Below are positions 1-64,000 of a DNA stretch of 64,000 bases, in pieces. The stretch spans positions 1-64,000 of the forward strand of contig JAMNXU010000007.1 in assembly GCA_023623175.1 (NCBI GenBank), in the 5' to 3' direction. The position numbers were made by a program, and so were the translations under genes. Under the pieces are notes generated by a model. That model did no database searches and had not been told where the DNA came from. It saw nothing but the letters and a program-made list of their open reading frames with translations. Position 1 is the first letter of the stretch, and each line of letters opens with the position of its first letter. The stretch comes from Bacillota bacterium. GTDB taxonomy: Bacteria > Bacillota > Clostridia > Acetivibrionales > JAMNXU01.

Positions 1-202
1 ATCAACTATATTAAAAGGCATACAACGGAGCGGGTATGCTATATAGCTGGTTTGTATCAAAAGGATAGGGGATACCTTTAACTTTAATTATCCTACAACA
101 ACTTGACACTATCCAATTTATACTGCTGCTTTACAATGTTTTTCGGTTGCAGTAGAATAAACAGTAATATGTCAATGAAAGGCTACAGAGCGGAGGCTTG
201 GG

Positions 203-1147
203 ATGGACAATTTACTGTACAGCGTAAACGCGGTGGCGCCTGTTTTCCTGATGGTGCTGTTCGGATATATCCTCAAGGCGAAGAAAATCATAAATGACAA
301 CTTTATTTCCGTTTCGCAGAAATTTGTTTTCATGCTGGCTCTTCCCGCGCTGATATTCAGGGATATTGCAAAAACAGACATGAAGGCGATTATAAGCGTT
401 AAGCTGATTGCTTTTTCAGTGATCGGGACTTTGGTTGTTTTTTTGGCTGCATGCGTGCTGGCATGCGGATTTATAAAAAACCGTCAGTCCAGGGGAGCTT
501 TTATCCAGGGAATTTTCCGCAGCAATTATGCAATCATGGGAATTCCGCTGATTTTGAACCTGTTCGGCCAGTCGGGCGTCGCCAAGGGAGCGATTGTGCT
601 TTCGGCCATGATGCCGGTTTATAACATCCTGGCGGTCGCAATACTGAACATAACCGCTCCGACATCGACAGGCAGCGATTTCAGGAAAATAATCATCAGC
701 ATATTGAAAAATCCGCTGATTCTTGCCACTGCCGCCGCCATCCCGTTTTCATGGTTCGGGATTGACATGCCCCTTGTTGCGTCGAGGACAATTGATTACC
801 TTAGCGGCATGTCGACTCCGCTGGCATTAATCGGGATAGGCGGCAGCATCGTCCTGACCGATGTGAGAAAAAAGCTGAATATGAGCCTGTCGGCAGCTGT
901 TATTAAACTTGTGGTCGTACCGCTGATTTTCGTGCCGCTGGGGTATTTCATGGGATTGCGCGGCGATGATTTAGGGGTGATTTTTATCCTGTTTGCTTCG
1001 CCTACGGCCGTAACGAGCTTTATAATGGCGAAGGCAATGAACAGCGATTCGGAGCTCGCTGCCCATATTGTCCTTCTCACTACGCTCGGATCGGTTCTTA
1101 CACTGTTTTTCGGCATCTACATTCTCAGGACGGCAGGGGCCATATAA
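203..1147 (+). CDS. AEC-family (auxin efflux carrier type) permease
   Basis: A 314-residue, very hydrophobic protein with about ten predicted membrane segments. The opening 'APVFLMVLFGYILK' and the helical layout are those of the AEC/Mem_trans family, whose bacterial members export or exchange small carboxylates such as malate or malonate. Substrate cannot be read from sequence. The ATG at 203 follows GGAGG with suitable spacing ('gcggaggcttgggATG'); an ORF starting at 103 in another frame has no such site. No partner gene lies next to it; the next gene is convergent, and bases 1-202 show nothing I can name. The family assignment is fairly firm, the substrate is unknown. Confidence 0.85.
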   Translation: MDNLLYSVNAVAPVFLMVLFGYILKAKKIINDNFISVSQKFVFMLALPALIFRDIAKTDMKAIISVKLIAFSVIGTLVVFLAACVLACGFIKNRQSRGAFIQGIFRSNYAIMGIPLILNLFGQSGVAKGAIVLSAMMPVYNILAVAILNITAPTSTGSDFRKIIISILKNPLILATAAAIPFSWFGIDMPLVASRTIDYLSGMSTPLALIGIGGSIVLTDVRKKLNMSLSAAVIKLVVVPLIFVPLGYFMGLRGDDLGVIFILFASPTAVTSFIMAKAMNSDSELAAHIVLLTTLGSVLTLFFGIYILRTAGAI

Positions 1148-1155
1148 CTTAAGCT

Positions 1156-1422
1156 TTATTTTCCTGTTTCTTTTTCTTTTGCCTTCTCTTTTTCTTCCTG
1201 CTTCTGCCTGTATATAATTACCAGGCATATGACTATGAAAACAGCTGTGACAGAGAGCATGGCGATTTTTGTCGCCATATCCTCAACGCTCGCTGATGCT
1301 GATGAAATAACGGCGGCGAGAGAGCCGAAAACGACTATCAAACCGGATCCCCTGGGAGCTTTCTTATTTTGGGTTTTACTTGTCGGGACGGGTTTTCTTC
1401 TTTTTTTCTTTTTTTTGCTCAT
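1156..1422 (-). CDS. small two-helix membrane protein, function unknown
   Basis: An 88-residue protein. It begins with a very basic cytoplasmic stretch (MSKKKKKRRKP), has two hydrophobic segments at about residues 27-45 and 52-70, and ends in a Lys/Glu-rich tail. The start is backed by a perfect AGGAGG on the minus strand ('gcaggaggatttaaATG'). It is convergent with the AEC permease, only 8 bases away. I do not recognise a family. The charge pattern suggests a small inner-membrane protein with both ends inside. The overlapping plus-strand frame (1229-1426) lacks a ribosome site and is taken as a shadow. Confidence 0.6.
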   Translation of the reverse strand: MSKKKKKRRKPVPTSKTQNKKAPRGSGLIVVFGSLAAVISSASASVEDMATKIAMLSVTAVFIVICLVIIYRQKQEEKEKAKEKETGK

Positions 1423-1533
1423 TTAAATCCTCCTGCTGTCAGTTTTATCACGATCTTTCTCAAAAACATCATTGCGCAAAACACTGAATAATATGTAAAC
1501 ACCGAAGATGCTGCAAAACTCCCGGTTCAACTA

Positions 1534-1696
1534 AAAACATGACTCATCATAAAACAACGAACTTATCCCAAAACATTGAACTTATACAAAACATCGAACT
1601 TGTATAAAACATCGAACTTATACAAAACATCTAACATATCTCAAACATCTAACTTATCCAAAAACTCGGACTCATCTCAAAACACTGAAACCATAT
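1534..1696. repeat. 18-bp intergenic tandem array (about nine units)
   Basis: AAAACAT-type anchors recur near 1534, 1551, 1570, 1588, 1606, 1624, 1642, 1661 and 1679, so the period is 18 bp with one- or two-base slips. The core units read close to AAAACATCGAACTTATAC and the outer units are more diverged. Because 18 is a multiple of three, a 101-codon frame with repeated 'NLYKTS' opens across it, but that frame has no ribosome site. The rest of the gap 1423-2068 holds AT-rich DNA and a promoter for the next gene. Confidence 0.85.
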
Positions 1697-1978
1697 TAAT
1701 ACGCCTAATTTTTAATTATGCAGCGCAGCCTGCTTTTTCTAATTTGCGGATGCCCGTTATGCAAACAATAATAGCAGGCAGCATTAATAAGAAAGTCTAT
1801 ATTAAGCTTACATTTAGAATTGTATATTATGTAAAAATTATTTACAACGAATTTATGAAGGGACCGGGAAAAGACTTATGATCCGAAAAGATTGATGGCC
1901 GGGATAGATTGACAGCTTAAAAAATGAAACCTGCTAAGATCAGGATCTGATACTGCTCACGGACCCAAGCCCTCACGG

Positions 1979-2007
1979 TTGTTTAGCTATTGAGCTTATG
2001 GTATAGT
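1979..2007 (+). promoter_or_regulatory. putative sigma-A promoter of the ThrE-type exporter genes
   Basis: TTGTTT (1979-1984) and TATAGT (2002-2007) are separated by exactly 17 bases, and the start codon lies about 60 bases downstream. Both hexamers differ from consensus, so the call is moderate. No operator or riboswitch is visible in the short leader. Confidence 0.45.
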
Positions 2008-2068
2008 AAAAACTGTAAGTAATAAAATATATTTAAGCTGTTATAGAATATGACCCGGGGGAAGCTGC

Positions 2069-2824
2069 ATGAAAACGGCTGAACTGATGGAAATAGCCCT
2101 GAAAGCCGGAGAAATACTGTTGGTTAGCGGAGCGGAGATCTACAGGGTTGAAGAAACCGTTCTGAGGATTTTGAAAAGCTATGACGCCGAGGGTGACTGT
2201 TTCATCCTTCTTTCAGGCATTTTTATTACTGCTCGCAATTTTGAGGACCAGGGTGTAACTACTGTTATAAAAAGAATAGAGGAGCAAAAAAACGATCTTA
2301 AAAAGATTGAGATGGTCAATTCGTTATCAAGACGGATCGAAAAGGAAAAACCTCCGTACAGCGAAGTCATAAAAGCACTGAACGAAATTGAAAACGCGGG
2401 CGAATACGGATTTCCGCTAAAAACAATGGCTTCGGGCTTTTCCGGTTTGATTTACATATTGCTGCTGGGCGGCACAATTTATGAAGCGTTGGCCGGATTT
2501 GCCGTCAGCCTGTCAGTTTTTCTGATAAAGACGTTACTTGAGAAGCTTGGCTTGTTCCTGTTCGCCGTGTATTTCGCTTCAGGCTTTGTTGCGGGGGTGG
2601 GAGCGGCTATTGGAGCGAATTTTATGAACTTTGACATTTACAGGACCATTACGGGATCCATAATGATCCTTGTTCCGGGAATGGCCATTACAAACGGCAT
2701 TAAAGACGCATTGTACGGCGATACCGTGTCGAGTATATACAGGCTTGCCGATGCGCTGTTCATCGCCGTGGCAGTGGCAGGGGGAGTGGTTATTGCATTG
2801 GCAGCCGTGGCGAGATTTTTTTAA
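2069..2824 (+). CDS. ThrE-type threonine/serine exporter, N-terminal-domain subunit
   Basis: 251 residues. The first 105 are a soluble region typical of the ThrE N-terminal family (DUF1212), with 'GAEIYRVEETV' near residue 22 and 'SGIFITA' near 50. About five membrane helices follow (residues 115-250). In ThrE this part carries the first half of an exporter for threonine, serine and small peptides. The ATG follows GGGGGAAG. The second half of the exporter is encoded separately at 3077, so the two polypeptides probably assemble into one transporter. A gap of 252 AT-rich bases lies between them, which is long for a translationally coupled pair. Confidence 0.85.
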   Translation: MKTAELMEIALKAGEILLVSGAEIYRVEETVLRILKSYDAEGDCFILLSGIFITARNFEDQGVTTVIKRIEEQKNDLKKIEMVNSLSRRIEKEKPPYSEVIKALNEIENAGEYGFPLKTMASGFSGLIYILLLGGTIYEALAGFAVSLSVFLIKTLLEKLGLFLFAVYFASGFVAGVGAAIGANFMNFDIYRTITGSIMILVPGMAITNGIKDALYGDTVSSIYRLADALFIAVAVAGGVVIALAAVARFF

Positions 2825-3076
2825 GCTGGACATACAGTAACTTGACATGTGCTCATTTGATTAAAAGTGATTAAAAGTCGTTTGTTTAAAGATATTTAAG
2901 TTTAATTACAGGTTTTTAATTCGCAAATATTTGATTTACTGTCAATAGAATCGCAGGTTACCTGATTTTCGGGAATTTGATATATTTCAGGAATTGATTT
3001 AATAAGTATTTGTATTCGGTATTTGTGTAACATGGCATTTGATTAAAGTTGCATTTTTTGATTTACAGGTGTACAG

Positions 3077-3556
3077 GTGGCGATTGGTATGGGTGCTGTG
3101 GCTGGCGATATTGTCATAATAATAATACTTACTTTTCTGGGAAGCCTGTGTCCCGCGATAATATACAATGTCAGCCCGAAACGGGCTTTCTGGGCAGGAG
3201 TATCCGGGGTTGTCGGAAGGCTCGTGTTTAACGGCCTGATGTCTTCAGGAAAGGAACAGATTATTCTTGCGACATTCATGGGGGCGCTGGCCGTAGGCGT
3301 TTACAGCGAAACGCTCGCAAGGATTTTGAAAAGCCCTGCCACGGTTTTTTCGGTGCCCGGCATTTTTCCGCTGGTCCCGGGGATCGGCGCATACATGACG
3401 GTGCGCCACGTGACTGATATGCAGATGGAACAGGCTTCTTTAACGGCTGTTGAAACGATTGCCAGCGCCGGGTCAATTGCCCTCGGAATAATGCTGGCTT
3501 CAGCCCTTTTCAGGATGGGAAAGCAGGTACTGCGTAAAACGGTGCACTCAAGGTAG
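3077..3556 (+). CDS. ThrE-type threonine/serine exporter, C-terminal-domain subunit (DUF3815)
   Basis: 159 residues with four or five helices, matching the small ThrE_2/DUF3815 partner. The motif 'FSVPGIFPLVPGIGAY' near residue 92 is characteristic of the second ThrE half. The GTG at 3077 is the first start in the frame, but its ribosome site is weak (CAGGTGTACAG); ATG at 3089 is the alternative. It completes the exporter begun at 2069. Its last 9 bases overlap the end of the convergent gene at 3548. No separate promoter could be assigned in the intervening AT-rich bases. Confidence 0.85.
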   Translation: MAIGMGAVAGDIVIIIILTFLGSLCPAIIYNVSPKRAFWAGVSGVVGRLVFNGLMSSGKEQIILATFMGALAVGVYSETLARILKSPATVFSVPGIFPLVPGIGAYMTVRHVTDMQMEQASLTAVETIASAGSIALGIMLASALFRMGKQVLRKTVHSR

Positions 3557-4213
3557 CCACCTGGTTTTAATGTTTTTCAGCACGTTTCTTGTGCCCAGCG
3601 ACAGCGCGACAGCAGCTTTTTCAAACCTGTCTGCCACTGCGCAGCTTTCCCTTGCGGCCTGGAAAGCCTGTATAATGCGGTCGTTCAGGCCCAGGGACGC
3701 GACTGAAGCGGCCGTGAAGTCCAAAACCAGGTAGGTTAAAGCCAAACCTGCGGCTAAAGGTTTTACATGGGAAGGGATCATATAGTACAGGTTTTCAATG
3801 AACGGATGAACCTTTACAAGAATAAATGAACCCAAAAAGCCCCACAGGAGCGATGCCCCTATCCAGACGTGCCCGTTGATGTTCAGGGGCTTGTTGCTGT
3901 AGTCCCATAACACTCTTCCGAAATAATTCTTAAAAATATATCCCGTGACATATTCAAACGTGGAAAGCAATAACACGGCGCTGATAAAAAGCAGCGGAAT
4001 GTTTTTGCCCAGCTGCTCAAGCAAAATAATCATTATCAACGCTCCAAAGCCGTAAATCGGGAGAAACGGGCCGTACAGGAACCCCCTGTTCACAAACGCG
4101 CCCTTGTTCAGGTATGCATAAACGGTTTCAATGCACCAACCGATAAATGAATAAACGATGAAGAAGTAAAATAATTGACTGAGCTTGTAATTTGTCAACA
4201 TTACAAGGCTCAT
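3548..4213 (-). CDS. DUF1113-type membrane protein (putative ABC-transporter type IV family)
   Basis: 221 residues from the start chosen here. The reading frame opens further upstream (4417), but the ATG at 4213 has a strong GGAGGGG site five bases ahead and gives the usual family length. The N-terminus 'FIVYSFIGWCIETVYA' followed by 'RGFLYGPFLPIYGFG' is diagnostic of the family called putative ABC-transporter type IV (formerly DUF1113). Four to five helices are visible. No ATPase partner is nearby, so a role as an ABC permease is only a family label. It converges on the ThrE pair. Confidence 0.8.
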   Translation of the reverse strand: MSLVMLTNYKLSQLFYFFIVYSFIGWCIETVYAYLNKGAFVNRGFLYGPFLPIYGFGALIMIILLEQLGKNIPLLFISAVLLLSTFEYVTGYIFKNYFGRVLWDYSNKPLNINGHVWIGASLLWGFLGSFILVKVHPFIENLYYMIPSHVKPLAAGLALTYLVLDFTAASVASLGLNDRIIQAFQAARESCAVADRFEKAAVALSLGTRNVLKNIKTRWLP

Positions 4214-4642
4214 TTTTACCCCTCCGAATTTATTCATTTTATCTGTCCGATTATATATTATACTAGGCATTACCGGCGTTTCCTCCGCTATTCGGCGCTT
4301 TAAGTCCAAATTTGCCGTTTTTTCGCTCATTTTTGCATATTGATTTATGTTTTTGCCCAAGATTTTGAATATTGAATTATGTTTTTGACCTTGATTAATA
4401 TACACTCTTGTACTCATATGACGTTTATTCCAATTTAATGCTATGATTTCTGCTGGAATACCATGGTTTCTGCTTGCAAAACCTGCACGTTTATGTTTAC
4501 ATAATGCTCAATTTTATTTACATCTCTTTACATAATACATCAATTTTATTTACATAATATGCACGTAGACCGCCGGTTGTTCTGCCACGGAACGGAAAAG
4601 TCGCCAAAAAAGGCACGGGAGACGGGGAATATGAGATTAAAC
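4214..4642. other. AT-rich intergenic DNA with short direct repeats
   Basis: No gene is supported here. Two direct-repeat sets are visible: a phrase ending TTATGTTTTTG recurs near 4340 and 4375, and TTTACATAAT recurs at 4496, 4527 and 4549 with CAATTTTATTTACAT between copies. They resemble the tandem arrays elsewhere in the window. The minus-strand gene at 4213 and the plus-strand topoisomerase operon diverge from this region. Confidence 0.5.
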
Positions 4643-4671
4643 TTGACACGAACATTCGTTTTTTGAATAAT
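4643..4671 (+). promoter_or_regulatory. promoter with embedded LexA-like box, topoisomerase operon
   Basis: A perfect TTGACA -35 (4643-4648), a 17-base spacer and AATAAT as -10 (4666-4671). The first half of the spacer reads CGAACATTCGTTTT (4649-4662), which fits the Gram-positive LexA pattern GAAC-N4-GTT(T/C). A repressor bound there would cover the -35/-10 spacer. This suggests that the GyrB/GyrA-like pair downstream is induced by DNA damage. The promoter is visible; LexA binding is inferred. Confidence 0.7.
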
Positions 4672-4750
4672 TAATATGGAAAACTATGCACGGAGAATTT
4701 TGAAATACAAGAGAAGAAACAAAGAAAACAGCCGTTTAGGTGAGGTACAA

Positions 4751-6727
4751 ATGACAAAACAAAGGAAAGATAACTACGGCAATGACAGCATTTCCGCATT
4801 GAAGGGAGCGGACAGGGTAAGGCTGCGGCCTGGCGTCATATTCGGCTCCGACGGATTGGAAGGCTGCCAGCACTCCTTTTTTGAAATCCTTTCAAACTCC
4901 ATTGACGAAGCCCGCGAAGGCTATGGCGACGTAATTGAGGTAACAAGGTTCAAAGACAAATCCATCATGGTCAGGGACTGGGGCAGAGGCATTCCGCTGG
5001 ACTTTAATCCCAAGGAAAACAGGTATAACTGGGAACTGGTTTTCTGCGAACTTTACGCAGGCGGCAAATACAACACGAACGAGGGCGAAAACTATGAATT
5101 CAGCCTCGGCCTCAACGGGCTCGGAAGCTGCGCTACCCAATACAGTTCCGAGTATTTTGATGTGACGGTATACAGGGACGGGTACAAGTACGAGCTCCAT
5201 TTTGAAAAGGGAGAAAACATCGGCGGGCTTAAAAAGGAAAAGTGCCAGTACGAGCATACGGGCACGATACAGAAATGGAAACCCGACCTCGAAGTCTTCA
5301 CTGACATAAACATTCCCCTTGAGTATTTCCAGGATGTGCTCAAAAAACAGGCTGTAGTGAACCCGGGTCTGTTGTTCAGGCTGTTTGACGAGGAAAGCGG
5401 ACAGACCTTTGAGTATTTCTACGAAAACGGAATCGTGGATTATGTCCGGGAATTGTCCGGAGATAAAGGTTTTACCGAAGTCCAGTATTTTGAAACTTCC
5501 ACCCGCGGAAGGGACAGGGAAGACAAACCTGAATACAGGCTCAAGATACAGGTTGCTTTCTGTTTCAACAATGAAATAAACAAAATTGAGTATTATCATA
5601 ATTCGAGTTTTCTTGAATACGGCGGTTCTCCCGACAGGGCCGTCAAATCAGCGTTTGTGTACGTGATTGACAAATTCCTGAAAGCCCGCGGGAAGTACAA
5701 CAAGGACGAAGCAAAGATTACCTTTGCCGACATACAGGACAGCCTTATCCTGGTCAGTAACTCGTTCTCAACGATTACGAGCTATGAAAACCAGACCAAG
5801 AAGTCCATTACAAATAAATTCATCCAGGAGGCCATGGCCGAATTTCTCAAGCAGCAGCTTGAGGTGTATTTTATTGAGAACATGGCCGAGAGCGAGAAAA
5901 TACTGGAGCAGGTGCTCGTAAACAAAAGGAGCAGGGAAACGGCCGAAAAAACAAGGATAAATGTCAAGAAAAAGCTCGGCGGCGCGGTGGACATCACCAA
6001 TCGCGTAAAAAAATTCGTCGACTGCCGTACAAAGGATATAAACCGGCGCGAACTTTACATAGTGGAAGGCGATTCGGCGCTGGGTTCATGTAAGCTGGGC
6101 CGTGACGCCGAATTCCAGGCCATCATGCCCGTCCGCGGTAAAATATTGAACTGCCTCAAGGCTGGCTATGACGCGATATTCAAAAGCGAAATCATAGTGG
6201 ATTTACTCAAGGTGCTGGGATGCGGAATCGAGATAAAATCAAAACATAACAGGGAGCTTAATACCTTTGATATAAACAATCTTCGCTGGAGCAAGATAAT
6301 CATATGCACCGACGCCGATGTCGACGGTTTCCAGATCAGGACGCTCATACTTGCAATGCTGTACCGGCTGACTCCGACGCTTATCCAGGAAGGCAAGGTA
6401 TACATAGCGGAATCGCCGCTGTTTGAGATAACTACAAAGAACAAGACGTATTTTGCCTATTCGGAAAGGGAGAAAAATGAGATAATATCGAAGATAAACG
6501 GCAAATACACTATACAGCGTTCCAAGGGTCTCGGCGAAAATGATCCCGACATGATGTGGCTTACGACAATGAATCCTGAAACACGGAGACTTATCAAGGT
6601 CCTGCCCGACGACGCGAGGAAAACCGAGGAGATTTTCAACCTCTTCCTCGGCGACAACCTCGAGGGCAGGAAGAGTTATATCGAGGAAAACGGCCACCGC
6701 TATCTTGACATGGTGGACGTCAGCTAA
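4751..6727 (+). CDS. type IIA DNA topoisomerase, GyrB/ParE-like ATPase subunit
   Basis: 658 residues from the ATG at 4751, which follows GAGGT; an in-frame ATG at 4676 has no ribosome site. The GHKL ATPase motifs are present: NSIDEA (49-54), DWGRG (76-80) and a glycine loop LGLNGLGS (119-126). QTK at 348-350 supplies the switch lysine. The TOPRIM domain has EGDSA (439-443) and DADVDG (521-526). The sequence is clearly divergent from housekeeping GyrB, for instance in having N in place of H in the usual GGLHGVG loop and an opening around 'PGVIFGSDG'. It pairs with the A subunit 62 bases downstream. This looks like the extra gyrase/topo IV set found in many Clostridia; whether it supercoils or decatenates cannot be told. 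Confidence 0.88.
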   Translation: MTKQRKDNYGNDSISALKGADRVRLRPGVIFGSDGLEGCQHSFFEILSNSIDEAREGYGDVIEVTRFKDKSIMVRDWGRGIPLDFNPKENRYNWELVFCELYAGGKYNTNEGENYEFSLGLNGLGSCATQYSSEYFDVTVYRDGYKYELHFEKGENIGGLKKEKCQYEHTGTIQKWKPDLEVFTDINIPLEYFQDVLKKQAVVNPGLLFRLFDEESGQTFEYFYENGIVDYVRELSGDKGFTEVQYFETSTRGRDREDKPEYRLKIQVAFCFNNEINKIEYYHNSSFLEYGGSPDRAVKSAFVYVIDKFLKARGKYNKDEAKITFADIQDSLILVSNSFSTITSYENQTKKSITNKFIQEAMAEFLKQQLEVYFIENMAESEKILEQVLVNKRSRETAEKTRINVKKKLGGAVDITNRVKKFVDCRTKDINRRELYIVEGDSALGSCKLGRDAEFQAIMPVRGKILNCLKAGYDAIFKSEIIVDLLKVLGCGIEIKSKHNRELNTFDINNLRWSKIIICTDADVDGFQIRTLILAMLYRLTPTLIQEGKVYIAESPLFEITTKNKTYFAYSEREKNEIISKINGKYTIQRSKGLGENDPDMMWLTTMNPETRRLIKVLPDDARKTEEIFNLFLGDNLEGRKSYIEENGHRYLDMVDVS

Positions 6728-6789
6728 TTTGAGGAATCAAAGATTGCCTTGTCTGGTCCTAAACTAATTTAGCATGGAGTGCAAAACAA

Positions 6790-8970
6790 ATGAAAAATGA
6801 CAATCTTGTAGAACAAAAGATAATAGAGACTATTGAGTATAATTACATGCCCTATGCCATGAGCGTCATTATTTCCAGGGCGATCCCGGAGATAGACGGA
6901 TTTAAGCCTTCCCACAGGAAGCTGCTGTATACGATGTACAAAATGGGGCTCCTGGGCGGGGCCAGGACCAAGTCCGCCAACGTGGTGGGGCAAACCATGA
7001 AACTGAACCCCCATGGCGACATGGCGATATATGAGACCCTCGTCAGGCTAACAAAGGGCTATGAAGCGCTGCTTCATCCGTTCGTGGATTCCAAGGGTAA
7101 CTTCGGCAAGCACTATTCGAGGGATATGCGTTTTGCCGCGCCCCGTTATACCGAAGTTAAGCTCGACAGGATCTGCGAGGAATTGTTCCGCGACCTCGAC
7201 AAAAATGCGGTGGACATGGTGGACAATTATGACGGCACCATGAAAGAACCCGTACTGCTGCCGACCACGTTCCCGAATGTTTTGGTCAATGCGAACCAGG
7301 GCATAGCCGTGGGTATGGCGAGCAACGTCTGCAGCTTCAATCTCCGGGAGGTGTGTGAAGCCACCATTGCATTCCTCAGGGACGAAAACGCCGACATGCT
7401 CCAGTATCTCAAGGCTCCCGATTTCTCCACCGGCGGTCAGCTTGTATACAACGAAAGAGAAATGAGGGAAATATACGAAACGGGCAGGGGCAGTTTTAAA
7501 CTCAGGGCAAAATACAAGTATGACAAGGCCAACTCGTGCATCGAGGTCTACGAGATTCCCTATACGACAACCTGCGAAGCGATTATTGACGCCATATCCG
7601 ACCTCGTTAAAAACGGAAAAATCAAGGATATAACCGACGTGCGCGATGAAACTGACTTAAACGGTCTGAAAATAACAATTGACATAAGGAAAAGCGCCGA
7701 TCCGGACATGCTGATGTCGAAGTTGTTTAAACTGACAACACTCGAAGATACTTTCAGCTGCAATTTCAATTTCCTGATAGAAGGCCGTCCCAGGGTCCTC
7801 GGAATAAAGCCCCTGCTGAGGGAATGGACAAAATTCAGGATTAACTGTATACGCCGGCAGACCCAGTACGATATTGAAAAAATGTCGGAGAAACTCCATC
7901 TTTTAAAGGGCTTGCAGAAGATACTCCTTGACATAGACAAGGCCATAAGAATCATTCGCGGCACCGAACGCGATGAGCTCGTGGTTCCGAACCTCATGGA
8001 AGGTTTCGGCATAGACCGGGTCCAGGCGGAATTCATAGCTGAAATCAGGCTGCGGAATCTTAACAAGGAATACATATTGAACAGGGTTAATGAAATTGAG
8101 TCCCTGCAAAAAGGCATCGAGGATCTCAAGGACCTCTATGGCAATGAAAAAAGGATAAAGAAAGTCATCATTAAGCAGCTTGAGGAAATAGCGAAGAAAT
8201 ACGGCACTGCGAGAAAAACGGAAATCATTTACCATGACGAAATAGAGAAAATAGAACCCGAGAACCTGATAGAGGATTACAATCTCAAGCTGTTCCTTAC
8301 TGAGCAGAATTATCTCAAGAAGATTCCGCTTGTATCGCTCAGGTCAAATCCTGAACAGAAGCTGAAAGACGACGACAGGATAATACAGGAAATTGAAACC
8401 CGCAACAAGGCCGAGTTGCTTTTATTCTCGTCGAAGCACACGGTGTACAAGCTGCGCATATACGAGATCAGCGATACAAAGGCCAGTTCCCTGGGAGAAT
8501 ACCTCGTCAATGTATTGGGGCTTGAAGAAGATGAGAAAATATTGTATATGGTAGCTACCGAGGATTATAAGGGATACATGCTTTTCGCCTTTGAAAACGG
8601 CAAAGTGGCAAAGGTTGAACTTGCAAGTTACGCAACCAAAACCAACAGGAAAAAGCTTATTAACGCGTACTGCGACATGTCGCCGCTTGTCAGGATAATG
8701 TATATTTCGGAAGACGTTGACCTCGCGGCCTTCAGCAATATCAACAAGGTGGTAGTATTCAACACGTCATTTATTGCGCCCAAGACCACCAGGGACACCC
8801 AGGGGGTCCAGGTGCTGAAATCCAAGAATGGAAGCGTGATGACCGCGATTAAGCTGCTTGATGAAACGGGCATCAAAGACTATGATTATTACAGGGTGAA
8901 GAATATTCCTGCGGTCGGATACTACCTGAGGGACGAAGACACGGAACAGCAGCAGCTGAGCATCATTTAG
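6790..8970 (+). CDS. type IIA DNA topoisomerase, GyrA/ParC-like breakage-reunion subunit
   Basis: 726 residues. The winged-helix/tower region is intact, with 'YAMSVIISRAIPEIDG' at 22-37 and the catalytic tyrosine Y120 in AAPRYTE. A coiled-coil stretch runs from about 355 to 480. The C-terminal third is short and lacks a recognisable GyrA box (QRRGGKG-type), so wrapping-dependent negative supercoiling is less likely and a topo IV-like relaxing or decatenating role is more likely. The start is an ATG with a weak upstream site. It forms an operon with the ATPase subunit and ends just before a 19-bp tandem array. Confidence 0.88.
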   Translation: MKNDNLVEQKIIETIEYNYMPYAMSVIISRAIPEIDGFKPSHRKLLYTMYKMGLLGGARTKSANVVGQTMKLNPHGDMAIYETLVRLTKGYEALLHPFVDSKGNFGKHYSRDMRFAAPRYTEVKLDRICEELFRDLDKNAVDMVDNYDGTMKEPVLLPTTFPNVLVNANQGIAVGMASNVCSFNLREVCEATIAFLRDENADMLQYLKAPDFSTGGQLVYNEREMREIYETGRGSFKLRAKYKYDKANSCIEVYEIPYTTTCEAIIDAISDLVKNGKIKDITDVRDETDLNGLKITIDIRKSADPDMLMSKLFKLTTLEDTFSCNFNFLIEGRPRVLGIKPLLREWTKFRINCIRRQTQYDIEKMSEKLHLLKGLQKILLDIDKAIRIIRGTERDELVVPNLMEGFGIDRVQAEFIAEIRLRNLNKEYILNRVNEIESLQKGIEDLKDLYGNEKRIKKVIIKQLEEIAKKYGTARKTEIIYHDEIEKIEPENLIEDYNLKLFLTEQNYLKKIPLVSLRSNPEQKLKDDDRIIQEIETRNKAELLLFSSKHTVYKLRIYEISDTKASSLGEYLVNVLGLEEDEKILYMVATEDYKGYMLFAFENGKVAKVELASYATKTNRKKLINAYCDMSPLVRIMYISEDVDLAAFSNINKVVVFNTSFIAPKTTRDTQGVQVLKSKNGSVMTAIKLLDETGIKDYDYYRVKNIPAVGYYLRDEDTEQQQLSII

Positions 8971-8974
8971 GGCA

Positions 8975-9072
8975 AGGACGTAATTTAGCTCAGGGAGCGT
9001 AATTTAATCCGGGAATCGCAATTGAATGCAGGGCGCGCAATTTAATCCGGGGAGGGTAATTGAATTCAGGGG
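8975..9072. repeat. 19-bp tandem array, five units, directly after the topoisomerase operon
   Basis: AATTTA or AATTGA anchors occur at 8982, 9001, 9020, 9039 and 9058, exactly 19 bases apart. From the second unit on, the alternation is AATTTAATCCGGG and AATTGAATGCAGG. The array starts four bases after the stop codon. The remaining gap to 9387 is AT-rich, with a small GC palindrome (GAGCCGGCTC near 9092). No T-box signature was found ahead of trpS. Confidence 0.85.
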
Positions 9073-9387
9073 ATTGCTTGTTGTAACGCCGTGAGCCGGC
9101 TCCCGGAGCGTTTTACCTTTATACTTGAACTTGATGCCCGGATGGTTTATACTTAGTTTTTGACACTGGAACTTAATTTTGATATTTTATTCTTAATTTT
9201 AACTTTATTTTTTTACAAACAGGATGTTTTTGCTGTTTAATTTATTATTAATGTTATAATTAATTTTCCTTTAATGCGATTTAACTGGTTTGCATAATAA
9301 CGAATAATCTGCGCGATGAAATGATTAGCTTTTATTCAATATGCTAATTATTTTTTGAAAATAATTAATTATTGGGATGTGTGATTA

Positions 9388-10389
9388 ATGACGGAAAGAA
9401 AAAGGATTTTCAGTGGAGTTCAACCTTCAGGAACCCTTACGCTGGGGAATTACCTCGGAGCATTGAAAAATTGGACAAAGTTGCAGGATGAATATGATTC
9501 GCTGTTTTGCATTGTGGATCTCCATACCCTGACTGTAAGGCAGGATCCTGCGGAACTGAGGCGAAACAGCCTCTCGGTGCTCGCTCTGTACATTGCGTCG
9601 GGGCTGGATCCTGAAAAGAACATCCTGTTCCTGCAGTCCCATGTCAGCGCCCATGCTGAGCTTTCGTGGGTCCTGGGCTGCTATACCTATTTCGGCGAGC
9701 TGAGCAGGATGACCCAGTTCAAGGACAAGGCGCGCAGGCATTCGGACAATGTCAACGCCGGGTTGTTCACCTACCCCGTGCTCATGGCCGCCGACATATT
9801 GCTTTACCAGACCAACCTGGTTCCGGTGGGAGAAGATCAGAAGCAGCATCTTGAAATTGCAAGGGATATCGCCCAGAGATTCAATGGCATATACGGCGAT
9901 GTTTTCACGATTCCCGAAATCTACATGCCCAAGGTCGGAGCAAGGATAATGAGCCTCCAGGATCCGACAAGCAAAATGTCCAAATCCGATGAAAATGCGA
10001 ACAATTACATTTCCCTGCTGGATCCGCCTGATGTCATAATGAGGAAATTCAAGCGCGCTGTGACCGACTCCGGCATGGAAATAAAATACGACGTGGAAGC
10101 CAAACCGGGAATCAGCAATCTTATAAGCATATACTCGAGTGTGACGGGTAAATCCATCGAGCAGGTGGAAGCGGAATTTGAGGGCAAATCCTACGGTGAA
10201 TTCAAGCAGGCCGTGGGCGAGGCTGTGGTCGAATGCCTGAAGCCCTTGCAGGAAAAATACTACAGCTTGATGGAAAACAGGGATTATCTGCACGAGGTTT
10301 TGAAAAACGGTGCTGAAAGGGCAAGCAAGATAGCCTATCGTACTCTTGGAAAAGTGTACAAAAAGATCGGCCTGCTGCCCAGGACGTGA
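9388..10389 (+). CDS. trpS: tryptophanyl-tRNA synthetase
   Basis: 333 residues, the normal length for bacterial TrpRS, a class I synthetase that charges tRNA-Trp. The HIGH-equivalent is PSGTLTLGN (13-21) and the KMSKS loop is at 196-200. Other conserved blocks are '[10 protein letters not shown]' (108-117) and '[10 protein letters not shown]' (147-156). The ATG at 9388 is the natural start, although the upstream site (GGGATGTG) is modest. It is a single gene converging on tRNA-Leu; a strong hairpin lies between them. Confidence 0.97.
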
Positions 10390-10529
10390 ATTTTCTGCAT
10401 GGGGCATAAACCTGATACCAGTTGTAAAAAACTGAAGTCCGGTGCAAAAACCTGGTGACTGGCGCACAAATCGATGTCTATTGTATAAATTATATCGGAA
10501 CGTAAGCATGCTGAACCGGGCATAAAGGC

Positions 10530-10580
10530 AAAAAAAGGCAGAAAGCAAACGACCAATGGTGTTTGGCTTTCTGCCTTTTA
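10530..10580 (-). terminator. intrinsic terminator for tRNA-Leu, possibly bidirectional
   Basis: On the minus strand AAAAGGCAGAAAGC pairs with GCTTTCTGCCTTTT across a loop of about 19 bases and is followed by a run of seven T. It starts three bases after the tRNA CCA end. The plus strand also ends in four T, so it may stop trpS transcripts too. Confidence 0.88.
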
Positions 10581-10582
10581 CA

Positions 10583-10666
10583 TGGTGCGGACGACAGGAC
10601 TTGAACCTGCACGGGGTCGCCACCAGATCCTAAATCTGGCGCGTCTGCCAATTCCGCCACGTCCGC
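10583..10666 (-). tRNA. tRNA-Leu (anticodon UAG)
   Basis: Read on the minus strand, the 7-base acceptor GCGGACG pairs with CGTCCGC. A long variable arm (class II), a GTTCAAGT T-loop and an encoded CCA are present. The anticodon stem CCAGA/TCTGG encloses a loop with TAG as the anticodon, which decodes CUA leucine codons. The discriminator base is A, as expected for leucine. Confidence 0.95.
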
Positions 10667-10804
10667 ATACAGCCCTAATATAATAACACCCTGCCGGTCA
10701 AAAGTCAAGAAGCCCAAGTCAGCTCCCTTAAGTCAATATCTACTAAAGAGTATGTTTTGAACTATCTTGCTAATACTTGCTTAATCCAAAACATAATGTA
10801 TAAT

Positions 10805-10831
10805 GGGACACGGGGACGGTTCTCTTGTCCC
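10805..10831 (-). repeat. dispersed 27-bp GGGACA/TGTCCC element, single copy
   Basis: A complete copy with GGGACACGGGG at one end and CTTGTCCC at the other. It lies in the 5' region of the nitroreductase gene, about 170 bases before its start. An upstream extension of the nitroreductase frame would run through this copy, which argues for the later start. The strand given is arbitrary: the plus strand reads GGGACACGGGGACGG. Confidence 0.85.
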
Positions 10832-11001
10832 GCTATGGACAAAAACAGGAATCTTTTGTCTCGCTGCAGGTTAAATTAATCGTGCAGGTTAAATTAACCG
10901 GAGTAAATGAATCGGAACCAAGACAAATGGATGGTCTTTTGACCTGTTACAGTTTAAATGAGCAGAAGCGAATTGGTGAAATGCCTGGGGGAGGAAGAAT
11001 A

Positions 11002-11520
11002 ATGGATTTATCGGAACTCATGTGGAAAAGAAAAAGTATAAGGAACTTCAGAAATGAGGATGTGCCGGATGATTTAATATTGGAACTTATTGACGCCGCA
11101 CGTTCGGCACCGAGCGCAGGCAACTGCCAGCCGTGGCATTTTTATGTGATCAGAAATGAAAATGTTAAAAAACAGTTGTATGAAAGCGCTTACAGGCAGT
11201 CCTTTTTATTGTCGGCGCCCGTGCTGCTAGTTGTATGCGCAGTATTATCCAGAACTTCAGGGAGATACGGGGACAGGGGTGTCAATTTATACTGCATCCA
11301 GGATACGGCTGCGGCTGTCCAGAACCTGCTTTTGCGCGCGACGAGCCTTGGGCTCGGGACCTGCTGGGTGGGAGCTTTTGATGAAAATGCTGCGAGGAAT
11401 GCGTTGAACCTGGACAAGGACAAGCGACCCGTTGCAATAATTCCCGTGGGTTACCCTGCAACGGACCCGGCAAAAACAAGCCGTCGTCCTGTCGGGGAAA
11501 TCGCTACGTTTATAAGGTAA
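11002..11520 (+). CDS. nitroreductase-family flavoprotein
   Basis: 172 residues. 'RKSIRNF' (10-16) and 'SAPSAGNCQPWHFYVI' (about 34-49) are the FMN-contact motifs of the nitroreductase superfamily, and 'LGLGTCWVGAF' near 115 is also typical. Members are homodimers that use NAD(P)H and FMN to reduce nitroaromatics, quinones or related substrates; the physiological substrate here is unknown. The start at 11002 follows GGGGGAGGAAG. The open frame reaches back to 10825, but that stretch contains a dispersed repeat and does not look coding. It appears monocistronic. Confidence 0.87.
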   Translation: MDLSELMWKRKSIRNFRNEDVPDDLILELIDAARSAPSAGNCQPWHFYVIRNENVKKQLYESAYRQSFLLSAPVLLVVCAVLSRTSGRYGDRGVNLYCIQDTAAAVQNLLLRATSLGLGTCWVGAFDENAARNALNLDKDKRPVAIIPVGYPATDPAKTSRRPVGEIATFIR

Positions 11521-11524
11521 AAAT

Positions 11525-11665
11525 TTTATTGCTTTATAAGATAAATTACTTTATTGCTTTTATTAAGATAAATCTATTTATTACTTTGTAATATAAATCT
11601 CTTTATTGGCTTTATAATATAAATCTCTTTATTGGCTGTATAAGATAAATCGCTTTATTGCTTAT
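11525..11665. repeat. 25-27-bp AT-rich tandem array, six units
   Basis: TTTATTG-type anchors begin at 11525, 11550, 11577, 11602, 11628 and 11654. Each unit continues with (T)TATAA(G/T)ATAAATC. It starts directly after the nitroreductase stop. The remaining bases up to the repeats at 12025 hold only an unconvincing 85-codon frame (11722-11979) with no ribosome site. Confidence 0.8.
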
Positions 11666-12024
11666 GATCCAATTAATAATTCCAATCGCATACTTCGCGC
11701 CGGGGTATTCTTTTAGTCCTGTTGTTTCTGGCCATGTCGTTGAGATATCTTGCAAACTATGCCCAGTCACTATTTTTTTCGGATGACATGAAAAGAGACG
11801 GTTCTCACGCCTTACATGAAAATAAGATACTCAGAGAATGGTGCAAAAGTATCATTTTATTTCGGCGAATTTTGAACCGCCCCTTTTTTACTTGTGAATT
11901 AGACCGGAAAGATCTTTCCCTGTTTGCGCAGGAAGAGTATTGCACTTTTTCTTTAACCTCACATGTTTGTGACCATTGAAAATTCCATGAGCTCGTGAAA
12001 AGAGAAACTACCCGGGACTCGAAT

Positions 12025-12120
12025 TGGTGCAGGAGAACTGTTCCCGTGTCCGTGTCCAAAGTGGGACAGGAGAACCGTCCCCGTGTCCCAAGTGGGACAA
12101 GAGAACCGTCCCCGTGTCCC
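12025..12120 (+). repeat. 27-bp element, two perfect copies plus one degenerate
   Basis: Complete copies lie at 12063-12089 and 12094-12120, both reading GGGACA(A/G)GAGAACCG and ending GTGTCCC. A degenerate one is at about 12025-12056. The second perfect copy ends three bases before the stop codon of hisF on the opposite strand, so any terminator function for hisF would have to lie within the repeats. Confidence 0.88.
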
Positions 12121-12123
12121 GGT

Positions 12124-12879
12124 CTACAGCCGGACATTGATGCCGCAATCGTGGAGATACTGCTTGAGGGCGCGTATGTCAATTTTCTTTGTATGAAACA
12201 CACCGGCTGCAAGACCCGCGTCGATTCTGTCATATTTGAACAGCTCCGAAAAATCTTCCATTTTTCCGGCGCCTCCGCTGGCAATAAGCGGTATGGTGAT
12301 AACTTCACCGATTGCCCGAAGCATCGGAAGATCAAATCCTCCACGGACGCCGTCGGTGTCGATGGAATTTAGCACTATTTCTCCGGCGCCAAGGTCTTCT
12401 CCGCGTTTTGCCCATTCAATGGCGTCAATGCCGGTGTCAATTCTGCCTCCGTTGGCAAAAACATGAAATTTGCCGTTCACACGCCTGACGTCCATGCTGA
12501 GAACGACGCACTGGCTTCCGTAGCGCTTTGCGGCGTCGCCTATCAAAGACGGGTTCTTAATTGCCCCGGTATTAACGCTTACTTTATCAGCTCCGCATTT
12601 TAACACGGTGTCGAAATCCTCGAGAGAATTTATGCCACCTCCCACGGTGAGGGGTATAAAAATCTCGGAAGCCACTGCCCGCAGAACATCGGTAAAAAGC
12701 TTCCTGCCCTCGTAACTTGCCGTAATGTCATAGAATACAAGTTCGTCTGCGCCCGTTTCATTATAATAGCGCGCCATTTCCACGGGATCGGCCATGTCGC
12801 GGATATCTTCAAAATTAATGCCCTTAACCACCCTGCCGTTTCTTACATCAAGGCAGGGGATTATTCTTTTACTAATCAT
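12124..12879 (-). CDS. hisF: imidazole glycerol phosphate synthase, cyclase subunit HisF
   Basis: 251 residues, a (beta/alpha)8 barrel. 'RIIPCLDVRNGRVVKG' holds the first catalytic aspartate (D11). The second is in 'VLSMDVRRV' near residue 130, where most HisF have an IDAKR-like sequence, and 'NSIDTDG' is at about 174. With HisH it makes imidazole glycerol phosphate and AICAR in histidine synthesis. ATG at 12879 follows GGAGG; the frame extends seven codons upstream without a site. hisH lies 80 bases upstream. No other his genes are in the window, so the pair is separated from the rest of the pathway. Confidence 0.95.
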   Translation of the reverse strand: MISKRIIPCLDVRNGRVVKGINFEDIRDMADPVEMARYYNETGADELVFYDITASYEGRKLFTDVLRAVASEIFIPLTVGGGINSLEDFDTVLKCGADKVSVNTGAIKNPSLIGDAAKRYGSQCVVLSMDVRRVNGKFHVFANGGRIDTGIDAIEWAKRGEDLGAGEIVLNSIDTDGVRGGFDLPMLRAIGEVITIPLIASGGAGKMEDFSELFKYDRIDAGLAAGVFHTKKIDIRALKQYLHDCGINVRL

Positions 12880-12959
12880 AAGAACCTCCGTATTTTGCAA
12901 TCACGTTAATATAATCGGAATCTGATGTTAAATATAAATAATATATAATCGCAATACAC

Positions 12960-13565
12960 TTATATCTCGCAAAAGGCTTTGAGTAGGCGAAGCCCGGCGC
13001 TTCCACTCTTTTCAGGGTGGAACTGGGTGCCGTAAACGAGGCCGGAGCGCACCAGCCCGGGAACGGCAACATCATATTCCGAAATGCCGAGGATGCTGTC
13101 ATCACAGTTTTTTGAGTAATAACTGTGGACATAATAAACCGATTCACCATTTTTGAAATATTTGAATATTGGGTCGTCTCGGACAATTTCAAGCCTGTTC
13201 CATCCCATATGGGGTATTTTCAGTCTTGGATCTATATCGCCCGCCAGTGGCGTCACGATACCCGGAATAAGCCCAAGACCCTCATGCTCGCCGAATTCAA
13301 AGCTTTTATCAAACAAAAGCTGCATTCCAAGGCATATGCCAAGCAGCGGCTTTTCTTCGGCCAGCTTTTTAACAGTATCAACCAGACCGGTTTCAGCCAG
13401 CTTTGCCATGGCGTCGCCAAAGGCGCCGACGCCCGGAAGAATAATTTTTTTGGCCGCATACAGATCTTCCTTTTTATTTGTTACGACACAATCAAATCCC
13501 AGGAACTTAAGGCTTGACACAAGCGAAAACAGGTTCCCCACGCCGTAGTCAACAACAGCTATCAT
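12960..13565 (-). CDS. hisH: imidazole glycerol phosphate synthase, glutaminase subunit HisH
   Basis: 201 residues, class I glutamine amidotransferase. The nucleophile C78 lies in LLGICLGMQLLF and the rest of the triad, H183 and E185, in QFHPEKSG. The opening 'VVDYGVGNL' is typical of HisH. It supplies ammonia to HisF through the barrel. The ATG at 13565 follows AAAGGAG. Transcription with hisF is likely, given the same strand and the 80-base gap. Confidence 0.96.
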   Translation of the reverse strand: MIAVVDYGVGNLFSLVSSLKFLGFDCVVTNKKEDLYAAKKIILPGVGAFGDAMAKLAETGLVDTVKKLAEEKPLLGICLGMQLLFDKSFEFGEHEGLGLIPGIVTPLAGDIDPRLKIPHMGWNRLEIVRDDPIFKYFKNGESVYYVHSYYSKNCDDSILGISEYDVAVPGLVRSGLVYGTQFHPEKSGSAGLRLLKAFCEI

Positions 13566-13991
13566 AAACGCATCTCCTTTATCAGAGCATATCCATTAGC
13601 AAACAACCTCATCCATCATTTGCATGTAATTCCACAAGTTTAAACAAACCTGGATTAAAATATATATCAAAATATACACCATCGCTTTATCGTTGTAAAG
13701 TGATAATGTATTAAATTATATAAATACGCTGTAATTCTTAAGACATAAAAATACGTTGCAATTCTGAATCCGAAATTTTAATTTAAATCAGGCATTGTGA
13801 AAAAACTGTGATAAACTATTTTAGGTATGATTGCAAAAAGTCGGCTAAAGAAAAAATATGTCGGTCAAGGGCTAAAGCTTTTTGAAACGCCTTGTAAGAT
13901 TTATTGCAGTATTTGCCTTATAAATTTTCAGACAGTATTTTTAATACATACGATACTTTGAAAAAGCTTTTCAACTAAGGGGTAACGGACG
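13566..13991. other. AT-rich divergent intergenic region
   Basis: 426 bases between the divergently transcribed hisH and the SLC13-type permease remnant. It is strongly AT-rich with several A and T runs and should hold both promoters, but no pair of hexamers stands out clearly. No T-box, hairpin leader or small gene is recognised. Confidence 0.4.
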
Positions 13992-15115
13992 ATGAAATCA
14001 ATACTGAATTATATAAAGAAAGAAGCGGTAATGTTCATATCACTGCTGCTCGCTCTTGCATCCATGATTTTTGTGCCCCCTGACGGCGAATATTTGCGCT
14101 ACATAGACTTTCACACATTGACAATATTGCTGAGTTTAATGATTGTCATGGCCGGGCTGAGAAGCCTTGGCATCTTTACCATGACAGGGAGCAGGATGCT
14201 GAAAAGGGCAGGCGACGCCAGGAGCCTGGCAATAGTACTGGTTTTTTTATGCTTCGCATTCAGCATGCTTATAACCAATGATGTCGCACTCATTGCCTTT
14301 GTGCCTTTTACCATAGACGTGCTTGTAATGGCGGGGCTCGAAAATTACATGATACGGATTATAGTAATGCAGACCATTGCTGCCAACCTGGGCAGCATGC
14401 TTACACCGGTCGGCAATCCGCAGAATCTGTACCTGTTTTCTTTAAGCGGAATGAGCACGGGTCGCTTCATATTGCTGATGCTGCCTTATACAGTGCTTTC
14501 ATTAGTCGCCCTGCTTGTGGCCTGTATTGCTTTAATCGACAGGAAATCTGCCAAAGTGGCGGCTCAGCCCGATTATGCCCTTACGCCTGCGGATAAGGGA
14601 AAAACAATTGTGTATTTCCTGTTATTTTTATTTGCGCTCGCAAGTGTGGCACGAATGGTTTCAGTCTATGCAGTGGGCGCTGTAACGCTGGCAGTGGCGC
14701 TACTTTTGGACATCCGGGTGCTGCGCAAACCTGATTATGCCCTGCTGCTCACTTTCACATTTCTGTTTGTGTTTATCGGCAATATTAAGCACATACCGGA
14801 GATCAGCCTTTTTCTGCGCAGTATCATAAACGGCAATGAATTGGTTACGTCGATACTTGCAAGCCAGGTAATCAGCAATGTGCCTGCGCCATTCTGCTTT
14901 CGGGATTTACAGATAATTTGCCCGCGCTGATTGTAGGCACAAATCTGGGCGGACTGGGAACAATTATAGCCTCGATGGCAAGCCTTATTTCTTTCAAATT
15001 TTACGGGGCTGCCGAGGGAAGGAAAAATGCAGCTTATCTCGGCGTTTTTACGGTGATGAACCTGGTTTTCCTGGCCCTGTTATTGATCCTGCATTATTTT
15101 ATGCAGGTCATTTAG
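13992..15115 (+). pseudogene. SLC13/CitT-like permease with single-base frameshift
   Basis: Two overlapping frames together make one carrier of about 374 residues. Codons 1-305 of the first frame read as an anion-permease membrane protein ('LITNDVALIAFVPF' and 'TPVGNPQNLYLFSLS' are typical of SLC13/ArsB-like carriers). Near 14885-14891, after 'SNVP', the homology moves to the next frame (ILLSGFTDNLPALIVGT..., ending at 15115). The simplest reading is the loss of one base in what should be a GCGGCC run. The ATG at 13992 follows AAGGGG. It could be a true pseudogene or a sequencing error. The family transports dicarboxylates, sulfate or arsenite. Confidence 0.8.
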
Positions 15116-15395
15116 CCGCAAACCCGTCACTTATTCATTTAACACATTTCAGGTACAAAATAATATAAACTGAATTCCAGGCGTTTAATAAATTTCAACC
15201 GTTGGATTTTCAGATAATTTTTTTGAGCCTTTTGACAAGGAAACAGGTACCGGCAGGAGGTCATTCACGAGGGTTACATTTGTCATGAGTCCTGCATGGA
15301 AGGCCGTGAAGCAGTAAAAGGTTTTCCTAAATATAGGAGGGTACAAAAAAATTGTAGTAAAATAGGAATAAAGACAGAATCTGAGTTAAATAAAG

Positions 15396-15871
15396 TTTGC
15401 CGCCGCTGTCAATGCAGCGCGGATGGGAGCCAGGACGACATTGGTTGAGCAACACGGCAAAGTTGGCGGTGTTGCCGTGACAGGCCTTATGAGCCACTGG
15501 ACAGGCAATACTTACGGGCCTTTTTTTGAAGAGCTGTTAAACGCTCGACTCCGGCAGACATACAGGAGAGAGAAAAACAACTGAACACATCGCTTAAATA
15601 CACCATTGATCATGAGCTGCTGGAAACGGTCATGCTGGAGATGCTCGAAGAAGCAGGGGTCAGGCTTCGACTGTATACCTTTGCGAGTGATGAGATAATG
15701 GACGGAAATACCATAATGGGTGTCATTACAGAGAGCAAATCCGGCCGTTAAGACATATTTGCCAAAATAGTCATTGACGCAACGGGGGACGGTGATATAG
15801 CAGCCAAAGCCGGCGCCGAATATTACCTCGGCAGGGAAGAGGAATTGGTGAAATTGGGAGTAATGCCATAA
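15396..15871 (+). pseudogene. remnant of FAD-dependent oxidoreductase (FAD_oxidored type)
   Basis: Translation from 15399 gives 'AAVNAARMGARTTLVEQ' followed by 'VGGVAVTGLMSHW', the region just after the dinucleotide-binding glycine motif of FAD_oxidored proteins. Near 15540 the frame shifts by one to '...NTSLKYTIDHELLE' and continues to 'VIDATGDGDIAAKAG', a second hallmark. An in-frame TAA sits at 15749. The N-terminal GxGxxG and the C-terminal half are missing, so the gene is dead. A GGAGG near 15340 may be its old ribosome site. It precedes an intact SDR gene by 18 bases. Confidence 0.82.
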
Positions 15872-15889
15872 CATAAAAGGAGGATGTAT

Positions 15890-16630
15890 ATGAACAGGGG
15901 AGTTATTGTCACCGGAGGGGCTCACGGTATTGGAAAGCAGATTTGCCTGGATTTCCTGCAGGCAGGGGATAAAGTGTGTTTTATAGACATAGATGAAGAA
16001 AGGTCAGCCGAGTTTGTGAAAGAACATTCGAACCTGTTTTATTTTTACGGGGATGTTGCCGACCCGTCAACGCTGAAACGTTTCGTTGAGTTTGCGATGG
16101 GAAAAATGCATCGCATTGATGTGCTGGTCAATAATGCGTGTCGTGGCAGCAGGGGAATTTTATCTTCCATATCTTACGAAGAATTTGACTATATTTTGTC
16201 CGTAGGACTGAAAGCGCCTTATGAATTGAGCCGCCTGTGCAGGGATGAATTAATAAAAAATAAAGGAAGGATTATAAATATCGCGTCGACGCGGGCATTT
16301 CAGTCGGAACCCGATTCTGAAGCCTATGCCAGTGCAAAGGGCGGTATTGTAGCCTTGACCCACGCCCTTGCCATTTCTCTGGCTCCGCATGTTCTTGTTA
16401 ACTGCATTGCGCCGGGCTGGATCAATGTTTCGGAGCGGCAGGATTTCAGCCGTGAAGATCAGGCAGCTATCCCCGCGGGAAAAGTGGGAACACCGAAAGA
16501 CATATCGAACATGGTCCTTTTCCTGTGCGAGCAGGATTTCATAACGGGGGAAACGATTGTTGTTGACGGCGGAATGAGCAAAAGAATGATTTACCATGGG
16601 GACTGGAACTGGTATTACAAGCTGCCTTGA
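15890..16630 (+). CDS. short-chain dehydrogenase/reductase (SDR)
   Basis: 246 residues, classical SDR. The cofactor loop is TGGAHGIG (near residues 8-15), followed by VNNAC for NNAG. The catalytic serine lies in 'INIASTRAF' and the Tyr/Lys pair in YASAKG. An acidic residue after the second strand (FIDIDEE) suggests NAD rather than NADP. Substrate unknown. The ATG at 15890 has AAAGGAGG six bases ahead; the ATG two codons earlier lies too close to it. Upstream are remnants of a permease and an oxidoreductase, so this is probably the surviving member of a decayed catabolic cluster. Confidence 0.88.
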   Translation: MNRGVIVTGGAHGIGKQICLDFLQAGDKVCFIDIDEERSAEFVKEHSNLFYFYGDVADPSTLKRFVEFAMGKMHRIDVLVNNACRGSRGILSSISYEEFDYILSVGLKAPYELSRLCRDELIKNKGRIINIASTRAFQSEPDSEAYASAKGGIVALTHALAISLAPHVLVNCIAPGWINVSERQDFSREDQAAIPAGKVGTPKDISNMVLFLCEQDFITGETIVVDGGMSKRMIYHGDWNWYYKLP

Positions 16631-16804
16631 GGGATTTTGCTATGGTGTTTCGGTAACAGCTTTGGGTAGATGGCCCGAAATGAAATATATTTTAACAGGT
16701 CTGGTAGCTATGGTGAATTTTGAAATTGTGTTCCCGTATCTCTGCCCGGGGGACAGGAGTACAGCCCCCGGGTCTCACTTACTTTGGAACAGGATAATCG
16801 TTCC

Positions 16805-17019
16805 GGGACAAAAGAACAAACTTTGTTTCTAAGCCAAAACACCGGGACAGAAGAACTATCCCTATATCCAAGTCAGAACACTGGGACAAAAGAACCTTCC
16901 CTGTATCTTAGCCGGAACACTGGGAAAGAAGAACCATCCCTGTATCCCAGCCTGAACATTGGGACAAGAGAACCGTCCCCGTGTCCCAACCAGGGACAAG
17001 AGAACCGTCCCCGTGTCCC
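16805..17019 (+). repeat. phased array of 27-bp elements, decaying towards the 5' side
   Basis: GGGACA-type unit starts are at 16805, 16844, 16883, 16922 and 16961, exactly 39 bases apart, then 16993 (32 bases). The last two units are perfect copies of the dispersed element. The earlier four share its GGGACA-AAGAAC-CCTGTATC skeleton with increasing divergence away from 16961. The 12-base linkers are also related (AACACT, AACATT). A 115-codon frame passes through because 39 is a multiple of three, but it has no ribosome site. The flanks, 16631-16804 and 17020-17271, show no gene. Confidence 0.9.
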
Positions 17020-17271
17020 GCCACAGAAATTATTCAAATTATTAGAAAAAAGTATCAGCTATATGCCGGAACTCAGTGGTTTGAAGCCAGAAGCCGTTGA
17101 CTTTAAATCGGGATGGAAAAACCGGTTCTGACAGGAGATAAAGTCCGGTTAGGCAGTATGACAACTCTGAAAAGGTTGTATAACATCTCCGGTAAGGTAG
17201 TAATAACTTCTCCTACAAGTTAATATGACAACTCGGCAAGGCCGTATGAACTTATTGAAAAATAATCATGC

Positions 17272-18015
17272 TCAGTATTCAAATATCTCGTCCACATTCA
17301 CTTCAAGGCCTTCGAAAATGAAGGATTTTACCGATTCCCCCTGCCTGTAAAACAGATACTCATCAATTTCAAAATCTTTGAAACTGTAAACAAAAACAGT
17401 CTTTTTATCGGGATCAACAACCCAGAATTCCATGACTCCTGAAAGCATGTAAGTATTCAGCTTATCGACCATGTCTCTCGACCTTGTGCCCGGTGAGAGA
17501 ATTTCAACAACCAGGGAAGGAGTTCCCATATAGCGTCCTCTTTCATTGACCTTTTCTTCAACATCACATGCAATTAAAAGATCCGGCTGCATAACATCGG
17601 GTTCTTTAATATCCTTTTTATAAAAGTGAACATCAAAGGGAGCATAATAAACCTTGCATTTTTTGCCTTTCAAATATGTTTTAAACGCAATATGCAGGTT
17701 ACCTGATATCTCCTGGTGAGAAATACTCGGTGATTCCATGATTATGATCTCGCCATTTATATACTCCATCCTCAGTTCACTTTTTGTATAAATCTCCATG
17801 AATTCTTCATAGGATACTTTCCTGCCGCCGTACTGGTAGTCGAGAGCCTTTTCTTTGACTGTAAAATATCGGTCGATATTGGTAATATATGGAGTCAACC
17901 TTACGGCTTTTTTCCCGTTTTTGGTTATAACAACATCGTCGCCATTATTGATGACATAATCAAGGTACTTTCCAAGATTTTGCTTTAATTCAGTGGCGGT
18001 AATGACTTTACTCAT
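17272..18015 (-). CDS. Phd/YefM-antitoxin-like domain fused to Uma2-family nuclease domain
   Basis: 247 residues. Residues 1-50 ('ITATELKQNLGKYLDYV...VVITKNGKKAVRL') match the DNA-binding half of Phd/YefM antitoxins. From about 65 on the protein is a Uma2/DUF820 PD-(D/E)xK fold: 'EYINGEIIIM', 'QPDLLIACD', 'PSLVVEILSPGTRSRD' with the following lysine, and 'GVMEFWVVDP'. The acidic and lysine residues expected for metal binding are present. Uma2 proteins are usually free-standing, and antitoxins are usually encoded before a separate toxin, so the fusion is notable. The ATG at 18015 follows GGGGTGA. Function is unproven; self-contained DNA binding plus cleavage is an inference. Confidence 0.82.
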   Translation of the reverse strand: MSKVITATELKQNLGKYLDYVINNGDDVVITKNGKKAVRLTPYITNIDRYFTVKEKALDYQYGGRKVSYEEFMEIYTKSELRMEYINGEIIIMESPSISHQEISGNLHIAFKTYLKGKKCKVYYAPFDVHFYKKDIKEPDVMQPDLLIACDVEEKVNERGRYMGTPSLVVEILSPGTRSRDMVDKLNTYMLSGVMEFWVVDPDKKTVFVYSFKDFEIDEYLFYRQGESVKSFIFEGLEVNVDEIFEY

Positions 18016-18229
18016 GAGAAATCACCCCAATTTGCAATATTTCCATAAGTTGCAATATTTTTATTTATTATTTTAACATAAATTCGGCTATTTTATCATA
18101 TATCATCGTGCGAATACGTGCAATAATATTATTATTTTCGTGCGAATATTTTGTACTATTATCAAAATCACGTCGTACAGTTTGGAATTTCGGGAAGCAC
18201 AGGACTGATTTTAAAAAATGACTGATAAC

Positions 18230-18545
18230 TTATCTTTCCAGTCCGTAATGCTACTACTTTATTTGTGTAAGCTCTTTCATAAAAACAAAGGAGAACAGCA
18301 AATCACATACCAATGCCTGTTATCGATCTATAAGGGCGATATCATTCAAAATCTTGATGCGTTTGTCTGGAGCATTACTCACAACACGTATAAGAGGTGG
18401 TGCAGGAGAAGGCAAATTGAATCAATCGATGGAGATTATGACATCTTTTCAAATATCTGACCTGAGCGTGGATGACACTGTGATACAGCAGGAAAGTGTT
18501 GATTTTGTGTGCCGGGAGTTGAGAAATAAGTTATTTCTTGCTGAT
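18230..18545 (+). pseudogene. remnant of ECF-type RNA polymerase sigma factor
   Basis: The segment 'NLDAFVWSITHNTYKRWCRR' (from about 18352) is region 2 of an ECF sigma factor and aligns by eye with 'NFDAWINTMCHYTWRNYIV' of the intact sigma gene at 20723. The frame then shifts near 18448 and continues as 'SDLSVDDTVIQQESVDFVCR'. The part before residue 40 is scrambled, and the 3' end is cut at a pair of dispersed repeats (18546). No region 4 remains. Confidence 0.65.
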
Positions 18546-18605
18546 GGGACAAGAGAACCGTCCCCATGTCCCACCTGTGGGACAAGAGAACCGTCCCTGT
18601 GTCCC
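18546..18605 (+). repeat. 27-bp element, two tandem copies ending the sigma remnant
   Basis: Copies at 18546-18572 and 18579-18605, separated by six bases. Each begins GGGACAAGAGAACCG and ends TGTCCC, with one or two substitutions. They sit exactly where the sigma-factor similarity stops. Confidence 0.88.
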
Positions 18606-18687
18606 ATATTGAGTTAAATAGCGGTAATTCAACTACAAGTTGAATTTTCGGATGCGCTTATGTTTTGAACATGTAAGAATCATGATG

Positions 18688-18720
18688 AAAAAACAAGTTC
18701 AGCCTTTGCAGCTGAACTTG
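18688..18720 (-). terminator. intrinsic terminator of the solute-binding lipoprotein gene
   Basis: A perfect 10-bp stem, CAAGTTCAGC with GCTGAACTTG, and a 7-base loop. On the minus strand it is followed by six T. It lies 75 bases after the stop codon at 18795. Confidence 0.9.
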
Positions 18721-18794
18721 CAGTATAAGTCTACCATATAATAATAAATACCCTTCCATAGGCTTTTACTGCTCTAAACCATACCCGTGAAATT

Positions 18795-20480
18795 CTAACC
18801 GTCTGGATCTATACTCTGCTTCTTCCAGTCCCAATCTTTCAGCCTCTGTTGTCGTTCCAGTTCAGACTTCTGTATCCGTGCAATATCTTCCGGTGACATA
18901 CTATCACTATATTTTGTTGAATATTCCCTTTCTTCCAGTATCCTGTCAATTGCTTCCCGGAGTGAGTACATTCCTGCCAGCAAAAATCTTTCTGCATGAG
19001 TCAGAAAATCTGTTCTTTGGAGATAACTATCGGATAAATTCCTGTGATACATTGCAAGAGATTCGATAATACCATGATGTTGTTTATATTCTGTTTTTTG
19101 ATTAACAAGCTTCAACTGTTCCTTTTTTTTATCTTCAGACAAGTATTCGTCATTATCATAATCATACAGGAACCATTTCGTTTGCCAGTAATAAAAGGCA
19201 TCCTGCACGGTCCTGCTTTCCGGAGCGATGGGTTCCGGCAGCCCCTTATCATTTATTTTATAGTCCTCTCCTTCAATCCCGTATAGCATGAGGCGGTATG
19301 CTTCGGCATCCGTCATCAACCAGTTGATAAAAGATATGGCATGTTTCACATTGGGCGAATACTTGTTGAAAACAACAATGTTGCCGGGATCAACGATTCT
19401 TTCGGTTAAGACATGGGGAAGTATTTCCACCTGCCGGTATTTTAAATCAATACGTCCGTACCTGGCCAGGGCATCATCAAGATAATCACCGAAAGGGCTC
19501 ATGGCAAGGAAAGAAGCAATACTTCCATTGGTTATTTCCTTTTCCATAAACGGTTTCTCAAATGAGAACATACCAAATGGATAGTAGGAATAATTTCCAG
19601 TGTCCGGATTTGCAAGTTGAGGAGTTTTCACTAACCTCACCAATTCCTTGCTTGCCCAGCTGGCCAATCTTTCGAGAACTTTCAGGTATTCGGGCGTTTC
19701 ATAAAAGGAAAGGAGCTTTCTGTTCTTGTCATCATTTTTATACACAAGATTTTTTTGATAAATGGTATACCCCATCTCTTCCGCAAAGAGTTCGCATGTG
19801 GAAGCGTAAATGACGACAGGATTCAGATTCGGTTCATTTTTTGCAATTTGGGAGAGGAATTTTTCATAATCTTCCCATCCCCTGAACCCGGTCACATTGT
19901 ATTTTTCAGCCAAATCCTCCCGAATGAATGCGCATACCCTCCTTGTACCGGGAAAGTGATGGGAAGGAATGGCAAATATTCGCTTGCTTACAGTAACCGG
20001 AATTAAATCACCGGGGGTGAATTTTGCAAAATACTCCGGTGCGTATTCCATGAATTCATTTGTTATGTCTTTAATATTTGAACTATTCATGCTCTCTAAA
20101 TCCCGGAACGGATAAGGTGATGAATACAGCTGATGGGTATTAATAAAAGCAGCGTCCACTTTCAGATTGGAGAAGTAAAACTTAGAGGCAGGATTTACTG
20201 CATGAATGAAATTAACATAAAATTTTTTACTTCTCTTTTCCAGTTCGCCGGCTACTTTCCTCAGGCGGGAAGCGTAAAGGGGATCTTCAATGTCGTATTT
20301 ATCGCTTATTGATGTGGGAATGGCAATGGTAAGGGGCACTATTTTCCCGGGACGGACGTCCCAGGGATCCTCATAGGCCTTTTCACGGTCGGATTTGCCG
20401 CATCCCGGGGTTATAATAATAAAAAGCATAAGGATAATTGTAAAAATGCTCTTCACTATTATGAAAAAACGGCTTTTCAC
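18795..20480 (-). CDS. extracellular solute-binding lipoprotein (ABC-type, sugar-binding-like)
   Basis: 561 residues. It starts with a basic N-terminus, a hydrophobic stretch and a lipobox ending in ITPGC (Cys near 27), so it is an exported, lipid-anchored protein. The body has the size and style of the large binding proteins of the CUT1/LplA kind, for example 'REDLAEKYNVTGFRGWEDYEKF' split over residues 190-215, and 'FINWLMTDAEAYRLMLYGIEGEDY' late in the chain. The start is GTG preceded by GGAGG. No permease or ATPase genes adjoin it, so it may serve a remote transporter or a sensing role. It lies between two sigma-factor loci. Confidence 0.8.
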   Translation of the reverse strand: MKSRFFIIVKSIFTIILMLFIIITPGCGKSDREKAYEDPWDVRPGKIVPLTIAIPTSISDKYDIEDPLYASRLRKVAGELEKRSKKFYVNFIHAVNPASKFYFSNLKVDAAFINTHQLYSSPYPFRDLESMNSSNIKDITNEFMEYAPEYFAKFTPGDLIPVTVSKRIFAIPSHHFPGTRRVCAFIREDLAEKYNVTGFRGWEDYEKFLSQIAKNEPNLNPVVIYASTCELFAEEMGYTIYQKNLVYKNDDKNRKLLSFYETPEYLKVLERLASWASKELVRLVKTPQLANPDTGNYSYYPFGMFSFEKPFMEKEITNGSIASFLAMSPFGDYLDDALARYGRIDLKYRQVEILPHVLTERIVDPGNIVVFNKYSPNVKHAISFINWLMTDAEAYRLMLYGIEGEDYKINDKGLPEPIAPESRTVQDAFYYWQTKWFLYDYDNDEYLSEDKKKEQLKLVNQKTEYKQHHGIIESLAMYHRNLSDSYLQRTDFLTHAERFLLAGMYSLREAIDRILEEREYSTKYSDSMSPEDIARIQKSELERQQRLKDWDWKKQSIDPDG

Positions 20481-20722
20481 AATACAGACCTCCGTTTAAA
20501 GGCAATTCACAGTCCGGCAATAATTCCGTAGTAATTGGATGCGGAATATAATCAAATTGCTACATGTTAACATTTTAATTATACGAAATTCAACATTTTC
20601 GGACAACCTAAAGATTTACAGCAATATTAACAAAAAAATACATGGAATTTCGGCATTAACTGCCAACCGTTTAAATTATTGATATACAATAAAAGTGAAA
20701 CCGGTTTCCAAGGAGAATAAAA

Positions 20723-22336
20723 ATGACCGAACACGAAATTGCAGCAACCTATGCAAACAAAATATTCGGTTTTGCGCGCAACAAAACCAACAATATTTTT
20801 GATGCTGAGGATTTGGCACAGGAAATATTAACTGCAGTTATAAAATCCGTTCGTTCCGGCAGGAAGATACATAATTTCGATGCATGGATCAATACAATGT
20901 GCCACTACACATGGCGGAATTACATTGTCAAAAACAAGCGTCACTGGAATTCCTCCAGCCTTGATGATTATAACATGCCTGATGACATTAACACACCGGA
21001 AGATGTATTCATCTCTGATGAAACTGCACATGAGATTTATAAAGAAACGGCCTATTTGTCGCGGGCATGCCGGGAAGCCACGGTTATGTTTTATTATGAT
21101 GGACTGAAGGTAAAAGACATCGCGCAAAAACTAAACCTGCCTGAAGGAACGGTTAAATGGCTTTTATCGGAGTCAAGAAAGAAAATCAGGGAGGGGATTG
21201 AAATGGCAGAAAAAAACCTGGGGTTCAAGCCGATCAGAATGTGGTGCGGTTGTATGGGCAAGCAGGGTCCCAACGGCGAGCCACAGTCATATTTTAAATC
21301 AAGCCTCATGCAGAATATTGCGTATGCAGCCTATAAACAGCCTGTAACCATTGAGGAGATTGCGCATCAAATATGCACGGCGGCAGTATTCGTGGAAGAA
21401 GGAGTTAATTTGCTGGTCTATGCAGGGTTGATGAATAAGTTGTCCGGGGGAAGGTTTCAGACGAATTTTGTGATTGACTCCCCGGAAAGCAGGGCGGCAG
21501 AAGTGGAATACTGCTATAAAAAAGCTCCCGAAGTTGCAGAAAAGTATTGCGGCGAGTTCGAAAAACATTTTAACAAAATAAAAGCTGTCGGATACATCGG
21601 AAGTGGCTTAAATGATAATTTTCAAAAATGGGTTTTTATACCATATATGCTAAGTAAGGCATTATTTAAATCCGGTTATTTTGAAAAATACAGTCCCGAA
21701 GAACGTCGGGACGGAGGGAAATACATTGTTTCAGCCGGTTTGGATTCAGATGATATACCAGGCAAAAAGCATGGTACACCAGGCAAACTGCCTGCGGATA
21801 TTACTAAGAAATATGAAAGCCGGGGGATAAAAATAAGGGACAGTGAAAGCTTTTATGGCTGGCAGGCTGACACCTGGTGGTCGGGACTGAATTTCCGTGA
21901 TTTTGATGTACAGGATGTAATGGATATGTACCGGGTTGTTAATATTATTGAAAATAATCAGGATGCGGACGATTATGACAAGGTAATAATAAGCAGGCTT
22001 ATTAAAAAGGCATTTGTCGCCAAGAAAGATAATCAACTTGAAATTCTGATACCGGTGCTTAAGAAAGAAGAGTTCAGGAAACTGAACGAAATAATAGATG
22101 ATGTATTGAATGAAGCAGGATATGAACTTTTCGACGAAGTAATCAATGATTTTATTAAACTGTGGAGGAATTTCGCACCGTCATCGGTATCGGAAAACGA
22201 ATTGTATTTTAAAGCGGCAAATCACGCAGGAGGAATTATTTTTGCGGTACTGGAATATCTCGAACGTACAGGAGAATTAATTAAGCCCGATGACAGCGAG
22301 ACAACGCGCTTGTCAACCTTAATGGCATTTTTATAG
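20723..22336 (+). CDS. ECF-type sigma-70 factor with long C-terminal extension
   Basis: 537 residues. Region 2 is at 1-75 ('DAEDLAQEIL' at 28-37, then 'FDAWINTMCHYTWRNY'). Region 4 is at about 110-155 ('LKVKDIAQKLNLPEGTVKWLL'). The remaining 380 residues are not standard. They begin with a Cys-containing 'RMWCGCMGKQGP', then a winged-helix-like 'PVTIEEIAHQICTA...YAGLMNKLSGGRFQTNF', followed by helices without known motifs. Such extensions may sense a ligand or act as a built-in anti-sigma element. The ATG follows AAGGAG. No separate anti-sigma gene adjoins; a broken homologue lies 2.3 kb upstream. Confidence 0.83.
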   Translation: MTEHEIAATYANKIFGFARNKTNNIFDAEDLAQEILTAVIKSVRSGRKIHNFDAWINTMCHYTWRNYIVKNKRHWNSSSLDDYNMPDDINTPEDVFISDETAHEIYKETAYLSRACREATVMFYYDGLKVKDIAQKLNLPEGTVKWLLSESRKKIREGIEMAEKNLGFKPIRMWCGCMGKQGPNGEPQSYFKSSLMQNIAYAAYKQPVTIEEIAHQICTAAVFVEEGVNLLVYAGLMNKLSGGRFQTNFVIDSPESRAAEVEYCYKKAPEVAEKYCGEFEKHFNKIKAVGYIGSGLNDNFQKWVFIPYMLSKALFKSGYFEKYSPEERRDGGKYIVSAGLDSDDIPGKKHGTPGKLPADITKKYESRGIKIRDSESFYGWQADTWWSGLNFRDFDVQDVMDMYRVVNIIENNQDADDYDKVIISRLIKKAFVAKKDNQLEILIPVLKKEEFRKLNEIIDDVLNEAGYELFDEVINDFIKLWRNFAPSSVSENELYFKAANHAGGIIFAVLEYLERTGELIKPDDSETTRLSTLMAFL

Positions 22337-22411
22337 TATGTTAGAATAAAAAACGATAACACGATAATAAAATGCAGGTGCCGGCCCTGTGTTTTGGAAG
22401 GAGTTTTGCAT

Positions 22412-23299
22412 ATGGGTAATAAATGGGATTCAAATGAGATAACACGGGATTATTTTGATTCATTACTTGTTGAAATGAGACACATAGATTCGGTTATACC
22501 TTCAACCAGGCTTGAATTATACGGTGAAGTGTTTGATACCCCGATAATGATGGCTGCGCTGTCTCATTTGAACAATGTACATGAAAACGGCATGGTGGAA
22601 ATGGCAAAGGGAGCTCATGCAGCGAATGCAGTGAACTGGGCAGGTATGGGGTATGAAGCGGAGCTCGAAGCGATAACGGCTACAGGGGTACGGACAATTA
22701 AGATAATTAAGTCTTATGCTGACAATGACTATATCTTTCATCGGATTGAGCATGCAGAGCGATGCGGAGTAATGGCGGTCGGGATGGATCTGGATCACTC
22801 GTTTGGGGGAAATGGGCAGTATGATGTTGTTCTTGGGATGAAAATGGCTCCAAAATCCCTTGAAGAGATAAAGGGCTTTGTAAGGGCAACGAAGCTTCCG
22901 TTTATAATAAAAGGGGTGCTGAGCGAGCAGGATGCATATAAATGCCTTGAAGCCGGTGTCAGGGGTATAGTGGTTTCGCACCATGGTGGAATCATGAATT
23001 ATGCAGTGCCGCCATTGCTGATACTGCCGAAGATAGCAAAGTTGATTAATAAAAGGATACCAATCTTTGTTGATTGCGGAGTGTCAAGTGGCATGGATGT
23101 CTTTAAAGCTTTGGCACTGGGAGCTGATGCTGTATCCGTCGGCAGAGTAATCATGGATCCTTTGCGTGAGAAGGGTGCAGAGGGTGTAAAAAACAAGATA
23201 AGAGAGATGACTGAAGAACTGGCCGGAGTAATGGCGAGAACCTGTTCTCCTGATATCAGACACATTGACCCTTCAGTTATCTGGCATCGGAATTTTTAA
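22412..23299 (+). CDS. FMN-dependent alpha-hydroxy-acid oxidase/dehydrogenase homologue
   Basis: 295 residues, shorter than the usual 350-390. The barrel motifs of the lactate/glycolate oxidase family are present: PIMMAAL (44-50), the FMN lysine in FIIKGVL (K167), 'GIVVSHHGG' (185-193) with the catalytic histidine, and 'IFVDCGVSSGMDV' with 'ADAVSVGR' for phosphate binding. The arginine that normally follows HGG and binds the substrate carboxylate is replaced by isoleucine (I194). The substrate is therefore probably not a simple alpha-hydroxy acid. ATG at 22412 follows GGAAGGAG; the frame opens earlier with TTG at 22394. Confidence 0.82.
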   Translation: MGNKWDSNEITRDYFDSLLVEMRHIDSVIPSTRLELYGEVFDTPIMMAALSHLNNVHENGMVEMAKGAHAANAVNWAGMGYEAELEAITATGVRTIKIIKSYADNDYIFHRIEHAERCGVMAVGMDLDHSFGGNGQYDVVLGMKMAPKSLEEIKGFVRATKLPFIIKGVLSEQDAYKCLEAGVRGIVVSHHGGIMNYAVPPLLILPKIAKLINKRIPIFVDCGVSSGMDVFKALALGADAVSVGRVIMDPLREKGAEGVKNKIREMTEELAGVMARTCSPDIRHIDPSVIWHRNF

Positions 23300-23325
23300 A
23301 AAACGAGGAATTTTAAAAAACGAGT

Positions 23326-23590
23326 TCAAGTTATGACGAGCTTTTCTACTATCGAAGCCATTTCATGCCTGTCGAATAATGATTCAAAGTGCCTAAGCTC
23401 ATCGCCGATAAATATATGGAAAGCAGGTTTGTAAACATCATCGTGTTTTTCGACGAAGGTATCCTAGTTTATCCATGTCATGGCTGATGCCTGAAATATT
23501 CAGCGATAATATGTCTGATTTTCTGTTTTCGAGCACCTCGGTAATTTTGTCGGCAAGGGAGCTTATAAGCGGCTGGAACCCTTGTACATG
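23326..23590 (-). pseudogene. unidentified protein-coding remnant
   Basis: On the minus strand one frame reads 'SSLADKITEVLENRKSDIL' and stops. A one-base shift near 23460 then continues 'TFVEKHDDVYKPAFHIFIG' and '...FDRHEMASIVEKLVIT', ending at 23326. The amino-acid texture looks coding, the frame is broken and there is no start. I do not recognise the family. The plus strand carries no better reading. Confidence 0.4.
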
Positions 23591-23656
23591 CGGGCGTCAT
23601 CGGAAAATGATGGTTTTACAGTCTGTAAAAAAGTTGAATTTTGTGGTATAATATAT

Positions 23657-23764
23657 ATGCAAACTACAGGTTTGATGCTTGACGAACGAGATATGCAGCA
23701 AGCGTTGATTAATGCCAAAGCTATAAGGAGTTTTATTCTTAACCTGACAAACAAAGGAACTTAA
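23657..23764 (+). other. possible 35-codon small ORF ahead of a terminator
   Basis: An ATG at 23657 opens 35 codons (MQTTGLMLDERDMQQ...), ending 14 bases before a strong terminator. TATAAT occurs at 23647-23652, but a matching -35 is not seen and there is no ribosome site. It could be a short transcript, a leaderless peptide or chance. Confidence 0.25.
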
Positions 23765-23778
23765 ATAAATTGAATTAA

Positions 23779-23814
23779 AGGGCAAATCCCGATAGCGGGA
23801 CTGCCCCTTTTTTT
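23779..23814 (+). terminator. intrinsic terminator
   Basis: AGGGCAAATCCCG pairs with CGGGACTGCCCC with a small internal mismatch and is followed by seven T on the plus strand. It lies between the 23.3-23.8 kb remnants and the 3' end of the oxidoreductase gene on the other strand. Confidence 0.82.
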
Positions 23815-23903
23815 AATAAACAAAACCTTGCTCTTACCAACTGAATATCCGGCTATTACACTTAATATCCGGTTATTAAACTTATATAAAGGTTCGTGGA
23901 TGC

Positions 23904-25031
23904 CTACTCAAAATCCACCACAACGCCTTTCGCGGCGGATTCAAAGGCAGCTTCCATCAGCTTGAGAACGCGGAGAGCTTCTTCGCCGGTAACTATCTGT
24001 TTTGCCGTTCCGTTGATTGTATCAACTAAGTTGCTGTACAGCTCGTTCCTGTCAAAATCCACATCAGGAAGCGGCAGGGTTTCTATCGAGTTTTCCCCGC
24101 GGGGCGCCATGGTCTTTGTAAGGCCGGCGCCTGCCAAAATAGGCGTTGCGTCCTTGTCTTCCCAGCTTTTCAGGCGGGCTATCTCGCCTCTGCAGGACCA
24201 GTCATGGATTACTGCCGAACCATGATCACCGGTCATATACCACAGCGGGAGGGATATGAAATGGCATGTGCCAACCTCCACGTAAGCCGTAAGACCGCTT
24301 TCAAACGTCATGTGCATTTTGAAGCCGTCATCCACTTCATCATTGGTGACATGGGTGAGCGTGCAGAATACCTTTTTTACCTTTTCTGGAATCATGATTA
24401 GCAGGCGGTCCAAAAGATGAACTCCCCAGTCCAGCATCATGCCGCCGCCGTATTCCTTCTTGCCTCTCCAGTCGCCGGGAATACCGCGGGAACCGTGAAC
24501 ACGGCTTTCTATATGAAACACTTTTCCGAGCATATTTTCGTCATATATCTTCTTTATGATGAGGAAGTCCTTGTCCCATCTGCGGTTCTGGCGCGGATAG
24601 AAAACCTTGCCGGTCTCCCTGGAGACCTGGAGAATTTCCACAAGCTCACGGCTCGTGGGAGTGACGGGCTTTTCGCACAAAACGTGCTTGCCCGCCCGCA
24701 TGGCAGCTATGGCTTCATCACGATGCAAATGATTGGGCGTTGCAATGAGCACTATGTCGACCCTGTCATCGGCAAGAATGGCTTCATAGCTTTCATAGTT
24801 GTACATTCCGCGATCTGCGGCCCATTTCTGCCTTGCAGGGTCAATATCATAAACGCCGGCAAGAGTCAGCTTCTTTGAAATATCGGAATTCATTTTGCCT
24901 TCAAAAGCAGTGCCGGTTACTGCATTCGTATTCCAAACAGCGTTACCTGTTCCGCTGGCTATGGCAATTGCATGTCCGCCTCCCATGCCTCCGCAGCCAA
25001 CGATTGCGACAGCCAGTTTTCCGTCTATCAT
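23904..25031 (-). CDS. Gfo/Idh/MocA-family NAD(P)-dependent oxidoreductase
   Basis: 375 residues. The N-terminal Rossmann fold has 'VAIVGCGGMGGGHA' near residues 7-20, then 'VLIATPNHLHRDEAI' and the family signature CEKPVTPT, whose lysine is catalytic. The C-terminal part is the usual beta-sheet substrate domain ('GGGMMLDWGVHLLDRL'). Members act on sugars, inositols or sugar acids. There are two starts: ATG at 25040 nearly touches the AAGGAAG site, whereas ATG at 25031 has nine bases of spacing and is preferred. It seems monocistronic, with no sugar transporter next to it. Confidence 0.9.
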   Translation of the reverse strand: MIDGKLAVAIVGCGGMGGGHAIAIASGTGNAVWNTNAVTGTAFEGKMNSDISKKLTLAGVYDIDPARQKWAADRGMYNYESYEAILADDRVDIVLIATPNHLHRDEAIAAMRAGKHVLCEKPVTPTSRELVEILQVSRETGKVFYPRQNRRWDKDFLIIKKIYDENMLGKVFHIESRVHGSRGIPGDWRGKKEYGGGMMLDWGVHLLDRLLIMIPEKVKKVFCTLTHVTNDEVDDGFKMHMTFESGLTAYVEVGTCHFISLPLWYMTGDHGSAVIHDWSCRGEIARLKSWEDKDATPILAGAGLTKTMAPRGENSIETLPLPDVDFDRNELYSNLVDTINGTAKQIVTGEEALRVLKLMEAAFESAAKGVVVDFE

Positions 25032-25040
25032 GGTCAGCAT

Positions 25041-25441
25041 CTTCCTTTGCCTGAAAATTTCGTGTGTTTTTAAAAATCACATTATACTATATTAGCATAC
25101 ATGCCCGAATTTTCAATATTTAAAGTTCAAAAAAACAGGCGTATTTTTAGATACCGGAAGCTTCGAAAAAATGACGGGAGTCTCAAAAATGCAGAAAAAA
25201 AAGCACCCGATAATCCAAATGAATGATTCCGTTAAAGCAGGTGCTGATTTAAATGATATAATATAATTGCATTAGTAAAGAGGAACAAAATGCAAAAAAA
25301 ATCATATTCATTATACACTATAGGCTTTGAATTTTTTGCCTTGGGCCGCAAAGTTAACAGTTTGTTAACAATTTTGTAATATTAATGTAACATTATGATT
25401 AGATATATAATTCCCGAGAATACTATTGAGGAGTGAATAAA
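25041..25441. other. divergent intergenic region with hairpin-forming segment
   Basis: AT-rich. On the minus strand AGCACC (25240-25245 reversed) can pair with GGTGCT (25202-25207 reversed) and is followed by eight T. This resembles a long-loop terminator or attenuator ahead of the oxidoreductase gene. Near 25352 two GTTAAC sites lie five bases apart. A TATAAT at 25406-25411 may be the -10 of the downstream plus-strand genes, but no good -35 was found. Confidence 0.35.
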
Positions 25442-25561
25442 TTGAAAAAGAACATTCAAATGAGGAAGTACATTGTAAAATGGATTGCACTTATACTGGC
25501 GGCTTTGTTTTTGCTGACATCTTTTGCCACGGTGGGAATATCCATAGTCAGGGGAGGTTGA
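25442..25561 (+). CDS. 39-residue membrane peptide at head of the AmmeMemoRadiSam genes
   Basis: TTG start preceded by GAGGAGTG at good spacing. The product has a basic N-terminus (MKKNIQMRKYIVKW), one hydrophobic helix (IALILAALFLLTSFATVGIS) and ends VRGG. The stop codon lies four bases before the GTG of the next gene, and that gene's GGGGAGG site overlaps the last codons, so translation is probably coupled. It could be a small membrane protein or an uncleaved signal-like peptide. No family is recognised. Confidence 0.6.
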   Translation: MKKNIQMRKYIVKWIALILAALFLLTSFATVGISIVRGG

Positions 25562-25565
25562 AATC

Positions 25566-26972
25566 GTGGGCAGGATAGAATGTTCCTATATCATGCCTCA
25601 TCCGCCGATCATTGTTCCCGAAATTGGAAGGGGAGAGGAGAAGGGCGCTTCGGAGACTATCAGGGCCATGCAAAGGGCGGCTGATGAAATTGCCCGGCTC
25701 AGGCCGGATACCATTATTATTACTACTCCCCACGGGCCTGTTTTCCGGGATTATATTTACATTTCCACGTCCGGCAGCCTTTCAGGGAACTTTTCCATGT
25801 TCAGGGCGCCCGGAGTCAGTTTCGAATTTGAAAACAACATGGAATTAACTCAACTTATAATTGAAAAAGCTGCCGCCATGGGCATTCCCTGCGGTGGGCT
25901 GGAAAAGGCTGTCGCCAAAAGGCTTGGCGTTTCCCAGGGCCTGGATCACGGCGCGCTGGTGCCGCTGTATTTTATTGTGGAAAAATACCGCGGATTTAAG
26001 CTCGTTCATATTGCCACATCCTTTCTGCCCGTGACGGATCTTTACCGGTTCGGCATGGCTATTGAACAGGCGGTGGAAAAAACCGACGAAAGTGTGGTAT
26101 TCATAGCGAGCGGAGACCTTTCTCATCGTCTGGAGGAAGACGGACCCTACGGATTCAGCAAAAAAGGCGTCCAGTTTGACAAATTGCTTATTGAAAGCGT
26201 AAGGGCAGGGGATGTTGAGCGGATCCTGGAATTTGACGAAGGTTTTTGCGAAGAAGCCGCTGAATGCGGCCGGCGATCTTTTATAATAATGTTCGGAGCC
26301 TATGAGGGCTTTGAGATTGAGACGGAAGTCTATTCCCATGAAGGGCCTTTTGGAGTCGGCTACGCCATCGCTAGAATCAATCGCGGCAAACCGTCAGGAT
26401 CCAGCGTCATTGAAAGCTTCCATGAAAAAAGGAAAAAGCGCCTGTCCGATATCCGCGAACAAGAGGACCCTTATGTGAAGCTGGCCCGGGCATCCCTTGA
26501 GCATTATGTCAGGCATGGAAAAATACTGCCTGTGCCCGACAATCTGCCTCGGGAGATGCTCGAAAACAGGGCGGGTGTTTTTGTTTCGATAAAAAAATAC
26601 GGCATGCTGCGGGGCTGCATAGGGACCACCGAACCTACGAAGGACAATATTGCACAGGAAATAATCCATAACGCAATAAGTTCCGGGACCCGCGACCCGA
26701 GGTTTGATCCCGTGGAAGAGTGGGAACTTGGAGACCTCGTTTATTCAGTCGATGTACTTTCTGAACCGGAGCCGATCAAGTCAATCGATGAGCTGGATGT
26801 TGTAAGATACGGTGTTATTGTTAAAAAAGGCTGGAGAACGGGATTGCTGCTTCCGAACCTTGAAGGTGTGGACACCCCGGAAAAGCAGGTTTCCATCGCG
26901 CTTCAGAAAGCAGGGATAAGAGCCGATGAAGATTTCGAGATGCTGCGCTTTGAGGTGGTAAGGCACACATAG
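25566..26972 (+). CDS. AmmeMemoRadiSam system protein: Memo domain fused to AMMECR1 domain
   Basis: 468 residues. Residues 1-270 are the Memo/LigB-like fold related to class III extradiol dioxygenases: 'MPHPPIIVPE' (10-19), 'ITTPHGP' (H56), 'QGLDHGALVPLYF' and 'ASGDLSHRL', with the metal-type histidines. Residues 300-468 are AMMECR1 ('GVFVSIKKYGMLRGCIGT' and 'EWELGDLVYSVDVLSEPEPI'). Both families are conserved into humans (MEMO1, AMMECR1), and in bacteria they co-occur with a dedicated radical SAM enzyme, which is the next gene. The start is GTG with a GGGGAGG site. The biochemical reaction is not settled to my knowledge. Confidence 0.93.
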   Translation: MGRIECSYIMPHPPIIVPEIGRGEEKGASETIRAMQRAADEIARLRPDTIIITTPHGPVFRDYIYISTSGSLSGNFSMFRAPGVSFEFENNMELTQLIIEKAAAMGIPCGGLEKAVAKRLGVSQGLDHGALVPLYFIVEKYRGFKLVHIATSFLPVTDLYRFGMAIEQAVEKTDESVVFIASGDLSHRLEEDGPYGFSKKGVQFDKLLIESVRAGDVERILEFDEGFCEEAAECGRRSFIIMFGAYEGFEIETEVYSHEGPFGVGYAIARINRGKPSGSSVIESFHEKRKKRLSDIREQEDPYVKLARASLEHYVRHGKILPVPDNLPREMLENRAGVFVSIKKYGMLRGCIGTTEPTKDNIAQEIIHNAISSGTRDPRFDPVEEWELGDLVYSVDVLSEPEPIKSIDELDVVRYGVIVKKGWRTGLLLPNLEGVDTPEKQVSIALQKAGIRADEDFEMLRFEVVRHT

Positions 26973-26984
26973 GAGGTTAAAGAG

Positions 26985-27854
26985 GTGGAAAAGAAACTTG
27001 CGAAATATTTTAACAAATTGGAAGATTCCAGGGTGCAATGTTTTCTTTGCCCTCATCACTGCGTGATAAGGGACGGCAGCACGGGCATATGCCGTGCGCG
27101 TCAGAACATCGGGGGCGAGCTTTATACGCTCAATTACGGAGAAATAACCTCAATGGCGCTTGATCCCATTGAAAAGAAGCCTCTGTACCGCTTTTACCCC
27201 GGCAGCATGATTTTTTCCGTGGGTACTTTCGGCTGCAATTTCAAGTGTTCTTTTTGCCAAAACTGGAGCATAGCCCACGACCAGCCGGAAACTCTTTATG
27301 TCACCCCGCAGGGTCTTGTCAGCAAGGCGCTGGAACTCAAGGCCTCAGGCAACATTGGTATAGCCTACACATACAATGAGCCGTCCATCTGGTACGAATA
27401 TGTTTATGACTGCGCAAGGCTCGCCAGGGAAAAAGGGCTTTTGAACGTGCTTGTAACCAACGGCTATATTTCGCCTGAACCGCTGGAGCAGCTGCTTCCT
27501 TACACTGATGCAATGAATATTGACGTCAAGGCTTACACATTATCGTTTTACAGCAAAATATGCGGAGGAAAACTGGAAAGTGTAAATGCCACCGTCGAGA
27601 AATGCGTGAAAGCCGGGGTGCATGTTGAACTGACCACTCTCGTAATACCGGGCCTGAATGATTCCTTGGAAGAAATTGAGGAAATGTGCCGGTGGATTTC
27701 GGGATTGTCAGAGGAGATTCCGCTGCACCTTTCAAGATTCTTTCCAAATTACAGGATGCTTGACCGGCCCCCTACACCGCGAAGTACCCTTGAAAATGCA
27801 AGAAAGATTGCGCAGAAATATTTGAAGTATGTATACCTTGGAAATGTATGGTGA
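26985..27854 (+). CDS. amrS: AmmeMemoRadiSam system radical SAM enzyme
   Basis: 289 residues. The radical SAM triad CNFKCSFC is at C84, C88 and C91, then 'YNEPSIWYEYVYD', 'VTNGYISPEPL' and 'NIDVKAY'. An additional N-terminal cysteine cluster, CFLCPHHC (19-26) and C36, resembles that of pyruvate-formate-lyase-activase-like proteins. The GTG start follows AGGAGG 12 bases after the Memo-AMMECR1 stop, so the two genes form one operon. The family always travels with Memo and AMMECR1, which implies a joint pathway; the substrate is unknown. Confidence 0.93.
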   Translation: MEKKLAKYFNKLEDSRVQCFLCPHHCVIRDGSTGICRARQNIGGELYTLNYGEITSMALDPIEKKPLYRFYPGSMIFSVGTFGCNFKCSFCQNWSIAHDQPETLYVTPQGLVSKALELKASGNIGIAYTYNEPSIWYEYVYDCARLAREKGLLNVLVTNGYISPEPLEQLLPYTDAMNIDVKAYTLSFYSKICGGKLESVNATVEKCVKAGVHVELTTLVIPGLNDSLEEIEEMCRWISGLSEEIPLHLSRFFPNYRMLDRPPTPRSTLENARKIAQKYLKYVYLGNVW

Positions 27855-27903
27855 TATAAGGAAGAGAATTTGTTGCAGAATTGTTACAATCTGCGAAAAC
27901 CTG

Positions 27904-27932
27904 CTTACATCTTGCTTGAAAAAGGGTATAAT
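27904..27932 (+). promoter_or_regulatory. sigma-A promoter of the cdaA operon
   Basis: CTTACA (27904-27909), a spacer of exactly 17 bases and a perfect TATAAT (27927-27932). It lies about 120 bases upstream of cdaA and 50 bases after amrS. No operator or riboswitch fold is recognised in the leader. Confidence 0.7.
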
Positions 27933-28052
27933 TAAGGATACGTGTTAATAATTTTTTACCGATTCCGATTTAAATGATATAGATGTTGTTAATTGAACAG
28001 ACGCTTTGATGGCAGTATTGTCAAGTAGTTGTTTTACAGGGTGTGAGGTTGT

Positions 28053-28952
28053 TTGGATTTTTTTAACAATTTTAATTATTTCGGGGAGATAAATTTTAAT
28101 TTAAAAGATTTGTTATACACCATAATAGGCGACTTCAACCTGCGAAATCCCCTTGAAATAATCAGAACCGTAATTGATCTGAGCATTGTTTCCTATGTGG
28201 TTTACAAGCTCATTGTGCTCGTCAGGGAAACGAGGGCGATGCAGCTTGTCAAGGGAATCATAGTTCTTTTAATTGCGGCCCAGGTCAGCAGGTTGCTAGA
28301 GCTCAAAACTATCGCATATTTGCTTAATGCTACTTTTCAGTACATAACCTTTGCGCTTGTCGTTCTGTTTCAGCCTGAACTCAGGAGAGCCCTTGAACAG
28401 ATAGGCAGGAGCAAATTCAAGGACTTTTTCAGCTTTGATGAAGAAAGCACTACAGTTCAGATAGCCGCCACGGTGGAAGATATTGTGAAAGCTTCCACGG
28501 AACTGGCCAAAAGCTATACTGGAGCTTTAATAGTCATAGAGAGGAAAACCAGGCTGGGTGAAATCATAAACACGGGAATAAAAATTGATTCAGACATTTC
28601 CGCCGAGCTTCTCATAAATATTTTCACCCCCAACACCCCGCTGCATGACGGCGCCGTTGTCATACGCGGGAATAAAATTGCCGCTGCCGCGTGTTTCCTT
28701 CCGTTAACAGACAATCCCAATCTGAGCAAGGAACTGGGAACAAGGCACAGAGCAGCCCTTGGAATTACCGAGGTATCCGATTCGATAGCAGTTGTTGTTT
28801 CAGAAGAAACAGGCAAAATATCTTTTGCGTTAAACGGTGGACTCACGAGAAATCTTACGCCTGATACTCTCAGGAAGGCGCTGAACAAGAATTTGCTTGA
28901 GAAGGGACAGACCAACAAGAAGCTCGCCCTGTGGAAGGTGAAATCTAAATGA
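28053..28952 (+). CDS. cdaA: diadenylate cyclase CdaA
   Basis: 299 residues. Three N-terminal membrane helices (about 30-110) precede a DAC domain with the DGA motif (HDGAVVIRG) and the RHR motif (GTRHRAALG). It condenses two ATP to cyclic di-AMP at the membrane, a signal controlling potassium and osmotic balance and cell-wall homeostasis. The start is TTG after GTGAGG. The order cdaA-cdaR-glmM is the conserved Firmicute operon, and the cdaR start overlaps its stop by four bases (ATGA). Confidence 0.96.
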   Translation: MDFFNNFNYFGEINFNLKDLLYTIIGDFNLRNPLEIIRTVIDLSIVSYVVYKLIVLVRETRAMQLVKGIIVLLIAAQVSRLLELKTIAYLLNATFQYITFALVVLFQPELRRALEQIGRSKFKDFFSFDEESTTVQIAATVEDIVKASTELAKSYTGALIVIERKTRLGEIINTGIKIDSDISAELLINIFTPNTPLHDGAVVIRGNKIAAAACFLPLTDNPNLSKELGTRHRAALGITEVSDSIAVVVSEETGKISFALNGGLTRNLTPDTLRKALNKNLLEKGQTNKKLALWKVKSK

Positions 28953-30244
28953 ACAAACTCTTCCAAATACGTAAATTTTTCGCGAGAAAATTCTTCGGGA
29001 AGGACCTCAGCTTGAAGGTCCTGTCGGTTTTTTTTGCCGTTCTTTTATGGATCTATGTTGTTAATGTAAATAACCCGATTACTACGAAGGTGGTTTCTGT
29101 TCCGCTCAGGTATGTCAATGAAGATATTCTGAAGCAAAAAGGCATTTCCCTTAGAGACCGTGATTATGAAAATGTGATTGTTACTGTCAAGGGAAGGCAG
29201 CTGCAACTTCAGAACATCAGTGAAAATTCCTTTCAGCCAGCGATTCTTGACCTCGGCCAGATAGACAGCGTGGACAACAATCTTGTGCCCATAATAGGAC
29301 CCAAATATATAGGCAAAGAGAATATAGAAATCATCAGCATTTCTCCCCAGGTAAAGAAGCTCGATCTTGAGAAACTGGGTAAAAGGAATGTAAATGTGCA
29401 GGTTGTGAGAAGTGGCAGCCTGAAAGATAAATACAGGATAATTTCCGTTGAAGTCACGCCGAAAGCCATAGCGGTTGAAGGATTTGAGTCGGTAATAAAC
29501 CAGGTGGAGCAAATCCGGTGTACTGTCAAATATGAGAACCTGGACAGGGATACGACCTTCAGGAAGGTTCCGTGCACTCCATTGAACAAGCAGGGTGTAG
29601 AAATCAAGGGAGTAGTAGGTAACTTTTATGCCGATGTTACAATCAGGGTGGCAAAGGAAGTTGACGTTGTTCCCGAGGTAAAAGGAACGCCGGCTGACAA
29701 TTATATGGTCAGGGCTGTCAGCGTTACCCCTGAAAAAGTCCTGATAACGGGCAATTCCACGGTTCTTGCCGCTACCGAAAAGCTCTCCACCGAGCCCGTT
29801 GACATCAGCAAGGCCGACGAAAGCTTTTCAGTCAATAAAAACATAGTGCTTCCGCAGGGTGTGAACCTTTACAATTCTCCAGGGGAAGTCAAGGTTAATG
29901 TTGACATTGAAGCTCTCGAAGAAAAGACCATTGTTTTTACCAGCGAGGATATCGCCATTTTGAACATGAAGTCGGATAATTCCCTTGACTATTATATTAC
30001 CACGCCGAGGATTATTATCGTGGTCAGGGGCGAAAAGGAGCTTATTGACAAACTGACGCAAAGCGAACTTAATCCCAGAATTGATGTGAAAGGGCTTGAA
30101 AAAGGATTCCATACGCTTCCTCTGAGCGTTGACCTGCCCGAAGGAGTTAAACTGGACAGAAAATACAGTATAGACGTGATCATAGAGGAAAGGAACACCA
30201 TAAGGGAGACTCCCGCGCCCGAAGGAACGGATAAAACGGAATAA
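28949..30244 (+). CDS. cdaR: CdaA regulatory protein CdaR (YbbR domains)
   Basis: 431 residues. One N-terminal membrane helix (about 25-42, 'LKVLSVFFAVLLWIYVVNV') is followed by repeated YbbR domains of roughly 85 residues on the outer face, with recurring 'VSVTPEKVLITG' and 'VEVTPKAIAVEG' strands. CdaR binds and modulates CdaA in other Firmicutes. A proline- and threonine-containing tail ends the protein. The coding start overlaps the cdaA stop, giving translational coupling. Confidence 0.93.
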   Translation: MNKLFQIRKFFARKFFGKDLSLKVLSVFFAVLLWIYVVNVNNPITTKVVSVPLRYVNEDILKQKGISLRDRDYENVIVTVKGRQLQLQNISENSFQPAILDLGQIDSVDNNLVPIIGPKYIGKENIEIISISPQVKKLDLEKLGKRNVNVQVVRSGSLKDKYRIISVEVTPKAIAVEGFESVINQVEQIRCTVKYENLDRDTTFRKVPCTPLNKQGVEIKGVVGNFYADVTIRVAKEVDVVPEVKGTPADNYMVRAVSVTPEKVLITGNSTVLAATEKLSTEPVDISKADESFSVNKNIVLPQGVNLYNSPGEVKVNVDIEALEEKTIVFTSEDIAILNMKSDNSLDYYITTPRIIIVVRGEKELIDKLTQSELNPRIDVKGLEKGFHTLPLSVDLPEGVKLDRKYSIDVIIEERNTIRETPAPEGTDKTE

Positions 30245-30418
30245 GGCGGAAATAAAATCAGACAATCGATATGCTTCAGGTAAACGGTTATGAAAGCCAG
30301 ACAGGTTAATTTTCAGACAATTGCTGCACCCAAATATACTGCGCCAACATATTCTATAACCTGGCACCTTATCTGCCGCAACCAATATTTTTTGGATTTG
30401 TACATACAGGGGGTACCT

Positions 30419-31768
30419 ATGGGTAGACTTTTTGGAACTGACGGAGTAAGAGGAGTGGCAAATCTTGAATTAACAGCGGATCTCGCTTTCAAATTGGGCC
30501 AGGCCGGAGCGTGGGTCCTGGCCGCTGAAAAAAGGCGCACTCCCAGGATACTGGTCGGCACCGATACAAGAGTTTCGAAAGACATGCTCGAAGCCGCAAT
30601 GGTGGCAGGAATCTGCTCGGTCGGGGCGGTGGCGGTTTGCCTTGGCATAATACCTACGCCGGCAGTCGCCTATCTCACGAGGAAGTACGGCGCTGACGCA
30701 GGTGTCGTCATATCGGCGTCTCACAACTCATTTGAATTCAACGGCATAAAGTTTTTTGATGACAGGGGCTATAAGCTTCCCGACGCAATCGAGGACAAAA
30801 TTGAGGCAATTGCGCTCGATAATGATACCGTTTTACCAAGAACGCACGGCCACAATATCGGGTTTAAAATCGTGAATCAAAGCACCGATGAGGACTATGT
30901 CGATTTCCTCAGGGAAATTACCGACGTGGATTTTTCAGGAATGAAAATTGCTGTTGACTGCGCTAATGGGGCTGCTTACCGAGTGGCGCCCAAATTATTT
31001 TCCTCGCTCGGAGCCGAGGTATATACGTGTGCGTGCGAGCCCGACGGGAAGAATATAAACGACCGGTGCGGGTCAACCCATATCGAAAACATATCGGCTT
31101 TTGCCGTGCAATCCGGGGCAGATGTCGGCCTTGCCTTTGACGGGGACGCCGACAGGCTTATTGCCGTGGACCACACGGGGGAACCCATGGACGGGGACAA
31201 ACTGATGGCGATTATTGGCCTGCAATTGAAGAAAGAGGGCAAATTAGTCAAAAACACCATTGTAACCACGGTTATGAGCAACCTCGGGCTTGACATAATG
31301 GCTCAGGAACACGGAATTGAGCTTGTAAAAACGCGCGTCGGAGACAGGTATGTTCTTGAAAAGATGCTTGAGGAAGGATATGAGTTCGGAGGAGAAAATT
31401 CCGGCCACCTGATAAACCTCAAACATAACACAACCGGTGACGGCCTCGTCACGGCGCTTCAGCTTCTCCAGATCATGAAGAAAACCGGGAGCACGCTGAA
31501 GGAACTTGCCTCCGTAATGACTTTACTGCCCCAGGTCCTGATAAATGCCCGCGTCGACAATGACAAAAAGAAACACTACCTCGAGGACGAGGTCATTGCA
31601 GAGCAGTGCCGAAAGCTCGAGGAAGAGTTCAGGGGAGAAGGCAGGGTGCTTATCAGGCCCTCCGGCACCGAGCCTTTAATCAGGGTAATGATAGAAGGAA
31701 AAGATCCGGCGCATATTGAAGCAAGGGCAAAGGAACTGGCGTGCTTGATAGAAAAAAGGCTTGGATAG
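30419..31768 (+). CDS. glmM: phosphoglucosamine mutase GlmM
   Basis: 449 residues, the usual length. It converts glucosamine-6-phosphate to glucosamine-1-phosphate for UDP-GlcNAc and peptidoglycan synthesis. The phosphoserine loop is ISASHNSFE with S101, the metal loop is FDGDADR, and the C-terminal phosphate-binding loop is RPSGTEPLIRV. The start at 30419 follows AGGGGG and gives the conserved MGRLFGTDGVRG opening; the frame runs back to 30290 without support. It is third in the cdaA operon, after a 174-base gap, consistent with the known GlmM-CdaA link. Confidence 0.97.
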   Translation: MGRLFGTDGVRGVANLELTADLAFKLGQAGAWVLAAEKRRTPRILVGTDTRVSKDMLEAAMVAGICSVGAVAVCLGIIPTPAVAYLTRKYGADAGVVISASHNSFEFNGIKFFDDRGYKLPDAIEDKIEAIALDNDTVLPRTHGHNIGFKIVNQSTDEDYVDFLREITDVDFSGMKIAVDCANGAAYRVAPKLFSSLGAEVYTCACEPDGKNINDRCGSTHIENISAFAVQSGADVGLAFDGDADRLIAVDHTGEPMDGDKLMAIIGLQLKKEGKLVKNTIVTTVMSNLGLDIMAQEHGIELVKTRVGDRYVLEKMLEEGYEFGGENSGHLINLKHNTTGDGLVTALQLLQIMKKTGSTLKELASVMTLLPQVLINARVDNDKKKHYLEDEVIAEQCRKLEEEFRGEGRVLIRPSGTEPLIRVMIEGKDPAHIEARAKELACLIEKRLG

Positions 31769-31791
31769 GGGGACGGTTCGCCAAAATTGAG

Positions 31792-32871
31792 ATGGATACA
31801 AAGATTTACTCCTTTGATCCTGTAATAGACGAACGCTGCAGGGTTATGATACTGGGCACAATGCCAGGCGTTGAATCCTTGCGAAAACAGCAGTATTACG
31901 GGCATAAGCAAAATTCATTCTGGAAAATCGTTTATTCATTGTTTGACAGCGTTCCCGTCGAGAATTACGAAGAGCGCAAGAAATTTCTCCTTGAGCACAG
32001 GATAGCGCTGTGGGACGTGCTCAGGGCCTGCGAAAGGGAAGGAAGCTCCGATGCCAACATCAGGAACCCCGTGCCCAATGATTTTGAATACCTGTTTAAA
32101 AGGTTTACGGGCATTGAACGGGTGTATTTTAACGGCGAACCGGCGAGATTGCTGTTTAACAGGCATGTCAGGAAAAACATCCCCGTGGGTGGTTTGAAAT
32201 TTTGCACGCTGCCTTCAACAAGCCCGGCAAATACAATGAAATTTGAAGACAAGCTGATGTACTGGAAGCTGATCCGTTATCAGCTCGAAGGGCTGAACGG
32301 CAGAGAACTGCAAAGGATTGAAGCAGGCGTTGGGCCGTCATTTCATGTCACATTTGACATTAATCGGCGCGCCGCAGAATGCAAATACCGCAAGCCCGGC
32401 TGCTCTTCGCCGATAGTGATTGAAAAGGAGCTTACCGAAAATGAACTGATCGATTTTATCCATGACCTGTATGAAAGCAGGTTATTCTCCCGCAGCAGGC
32501 TGTCCGGGCGCAAAGGCTCCTTAAGTTTTGACGCTTGCCCTGCGGATACTGACGGGCGATACATAAATGTATATTTCCAGGACAGGGTATTCATAAGCTG
32601 TGGGGAAGAAATCGTCCCCGCGGCGTGGAATGCATTTTGCCGGGCAGCCGCGGAACTGTTCGGCCGGGACACGGGGACCTGGGACACGGGGACGGTTCTC
32701 TTGGGACACGGGGACGGTTCTCTTGTCCCACTTCTGACTCTTGGGACACGGGGACGGTTCTCTTGTCCCATTTCTGAATCACCTGGCACAGACGCGGATT
32801 TGAAGCATGCCCATTTGATACATGTACATTCATATAAATGCGTCGGCAATCGGGCACCGGACAGTTCGTGA
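31792..32871 (+). CDS. hypoxanthine/uracil DNA glycosylase-family protein with repeat-extended C-terminus
   Basis: 359 residues. Residues 1-165 match the DNA-deoxyinosine glycosylase branch of the uracil-DNA glycosylase superfamily: GTMPG (22-26), 'QQYYGHKQNSFWKI' (33-46) and 'LPSTSPANT' (140-148). Such enzymes remove deaminated bases. Residues 170-290 form an extra domain of unknown kind. From about residue 292 the frame runs through four copies of the dispersed 27-bp element (TGTVLLGHGDGS...), so the last 67 residues are repeat-derived and probably not native. ATG at 31792 gives the family N-terminus, but its ribosome site is weak; a GTG at 31741 overlapping glmM is the alternative. Confidence 0.82.
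   Translation: MDTKIYSFDPVIDERCRVMILGTMPGVESLRKQQYYGHKQNSFWKIVYSLFDSVPVENYEERKKFLLEHRIALWDVLRACEREGSSDANIRNPVPNDFEYLFKRFTGIERVYFNGEPARLLFNRHVRKNIPVGGLKFCTLPSTSPANTMKFEDKLMYWKLIRYQLEGLNGRELQRIEAGVGPSFHVTFDINRRAAECKYRKPGCSSPIVIEKELTENELIDFIHDLYESRLFSRSRLSGRKGSLSFDACPADTDGRYINVYFQDRVFISCGEEIVPAAWNAFCRAAAELFGRDTGTWDTGTVLLGHGDGSLVPLLTLGTRGRFSCPISESPGTDADLKHAHLIHVHSYKCVGNRAPDSS
32666..32769 (-). repeat. 27-bp element, four copies inside the DNA glycosylase frame
   Basis: On the plus strand GGGACACGGGGAC starts at 32666 (15-base partial), 32681 (22-base partial), 32703 (complete) and 32743 (complete, ends 32769). The two partial copies abut the next one as if truncated by nested insertion or slippage. 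The reading frame of the glycosylase stays open through all four. Confidence 0.9.
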
Positions 32872-32927
32872 GAGTCATGAGGGCACCTGGAAGGAGCGCA
32901 CCAGGACTCTTTAACAAGGGACAAAAG

Positions 32928-32975
32928 AGGGTGTATTCACTGGCCTGTTATGACGGCCGGTTTTGAATACACCCT
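32928..32975. terminator. large perfect hairpin between convergent genes
   Basis: AGGGTGTATTCA (32928-32939) and TGAATACACCCT (32964-32975) form a 12-bp perfect stem. The loop holds a second GGCC/GGCC stem. T-runs are weak on both sides (CTCTTTTG on the minus strand), so it may act as a bidirectional terminator or a processing site. Confidence 0.6.
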
Positions 32976-33136
32976 TAATGTTTTACATATCATTTTAAGC
33001 ACAACGAATTTTATTACTTTTATTACTTAAAGCGTGCCTTATTGTATTAAGCTTGTATTATTTTGTTAAAGCTTATGTCCTTTTAACAGTCATTTCAATC
33101 TAAGCCGGCCATCCCATTAAGCTGTCATTAATTGGT

Positions 33137-35974
33137 TTATTTCTCCAGAAGCTTTACAACAAGTTCGCGGAGCTTGACGGTGTCTGCATACCTCATTTTT
33201 CCGCGGGCTGTCCACCATGATTCATAATTATCACCGGCGCTTGCCTTCATAAGATCGCCAACTATGGATTCAATCTGCTCATTGTCATAGCCGTATTTTT
33301 TCTGGAGCAGGCACAGGTATTCAATATCCTGGACAGCTCTTCTTGCCATCTTCAGCCTGAAGCTGACGTTGGGCAGATAGGAGCCTGCTCTTCCTGCGGG
33401 ATAGATGAGAGCGATGCTTGACGGCTTTTCGTAGTTTTCATAGCTGCCATAGCAGTTCCACGGCAGGTATCCCGTGCAGCCCTTGAGGTATGCTGTCATG
33501 GGCGTTGCGTAGTTATTGACCATGTTGCTTGCGTCGGGTTCGCTCATGCCGCAATATGTCCAGACTTCTTCGTTGAAGTATTCCTTCCTGTACCTGATGT
33601 AATCGGCCTGGCGCGTGGGCACGCCGGCGCTGGTGCAGCTGAGGTCAAGAAGCCCGTCGAGATAATAGGACTGCAGGTAATAGAAGGACAGATCCGCCCT
33701 GAACACTACGTTATATCCGCTCTTGAGCTCTTCCTGCACTTCCCTCAGCATTGAACCGTAGAAGTTCAATGCATGCCAGTCATCCCTGAAGAAGGGCTCG
33801 TCGAGCAGCCACCACGATGTACCGCTGGTGTTCTCGGTTACGTTTTCGGCGAAGTTCGGATCCTTGTAGTAATACTTGTTGTTGAAGAAGAATTGGAATT
33901 TTACGTTCTTCCAGCCCTTCTCATCAATGTGGATTATAAACTCCTTGAGTATTTTCTTGAATATTGTCATGTAATCGGGATCGAAATCCTCAGCAGGCAG
34001 CGAAGATTTATCGCAGTGTTCATTAATGTTGTCGGGATATTTCTCGGCTTCTATCTTAAGTTTATAATACTTGTCTATTGAAGCAGGCCAGTTTTCATGG
34101 AACGGAAGGTAGATATTGGGGATCGGTACGCCGCTCCTGGGGCAATCCTTGAATGCCTCGCCCGTGAAATATTTCTCAAATCTTTCGTCCCATTCCTTCC
34201 AGCTTTTCACGTGAACGTCTGTGCCTTCTCCTTCCAGTTCAGGCGCATATCCAGCATACACCTTGCCAAACTGGCTGTATCCCAAAACATTGTAGTTGAA
34301 CCTGTGCTCATGAATTCTTTTGAAATAGCCTTCTTCATACTTCAATGCGGTTTCGTCGGGCATATCGGTTTCCTTGTACCCTTCAAACCTGTACGAAGGC
34401 GTGTAACCGTTAAGGTCGCCTACAAAGGACAATTCGTCGGGCAGCGCGAAAGGCAGAACTTCCACATTCAGCCTGATTTCCACGGGTCTGCCGCCTGCCA
34501 GCAGGCTGATTTTGCCCGTATAACTGCCGCTGTTGATCCTGGAAGGAATGTATACATCCACATAGTATGCCTGGTACTTCTGCCCTTCCACATGGGGCTT
34601 ATGGCCCAACAGCTTGCTTATATCCTGGTCAAGGGGTATTGTGACTTCGGGATACCAGTTTTCGTCCTTGCATTTGACGTACAGAAGCCTGAAAATATCT
34701 ATTTTTTCAATGGAGTCGGAACCGTTTGTGAGCTCCTTAGACTTGATTTCTATGGGAGTGTTGATGTCCGCGTCTTTCAGAACAACCTGGAAAGACACAA
34801 ACTCGTTCTTCATTCCCTTAAGCGTGACAGCGCCGTTATGGACGAGCGAGGGTATTGTGTCCAGCGTATATTTGTTGCCGTCCATATCGTCGTGGTATAA
34901 TTCGCCGGTTACCGGGTTGACTTTTGAATTTTCGTCGATAATGTAAACTCCTTCGGCAAGCTTTGAACTTCCGGTAAGGCCGGGTCCAGCGATAGCGAGG
35001 TCAATTGACGGCCTTTCTTTCGCCCTGGTGGAAATGGCCTTAATTGTCTTTTCGGCTTTCAGCGTGTCTTTTTCCCAAAGCTGGAGCGTGACGGTGTACT
35101 GTTTTTCGGGTTCGAGCCCCGTCAGCACCGTTTTGTAAGTCTCGGTTCCGGGTTTGAACCTCGGGATTTCCCACGTGTTTCCTTCAATTATTTCCTTGCC
35201 GCTGTCCAGCAATATCCTGAAATACGGGTAATCACCGCAGCCTTTTACTTTCCACTCAAGTTCCATTTGTCCCATATCAAATCTCAGGGAGTGGGAAAAA
35301 GGAAGATCGGAAAATTCTATTATGTCAAGGTTGCCGCACAGGTCGGGCTTGACGTCCTCAGCCTCAACAAGGAGGTAGGGGGCAAAATCGCTTTCCCTTG
35401 AGTACACGTTTTTATTGAACATTGCGTATTCAAATTTTGCTATCTTGTAATCATGATATTTCTGTGCCTTGGCATCGACAAGGGCAAAGCCGTCGCACAG
35501 TCCGTACACGTTTTCATAAACAAGCGCAGGCGGAATCTCCATTCTCTGCCAGTTGTCTTTAAGGACTTCGGTCCAGCCAACATGCCACGTGCTGTTTCCG
35601 TTGGAGAAAATGAAGCGGTTGAATGAAAGATTGTTGGGCCATGGCTTGTTTTCGCCCCTTACGTCCATGTGTATGCCATCGAACTTGGGATTTTTCAGCC
35701 CGTCTCCCGTGCCTTCATCCCAGGTCGCGGTAATGGTTGAAATTTCATACTTCACTATGGGATGTTCGACGTATTTTGTATAAAGCCATGCCTTCGTGAT
35801 TTTCTTTCCCTTTAAAACGGCCGTGTCAAAGCTGAATACGGGAACATTGAACATGCCGTTGCTTTTTAATTCCTTTGATGCGCCATAATTGTGATTGCCG
35901 GTCTCCCTGGCCTTTTCAGGGAATATCCACTGGTTGACCGATGAATCCTTCGTGCATTGAAGCCTGAATTCCAT
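33137..35974 (-). CDS. GH123-like (DUF4091) glycoside hydrolase
   Basis: 945 residues. An N-terminal beta-rich region (1-200) resembles a carbohydrate-binding or discoidin-like module, followed by a fibronectin-like segment (about 215-310). The C-terminal half carries the DUF4091/GH123-type catalytic region with 'KFQFFFNNKYY', 'SWWLLDEPFFRDDW' and 'GCTGYLPWNCYGSYENYEKP'. GH123 enzymes act on N-acetylgalactosaminides, but substrates of most DUF4091 proteins are unknown. No signal peptide is present, so it should be intracellular. The ATG follows GGGAGGG. It diverges from another glycosidase-like gene across 331 bases. Confidence 0.75.
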   Translation of the reverse strand: MEFRLQCTKDSSVNQWIFPEKARETGNHNYGASKELKSNGMFNVPVFSFDTAVLKGKKITKAWLYTKYVEHPIVKYEISTITATWDEGTGDGLKNPKFDGIHMDVRGENKPWPNNLSFNRFIFSNGNSTWHVGWTEVLKDNWQRMEIPPALVYENVYGLCDGFALVDAKAQKYHDYKIAKFEYAMFNKNVYSRESDFAPYLLVEAEDVKPDLCGNLDIIEFSDLPFSHSLRFDMGQMELEWKVKGCGDYPYFRILLDSGKEIIEGNTWEIPRFKPGTETYKTVLTGLEPEKQYTVTLQLWEKDTLKAEKTIKAISTRAKERPSIDLAIAGPGLTGSSKLAEGVYIIDENSKVNPVTGELYHDDMDGNKYTLDTIPSLVHNGAVTLKGMKNEFVSFQVVLKDADINTPIEIKSKELTNGSDSIEKIDIFRLLYVKCKDENWYPEVTIPLDQDISKLLGHKPHVEGQKYQAYYVDVYIPSRINSGSYTGKISLLAGGRPVEIRLNVEVLPFALPDELSFVGDLNGYTPSYRFEGYKETDMPDETALKYEEGYFKRIHEHRFNYNVLGYSQFGKVYAGYAPELEGEGTDVHVKSWKEWDERFEKYFTGEAFKDCPRSGVPIPNIYLPFHENWPASIDKYYKLKIEAEKYPDNINEHCDKSSLPAEDFDPDYMTIFKKILKEFIIHIDEKGWKNVKFQFFFNNKYYYKDPNFAENVTENTSGTSWWLLDEPFFRDDWHALNFYGSMLREVQEELKSGYNVVFRADLSFYYLQSYYLDGLLDLSCTSAGVPTRQADYIRYRKEYFNEEVWTYCGMSEPDASNMVNNYATPMTAYLKGCTGYLPWNCYGSYENYEKPSSIALIYPAGRAGSYLPNVSFRLKMARRAVQDIEYLCLLQKKYGYDNEQIESIVGDLMKASAGDNYESWWTARGKMRYADTVKLRELVVKLLEK

Positions 35975-36305
35975 TAATAACCCTCCCGTACCTTGATCGT
36001 TTACTTATTTGGCTTGTCACCATTATTACATAATAATTGCCATGTTGAAAGCATATATTTACTGATTTATATGACTAATTTGTCCTCCGGATTTTATACT
36101 ATTTTATTAAAAGATTGACTTATAATGCGAAAAAGGCAAAAAACCTCTTAATTGGCCATGTTCTGTGATAAAATAAATCAGACGTCATGGAACAATAAAT
36201 TGCACAAAAAATCAGGAAATGAGACTTATGGTATCCGGTTGGTTATCAACCAAAAATCAAGTGGAAACGCATAAGCAAAAACTATAACAAGAGGTTGGTG
36301 TCAAG
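35975..36305. promoter_or_regulatory. divergent promoter region with a 6-3-6 operator-like palindrome
   Basis: Between the two divergent glycosidase-like genes lies TTGGTT-ATC-AACCAA (36239-36253), a perfect 6-base inverted repeat with a 3-base centre, 53 bases ahead of the plus-strand start. It has the size of a regulator half-site pair, and a LacI- or AraC-type controller would fit the context. The regulator is not in the window. The rest is AT-rich. Confidence 0.4.
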
Positions 36306-37526
36306 ATGAATTATCCAATACCGCAATTTTCCTCGGAAATTAAAAACAAGGCTAAAAATGCGCTGAACCTGGCGACCGACTGGGTTGTCAATTCCCAGAT
36401 CACACATGCGTGGCCCTATTGGACGGCTGATACAGGAAGGTTTGCATCTGTTCGCAGTATCAGGAATCCCGATATGAGAGTGCTGTATTCCATTTGCTGG
36501 AGCACGGCGCGCGCAAGCCAGGCCCTGGTTTCGGCCTACCTCATTACGGGGCGCGATGACGCTCTTGAAGCTGCGCGCAGGGCAATGAGATTTGTGGATA
36601 CCTGCCAGATAGACAGCCGATTCCTGCCTGAAAAATACCAGGGCGGCTGCCGCGAGGAAACCCCGCTGTGCGAGCAGATTGCCTACAGGGACACTATTGA
36701 GGCCGTCCAGGGATACATCAGTCTTTACCTCGCGACAAAGGAGAAAAAATACCTCGACAGGGCTGTTTTCAGCGCCGATTTCATTTTCAGGATGCACAGG
36801 GAAATCGGGACATTCCCCCATCATTACTATGACGTTATAACAGGAGAAGTCCTGCCGTGCACGAAAGACTGGGGGCGCGTCGTCATAAGCGCTGAAGCTC
36901 TCATGTTCAGCCAGCTCAACAAGCTGCTCGGAGAGGAAAGGTACTCCCGGGAAGCTTTCGATTCAATTGACTGGGTGATTGAAAATCTCCTGGGCAGCGA
37001 CGGAAGCATGAAGAACCGCGACGAGTACAATAGCGCAATGGCGCATCATGTAATCCAGGACGGGCCTTTCACCAATGTCATAACCAATGACGACGGTTTC
37101 GGCGTGGCACTTATAGCCGCCTACAGGGTGAAAGGCGATGAAAAATACAGGGAGGCTGCGCTGAGATATGGAAAATGGTGGCTTGAGCAGAAAGAAATGC
37201 CGCCCAAGTATTCATCCATAACGTCGGTGTTCAATTTCCTGCTTGACATGTACAGGTTTACCGGCGACAGTGCTTATGCCGAAAAGGCGCTGGCATACAT
37301 GGAAAGGACGCTTGAGCTCCAGAGCATAAATCCCGGTGTTCCTGAGGTTCACGGCGGTTTCAGGGGCCATGAATGCAGCTGCAGCGAAGAAGAGGAGCTT
37401 TACCCCGGCGATCCGCTCAATTACATTAGTCTCAGGACCACCATGTATGCAATGATGGCGCTGGGCAAAGTGGCCGCGGAAAATGAAGACCAGTGGAACT
37501 GCGCATACTCGGGTTTCGGCTGGTAG
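36306..37526 (+). CDS. six-hairpin-glycosidase-like protein
   Basis: 406 residues made of repeated helix pairs, such as 'ASQALVSAYLITGRDDALEAA', 'VQGYISLYLATKEKKYLDRA' and 'GVALIAAYRVKGDEKYREAA'. These have the spacing of an (alpha/alpha)6 toroid as in unsaturated glucuronyl hydrolases and related GH families. Asp and Glu residues occur in the loops, but the catalytic pair cannot be named with confidence. A Cys-rich loop 'HECSCSEEEE' lies near 360. No signal peptide is present. The ATG follows AGAGG. It pairs divergently with the GH123-like gene, suggesting a common glycan pathway. Confidence 0.65.
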   Translation: MNYPIPQFSSEIKNKAKNALNLATDWVVNSQITHAWPYWTADTGRFASVRSIRNPDMRVLYSICWSTARASQALVSAYLITGRDDALEAARRAMRFVDTCQIDSRFLPEKYQGGCREETPLCEQIAYRDTIEAVQGYISLYLATKEKKYLDRAVFSADFIFRMHREIGTFPHHYYDVITGEVLPCTKDWGRVVISAEALMFSQLNKLLGEERYSREAFDSIDWVIENLLGSDGSMKNRDEYNSAMAHHVIQDGPFTNVITNDDGFGVALIAAYRVKGDEKYREAALRYGKWWLEQKEMPPKYSSITSVFNFLLDMYRFTGDSAYAEKALAYMERTLELQSINPGVPEVHGGFRGHECSCSEEEELYPGDPLNYISLRTTMYAMMALGKVAAENEDQWNCAYSGFGW

Positions 37527-37661
37527 GCGGTCATCGTTTTTGCACTAAAAACGTTTTGACAGCAAGCCAGTAAGTATTATTACGAGAATTAAGTATTATT
37601 ACGAGAATTTATATTCAAAAAATGTTTTAATTAATAAACTTAATACTGTAATGATTTAAAG

Positions 37662-37703
37662 AAGGGCCGTCCCGAAGGATTTACCCCGGGGGCGGCCTTT
37701 TTA
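37662..37703 (+). terminator. intrinsic terminator after the glycosidase-like gene
   Basis: AAGGGCCGTCCC pairs with GGGGGCGGCCTT, allowing one G-U pair, across a 14-base loop, and is followed by five T. It lies about 135 bases after the stop codon of the gene ending at 37526. Confidence 0.8.
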
Positions 37704-37879
37704 TCCGTGTTATATATCATTCCGGCCTCTTATTGATTGAAAAAGCGGGAAATCCATCAACTAATGTATAAAGTAAATCAACTAATATTTTATTTAAATC
37801 CAGGATTAAATCCAGGACATTTCATGAAAATTCAGCAATGCATGAAAAGCAGACTAAAACAGGATTACAGACGGCATAA

Positions 37880-38098
37880 ATGGCATATTTAAAGATTTTT
37901 TGGGAAATTTCTGGCCAAAACCAAACCAAAAAGAGTTTTTTAACAGACGCTTTTCGTCCGGAATTTCACATTTACAGGAGAAATTTCTCAATAGGTATTC
38001 TTGACGAAATAATAGAGCAGCAAAAACCAATTGCGGAGGAATTGGCTGCAATGTTCCAGAAGCAGCTGGACGAGTGGCTGGCTTCAAAAGTGAAATAA
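37880..38098 (+). CDS. hypothetical 72-residue protein, doubtful
   Basis: The C-terminal half is an amphipathic helix with coding-like composition ('ILDEIIEQQKPIAEELAAMF', then QKQLDEWLASKVK). There is no convincing ribosome site before the ATG, and the N-terminus is of low quality. It could be a remnant of a longer gene or a small protein. An antisense frame over the same bases (37854-38483) is longer but looks like a shadow. The bases from 37704 to 38292 contain nothing else I can support. Confidence 0.3.
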   Translation: MAYLKIFWEISGQNQTKKSFLTDAFRPEFHIYRRNFSIGILDEIIEQQKPIAEELAAMFQKQLDEWLASKVK

Positions 38099-38292
38099 CA
38101 AGCAAGCAGCAGCAGGCCGTCGGCTGGATATTTATCGGGCGTCGGCCAGGAGCTTTTGGCAGCATCCAGGCATGCAGTTGTGCGGGAAATTCTATCCAAA
38201 GTGTGGTATAATGCTTTTGTATTCGACGGATAACAGCGCTGATCAAAATTTTGAATGAGATATGGAAAAATACAGGGAAAGGGTGTTTTAAA

Positions 38293-38802
38293 ATGGAAGG
38301 TTTCAAAAGCATTAAACCGACTGATATTGCTGAAAATGCCTTCAAACTTATCGGCAAGGACTGGATGCTGATAACGGCCGGCAACGGTGAAAGCTTCAAT
38401 ACCATGACAGCCAGCTGGGGAGGCCTCGGAGTTATCTGGAACAAAAACGTATGCTTTTGTTTCGTAAGGCCCCAGAGATACACCTATGAGTTCCTGGAAC
38501 GTGAAAGCAGCTTTACTTTGAGCTTCTTTGATGAAAAATACAGGAATGCCCTCAATATTTGCGGTTCCAAGTCCGGAAGGGACTGCGACAAGGTGGCCGA
38601 AGCGGGACTGACGCCGATGGTTTGCAGCTCTGGATCCGTTTCGTTCCGCGAAGCAAGGCTTGTTATTGAATGCAGAAAAATATACTTCCAGGATATAGAT
38701 CCGAAAAATTTCCTCGATGATTCAATAGCCGGGAATTATCCAAAAGCCGATTACCACAGGATGTACATCGGAGAAATAACCGCCTGCTGGATTAAAGAGT
38801 GA
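38293..38802 (+). CDS. flavin reductase-like FMN-binding protein
   Basis: 169 residues. The split-barrel flavin reductase family is shown by 'WMLITAGNGESFNTMTASWG', with the FMN-contact 'NTMTASWG', and 'RPQRYTYEFLERESSFTLSF'. Such proteins use FMN or FAD and NAD(P)H, or work as electron carriers. ATG at 38293 follows GGAAAGGGTG; the frame starts 14 codons earlier without support. It stands alone and ends in a clear terminator. Confidence 0.9.
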   Translation: MEGFKSIKPTDIAENAFKLIGKDWMLITAGNGESFNTMTASWGGLGVIWNKNVCFCFVRPQRYTYEFLERESSFTLSFFDEKYRNALNICGSKSGRDCDKVAEAGLTPMVCSSGSVSFREARLVIECRKIYFQDIDPKNFLDDSIAGNYPKADYHRMYIGEITACWIKE

Positions 38803-38906
38803 GAAATGCTAAAGGATGAGGGAAACTGGAAAGAAAAGAATGAGTAAACATAATAAGGGAAAAGTTGGGTAATGGATAAAGAATAAAGATTGAAGGACGC
38901 AGCGAT

Positions 38907-38938
38907 AACAGCGGCATTGCAGTTGCCGCTGTTTTTTT
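38907..38938 (+). terminator. intrinsic terminator of the flavin reductase gene
   Basis: AACAGCGGCA pairs with TGCCGCTGTT across a seven-base loop, and the stem runs directly into seven T. It separates the flavin reductase gene from the spoVA operon. Confidence 0.92.
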
Positions 38939-39043
38939 GCTGCTTTTCAACCGGGGCTTTTTCTGAATTATTTTTTCGATTAATGAAACAATAGAATAAG
39001 GAACTTTTGTTTTGACATAATTCAAAAGAAGGTGGGAGTCTAA

Positions 39044-39520
39044 ATGCCAGCAAAAAATGACAAGCTCACGCCGGAGCAGAAAAAATACCAGGAATTTGCC
39101 AAAGCGCGCGAAACAAAGCGTCCAATAGTGAAAAACTGTTTCAGGGCGTTTTGGGTGGGAGGTCTCATTTGCACGCTGGGACAGGCGATAAGCGTTTTTT
39201 TTGTAAAATACTTCAATTTTACTGAAGAAAACGCCGGGAATCCCACATCGGCGGTCTTAATACTGCTGTCGGTCATCCTGACGGGGTTGGGAGTTTATGA
39301 CCACATAGCCCAATATGCAGGAGCCGGCACCGCTGTGCCTATTACGGGTTTTGCCAATACCGTGGCTTCAGCGGCCATTGAACATAAATCCGAAGGCTAT
39401 GTGCTGGGAGTGGGCGGCAACATGTTCAAAATAGCCGGACCCGTCATAGCATTCGGCGTGGTTTCAGCCTTTGCAGTGGCAATTATCAAACTGACTTTAA
39501 AGGCGATGGGTGTGATCTGA
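39044..39520 (+). CDS. spoVAC: stage V sporulation protein AC
   Basis: 158 residues with four membrane helices after a charged N-terminus ('KLTPEQKKYQEFAKARETKR'). In Bacillus SpoVAC is a mechanosensitive channel component that moves Ca-dipicolinate into the forespore and out during germination. The ATG follows AAGAAGG with TGGGAGTC nearby. The upstream segment TGAATTA...CAATAGAA (38964-38996) is a weak candidate for a sigma-G-type promoter. The stop TGA overlaps the spoVAD start by one base. Confidence 0.95.
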   Translation: MPAKNDKLTPEQKKYQEFAKARETKRPIVKNCFRAFWVGGLICTLGQAISVFFVKYFNFTEENAGNPTSAVLILLSVILTGLGVYDHIAQYAGAGTAVPITGFANTVASAAIEHKSEGYVLGVGGNMFKIAGPVIAFGVVSAFAVAIIKLTLKAMGVI

Positions 39521-40521
39521 TGCTGACAGGTAAACAGACTTGGGTATATGACAAGCAACCGGTAATAATAAGTTCGGCCGCGGTTGGAGGTCCCTTTGAA
39601 GCGCAGGGCAACCTAGCCCAGGATTTCGACATTCTGAACGATGACATCTGGATGGGACAGAAAAGCTTTGAAAAAGCTGAGAAGAAACTCCTGGAGCAGG
39701 CCTGTGAAACCGCGATCAGCAAGGCCGGGCTGCAAAAAGAGGACATACAGTTTTTTATAAGCGGGGACCTGATCAACCAGATTGTTCCCAGCAGCTTTAC
39801 GGCCAGGACGCTGTCGATTCCGTATTTTGGAATTTATGGCGCCTGCTCGAGTTCCATGGAAGGATTGGCTCTCGCTGCCCTTTTTATCAGCAGCGGATTT
39901 GCTTCAAAAGTTTTAGTCGGCACATCGAGCCATAACGCCGCTGCCGAAAAACAGTACCGGTATCCCACTGAGTACGGCGCTCAAAAACCGCCGACGGCAC
40001 AGTGGACCGTCACGGGTGCGGGCGCGGCGCTATTGTCCGATTCCGGAACGGGACCCAGGGTAGTCGCGGCGACAATAGGCCGCGTGGTGGACATGGGCAC
40101 AAGCGACCCCTTCAACATGGGAGCGGCCATGGCTCCGGCTGCGGTTGACACCCTCGAAACGCATTTCCGCGAGCTCGGGGTCGATGCTTCCCATTATGAT
40201 ATTATTGCGACCGGCGACCTGGGCAAGCTGGGGCACAGGATAGCGAGCGATCTTCTTACGCAGCGCGGAATCGACATTCCTTCCGATAAATTCACCGATT
40301 GCGGAATGCTTGTATATAAACCGGATCAGCCTGTGTTTTCGGGGGGCAGCGGTTGTGCCTGTGCTGCCGTGGTCACCTTCGGGCACTTTATGAACCGGCT
40401 GAAAAAAGGGGAATTGAAAAGAATACTGGTTATCGCGACGGGTGCGCTTCTTTCTCCTATGTCTTATCAGCAAAAGGAAACAATACCGTGTATTGCGCAT
40501 GCCGTGGCAATTGAGGCTTAA
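39520..40521 (+). CDS. spoVAD: stage V sporulation protein AD
   Basis: 333 residues, a thiolase/ketoacyl-synthase-like fold that binds dipicolinic acid in Bacillus. Recognisable blocks are 'IISSAAVGGPFEAQGNLAQD', the cysteine block 'YGACSSSMEGLALAA' and 'FSGGSGCACAAVVTFG'. It overlaps spoVAC by one base and is followed 14 bases later by spoVAE. The length agrees with the family. Confidence 0.96.
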   Translation: MLTGKQTWVYDKQPVIISSAAVGGPFEAQGNLAQDFDILNDDIWMGQKSFEKAEKKLLEQACETAISKAGLQKEDIQFFISGDLINQIVPSSFTARTLSIPYFGIYGACSSSMEGLALAALFISSGFASKVLVGTSSHNAAAEKQYRYPTEYGAQKPPTAQWTVTGAGAALLSDSGTGPRVVAATIGRVVDMGTSDPFNMGAAMAPAAVDTLETHFRELGVDASHYDIIATGDLGKLGHRIASDLLTQRGIDIPSDKFTDCGMLVYKPDQPVFSGGSGCACAAVVTFGHFMNRLKKGELKRILVIATGALLSPMSYQQKETIPCIAHAVAIEA

Positions 40522-40535
40522 AGGAGTGCAGAGAA

Positions 40536-40889
40536 GTGGAAAAATTTATCTGGGCATTTATCGTTGGTGGCATCATATGTGTAATAGGTCAAATATTGAT
40601 GGACGGATTCAGGCTGACACCTGCTCACACCATGTGTACGCTGGTCGTGACAGGAGCGGTGCTCAGCGGTCTCGGGCTATACCAGCCGCTGGTCAAGCTG
40701 GCGGGAGCCGGAGCCACGGTGCCCATAAGCAGTTTCGGCAATTCGCTGCTCAAGGGCGCAATGCTTGAAGCCCAGCGTTCGGGGATCATTGGGGTTCTTA
40801 CGGGAATTTTTGAAGTGACCAGCGCAGGGGTTTCGGCAGCCATAATATTCGGTTTCCTTGCCTCCGTTGTTTTCAGGCCCAAGGGTTGA
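40536..40889 (+). CDS. spoVAE: stage V sporulation protein AE (AEb type)
   Basis: 117 residues, four membrane helices, related in design to SpoVAC ('GGIICVIGQILMDGF' and 'GAGATVPISSFGNSLLKGA'). GTG start after AAGGAGTG. Together with AC and AD it makes the minimal three-gene spoVA set found in Clostridia; spoVAA, AB, AEa and AF are not present here. Confidence 0.94.
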   Translation: MEKFIWAFIVGGIICVIGQILMDGFRLTPAHTMCTLVVTGAVLSGLGLYQPLVKLAGAGATVPISSFGNSLLKGAMLEAQRSGIIGVLTGIFEVTSAGVSAAIIFGFLASVVFRPKG

Positions 40890-41504
40890 TGAAATTCAGT
40901 TTTTATTTTTGTATTGATCGGGCCTGTCCGGTATCCGGCTTTGAGCGTGAAGCTTCTTTGAAGGTTATTTGGATAAAAATTCACATCCGGTGTTATACCA
41001 TCGCCGGACAAGGGTATATAAAAAGGGACCGCATATGCAAGGTCCCATTAATAATGATTGATTGAAATATGGTATACAAATCCATTATAATATATATGTC
41101 CTTTTTGAATAAATGGATTGCACCTGATAATTGTTCCGAACCTATGAATGCTTTTTGATTGAAACCAGAAACATGTACCGGATTAGAAATGGTTTCTCAA
41201 AAATATTGGTCAAAAAGATCCTTTGAAATATTGTATTAGTCTTGGAAACCTTAAAATATGCCATTTGGAATAAATCTTTGAAAATTAATCCGGAGAATGT
41301 AATTCCAATGCGGTAGCAACATTGCAAAGATCACCGTCTTAACCGATTTGTACCGGCGGCACCAGTACCGGAAAAGGCAATATTGTTAATGCTTCGCAGT
41401 TAAACTTACATTAACGGAAATTGCGGAGAAATAATAATTAACAGGCTTTGTATAAAATTTTTATAACCTTTATGGTTAAATTTTAAACGATAGGAGTAGA
41501 TGGT
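40890..41504. other. intergenic region, hairpins but no supported gene
   Basis: Two hairpins follow spoVAE: CCGGTG/CGCCGG (40988-41009) and GGGACC/GGTCCC (about 41026-41047). On the minus strand the second is followed by T5. They may end the spoVA operon. A 61-codon minus-strand frame (41142-41327) has no ribosome site. The 3' part should hold the promoter of the large gene at 41505, but no clear hexamer pair is seen. Confidence 0.4.
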
Positions 41505-44500
41505 ATGCCTAGAGTACAGACTATGGACGGAAACGAGGCTGCTGCATACGCTTCCTACGCATTTACGGAAGTTGCGGCTATTTACCCCATAACGCCTTCG
41601 TCCCCGATGGCGGAAACCGTGGATGAATGGGCTTCCCGCGGCAGGAAGAACATATTTGGACAACCGGTGAGGGTTGTTGAGATGCAGTCGGAGGCAGGCG
41701 CAGCCGGGGCAATGCACGGAGCGCTCCAGGCAGGCGCGTTGGCCACTACCTACACGGCATCCCAGGGACTGCTTCTGATGATTCCGAACCTGTACAAGAT
41801 GGCGGGAGAGCTGCTGCCGGGCGTCCTGCACGTTTCGGCGAGGGCTATTGCCACCCATGCGCTGTCCATTTTCGGAGACCACCAGGACGTAATGGCCTGC
41901 CGGCAGACAGGAGCCGTGCTGCTCGCTTCATCCAATGTCCAGGAAGCGATGGACCTCGGTTGCATTGCGCACCTGTCGGCCATCCGGGCACGGTTGCCTT
42001 TCATTCATTTCTTCGATGGATTCAGGACATCCCATGAAATTCAGAAAATCGAAGTGCCTGAATACCACGAGCTTGCCGGACTTGTGGACTATGACGCTAT
42101 AAGGGAATTCAGGGACAGGGCCCTGAATCCTGAACATCCCGTCATCAGGGGAACGGCTCAGAATCCCGACATTTATTTCCAGGGAAGGGAAGCGGCAAAC
42201 CCGTTCTATGACCGCGTACCAGAGATTGTACAGGGTTGCATGGACGAGTACAAAAAACTGACGGGCAGGGACTACAGGCTCTTCAGCTATTACGGAGCTC
42301 CCGACGCCGAGTACGTGATTGTGGCCATGGGATCCGTATGCGACACCATCGACGAGACTGTCGACTACCTCCTTGCCAGGGGAGAAAAAGTCGGATCCGT
42401 TCGCGTGCACCTGTACAGGCCTTTCTCTGAAAAGCACTTTATCGAGGCTTTGCCCGCGACGGCGAAAAAGATAGCCGTACTGGACAGGACGAAGGAACCC
42501 GGTTCGGCCGGAGAGCCGCTTTATCTTGACGTGGTGAAAGCGATCTATAATGCTGGAAAACAGATCCTTGTCACAGGAGGAAGGTACGGACTCGGCTCCA
42601 AGGACACAACGCCGTCCCAGATTCTCGCGGTATTTGAAAACCTTAAATCTGATAATCCCAAGGAAAGGTTCACGATCGGAATCGTGGACGATGTAACCTA
42701 TACATCCCTTCCCGAAAAGGAAGCGATTGAAACCACGCCCGAGGGAACCATAAGCTGCAAGTTCTGGGGGCTTGGTTCCGACGGTACCGTAGGTGCAAAC
42801 AAGAGCGCAATTAAAATAATAGGCGACAATACCGATTTATATGCCCAGGCATATTTCTCATACGACAGTAAGAAATCGGGCGGAACCACCATTTCACATC
42901 TTCGTTTCGGAAAGAAACCGATAAGGTCGCCCTATCTTGTTTATAATGCCGATTACATTGCATGCCATAACAAGTCGTTCCTTTACAGCTTCAATGTTTT
43001 GAAAGGACTCAAACGGGGAGGAACTTTCGTACTTAACTGCCCGTGGAGCGTTGACGAACTTGACAGGGAACTGCCGGCATCGGTGAAAAGGTATATAGCG
43101 CAAAACGATATTAACTTCTATATCATAGACGCGGTTAAAATAGCGTCGGAAGTAGGCCTGGGCAACAGGATCAACATGGTGATGCAGACGGCGTTTTTCA
43201 GGCTTGCCAATGTCATTCCCTTTGAAAAAGCCGTTGAATACCTGAAAGGTTCAATTGAAAAGGCTTACGGAAGAAAGGGAAGGGACATCGTCGAGATGAA
43301 CTTTGCCGCCGTGGACAGGAGCGTGGAAGCCCTTGTCAGGGTGGATGTTCCCGAAGAGTGGAAAAATGCCGAGGATGAACCGACGCATGAAAAAGATGTG
43401 CCTGAATTCATTAAAACCGTTCACAGGAAGATGATGCGCAATGAAGGCGACGAATTGCCTGTCAGCGCATTTTCCGGCAGGGAGGACGGTACGTTCCCGC
43501 CCGGCACCACTGCCTACGAAAAACGCGGAATTGCAGTAATGGTTCCGCAGTGGCAGAAAGATAACTGCATCCAGTGCGGCAGATGCTCCTATGTATGTCC
43601 CCATGCCACAATACGGTTGTTCCTGCTCGATGACGAGGAAAAGAGCAGGGCGCCTGAATCCTTTGAAACTCTGAAAGCCATGGGCAAGGGGATGGAGCAC
43701 TATCACTTCCGCGTACAGGTAAGTCCCCTTGATTGCACAGGCTGCGGAAACTGCGCCGATGTCTGCCCGACAAAAGAAAAAGCGCTTGTTATGAAACCTG
43801 CTGACCAGGAAATCGAAGCGCAGGCTGAAAATTGGGAGTTTGCAATAACCGTGAAGGAAAAGAAAGGTCTGCTTGATAAAAAGACGCTCAAGGGCAGCCA
43901 GTTCATTACTCCTTTGCTGGAGTTCAACGGCGCATGCCCGGGATGCGGTGAGACCCCGTATATCCGCCTGTTGACGCAGCTGTACGGCGAAAACATGATG
44001 ATAGCCAATGCCACGGGCTGTTCCTCGATATGGGGAGCCAGTGCTCCTTCCATAGCCTATACCGTCAACGCCGAAGGAAAGGGTCCATCCTGGGCCAACT
44101 CGCTATTCGAGGATAATGCTGAATATGGATACGGCATGTACCTCGGAGTGAAACAGATCAGGGAAAGACTGTCGGCGCTGATGAACGAGGCCATGAAGAC
44201 TGACATACCATCGGAAATCAAGGAAGCAATGCAGACCTGGCTTGACGCAAGGGATGACAACGAGGGTTCCAGGGAAGCCGGCAACAAGCTGATAGACCTT
44301 TTGAACAGGCATGGATACAAGGGCAACAAATTGCTCGAGGAAATTGTTGAAAAGAAAGACTGGCTTCCGAGGAAATCCATCTGGATAATCGGTGGAGACG
44401 GCTGGGCTTACGACATAGGATATGGCGGACTTGACCATGTCCTGGCTTCAGGCGACGACGTCAACATCTTTGTCATGGATACCGAGGTCTATTCCAATAC

Positions 44501-45017
44501 CGGCGGGCAGTCTTCAAAATCCACACCTACTGCTGCAGTCGCGAAATTTGCCGCTTCCGGCAAGAGGGTAAGGAAAAAGGACCTCGGCATGATGGCCATG
44601 AGCTATGGTTATGTCTATGTTGCCCAGATTGCCATGGGCGCGGACATGAACCAGGCGATCAAGGCCATAACGGAAGCCGAGAGCTATAAAGGCCCGTCGC
44701 TGATAATAGCTTACTCTCCGTGTATAAGCCACGGAATCAAGACGGGCATGGGCACGAGCATGGCTCAGCAGAAGAAAGCCGTTGAAGCAGGTTACTGGCA
44801 CCTTTACAGGTACAACCCGATGCTCGCGCAGGAAGGAAAGAACCCGTTCGTACTGGATTCGAAAGAACCCAGGGCTTCCTTCAGGGACTTCCTCCTCAGC
44901 GAGATTAGATATTCGTCGCTGATGAACTCATTCCCCGATGTGGCCGAAGAACTGTTCAGCGCCGCCGAACAGCACGCCAAAGAAAGATATCAGAGTTACA
45001 AGAGATTGGCTGAATAA
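41505..45017 (+). CDS. nifJ: pyruvate:ferredoxin (flavodoxin) oxidoreductase, single-chain
   Basis: 1170 residues with all PFOR domains fused. The N-terminal TPP-pyrimidine domain has 'ITPSSPMAETVDEW'. The two-[4Fe-4S] ferredoxin domain has 'CIQCGRCSYVCP' and 'CTGCGNCADVCP'. A further cluster cysteine pair is in 'CPGCGETPY', and the TPP-binding domain has 'GGDGWAYDIGYGGLDH' and 'EVYSNTGGQSSKSTP'. It oxidises pyruvate to acetyl-CoA and CO2 with transfer of electrons to ferredoxin, a core anaerobic reaction. ATG follows ATAGGAG. It is followed after three bases by a dispersed 27-bp element and then a terminator. Confidence 0.97.
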   Translation: MPRVQTMDGNEAAAYASYAFTEVAAIYPITPSSPMAETVDEWASRGRKNIFGQPVRVVEMQSEAGAAGAMHGALQAGALATTYTASQGLLLMIPNLYKMAGELLPGVLHVSARAIATHALSIFGDHQDVMACRQTGAVLLASSNVQEAMDLGCIAHLSAIRARLPFIHFFDGFRTSHEIQKIEVPEYHELAGLVDYDAIREFRDRALNPEHPVIRGTAQNPDIYFQGREAANPFYDRVPEIVQGCMDEYKKLTGRDYRLFSYYGAPDAEYVIVAMGSVCDTIDETVDYLLARGEKVGSVRVHLYRPFSEKHFIEALPATAKKIAVLDRTKEPGSAGEPLYLDVVKAIYNAGKQILVTGGRYGLGSKDTTPSQILAVFENLKSDNPKERFTIGIVDDVTYTSLPEKEAIETTPEGTISCKFWGLGSDGTVGANKSAIKIIGDNTDLYAQAYFSYDSKKSGGTTISHLRFGKKPIRSPYLVYNADYIACHNKSFLYSFNVLKGLKRGGTFVLNCPWSVDELDRELPASVKRYIAQNDINFYIIDAVKIASEVGLGNRINMVMQTAFFRLANVIPFEKAVEYLKGSIEKAYGRKGRDIVEMNFAAVDRSVEALVRVDVPEEWKNAEDEPTHEKDVPEFIKTVHRKMMRNEGDELPVSAFSGREDGTFPPGTTAYEKRGIAVMVPQWQKDNCIQCGRCSYVCPHATIRLFLLDDEEKSRAPESFETLKAMGKGMEHYHFRVQVSPLDCTGCGNCADVCPTKEKALVMKPADQEIEAQAENWEFAITVKEKKGLLDKKTLKGSQFITPLLEFNGACPGCGETPYIRLLTQLYGENMMIANATGCSSIWGASAPSIAYTVNAEGKGPSWANSLFEDNAEYGYGMYLGVKQIRERLSALMNEAMKTDIPSEIKEAMQTWLDARDDNEGSREAGNKLIDLLNRHGYKGNKLLEEIVEKKDWLPRKSIWIIGGDGWAYDIGYGGLDHVLASGDDVNIFVMDTEVYSNTGGQSSKSTPTAAVAKFAASGKRVRKKDLGMMAMSYGYVYVAQIAMGADMNQAIKAITEAESYKGPSLIIAYSPCISHGIKTGMGTSMAQQKKAVEAGYWHLYRYNPMLAQEGKNPFVLDSKEPRASFRDFLLSEIRYSSLMNSFPDVAEELFSAAEQHAKERYQSYKRLAE

Positions 45018-45020
45018 TCT

Positions 45021-45047
45021 GGGACACGGGGACGGTTCTCCTGTCCC
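45021..45047 (-). repeat. 27-bp element three bases after the PFOR stop codon
   Basis: A complete copy, GGGACACGGGG... to CCTGTCCC on the plus strand with one substitution. The spacing to the TAA is three bases. Confidence 0.88.
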
Positions 45048-45103
45048 ACCCAGTCATTTTCTTAAAAACTGATAAAAATAAATAAACACGAATGCAGGAA
45101 CGA

Positions 45104-45139
45104 GTGAGACAGGGAAAAATATTCCTGTCTCACTTTTTT
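45104..45139 (+). terminator. intrinsic terminator of the PFOR gene
   Basis: A perfect 10-bp stem, GTGAGACAGG with CCTGTCTCAC, and a 10-base AT loop, followed by six T. It lies 57 bases beyond the dispersed repeat, so the repeat sits inside the transcribed 3' untranslated region. Confidence 0.93.
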
Positions 45140-45325
45140 CTGCGACAAGCAGGACAAAGGAATGTATCTTTCGATTGAATATGGTTATTTTAATAAATAA
45201 CCGGGTGAAATTCACGTTCGGTTTAATGAATTGTTTAAATGATGGCTTAATTAAAATTGTTTTTAAAAGACGGCTGAATTAAGGAATATACAGGAATAAA
45301 TACTATCGCTGAAAAGGAGATGTTT

Positions 45326-45493
45326 ATGGCAAAAAACAAATTAAGGAAAAAAATAGTGGGGCAGCATTCAGAGAGGCATGACACTGCGGCATGGGCAAAT
45401 ATATCTTCAGTGAAGCCCCATTCAAAAGTGACCATTCCCGATGAAATGCAGGTGGAAAACGCGAAGGAGTACGTTGATTCAAACGAAAAATAA
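45326..45493 (+). CDS. small DUF3787-type protein
   Basis: 55 residues. ATG at 45326 is preceded by AAAAGGAGA. The sequence has a basic N-terminus (MAKNKLRKK), then 'DTAAWANIS' and the closing 'IPDEMQVENAKEYVDSNEK'. The W, 'IP-E' and 'NAKE-VD-N' pattern matches DUF3787 as I recall it, a family of small clostridial proteins that includes proteins reported at the spore surface. It is a monocistronic gene between the PFOR terminator and a dispersed-repeat pair. Confidence 0.7.
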   Translation: MAKNKLRKKIVGQHSERHDTAAWANISSVKPHSKVTIPDEMQVENAKEYVDSNEK

Positions 45494-45498
45494 AAATA

Positions 45499-45572
45499 CG
45501 GGGACGGTCTTGCGGGACAAGAGAACCGTCCCCGTGTCCCACTGCGGGACAAGAGAACCGTCCCCGTGTCCT
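45499..45572 (+). repeat. 27-bp element, two copies plus inverted partial copy
   Basis: Copies at 45514-45540 and 45546-45572, both GGGACAAGAGAACCG... ending in GTGTCC(C/T). An opposite-orientation fragment ACGGGGACGGTCTT precedes them at about 45498. The set lies between two convergent genes, five bases after one stop codon and four bases before the stop of the other. Confidence 0.88.
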
Positions 45573-45576
45573 GTTG

Positions 45577-46428
45577 CTAATTTTCACCGGGTTTGAGGGT
45601 TTTCTTGTCGACATTTGCGTCTATTAGCCCGAGGAAACGCATCAGGTTTTTGCTGTAAATTTTGTCCAGTACGTTGCTTCCAAGGCCGAGCTTATTGTAT
45701 ATTGCATTGTCCCGGCCTGTCCACTCGCGCACCCAGTCTCTGTTGTAGCGCGCGGTATTGCAGTCGGTGCCGTATATTATATTGTCCTCAATGCTGTAAC
45801 CGACGGTGAACAGTTTTGTAAGAACTTCTTCCCTGTAAATGGGAGGGGTTCCCGGGGTGATGTCGATGAACATTTCGCACGTGACGTCTCTGCGGAGGCT
45901 GTAAGCGTTCAGGAACTTACCGTACACGGCGATGCATTCGTCGCACCAGGGCCAGGAAACATGGGCCAGCGCAAATTTAAGGTTGCGGATTTCAAGAAGA
46001 GCTTCAAATTCTGCTGGCCTGTTGTATTTTGATGAAAATTTGCCGTCCCATAAAATACCGGAATGGAACAAAATCGGTTTTCCTGCATCGGCAATGGCCT
46101 GGTACACTTTCATGGCCCGCTCGTCTCCAGGGTAATGGTGGCTGCAAATAACCTTGAAACCTTTAACGCCGTATTCCAGCGCCATGGAGACCTGTTCAGG
46201 AGCGCTGTCCTCGACCGGGTCTATCCAGAAGAAGGGGTAAAGGGTGTCTTTTCCCCTGCAGATCTGAAAAAGCTTGTCAAGGCGTTCTTTGGCTCCCGGG
46301 CTGCTTTCGTGCCTTGGCGGAAGGGATATTATTATTCCCCCATCAACACCCGCTTCGTTCATTTCCTTTATAAGCCTGTCCCCGTCAATGGGGCCTCCGA
46401 ACATATGGATGTGGCCGTCCAGTATCAT
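45577..46428 (-). CDS. amidohydrolase-family protein
   Basis: 283 residues. It starts with the metal-binding HxH strand 'MILDGHIHMF' and continues with 'YGVKGFKVICSHHYPGD', 'PILFHSGILWDG', 'FALAHVSWPWCDECIAVYGK' and a late aspartate in 'IIYGTDCNTARY'. This is the amidohydrolase_2 pattern (metal-dependent TIM-barrel hydrolases or decarboxylases). The substrate is unknown. ATG at 46428 has AAGGAGG; the frame opens 61 codons earlier without support. It ends against dispersed repeats. Confidence 0.85.
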   Translation of the reverse strand: MILDGHIHMFGGPIDGDRLIKEMNEAGVDGGIIISLPPRHESSPGAKERLDKLFQICRGKDTLYPFFWIDPVEDSAPEQVSMALEYGVKGFKVICSHHYPGDERAMKVYQAIADAGKPILFHSGILWDGKFSSKYNRPAEFEALLEIRNLKFALAHVSWPWCDECIAVYGKFLNAYSLRRDVTCEMFIDITPGTPPIYREEVLTKLFTVGYSIEDNIIYGTDCNTARYNRDWVREWTGRDNAIYNKLGLGSNVLDKIYSKNLMRFLGLIDANVDKKTLKPGEN

Positions 46429-46709
46429 TTTGCTACCTCCTTGCTGATTATCGATTTGAGTGCTTCTCATGGCCGGTTCATGCCACAGAATAATTATTTT
46501 CCACGATATAATTATCCTCCATGGATTTTTCTTTTTCAATAATGGTTCCGTTTTTCGGGCAATCCTGTTTTGACGGCTCGCAGCAGCACCTTTCAATTTT
46601 TCCCCGGCCATTATATAATTCTATATAAATTTTTCTGTAATAATTTTTTGCCTTTAATGAGTTTAAAGGAGCTTTGCCAAAAAACACAATTGGAGGTCTT
46701 GATGTTAAA

Positions 46710-47216
46710 ATGAATATTGTTCTTATCGGAATGCCGAGTGCAGGCAAGAGCACCGTGGGAAAACCCCTGGCCCGTATGCTCGGAAAGGAATTTTGCGATA
46801 CCGATGAGCTTATTTCTGCAAGGGAAGGCAAAACACCGAGGGAAATAGTGACGCTGCATGGCCTGGAAGAATTCCTGAGAATCCAGGAGAGCGTGATAAC
46901 ATCCCTTGATGTTGACAACAGCGTAATTGCGACCGGCGGCAGTGTTGTTTACAGCGTACCTGCCATGAAACACCTGAAAGCCAACGGAGTTATTGTTTAT
47001 CTCGAAATGCCTCTCAGTGAGCTCGAAGCCAGGATTGAAACCGGCAGAAAACTCGCAAGAAACAGCGGTAAAACCTTTAAGGAGCTGTATTATGAACGTG
47101 TTCCCCTGTATGAAAAGTATTCGGATTTTACGGTGAGATGTTCGGGTAAAACCGTTGAAGATATCGTGAAGGAGATTGTGGGTTTTCTTGATGGCAAAAA
47201 TGTAAACTGCAGGTAA
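46710..47216 (+). CDS. aroK: shikimate kinase
   Basis: 168 residues, the standard length. Walker A is GMPSAGKST (7-15), the shikimate-site 'DTDELI' follows near 33, and 'ATGGSVVY' replaces the usual GGG. The lid arginine region is 'RKLARNSGKTFKELYYERVPLY'. It phosphorylates shikimate in the chorismate pathway. The ATG is 13 bases from GGAGG, a long spacing. An out-of-frame ATG nine bases earlier (three codons then TGA) may influence initiation. It is isolated from other aro genes. Confidence 0.88.
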   Translation: MNIVLIGMPSAGKSTVGKPLARMLGKEFCDTDELISAREGKTPREIVTLHGLEEFLRIQESVITSLDVDNSVIATGGSVVYSVPAMKHLKANGVIVYLEMPLSELEARIETGRKLARNSGKTFKELYYERVPLYEKYSDFTVRCSGKTVEDIVKEIVGFLDGKNVNCR

Positions 47217-47330
47217 ATTGAATTTAATCGGAAGTTAAGCAAATTGAATATAAAAAGTAAATTGAAAGTAAGCGAATTGAACTTTAATTGAATGTAAATT
47301 AAAAGTAAGCGAATTGAACGCAAATTGAAT
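47216..47330. repeat. irregular AATTGAA-rich repeats
   Basis: AATTGAA-like heptamers occur at about 47216, 47242, 47259, 47275, 47286, 47312 and 47323, partly as AAGTAAGCGAATTGAAC copies (near 47266 and 47303). The spacing is 11-26 bases and not constant. They fill the gap between aroK and the Rrf2-type regulator. Confidence 0.55.
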
Positions 47331-47410
47331 ATTCAGGAAAAATTCCCCGGGAAGTTTAAAAATTTTTCACAGGAGTTGAAAAAATTTTTTCTTAAAAGTA
47401 GAAAAAATGT

Positions 47411-47439
47411 TTGACAACGGGTATTCCCGGTGATATTAT
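47411..47439 (+). promoter_or_regulatory. promoter of the CymR-like regulator with inverted repeat
   Basis: TTGACA (47411-47416), a 17-base spacer and TATTAT (47434-47439). TATTCC lies inside the spacer (47422-47427) and its complement GGAATA at 47454-47459, downstream of the start point. Direct autoregulation by the Rrf2 protein through such half-sites is possible. The promoter is strong by eye; the operator is speculative. Confidence 0.75.
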
Positions 47440-47483
47440 ATACTAAACATATAGGAATAGTTGGTATTAAGGAGCGCGTGCAT

Positions 47484-47921
47484 ATGAAAATTTCTACCAA
47501 GGGAAGATACGGTTTAAGAGCCATGGTGGATTTGGCGCTGAATTCGGGAGCGGGGCATATACCGCTGAATGTTATAGCCGAAAGGCAAAATGTTTCGGCC
47601 AACTATATGGAACAGGTTTTTTCCGTCCTGCGAAAGGGCAACCTGGTGAAAAGCGTCAAGGGAGCGCAGGGTGGATATGTACTGGCCGTTCATCCATCGC
47701 AAATCAAGGTCGGCGATATCCTGAGACTGCTGGAAGGAGACCTTTCCATCGTGGAACCGGGGGAAACGGACAGGGAAAACCAGGTGGACCAGTTTCTTTC
47801 GAATTTCCTCTGGGCCAGGATTGACGAGTGTATCAATAATGTAGTGGATTCGATCACCCTGGAGGATCTCGTAAGAGAATACAGCAACCTGTACCGTGAT
47901 TCGCTGATGTACTACATTTAG
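47484..47921 (+). CDS. cymR: Rrf2-family regulator, CymR-like
   Basis: 145 residues. The winged-helix start 'MKISTKGRYGLRAMVDLA' and 'NVSANYMEQVFSVLRKGNLV' with 'GAQGGYVLA' are the Rrf2 signature. Only one cysteine (in DECINNV) lies in the region where IscR/NsrR proteins carry three, so it should not bind an Fe-S cluster. CymR of Bacillus and Staphylococcus has that property and controls cysteine metabolism with CysK as partner. The two genes downstream are metY and cysK, which fits. ATG follows AAGGAG. Confidence 0.85.
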   Translation: MKISTKGRYGLRAMVDLALNSGAGHIPLNVIAERQNVSANYMEQVFSVLRKGNLVKSVKGAQGGYVLAVHPSQIKVGDILRLLEGDLSIVEPGETDRENQVDQFLSNFLWARIDECINNVVDSITLEDLVREYSNLYRDSLMYYI

Positions 47922-48054
47922 GCAGAGATATGAATATTAAGTACCATACCCGGGAGTGAATTTAAGCGCGCTGTGAACATGAATTGTCAAGCTGAAGCTT
48001 TTGCGGACCCGGATATGGAAAGTCGATTTGCACATCTTATCAATTAAACTATAA

Positions 48055-49371
<1,317 letters not shown>

Positions 49372-49634
49372 AGTAAAGAAGCAGACTGGTTAAAAACAGG
49401 CTGAAGAAGACAGTGAAATGACAAAAACAGAAGGATGATTAAAACAGCAGCCTGATGGACTAGTAAGTCAAAAAAAGCAGCAGGCCGAAGAAAAGCGACG
49501 GACTGCATGGCTGTGAAGCAATCCCGCAGGTATAAAGCGGATGTATTGCGGCAATAAGATGCATTGTTAATCAAAGCTCGCCATCAAAATTTATAAAACA
49601 TGAAAGATTGTATGGATAAGAAGGAGGTAAAAAA

Positions 49635-50570
49635 ATGGCCCGAATTGCAAAATCTCTTACCGATCTGATAGGCAACACGCCACTGCTTGAACTGAGCAAC
49701 TACAACCGGGACAACAATCTCAAGGCCACTCTTGTCGCAAAGCTCGAGTATTTCAATCCCTGCAGCAGCGTCAAGGACAGGATAGGATATGCAATGATCA
49801 GGGATGCTGAAGAAAAAGGCCTGATTAACAAAGATACGGTGATTATCGAGCCGACCAGCGGAAACACCGGTATTGCCCTGGCATTTGTATGCGCCGCAAA
49901 AGGCTACAGGCTGATACTCACGATGCCTGATACCATGAGCCTTGAAAGGAGAAACCTGCTGAAGGCCCTGGGAGCTGAACTGGTGCTTACGCCGGGAAGC
50001 GAAGGAATGAAAGGCGCCATCAGGAAGGCCGAGGAACTCGCAAAAGAATTTGGAAACTCGTTCATACCCCAGCAGTTCCAAAATCCTGCAAACCCTGCCA
50101 TTCACAGGGCTACCACCGCGGAAGAAATATGGCGCGATACAGACGGGAAAGTTGACGCGTTTGTCGGCGGTGTAGGCACCGGGGGCACCATAACGGGAGT
50201 GGGAGAAATTCTTAAGCAAAGGAATCCCAATATAAGGATCGTGGCGGTGGAACCAGCGGCATCGCCGGTCCTCTCTGGAGGAGAACCCGGTCCTCACAAG
50301 ATACAGGGCATAGGAGCGGGCTTTGTTCCGAAGGTGCTCAATACGAAGATAATCGATGAAATTATCACCGTGAAAAACGAGGAAGCGTTTGAAGCTTCAA
50401 GGCAGGTTGCGAGGAAGGAAGGCCTTCTCGTGGGAATTTCTTCGGGAGCGGCGCTTCATGCGGCAACCCAGCTGGCACTGAGGCCGGAATTTGAAGGCAA
50501 AACGATCGTAGTTCTGCTGCCGGACACCGGTGAAAGATACCTTTCAACGACACTGTACCAGGAAGAATAG
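49635..50570 (+). CDS. cysK: cysteine synthase A (O-acetylserine sulfhydrylase)
   Basis: 311 residues. PLP lysine K47 lies in NPCSSVKDR, the substrate loop is TSGNTGI and the phosphate loop is GTGGTITG. '[11 protein letters not shown]' near the end is typical. It makes cysteine from O-acetylserine and sulfide, and in CymR systems also serves as co-repressor. ATG follows AAGGAGG. The 263-base gap after metY holds only a low-complexity sequence rich in AAAACAG and GCAGC. A terminator follows 35 bases after the stop. Confidence 0.97.
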
Positions 50571-50604
50571 ATTTTGTATCGGCAGAGTAAAATGACAACA
50601 AAAG

Positions 50605-50635
50605 CAGGGGGGATTATTCCCCCTTTTCTTTTTTA
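50605..50635 (+). terminator. intrinsic terminator of cysK
   Basis: GGGGGG (50607-50612), loop ATTATT, CCCCC, then TTTTCTTTTTT. The last codons and the stop codon of the convergent DUF3810 gene lie within it, so the terminator is also protein-coding on the other strand. Confidence 0.88.
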
Positions 50636-51717
50636 TATGACGCAATGAGCAAATCGACCATCCTGCCGTAACTGTGCACGCCTTCCTGCTGCTTGTTCGC
50701 TTTCAGATACGCGTCATTGACCTTGTTGGAGATTTCCTCCACGGGTCCTTCATACTGTTCCCAGTATAAAATTTCATTCCTGAGATCCCTTAAAACGCCG
50801 GGACTGTATTGTTTTACAATCCTGCCGTATTCGCTCCTGTTATGCCTGTAAAGGGCGTTCATTGAATGGATGAGCGCCAGCAGCGTGCCGGAGTATTGAA
50901 AGTCGGGATCAGGATGAAGGCTGCATGTCAGGTAGGCGATAAAATTGGCTTCATCCTCGCGGGCAAAACCTCTTTGATGGGCCATTTCGTGGCACGTTGT
51001 CGCCGGCAGCGAAGATAACGGTATATTGATGTTGACATTGGCTTCGGCCGTAAAGGGACAGTAGACCCCTTCTATGCCCGTATAGGACATTAACCGGGAT
51101 AAAATGACGGGTTTCGGCCTGCCGTAGCTGCCTTTCAGTTCGGGAAAATCGGAAGAGGCTGCTTCATAACCTTTTACGGCTCGGCTAAACACGCTCGTAT
51201 AACCGCCTTCAACGGTCATCAGGCCGTTTTCATCCTCGGTGACCTGCTCCCTCAGCATGTTGGCCTGCTGCGCAAGATATTCGCAGACTTCCGCCAGGTC
51301 GCTGACCGTCGCTTTTTCCGTTTTCAGGCCTGCAATGTCGGCGAAGGGCAGCCTGTTGTAATTCATTGTCCACATTGTAACGAGAACGAAATACGCAACG
51401 CTGAATGCCGCGGCCACGTTCAGCAATGCCGCAAGCAATACCATGAGGCGGCTTTTTGCGCCTTTTTCAGCTATGATTTTTTTTGCAGTAATAATCAAAA
51501 ATACGGGAACAAGCAATACTAGCGCCAAAAGGGCAAATTCCGCCGTTGAGAAGGGGAAAATGCCTGTTATTGTGCTGATTACCTGGGCCAAGACCTTGTA
51601 GAACCCGTTAGAGTAATATTTCTCGATTACGGGAGAGTTTTCCGGCACCAGGTAAAACAGCGCGAGGCCGACAGGAAACAACATGATCAGGGCCAGTTTC
51701 ATTCTCAGGCGTTTCAT
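50614..51717 (-). CDS. DUF3810-type membrane protein with HExxH motif
   Basis: 367 residues. Three N-terminal membrane segments (about 8-25, 50-75, 92-115) are followed by a soluble domain with CHEMAHQRGF near residue 240, a zinc-metalloprotease HExxH, and the downstream acidic 'REDEANFIAYL' that could supply the third ligand. This is the DUF3810 family of putative membrane-anchored metallopeptidases; substrates are unknown. The gene starts 21 bases after the CorA stop codon on the same strand, so the two may form one transcript. Confidence 0.85.
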   Translation of the reverse strand: MKRLRMKLALIMLFPVGLALFYLVPENSPVIEKYYSNGFYKVLAQVISTITGIFPFSTAEFALLALVLLVPVFLIITAKKIIAEKGAKSRLMVLLAALLNVAAAFSVAYFVLVTMWTMNYNRLPFADIAGLKTEKATVSDLAEVCEYLAQQANMLREQVTEDENGLMTVEGGYTSVFSRAVKGYEAASSDFPELKGSYGRPKPVILSRLMSYTGIEGVYCPFTAEANVNINIPLSSLPATTCHEMAHQRGFAREDEANFIAYLTCSLHPDPDFQYSGTLLALIHSMNALYRHNRSEYGRIVKQYSPGVLRDLRNEILYWEQYEGPVEEISNKVNDAYLKANKQQEGVHSYGRMVDLLIASYKKEKGE

Positions 51718-51738
51718 CGACAGATTACCAGCCTTTCA

Positions 51739-52671
51739 TCAAAACATTTTTTTCCTGGCGAGAAAATATGTCGCAAACCCGGTCAACATCAAGGTAATGA
51801 GTATTACCAGCGGAAAGGCGAACCTGCTGTTTTGCAGCGGCAACGGCACGTTCATCCCGTAAATGCTCGACACAATCGTGGGTATCGCCATCACAATGGT
51901 GACGGAAGTCAGGAATTTCATCACAATATTCACGTTGTTCGAAATCACCGACGCAAAGGCGTCCATCGTGCCGCTCAGTATGCTGGTGTAAATGTTGGCC
52001 ATTTCAATGGCCTGCTTGTTTTCGATGATAACGTCCTCGAGCAGGTCCGTGTCCTCGGGATACTTTTTAATATAGTCAAGTTTCAGCATTTTTTCCAGTA
52101 CAAGCTCATTGGCCTTGAGAGACGTCGAGAAATAGACAAGGCTTTTTTCCAGTTTAAGAAGCTGTATGAGCTCCTTGTTTTTCATGGATTTGTGGAGATC
52201 CTCTTCAATTTTGCTGCTCAGCCTGTCTATATGCCTCAGGTGGTTCAGGTACAGCGTAGCATTCCTGTGCAGGAGCTGCAGAATGAACCTTGTCTTGTAA
52301 TGGGTATAAAAGGCCTTAATCCTGTTTTTTATGAAGTAGTTTACCAGGCTGTTTTCCTTCAGGCACACGGTTAATATACATTCTTTCAAAACGATGATAC
52401 CGAGCGGTATGGTGGAGTAAAGATCTATTTTGTCGTCCTTTTCAATAATGGGTATATCGACAATGATAAGTGTCTGACCGTTCTCGTAATCGATGCGCGC
52501 TCTTTCTTCTTCGTCAAGGGCGGCTCTTACAAAGTCGGGTTCCGCACCCAATTTTTCACATACATAGTTGATTTCCGCCTCGGTTGGGTTTGTAAGGTTT
52601 ACCCATGCGCCTTCCTCAAAGGAGTCGAGTTTAACCAGTTCTTCGTTGATTGTCTTGAATATTTCCAGCAT
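51739..52671 (-). CDS. corA: CorA-type magnesium/divalent-cation transporter
   Basis: 310 residues. A long soluble N-terminal domain with helices is followed by two C-terminal membrane segments, with the selectivity motif YGMN just after the first. CorA forms pentameric Mg2+ channels. ATG at 52671 has AAGAAGG eight bases ahead; a GTG three codons earlier is too close to it. An M-box Mg2+ riboswitch lies about 690 bases upstream on the same strand with no intervening large gene, which supports Mg2+ as substrate. DUF3810 follows. Confidence 0.92.
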   Translation of the reverse strand: MLEIFKTINEELVKLDSFEEGAWVNLTNPTEAEINYVCEKLGAEPDFVRAALDEEERARIDYENGQTLIIVDIPIIEKDDKIDLYSTIPLGIIVLKECILTVCLKENSLVNYFIKNRIKAFYTHYKTRFILQLLHRNATLYLNHLRHIDRLSSKIEEDLHKSMKNKELIQLLKLEKSLVYFSTSLKANELVLEKMLKLDYIKKYPEDTDLLEDVIIENKQAIEMANIYTSILSGTMDAFASVISNNVNIVMKFLTSVTIVMAIPTIVSSIYGMNVPLPLQNSRFAFPLVILITLMLTGFATYFLARKKMF

Positions 52672-53300
52672 CTTACCCACCTTCTTTCATTTAGTTTTTA
52701 CAAGAAGCCGGGTATTATCCAATGGAACCTTGATGTGCCTTATTCTCCGAAGGCGTTTGTATGAATTGGCGCTTTCAGAGGCACATGCGCGCATTAACGG
52801 GGTACGATCCGCGTGGAGCTCGAGTATTACCGCTCAATGCACACGGCGGCTGTGGGCGGTAACAAATGTTACTTTCGGCGCATACAAGGACTATGCACGG
52901 AAAGAGTATTGCCGCTCAGCGCAACTAAGGCGGTGCACAGAAAGAATAATGCAGTGAAAATCTTCCGTATCCCGCTCACAGGGGCAATGCTAAGGAGTGA
53001 ATAGAACAGTGAGGCGCGATGCGTTTTATGTCATGCGCAGCGGGAGACAATGCCGCCACGGAATGTCTCACGGCCGGGAGCACCGATTTGCATGGCAAAA
53101 GAGAGCAGGTTCCTTGGATAAACCCGAATTGGCAATTGATGATTCAGTTGATACGGTTGATAAATAATAAGTTATATTACCAGGGTCACTATCCAAAAAA
53201 ACCACCTCCCTTTACGCCGTAATAAGTGAGAACAAATCTTTTCGAAATAAATCAGCCCTGACCAGATTGACCCGGCCTGCACTGCTTCGAAACAGGAGCC
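52672..53300 (-). promoter_or_regulatory. long transcribed leader between M-box terminator and corA
   Basis: 629 bases with no large gene. The half nearer corA is less AT-rich than most intergenic DNA here. It carries related segments around GTATT(A/G)CCGCTCA (52826 and 52907 on the plus strand), each followed by a CGGCGG- or GGCGGTG-type complement, so several hairpins can form. A putative uORF occupies 53068-53196. It may be a second control layer, an inserted element or a decayed gene. Confidence 0.45.
53068..53196 (-). CDS. putative 42-codon upstream ORF in the corA leader
   Basis: A TTG start at 53196 with an excellent AAAGGGAGGTGG site seven bases ahead. It encodes 42 residues (MDSDPGNITYYLSTVSTE...), Ser/Thr-rich, ending CSRP with TGA. 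No family is recognised. It lies 100 bases beyond the riboswitch terminator and 397 bases before corA. Leader peptides are known in front of Mg2+ transporter genes of enterobacteria (mgtL, corL), but no relation is visible here. It could also be a chance frame behind a purine-rich tract. Confidence 0.4.
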   Translation of the reverse strand: MDSDPGNITYYLSTVSTESSIANSGLSKEPALFCHANRCSRP

Positions 53301-53330
53301 AAAATAAATCCCTTCACAGCGAGTGAAGGG
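53301..53330 (-). terminator. M-box expression-platform terminator
   Basis: On the minus strand CCCTTCAC-TCGCT-GTGAAGGG is followed by ATTTATTTT. Its 5' arm can instead pair with CGAGTGAAG at the 3' edge of the aptamer (CTTCACTCG is the exact complement), giving a mutually exclusive antiterminator. This is the expected switch for an M-box. Confidence 0.88.
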
Positions 53331-53353
53331 AATGTGAAAATTCCTACGTTTCA

Positions 53354-53513
53354 CTTCACTCGTTGAGCTTTGGCACTTTGCGGCATAGGATTTTTTTCAA
53401 TCCGGCTGCATTAGGCAAAACCTTATTTCGGTAGTTCCTGTTGACCCTTGGGCATCTTTCGATGGGGCAGGGCAGCAGCATGTATCCGCAGAGTAACCTC
53501 ACCTAACGAAGGC
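53354..53513 (-). promoter_or_regulatory. M-box (ykoK) magnesium riboswitch
   Basis: Read on the minus strand, the conserved blocks appear in order: CTTCGTTAGGTGAGG, TACATGCTGCTGCCC, AAGATGCC then GGGTCAACAGGA, AATAAGGTTTTGCC then AATGCAGCCGG, and TCCTATGCCGCAAAGTGCC then AAAGCTCAACGAGTGAAG. Stem P1 pairs TTCGTT with AACGAG. High Mg2+ should stabilise P1, hold back the antiterminator strand and let the terminator at 53301 form, turning corA expression off. Confidence 0.96.
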
Positions 53514-53560
53514 TTAATTTATAACTATTTACTTTTAATGCAAAATTTTTTTACATTACA

Positions 53561-53589
53561 ATTATACTATTATGTAAAAGCAATTACAA
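53561..53589 (-). promoter_or_regulatory. promoter of the M-box/corA transcript
   Basis: On the minus strand TTGTAA (53589-53584), 17 bases, then a perfect TATAAT (53566-53561). The predicted start lies about 40 bases before the aptamer. Confidence 0.82.
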
Positions 53590-53702
53590 TAGTGGCGAAA
53601 TTTGTTCCGGGGTAAAAATCAGCGTTTTAATGCTTTCCGTTAAACCAGCTTTAATTTGACCAATGACATTTTATTGGTTAGATCAATGAGATTCTTGGCG
53701 GA

Positions 53703-54710
53703 TCAATGCAGTTTTATTGACGCCATTACATATCCGACAGCCCGGTTCATAAGGCAGCCGGGATTTGAGGGGCATTCGTCGAGGTCTTCGATGACGCCGT
53801 TATTCCAGCACACCACCATATCGGCCGAGGGTATGATCAGCAGAATCCGCTTTCCCGCGTGGCCCAGCGCACAATATGCGTCGGAGGGGGCTTGGGGCCA
53901 GAGAATCCTGTTAAACATGTCGGTTCCGTTTACCCACCAGTTGAAGCTGTAATAGCCGGGTCCAATGTCGTGTATCCACTTTCCGCCCCCCAGGGAGCGC
54001 TGGCCCGGAAGCATGTCGGCTTCCATGCGCGAGGACATGGGAGTGTCCGCGGGAACGAGACTTTTTACGGCCATTCTGAACAGATCCGGGTCCAGTAACT
54101 GCCTGTCCTGCCATCGGCAGTGCCTGAGGCATAACAGTCCTATCCGCGCGAAATCCCTTACCGAGACAGCGAGGCGGCCCGGCCTGTCCAGGGGCCCGAA
54201 AGCTTCATAGGTAAAAGCGTCCTGGAAACCCAGCGGCACTGCAAAATACTTCTTAATAAGTTCAGTGCCGTGCTGCCTGAAGACTTTTTGCGTCAATGTA
54301 TCATAATATAAAGCCATGGCATAGTCATTGTAGGAGAAAGCCTCGCCCGGCGCTTCCGCGAGCCCGTAACCCGAGGTTTGGGATGCGAGATGCCTCCACG
54401 TAATGCCCCCGTCCTTGCCGTTGTTAAGCCCGTTCAATAAAGGCTCAAACAGGGAAACCCTGTCATCGGGGCTACCGATAAGCCCTTCCTGTACGGCGTG
54501 CATGAGAAGCAGTGATAATATTGGTTTCGACGCGGATGCCACGTCAGTACTTGAGCACTGTTCGCCCCAGGTGTAAACCATGTATCCATGCCGCACAATG
54601 CTGCCCTGGCCCTTTACGAGCTTACTTAAATTTTCAAGGGGTTCCCTGAAAAGCCCTGTTTCTTCAGGACTTCTAAAGGACCATTCTGAACCGGGATATA
54701 CATTTTTCAT
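53703..54710 (-). CDS. beta-lactamase-family (class C-like) serine hydrolase
   Basis: 335 residues. The active-site SxxK is SASKPILS near residues 59-66, a YxN motif is YNDY near 150 and the third element is HAG near 284. There is no signal peptide, so it is probably cytoplasmic, like many esterase or peptidase relatives of class C beta-lactamases. Substrate unknown; antibiotic resistance is not implied. ATG follows AAGGAG. It is transcribed in the same direction as corA but ends upstream of that transcript's own promoter. Confidence 0.88.
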   Translation of the reverse strand: MKNVYPGSEWSFRSPEETGLFREPLENLSKLVKGQGSIVRHGYMVYTWGEQCSSTDVASASKPILSLLLMHAVQEGLIGSPDDRVSLFEPLLNGLNNGKDGGITWRHLASQTSGYGLAEAPGEAFSYNDYAMALYYDTLTQKVFRQHGTELIKKYFAVPLGFQDAFTYEAFGPLDRPGRLAVSVRDFARIGLLCLRHCRWQDRQLLDPDLFRMAVKSLVPADTPMSSRMEADMLPGQRSLGGGKWIHDIGPGYYSFNWWVNGTDMFNRILWPQAPSDAYCALGHAGKRILLIIPSADMVVCWNNGVIEDLDECPSNPGCLMNRAVGYVMASIKLH

Positions 54711-54856
54711 TATACCATGCCGCTCCTTATATCAATCCAGTCAACAGCGCGTTTTTTTACTGATCGGCCCATGAGCCTGACCCGGTGCCCGGCTGTTCAC
54801 GCCGCAGCTTAAAGTCGAATTATGGCCTGCTTCATACCTGCTTTATTGGCGACTGA

Positions 54857-55993
54857 TCAGCCTGAAACATTATTGCCTGTTTGCACGAGGTTTTTCACCT
54901 TTTGGAAAAACCACAGCGTTTCGTTTTCCCACACGCCCCACCTGGGCGGCCACATGGTCTGGATGTAGGGAGTGCTGTGAAGTCCGAAGGAAACTCCTCT
55001 TTTCAACGCGGCATCGAAGGCTAGGCTTCCGTCGGATTCGTTGAATATTACCGGCCTGGGTCTTTCCCTGAACCACGGTCTTGAAGTGATAAAGTCGATT
55101 TTTTCAGCCACTTCGCTTTCATCTCCGGCTTTGCCGTGGTCAAGGTTGTCCCCTCCGTGAAGGAGGATGAAATCGCTGTTGGAATACACTTCATCAACGG
55201 CTTCAATTGGCCACTCGCTGCGGTTCAGCAGGGCGGCTTCGGAGGTGCTGACGGGAAGGTCGCAACCATGCAGTGATCGCGCCCTTTGCCGCGCCTGTAT
55301 TATCAGTTCGCTTACCTTGCGGGGTTTGAGAATGTCATGGTGATAATGCCATTCCATTACCTCATTGGCAATCTCGAGCAGAACATTCGTGTAGCCGTTT
55401 TTGCAGATAAAATCGACTGCATTGTCAACGGCGTTTCTTATGGCGTTTTCCGTTTGAAACACGGTGTCCTGGCCGAAATAGAAAAGGCAAAGTATGACAA
55501 CCATGCCCAGCCGGTCGCATGCCTCTATGACCGAAGCAATGCGTTTTTCGAAGTTTTTGTCAATGGTGCCGTCGGAATTGAACCCGGAGTTATGAAACAA
55601 ATCCCTTTGCCCGTTCGGGTTCTTGTTGGCGCTGATACGGGCGCCGGGAATCCAGGTTTTTGCCTGGATAGGATGTCCGCCCTGGAAGCACAGGTTGACT
55701 GCCAGTATGCCGTGGTCCTTATATTGCGGAAGCGCTTCTATGAACCTTTTGGTGTTGGCTTCCGCCGATTCGGGCGAAATCCATTTTCCGTAACCCGCAA
55801 ACCCGTTTTCAGGATGTGTTCCGTCATCGTCCCAGAAGTCTGCTTTTCCGAGGGTATCGTCAAACGTGGCGTTAACCGTCCTGACATTGTAGAGCAAGCC
55901 TTCAATGTACCTGTTGTTTTCATAGGTCGGACGGCCGTTAATATATACCCTGGTTCCGTTGAAACTGACCTTCGTATTCCTCTTTTTCTCCAT
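54857..55993 (-). CDS. GH5-like (clan GH-A) glycoside hydrolase
   Basis: 378 residues, a TIM barrel. The acid/base candidate is E211 in LEIANE and the nucleophile candidate E319 in PVIFNESD, the strand-4 and strand-7 arrangement of clan GH-A. The N-terminal 'FNGTRVYINGRPTY' resembles the opening of putative cellulases. No signal peptide is present. The ATG has only a moderate site (CGGGGTG). It is followed, after 146 bases, by the serine hydrolase gene on the same strand. Substrate unknown. Confidence 0.72.
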   Translation of the reverse strand: MEKKRNTKVSFNGTRVYINGRPTYENNRYIEGLLYNVRTVNATFDDTLGKADFWDDDGTHPENGFAGYGKWISPESAEANTKRFIEALPQYKDHGILAVNLCFQGGHPIQAKTWIPGARISANKNPNGQRDLFHNSGFNSDGTIDKNFEKRIASVIEACDRLGMVVILCLFYFGQDTVFQTENAIRNAVDNAVDFICKNGYTNVLLEIANEVMEWHYHHDILKPRKVSELIIQARQRARSLHGCDLPVSTSEAALLNRSEWPIEAVDEVYSNSDFILLHGGDNLDHGKAGDESEVAEKIDFITSRPWFRERPRPVIFNESDGSLAFDAALKRGVSFGLHSTPYIQTMWPPRWGVWENETLWFFQKVKNLVQTGNNVSG

Positions 55994-56037
55994 GGCGCAC
56001 CCCGCTGTTTCCGGTTATTCAGTAAATTGCAATCACA

Positions 56038-56128
56038 GGATGATTTCAACCATACCGGTGATTTCAATTACACTGGTGATTACAATTGCACCGGCGATTT
56101 AATTATACTTGTGATTTCAGTTTTCATG
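56038..56128. repeat. 18-bp tandem array upstream of the GH5-like gene
   Basis: TGATTT-type anchors lie at 56041, 56059, 56077, 56095 (CGATTT) and 56112, with core unit GGTGATTTCAATTACACT. It begins about 45 bases upstream of the minus-strand start codon of the GH5-like gene. The rest of the gap to 56521 holds a second copy of CAGTTTTCATGCC (56118 and 56221) and AT-rich DNA, with no gene. Confidence 0.85.
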
Positions 56129-56521
56129 CCGATTTTCAATCATCTTGAAAATTTCTATATCTAATGTTTTATTTCTTTCAATAATTATGATGATTTATAT
56201 ATACGGTTCACATGTGTGTCCAGTTTTCATGCCTTATCTTTGTACGGGCTTTTTCGTGAATATTTCCCTGTGCGATCGTGTACATATATTACATATGTGT
56301 GCAGGTTATGGTGTTTTTCCCTGCTGCCCGGGCATAGAGCCGGTATGCACTCAATGAAGATGATACCAGCTTTATGCAGTGAGTCAATGCTTTATTGTGT
56401 TAGCAACCGCAATTTTACGGGTATTTTAACAAATAATTCATAATATTTAAACACAATTTTAATAATAGTTTTTTATAATAAAGCCAGAGGGAAAGAATTA
56501 CATGGCAAAGAGGTGATGATC

Positions 56522-57763
56522 ATGTACAACTCTTACGGCTACAGCAGCAGATCGGAAAATGACGTTTACAAGAGCTACAACAGGTCAGGCAGAAAAAGAG
56601 GCGGTTTTCTAAATTACCTGGCAGTCATACTTATAACTTCGCTTATTACCACGACGGTAGTCGGCGGATTTCTATACGATAAATTTTCTTCAGAACTTGA
56701 AGCCCAAAACAGGAGGATAGAGCAGTTAAGCGCCTCGCAGAAATCAACCTATACGCAGGCCATGAACCTGACATCGGGCTCGTCTTCGACAAAGACTACC
56801 GATTTGAAGGGGTTTCTTTCTCCTGTAACTGAGATAGCCAAAAAGGCCGGACCATCCGTTGTCGGAATCAGGGTTACGGCATTTACGCGGGGTTTCTGGG
56901 GCAGCTTAACCCAGACTCCGTCGGAAGGTTCGGGAATAATTATTGACAGCAACGGCCATATCATGACCAACTACCATGTGGTTGAATATGCAGATCCGAA
57001 GAACAGGTACAGCAGCAATTCGACCATCGAGGTTTTCCTGCCCGACGGACGCGAGGCCAAGGCCAGGTTTATCGGCGGGGATTCAAAAACGGATCTCGCG
57101 GTTATAAAAATTGACCTTGATGATCTGCCGGTAGCTGTACTTGGCGATTCCTCGGAGCTTGAAGTCGGCGAACTCGCCGTGGCAATCGGAAATCCCCTTG
57201 GAATGGAGTTCGCGGGCTCAGTAACCGCAGGCGTAATAAGCGCCCTGAACCGTACCGTCCAGGTGGACGGAAAATCCCTCAACCTGATCCAGACCGATGC
57301 GGCAATCAATCCGGGCAACAGCGGAGGGGCCCTGGTTAACTCAAAAGGAGAGGTAATAGGAATCAATACCGTCAAGATTTCAGCGACCGGCGTTGAAGGA
57401 CTGGGATTTGCCATCCCGATAAATGACGCGAAACCTATTGTCAACCAGCTTATCGCCTTTGGTTACGTGAAAGGCAGACCGTATATCGGGATATCCGGAT
57501 TTGAAATTACAGAGGTCCTCTCGAGGCAATACAACGTTCCGCAGGGAATTTACATTCAGCAGGTAATGCCTGACAGCGGCGCAGAAAAAGCAGGACTGAA
57601 AGTCGGTGACATTATCACCAGGCTGGCCGGGAAAACTGTTACAAGTCTCGCTGACCTGAATGAAATCATGAAGAAATACAAGGCAGGAGACACCGTTGAA
57701 ATAGTAGTTTACAGGAACAACCAGTATCTGACACTCAAGCTCACATTCTCTGAAGAGAAATAG
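56522..57763 (+). CDS. htrA: HtrA/DegP-type membrane-anchored serine protease (S1C)
   Basis: 413 residues. A cytoplasmic N-terminus rich in Tyr and Ser (about 25 residues), one membrane helix (about 30-50) and a linker precede a trypsin-like domain with the triad in TNYHVV, SKTDLAV and NPGNSGGAL. A single PDZ domain follows (about 315-405, 'GIYIQQVMPDSGAEKAGLKV'). It degrades or refolds damaged exported proteins. The ATG at 56522 follows AGAGGTGATG. It is monocistronic with a terminator that lies inside the next gene. Confidence 0.95.
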   Translation: MYNSYGYSSRSENDVYKSYNRSGRKRGGFLNYLAVILITSLITTTVVGGFLYDKFSSELEAQNRRIEQLSASQKSTYTQAMNLTSGSSSTKTTDLKGFLSPVTEIAKKAGPSVVGIRVTAFTRGFWGSLTQTPSEGSGIIIDSNGHIMTNYHVVEYADPKNRYSSNSTIEVFLPDGREAKARFIGGDSKTDLAVIKIDLDDLPVAVLGDSSELEVGELAVAIGNPLGMEFAGSVTAGVISALNRTVQVDGKSLNLIQTDAAINPGNSGGALVNSKGEVIGINTVKISATGVEGLGFAIPINDAKPIVNQLIAFGYVKGRPYIGISGFEITEVLSRQYNVPQGIYIQQVMPDSGAEKAGLKVGDIITRLAGKTVTSLADLNEIMKKYKAGDTVEIVVYRNNQYLTLKLTFSEEK

Positions 57764-57778
57764 TCATGATTCAGAGTG

Positions 57779-58759
57779 TCACGCCTGATTGGCTTTTTCA
57801 CAGTGGCTGAGAAATTCAGCCACTTTTTTCATGTATTCTTCCGGGTGCATTTCATAACTCCTGGCGTGGGGCGCGCTGTGAACATCCCAGATGAATGCAT
57901 TGCCGGGATTCAGGCGGCTGTATTTTCTGTACATCAGGCGGCTGTCGGAAACGGGCACATGACTGTCATCGCGGCTGTGAATAAAGAGGACGGGTATGGG
58001 CGCCGACACTTCAAGGGCCCTGACAGGACTCACCCTGCCGGAGTCTATGCCTGTTATCAGTTTCATGTAAAACATGATCACCCTGGTGAAAGGCCACGAC
58101 GGAAGGTTGCTCCACAGAGGAAGATTTTTCTTCAGGTAGGTCTCAAGGTCTGCAAAAGGGCAATCAGCTATAACACCGTTCACGGCTTTGTTTTCAGCAG
58201 CCGTGATAATGCCCGTTGCCGCTCCCATGGAAACACCCCAGACATATATGCGTGATGATCCCTTTTGCCTGGCCCAGTTAATTGCTCCGGCAAGGTCTTG
58301 CCTTTCGTAAAAACCCACTGATGTAATCCTGCCTTCGGACTTTCCGCAGTTTCTGAAATCAAAGGTCAGGACATTGTATCCCAGTTCGATAAAACCTTTT
58401 ATGAAGTCCAGGCTGAGAGCGCCGAACGGGAAACGGTTCTGCTGGTAACCGTGGCACAGGATGACTGTTTTTTTGCTTTCCCCGGCGGGAAACCAGCAGC
58501 CTTTCAGAGCCAGTTTTCCCGTGGCTTCGCGGAACGTGACGTATTCAAAGCGCAATTTTTTATCCTGCGCCGGGATATCGGGATCGGGGATTCTCCTTTT
58601 CGGATGGGTCAGCTTCCATGCCGAATAAAAGGACCGCGAATGGACCGTAAAAATTGAAAGCAAAATAACGGCGGCGAGAAGAGCCGGAAAAAATTTTACA
58701 AAATGTACAAAATCGAGAGTTTCGATATTTACAAGATTTACCGTAGTTACAGGATCCAT
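57779..58759 (-). CDS. alpha/beta-hydrolase, membrane-anchored
   Basis: 326 residues from ATG at 58759, which has GGGAGG at eight bases; the frame opens 54 codons earlier without a site. A membrane helix at about 20-40 is followed by a serine-hydrolase fold: 'VILCHGYQQNRFPFG' (oxyanion region), the nucleophile elbow GVSMGA, an acid in 'IHSRDDSHVPV' and the final histidine in 'SAPHARSYEMHPEEY'. It resembles the YqkD/FrsA-like peptidase or esterase group. Substrate unknown. Confidence 0.86.
   Translation of the reverse strand: MDPVTTVNLVNIETLDFVHFVKFFPALLAAVILLSIFTVHSRSFYSAWKLTHPKRRIPDPDIPAQDKKLRFEYVTFREATGKLALKGCWFPAGESKKTVILCHGYQQNRFPFGALSLDFIKGFIELGYNVLTFDFRNCGKSEGRITSVGFYERQDLAGAINWARQKGSSRIYVWGVSMGAATGIITAAENKAVNGVIADCPFADLETYLKKNLPLWSNLPSWPFTRVIMFYMKLITGIDSGRVSPVRALEVSAPIPVLFIHSRDDSHVPVSDSRLMYRKYSRLNPGNAFIWDVHSAPHARSYEMHPEEYMKKVAEFLSHCEKANQA
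57802..57829 (+). terminator. htrA terminator embedded in the hydrolase 3' coding end
   Basis: AGTGGCTGA pairs with TCAGCCACT across a five-base loop and is followed by six T on the plus strand. On the minus strand these bases encode residues of the last dozen codons of the alpha/beta-hydrolase. Confidence 0.88.
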
Positions 58760-59014
58760 AGCAGCCAACCTCCCGCCCATGGCGGCTTTATCTGAATTTT
58801 GCCGGCACGAGGCAATCACAATTTTATCATGCCTGCCGGAAATGGGCAAAAAAACGAAACTATAACGGCAGCCAGAAACCGGAACTACGACGGTAACAAT
58901 AGACCGTAACAGCGACGACAATAATGAAAACCGTAACTAAATTACAGCAGTTATATTTTAAACTTGCCGTTATACATTAAGGCTGATTTGCCAGTTTTAA
59001 GCAATATGCCAGTT

Positions 59015-59336
59015 TTAAGCCTTCCTGTGGAGCCTGCTTTTCGTGATACCCGGCATTGTGGCAGCGCTCAGCTATTCCCAGGCTTTTTACATACTGGCAG
59101 AAAACCCCGGCATAGGAGCCCTTGAAGCAATAAGGATCAGCAAAAGAATGATGTACGGATACAAGGGAAAGCTGTTTTTGCTGTACCTGAGCTTTATAGG
59201 CTGGGCCATCCTGTCGGCCTTAACCTTGGGAATCGGATACCTGTGGCTCATTCCGTATGTCAGCACCACGCTTGCCAATTTCTATGAGGAAGTCAAGCGC
59301 AATTATTACGGGGAAGCGCAGGGGCGACAGCATTAA
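59015..59336 (+). pseudogene. 3' fragment of a DUF975-type membrane protein
   Basis: The frame reads 'AFLWSLLFVIPGIVAALSYS' then 'AFYILAENPGIGALEAIRIS' and a last membrane helix. This is the C-terminal part of DUF975 proteins, which are normally over 200 residues. A stop codon precedes it at 59006 and the N-terminal helices are absent. The junction lies at a 13-base direct repeat, GCCAGTTTTAAGC (58990 and about 59007), suggesting a deletion between short repeats. A GTG at 59043 could still start a 97-residue product. Confidence 0.7.
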
Positions 59337-59370
59337 AACAACCAGTGTAAACAATATGGACATATGAAAT

Positions 59371-59411
59371 ACGGGCTGTTTGCATTGCATTCGCATGCAC
59401 AGCCCGTTTTT
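59371..59411. terminator. terminator between DUF975 fragment and XRE gene
   Basis: ACGGGCTGT and ACAGCCCGT form a 9-bp perfect stem with a 19-base loop. The plus strand continues with TTTTTG and the minus strand with ATTTC, so it is better as a plus-strand terminator but sits two bases after the minus-strand XRE stop. Confidence 0.75.
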
Positions 59412-59412
59412 G

Positions 59413-59790
59413 TCATTTTTGTTCACCGTCTTTTTCGGCAACCATGAAATCGGCGCTTTTTTGTTCAATCAGGCTGATTTTTTCATTTGCCTTTTTGATT
59501 TCCTTTAACAGGTTAATGACGGCGTTCAGTTGCATTTCGGTCAACCCCTCGGCAGAATTAAGCAGTTCTATCTGTTCCGGCGTCAGCTGCCTTTTTTCTT
59601 CGCCGAGCAAATCCGAGACAGTTACGTTAAGCGCTTTTGCAATTTTCTGAAGCACGCCGATGGTGGGAACCTTCTTGCCGTTTTCTATGGAGCTCACGTA
59701 GGACTGCCTGATTCCCGCCAGTTCGGCAAGTTCCCTGGATTTCAAGCCTGCAGCCGCTCTCAGTTCTGCGATTCTTCTTCCCAGTTCCAT
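59413..59790 (-). CDS. XRE-family transcriptional regulator with C-terminal helical tail
   Basis: 125 residues. The lambda-repressor-like HTH is at 5-62 ('LKSRELAELAGIRQSYVSSI' and 'GVLQKIAKALNVTVSDLLG'). A linker and a mostly helical tail (70-120, 'LTEMQLNAVINLLKEIKKAN') may dimerise. ATG follows GGGAGGATATA, a strong site. The target is unknown; the AT-rich array at 60118 and a second XRE gene lie just upstream, in divergent orientation. Confidence 0.88.
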   Translation of the reverse strand: MELGRRIAELRAAAGLKSRELAELAGIRQSYVSSIENGKKVPTIGVLQKIAKALNVTVSDLLGEEKRQLTPEQIELLNSAEGLTEMQLNAVINLLKEIKKANEKISLIEQKSADFMVAEKDGEQK

Positions 59791-60117
59791 TATATCCTCC
59801 CGTATGCTGCGGACAATGCCGTGCGATTACATTTTCACGCGATTCCGCGGTTGGAATATTTCCTGCGGAATAATTTCCGTCCCGGAATATCGCTGCCGGC
59901 TATATTTAATTATATTAGCCAGGCTGCGATATTACAAGAGAATTGAAGAAAGCCCCAAACAAATTTATCGAAAAATAACCAACGGTTAATAAAATAGTTG
60001 AAATAATAACCATAAGATATATAATTAAATATCATGAAATTTTTTATCCGGTTAATTTATTGATTCAGCTAATTGATCTGTTCAGCAAAGTCTCTGCGGA
60101 TTTTTGAGTTTTCAATA

Positions 60118-60315
60118 TAAGTTTTTAGGAATTAACCAATAATTAAGGTTTTGTAATCAACCAATAAATTAAGCTTTAGTAATTTAACCGATGATTTTAG
60201 CTTTTAGTAATTAACCGATAATTTAAGTTTTTAGTTATTGACCAATAACTTAAGTTTTTAATTATTAGCCAATAATTTAAGTTTTTAGTTATTAATCAAT
60301 ATCTGAAGTTATAGA
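60118..60315. repeat. 27-bp AT-rich tandem array, seven units, between two XRE genes
   Basis: AACC-type anchors occur at 60134, 60159, 60186, 60213, 60240, 60267 and 60294. After the first step of 25, all steps are exactly 27 bases. The core unit is TTATTAGCCAATAATTTAAG then TTTTTAG. It ends about 45 bases before the start of the short XRE gene. The layout resembles an iteron or operator array, but similar arrays occur elsewhere without a regulator. The part from 59791 to 60117 holds no gene. Confidence 0.85.
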
Positions 60316-60361
60316 AATTAATTAATAAATTAACCAATTAGTACTTCGCCAGGAGGTTTTC

Positions 60362-60553
60362 ATGAACAAAATAAAACTCCTGAGAAATAAAAAAAACATG
60401 ACACAGCAGCAGTTGTCGCGCAAATCGGGGGTCTCGCAGGCATATATCAACGAGCTGGAAAACGGGAAAAAATCCAATCCGTCGTTCAAAGTGGTAGCCA
60501 GGCTTGCCAGGGCGTTGGAGGTTCCCGTAAAAGACCTGTTTGATTCATTTTGA
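60362..60553 (+). CDS. short XRE-family regulator (Cro/CI HTH only)
   Basis: 63 residues, a bare helix-turn-helix domain ('MTQQQLSRKSGVSQAYINEL' and 'VVARLARALEVPVKDLFD'). ATG has a perfect AGGAGG site. Its stop is 21 bases before the membrane-protein gene, so they are probably co-transcribed. Stand-alone HTH proteins of this size often control their own operon. The tandem array upstream is a natural candidate for its binding sites. Confidence 0.88.
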   Translation: MNKIKLLRNKKNMTQQQLSRKSGVSQAYINELENGKKSNPSFKVVARLARALEVPVKDLFDSF

Positions 60554-60574
60554 TTTTTAAACCTGTGATGGACC

Positions 60575-61225
60575 ATGATATTGTTTTTCCTGTGTGAAAT
60601 GCTCAGTTATCCCCGATTCCTGGCTTTTTTCGATGCCGTTGTTTTTTCCGTGACCGTAGTCGCGCCGGGCTTGTTGCTGCTTCTCATATTCAATACGGTT
60701 GTTGTATCGTGTATTAACAGCGCTGTATACGACCGGGCAGGGCGAAAGGTACTCGCGGGAGTCCTGGCCGGAACACCCGTTTCTGCTTTGCTGAGATATA
60801 CGGTGCCCGGAGCGGCTGCCGCAGGTTTGTTTGCGATCCTTGCCGCATTCCTGGCATATAATTTGGGCTATCGTGCAGAAAGTTCAGGCCATTGCGTGGA
60901 AAAATCAGCCCAACATGTTGTATGTTCAGGCCATATCAAAAGCAGGTATCCTGTTTTTGAGAAGTTCCTGGTTTTCTGCCTGTGCGTTTTGATTTTTATG
61001 TTTTTGCAGTTTGCTTCCGTCATTGCGGTTTTGTACTATTCGGGCATGGAGGAGGCCTACTTTCTTGAAAATTCCGGCAGGCTGTTTATACTGCTTTTTC
61101 CCGGAAGGTTTCTGCAGACGGCCCTGACTGCATGGGCCATAATCCGCCTTTCGCCGGAATGCAGGATAACAGCGGCAAATACTTCAGGCGATGCCGGTGA
61201 CATAAGAAAAATGGCTCACATGTGA
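60575..61225 (+). CDS. hypothetical membrane protein downstream of XRE gene
   Basis: 216 residues with four or five hydrophobic segments (about 18-45, 60-95, 128-155 and 168-190). Two cysteines and a His/Lys-rich loop lie near 105-120. No family is recognised. The start codon ATG (60575) has only a weak GATGGA site, fitting translation coupled to the preceding XRE gene. Its role may be the output or sensor of the small regulator, which is inference from position only. Confidence 0.6.
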   Translation: MILFFLCEMLSYPRFLAFFDAVVFSVTVVAPGLLLLLIFNTVVVSCINSAVYDRAGRKVLAGVLAGTPVSALLRYTVPGAAAAGLFAILAAFLAYNLGYRAESSGHCVEKSAQHVVCSGHIKSRYPVFEKFLVFCLCVLIFMFLQFASVIAVLYYSGMEEAYFLENSGRLFILLFPGRFLQTALTAWAIIRLSPECRITAANTSGDAGDIRKMAHM

Positions 61226-61411
61226 AAAAAACTGTTTGTGAAAAACTTGCGGTAAAGACAAAGCACATGCGATAATAAGAATCACGTGTGATAAAAGGAC
61301 CGCACAGGTAATAACAGGACAGCACACTATATAAAGTGCAAACGTATGTATCGGAATTATTGGTATCAGATTGTACGAAGCGTACAATACACGGGGGATG
61401 TCCGGTGGTAC

Positions 61412-61478
61412 GGGGCTGCCATGGAAAGTACCGGATTTTGCACGTATCGGGCTTTTGCAGGGCAGCCCCATTTTTTTT
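61412..61478 (+). terminator. terminator with long structured loop
   Basis: GGGGCTGCC (61412-61420) pairs with GGCAGCCCC (61461-61469) and is followed by eight T. The 40-base loop has further pairing potential, and the segment before it has TTGTAC-GAAGC-GTACAA (61372-61388). It ends the XRE-membrane-protein transcript. A structured regulatory RNA is not excluded but none is recognised. Confidence 0.8.
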
Positions 61479-61510
61479 AAAAAATAAGTTAAAATAGGAC
61501 TGTGGTTTTA

Positions 61511-61560
61511 TTGACACTATATGTCGTATGTGATAGTATAAAATACACCTACATATTGTG
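61511..61560 (+). promoter_or_regulatory. nrdD promoter with two NrdR-type boxes
   Basis: TTGACA (61511-61516), 17 bases, TAGTAT (61534-61539). Box 1 ACACTATATGTCGTAT (61514-61529) covers the -35 and spacer; box 2 ACACCTACATATTGTG (61545-61560) lies after the -10. The boxes start 31 bases apart, which is three helical turns, the spacing used by NrdR. Both resemble the ACACNATATNTNGTGT-like consensus. This predicts repression of nrdD by NrdR when dATP is high. Confidence 0.75.
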
Positions 61561-61680
61561 ATTCGAAAGGCTGTCAAATCTGAACACGTGTTTAATTTCT
61601 CTTGATAATGTGACTTGAAAACTCAAACTCTTAACTACATTTTAAGTGCAAAAGACAAGCCAGAAAGTGAGGTCTTGGTT

Positions 61681-63987
61681 ATGATTACAAAAATCAGAAA
61701 GCGTGACGGCAGAGAAGTTCCCTTCAACATTGAAAAAATTGCAAACGCAATTTTCAAGGCATTTTCGGCAACCGGAGGACGCGACTACGATACTGCAATG
61801 AAACTTGCGGAACAGGTAGTGAAGCAGCTTGAAGAAAACAAGGAGGTTGAGATTCCGTCGGTTGAAGAAATCCAGGATGTGGTTGAAAAAGTCCTCATTG
61901 AGAATGGTTTTGCACGGACAGCCAAGGCGTACATACTCTACAGGGCAGAGAGAACGCGAATCAGGGAAATGAACACGCGCCTTATGAAAGTGTTCGAAGA
62001 CCTTACTTTTAAAGAAGCCGAAGAAAACGACCTGAAGCGCGAAAATGCCAACATCAACGGCGACACGGCCATGGGCACGATGCTGAAATACGGCCAGGAG
62101 AGCGCAAAGCAGTTTTATGAAATGTTCATACTGAAACCGGAACATGCAAATGCTCACAAGGAAGGCGACATACACATTCACGACATGGACTTCCTGACCC
62201 TTACGACGACATGTTGCCAGATTGACATAGAAAAGCTTTTTGAAAACGGGTTTTGCACGGGACACGGTTTTCTGCGCGAACCCAACGATATCCTGAGTTA
62301 TGCGGCGCTGGCGTGCATTGCAATACAGTCCAACCAGAACGACCAGCACGGGGGGCAGAGCATCCCCAATTTCGATTACGGAATGGCAAAGGGCGTGGCG
62401 AAGACCTATGTCAGGCTGTACCGCCAAAACCTTCTGAAAGCCCTTGAACTGATGTCGGGAGAACCCGTCGATGAAAGCATCGAGGCTGAATTAAAGTCAA
62501 TTCCCGAAAAATATGGCCTGAAACCTTCCCTCGGGGATAAAACGCAGTATTTCGCGAAAGAGGCGGAAATTCTTTCAGCCCGGTATGACATGGATATTAT
62601 CAAAAAGGCGCAGAAATTTGCCTCGGGCCATGCCGACAGGGAAACCGACAGGAGCACCTACCAGGCCATGGAGGCCCTTGTTCACAACCTCAACACCATG
62701 CACAGCAGGGCGGGAGCCCAGATTCCATTCAGTTCCATCAATTATGGCATGGACACTTCGCCCGAGGGCAGGATGGTTATACGGAACCTGCTGCTCGCCA
62801 CCGAAAAGGGGCTCGGGAACGGCGAGACGCCTATTTTCCCGATCCAGATATTCAGGGTCAAGGAAGGCGTCAATTACAACCCCGGCGAACCGAATTATGA
62901 TTTGTTCAAACTGGCATGCCGCGTCAGCGCAAAAAGGCTGTTTCCCAATTTCTCGTTCATTGATGCGCCCTTTAACCTGAAATATTACAAACCCGGGCAT
63001 CCCGAGACAGAAATAGCCTACATGGGCTGCCGGACAAGGGTCATAGGCAATGTTTACGACAAGAGCCGGGAAATCATTTACGGAAGGGGCAACCTAAGCT
63101 TTACGACCATTAACCTTCCGAGGATCGCCATTAAGAGCAACAGGAACATAAGCGTTTTCTTTGAGGAGCTCGACAGGAAAATTGACCTGGTTATTGACCA
63201 GTTGCTTGAAAGGTTTGAGATCCAGGCGCGCAAGAAGGTCAAAAACTTCCCGTTCCTGATGGGACAGGGAATATGGCTTGATTCGGAAAAACTCGGATGG
63301 AACGATGAAATCCGCGAAGTACTCAAGCATGGTACCCTTTCCGTTGGATTCATAGGGCTTGCGGAATGCCTCAAGGCCCTTACGGGATACCACCATGGAG
63401 AAAGCGAGCATGCGCAGAACCTTGGGCTTGAAATAGTCGGTTACATGAGAAAAAGGCTCGATGAAACCAGCGCGAAATACGGAATGAACTTTACGCTGCT
63501 TGCCACTCCTGCCGAAGGCACGTGCGGGCGCTTTGTCAAACTGGACAGGAAATTGTTCGGAGTCATAGAAGGCGTCACCGACAGGGAATACTACACAAAC
63601 AGTTTCCATGTTCCAGTATATTATAAAATCAGAGCGTTTGACAAAATTGCCATTGAGGCCCCGTACCACGAACTTACCAACGCAGGTCACATAACCTATG
63701 TGGAGATGGACGGAGACCCGTCGCAGAACCTCGAGGCTTTCGAAAAAGTCATCAGGGCAATGAAGGAAGCGGGAGTCGGATACGGTTCCATAAACCATCC
63801 CGTGGACAGGGATCCCATCTGCGGTTTTACGGGTGTGATAAACGACACCTGCCCCCGCTGCGGACGGGAAGAGGGGGATGTTAAGTTTGAAAGGATACGC
63901 CGCATAACCGGTTATCTTGTCGGGACCCTTGACCGTTTCAACGATGCCAAGAAAGCGGAGGTAAGGGACCGCGTCAAGCATATATAG
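61681..63987 (+). CDS. nrdD: anaerobic ribonucleoside-triphosphate reductase (class III)
   Basis: 768 residues. An N-terminal ATP-cone (about 1-90, 'KIRKRDGREVPFNIEKIANA') gives allosteric control. The catalytic barrel follows ('HDMDFLTLTTTCCQIDIEKL' and 'AGAQIPFSSINYG'). The C-terminal zinc site has CGFTG then CPRCGR, and the glycyl-radical loop RRITGYL (G744). It makes dNTPs anaerobically and needs the NrdG activase, presumably just beyond the window. ATG at 61681 follows GTGAGG and gives the usual length; an upstream ATG (61615) lacks a site. The stop lies at the window's last bases. Confidence 0.97.
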   Translation: MITKIRKRDGREVPFNIEKIANAIFKAFSATGGRDYDTAMKLAEQVVKQLEENKEVEIPSVEEIQDVVEKVLIENGFARTAKAYILYRAERTRIREMNTRLMKVFEDLTFKEAEENDLKRENANINGDTAMGTMLKYGQESAKQFYEMFILKPEHANAHKEGDIHIHDMDFLTLTTTCCQIDIEKLFENGFCTGHGFLREPNDILSYAALACIAIQSNQNDQHGGQSIPNFDYGMAKGVAKTYVRLYRQNLLKALELMSGEPVDESIEAELKSIPEKYGLKPSLGDKTQYFAKEAEILSARYDMDIIKKAQKFASGHADRETDRSTYQAMEALVHNLNTMHSRAGAQIPFSSINYGMDTSPEGRMVIRNLLLATEKGLGNGETPIFPIQIFRVKEGVNYNPGEPNYDLFKLACRVSAKRLFPNFSFIDAPFNLKYYKPGHPETEIAYMGCRTRVIGNVYDKSREIIYGRGNLSFTTINLPRIAIKSNRNISVFFEELDRKIDLVIDQLLERFEIQARKKVKNFPFLMGQGIWLDSEKLGWNDEIREVLKHGTLSVGFIGLAECLKALTGYHHGESEHAQNLGLEIVGYMRKRLDETSAKYGMNFTLLATPAEGTCGRFVKLDRKLFGVIEGVTDREYYTNSFHVPVYYKIRAFDKIAIEAPYHELTNAGHITYVEMDGDPSQNLEAFEKVIRAMKEAGVGYGSINHPVDRDPICGFTGVINDTCPRCGREEGDVKFERIRRITGYLVGTLDRFNDAKKAEVRDRVKHI

Positions 63988-64000
63988 ATGTTGGAATCAG

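Follow-up and report, generated by a model that had tools for sequence, protein, structure and literature searches.

A predicted LexA operator within the promoter of a clostridial topoisomerase IV-type operon

LexA control of topoisomerase genes in other bacteria

In Staphylococcus aureus, the parE-parC operon is regulated by LexA and carries the SOS box CGAACGTACGTTTG, whereas gyrase lies outside LexA control (PMC11442139). The parE gene of Streptomyces venezuelae is also a LexA target (PMC9380542); in Lactobacillaceae, parEC has been assigned to LexA by prediction only (PMC3616900). For the clostridia, a study that used both DAP-seq and motif scanning places ‘DNA gyrase B’ (Clo1313_1922), uvrB (Clo1313_1918) and uvrA (Clo1313_1916) in the LexA_1449 regulon of Clostridium thermocellum (PMC8457756); gyrase is unmentioned in the searched text of the LexA papers on C. 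difficile (PMC4234289) and C. acetobutylicum (PMC3828012).

The locus described here, a promoter at positions 4643–4671 followed by genes for a divergent pair of topoisomerase subunits, lies in the window, that is, the whole 64-kb stretch of DNA that was analysed. It resembles S. aureus parE-parC in that a B-A operon for a second type IIA topoisomerase is (by prediction, in the window) under LexA control and gyrase is not; it differs in that the S. aureus proteins are classical ParE and ParC, whereas the window pair belongs to a divergent clostridial subfamily that falls below curated cut-offs. The likeness to Lactobacillaceae parEC and S. venezuelae parE is again that of topoisomerase IV genes placed under LexA (predicted for the window), although the window pair comes from another lineage and another protein subfamily.

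The comparison with C. thermocellum uses a genome (G045) that we take to be that of strain ATCC 27405. Its gene order, gyrB2-gyrA2-..-uvrB-..-uvrA (L239), agrees with the Clo1313 locus numbers of the regulon study, and Clo1313_1922 is therefore the ortholog of the subunit B gene in the window. In the promoter of this ortholog (L074) the box CGAACATAAGTTTT directly follows TTGACA, so the two loci share an orthologous gene (by gene order), the motif and the placement of the box after the −35 element; they differ in that the operon of the window genome is located on a different contig from uvrB and uvrA and in that its box is CGAACATTCGTTTT instead of CGAACATAAGTTTT. The part of PMC8457756 that we consulted names the target as gyrase, does not discuss the layout of its promoter and leaves unstated which method, DAP-seq or motif scanning, yielded the gyrB site. 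The first-pass annotation of the window had regarded damage induction of this enzyme as a distinct stress response; that description has to be withdrawn, because SOS control of topoisomerase IV has precedents: it is documented for parE/parC elsewhere, and for the ortholog in C. thermocellum, a close relative, it has been reported.

The promoter and the topoisomerase pair

The features of the locus are as follows.

4643..4648, + strand: −35 element TTGACA, read directly; in 40 of 42 same-order cases TTGAC stands at most 9 bases 5′ of the box
4649..4662, + strand: predicted LexA operator CGAACATTCGTTTT, within the −35/−10 spacer; motif common to lexA, recA, uvrA and the Pol IV-like gene
4666..4671, + strand: −10 element AATAAT, read directly; many orthologous promoters have something similar to AATAAT at this position
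4751..6727, + strand: gyrB/parE-like subunit B (658 aa) of a divergent clostridial type IIA topoisomerase
6790..8970, + strand: gyrA/parC-like subunit A (726 aa) without the GyrA-box motif, presumed to belong to the same operon

TTGACA and AATAAT are separated by a 17-base spacer, CGAACATTCGTTTTTTG (4649–4665), that begins with CGAACATTCGTTTT; on these points the first-pass annotation was correct to the base. The box has two mismatches to the CGAACRNRYGTTYG form and one to CGAACNNNNGTTYG, and the final G of the consensus is replaced by T. No long reading frame covers it, and its position is one at which RNA polymerase could be blocked. By motif count alone the box is not significant: the pattern GAACNNNNGTTT (GAAC-N4-GTTT) occurs four times in the 64-kb window (2.64 expected). 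Just 5′ of the promoter, at 4490–4570, the window contains imperfect repeats of ATTTTATTTACATAATA.

The promoter ends 80 bases before the start of the subunit B gene, which we place at ATG 4751; this codon is preceded by AGGTGAGG, and homologues align from residues 1–8 of the protein begun there. An ATG at 4676 was rejected as the start because it lies too near the −10 element (4 bases beyond it) and receives no support from homologues.

The subunit B and subunit A genes are separated by 62 bases. Neither protein reaches the cut-off of any curated gyrB, gyrA, parE or parC model, be it one for topoisomerase IV (score/cut-off: parE_Gpos, 422/900; parC_Gpos, 421/813) or one for gyrase (gyrB, 492/882; gyrA, 554/877). 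Subunit B is encoded twice in the genome, by a canonical gyrB (1001 bits) and by the gene in the window, and the window pair is the only second type IIA topoisomerase. None of 100 relatives has a protein that passes the parE_Gpos cut-off, and a motif search of subunit A from the window and from the C. thermocellum locus found no GyrA box (Q[RK]RGG[RK]G) in either protein. With one canonical gyrB, no relative above the parE_Gpos cut-off and no GyrA box, the pair is the sole candidate for topoisomerase IV in these genomes, and to judge from these sequence features it most likely serves as such; the earlier description as an ‘extra’ gyrase is better replaced by this reading.

LexA sites elsewhere in the genome

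The genome encodes LexA (one strong match, 254 bits) and RecA (584 bits). Three boxes with the motif occur at lexA, CGAACATTAGTTTG and CGAACTGGTGTTTG, plus GAACATATGTTT adjoining a divergent yneA-like gene for a LysM protein; these match the motif of the window box and indicate that LexA of this genome uses it. The yneA-like promoter, TTGACA-CAAACACCAGTTCGGTA-TACAAT, has the same layout as that at 4643–4671, with the box inside a 17-base spacer. Boxes are also located at recA (AGAACAAGCGTTCG), at uvrA (CGAACAAACGTTTG) and at the gene for a Y-family (Pol IV-like) polymerase, where CGAACACGTGTTCG forms a perfect palindrome 2.2 kb beyond the end of the window (C5:66194–66207; L028). Palindromes identical to the last are found at C20:106221, before the gene for an 81-aa protein (L031), and at C33:44509, before a 112-aa frame (L035).

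A matrix was trained on the SOS boxes of this genome, with the known sites scored in a left-one-out manner. The other SOS boxes score 10.5–17.4 (recA, 13.9; the lexA/yneA boxes, 15.3, 13.0 and 10.5; uvrA, 15.3; the polymerase gene, 17.4); the window box (14.8) falls between these extremes and is the top 14-mer of the 64-kb window (runner-up, 12.1). The ranking of genome sites draws on pattern searches and individual sequence stretches. The expectation that the site would rank with those of lexA, recA and uvrB holds in part: it scores among the boxes of recA, uvrA, lexA and the Pol IV-like gene, but the 350 bases examined at uvrB contain none. The pattern GAACNNNNGTTY has at least 100 matches in the genome; in the stricter list of near-matches, which is complete, nearly all of those other than SOS-type sites are inside long reading frames. 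An exception is located near a transposase-like gene (L062). The palindrome GAACATATGTTC (L001, ~1501–1512; C1:68853) also lies outside long frames, ~190 bases before a signal-peptidase-like gene, and is a possible further LexA target. A second LexA-like protein (C28:170824–171423; L027) scores 119 bits, just above the family cut-off; many relatives of the order contain similar copies.

Conservation of the box and its interpretation

Orthologs of subunit B share 76–83% identity in nearly all same-order genomes and 63–82% in most other orders of the class. Using the pattern GAAC-N4-GTTY, we found a box within 300 bases upstream of the ortholog in 42 of 55 same-order genomes (the window genome included), compared with 0.5 expected (first-order Markov null, 200 simulations with a mean of 0.5 and a maximum of 2); the count is drawn from related genomes, so the events are non-independent. 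The box-positive genomes span 13 of 15 families. The distance from the box to the gene ranges from 58 to 293 bases in the relatives, and TTGAC occurs within 9 bases 5′ of the box in 40 of the 42; thus, box and promoter move together despite the variable distance. The upstream regions of canonical gyrB contain the box in none of 11 cases.

The box is missing in the remaining 13 same-order genomes, one of which (L089) offers just 113 upstream bases. The absences include most genomes of family f6, the only genome of f7 in which the gene occurs, and the two genomes of f14. LexA is clearly encoded in f6 and f7 and in one of the two from f14; loss of LexA as the cause of the absence in f6 is therefore ruled out.

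Positions 4649–4662 are thus very probably a LexA operator in the promoter of a topoisomerase IV-type operon, as the first-pass annotation proposed in calling this a LexA box. Of the two outcomes that it named as refuting, a different motif for LexA of this organism and a site not conserved before the orthologous pair in related genomes, neither was borne out. What makes the box convincing is its context, that is, the boxes at lexA and the yneA-like gene, its rank in the matrix and its conservation together with the promoter. What we infer is LexA binding, repression and damage induction at 4643–4671, and the topoisomerase IV function of the pair. In undamaged cells, LexA on the operator would hinder RNA polymerase and keep expression of the operon low; RecA filaments formed on single-stranded DNA would then trigger self-cleavage of LexA and free the promoter. 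More of a decatenating and relaxing topoisomerase would be produced, and the added enzyme may help to separate and resolve chromosomes during repair.

The alternative that survives best accepts the operator and doubts its consequence: LexA might bind with small effect and merely trim the level of an essential enzyme, with no meaningful response to DNA damage. Topoisomerase IV is essential where it has been studied, so repression must be incomplete; the promoter has a single box with one mismatch, and several lineages have lost it. Against this, the box directly overlaps the polymerase site and its position is kept across 13 families; we regard so small an effect as rather unlikely. It is highly improbable that the conserved element is the site of another regulator, or contributes to promoter strength, and is no LexA operator: site conservation names no protein, and in most f6 genomes, which do encode LexA, the gene or a TTGAC-type promoter persists while the box is gone, but this genome has the same dyad at recA, at uvrA and three times at lexA, the ortholog is among the targets in the C. 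thermocellum LexA motif study (PMC8457756), and the loss in f6 indicates that the promoter can do without the box as a strength element. Chance resemblance in an ordinary constitutive sigma-A promoter, although the pattern is not rare and the last base of the box is off consensus, deserves equally little credence and is largely refuted by the recurrence of the box at orthologous promoters at variable distances from the gene; the box is also absent from 11 canonical gyrB promoters.

If the site is indeed a LexA operator, the clostridial ‘second gyrase’ joins the topoisomerase IV operons that are known to be controlled by LexA in Staphylococcus and Streptomyces and predicted to be so in Lactobacillaceae; this suggests that Gram-positive bacteria widely couple decatenation to DNA damage. 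A tentative extension, which we consider rather less likely to be right than wrong, is that in this order a LexA operator forms the core of the main promoter for the only topoisomerase IV, that the SOS state sets both the basal capacity for decatenation and the sensitivity to drugs directed at this enzyme, and that this control has been lost in some families that keep LexA and the gene. The families that lost control would, if this is true, amount to an experiment of nature on the reasons for placing decatenation under SOS, and lineages with and without the box make the value of the coupling testable.

Two f6 genomes (L086 and L097) have topoisomerase orthologs with a promoter-like TTGACTT sequence and encode LexA but have no LexA box, an apparent loss of SOS control. 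The box is absent from most other orders of the class; the few positive genomes outside the order include Tepidibacter thalassicus, in which it reads TTGACACGAACATAAGTTTT (L164).
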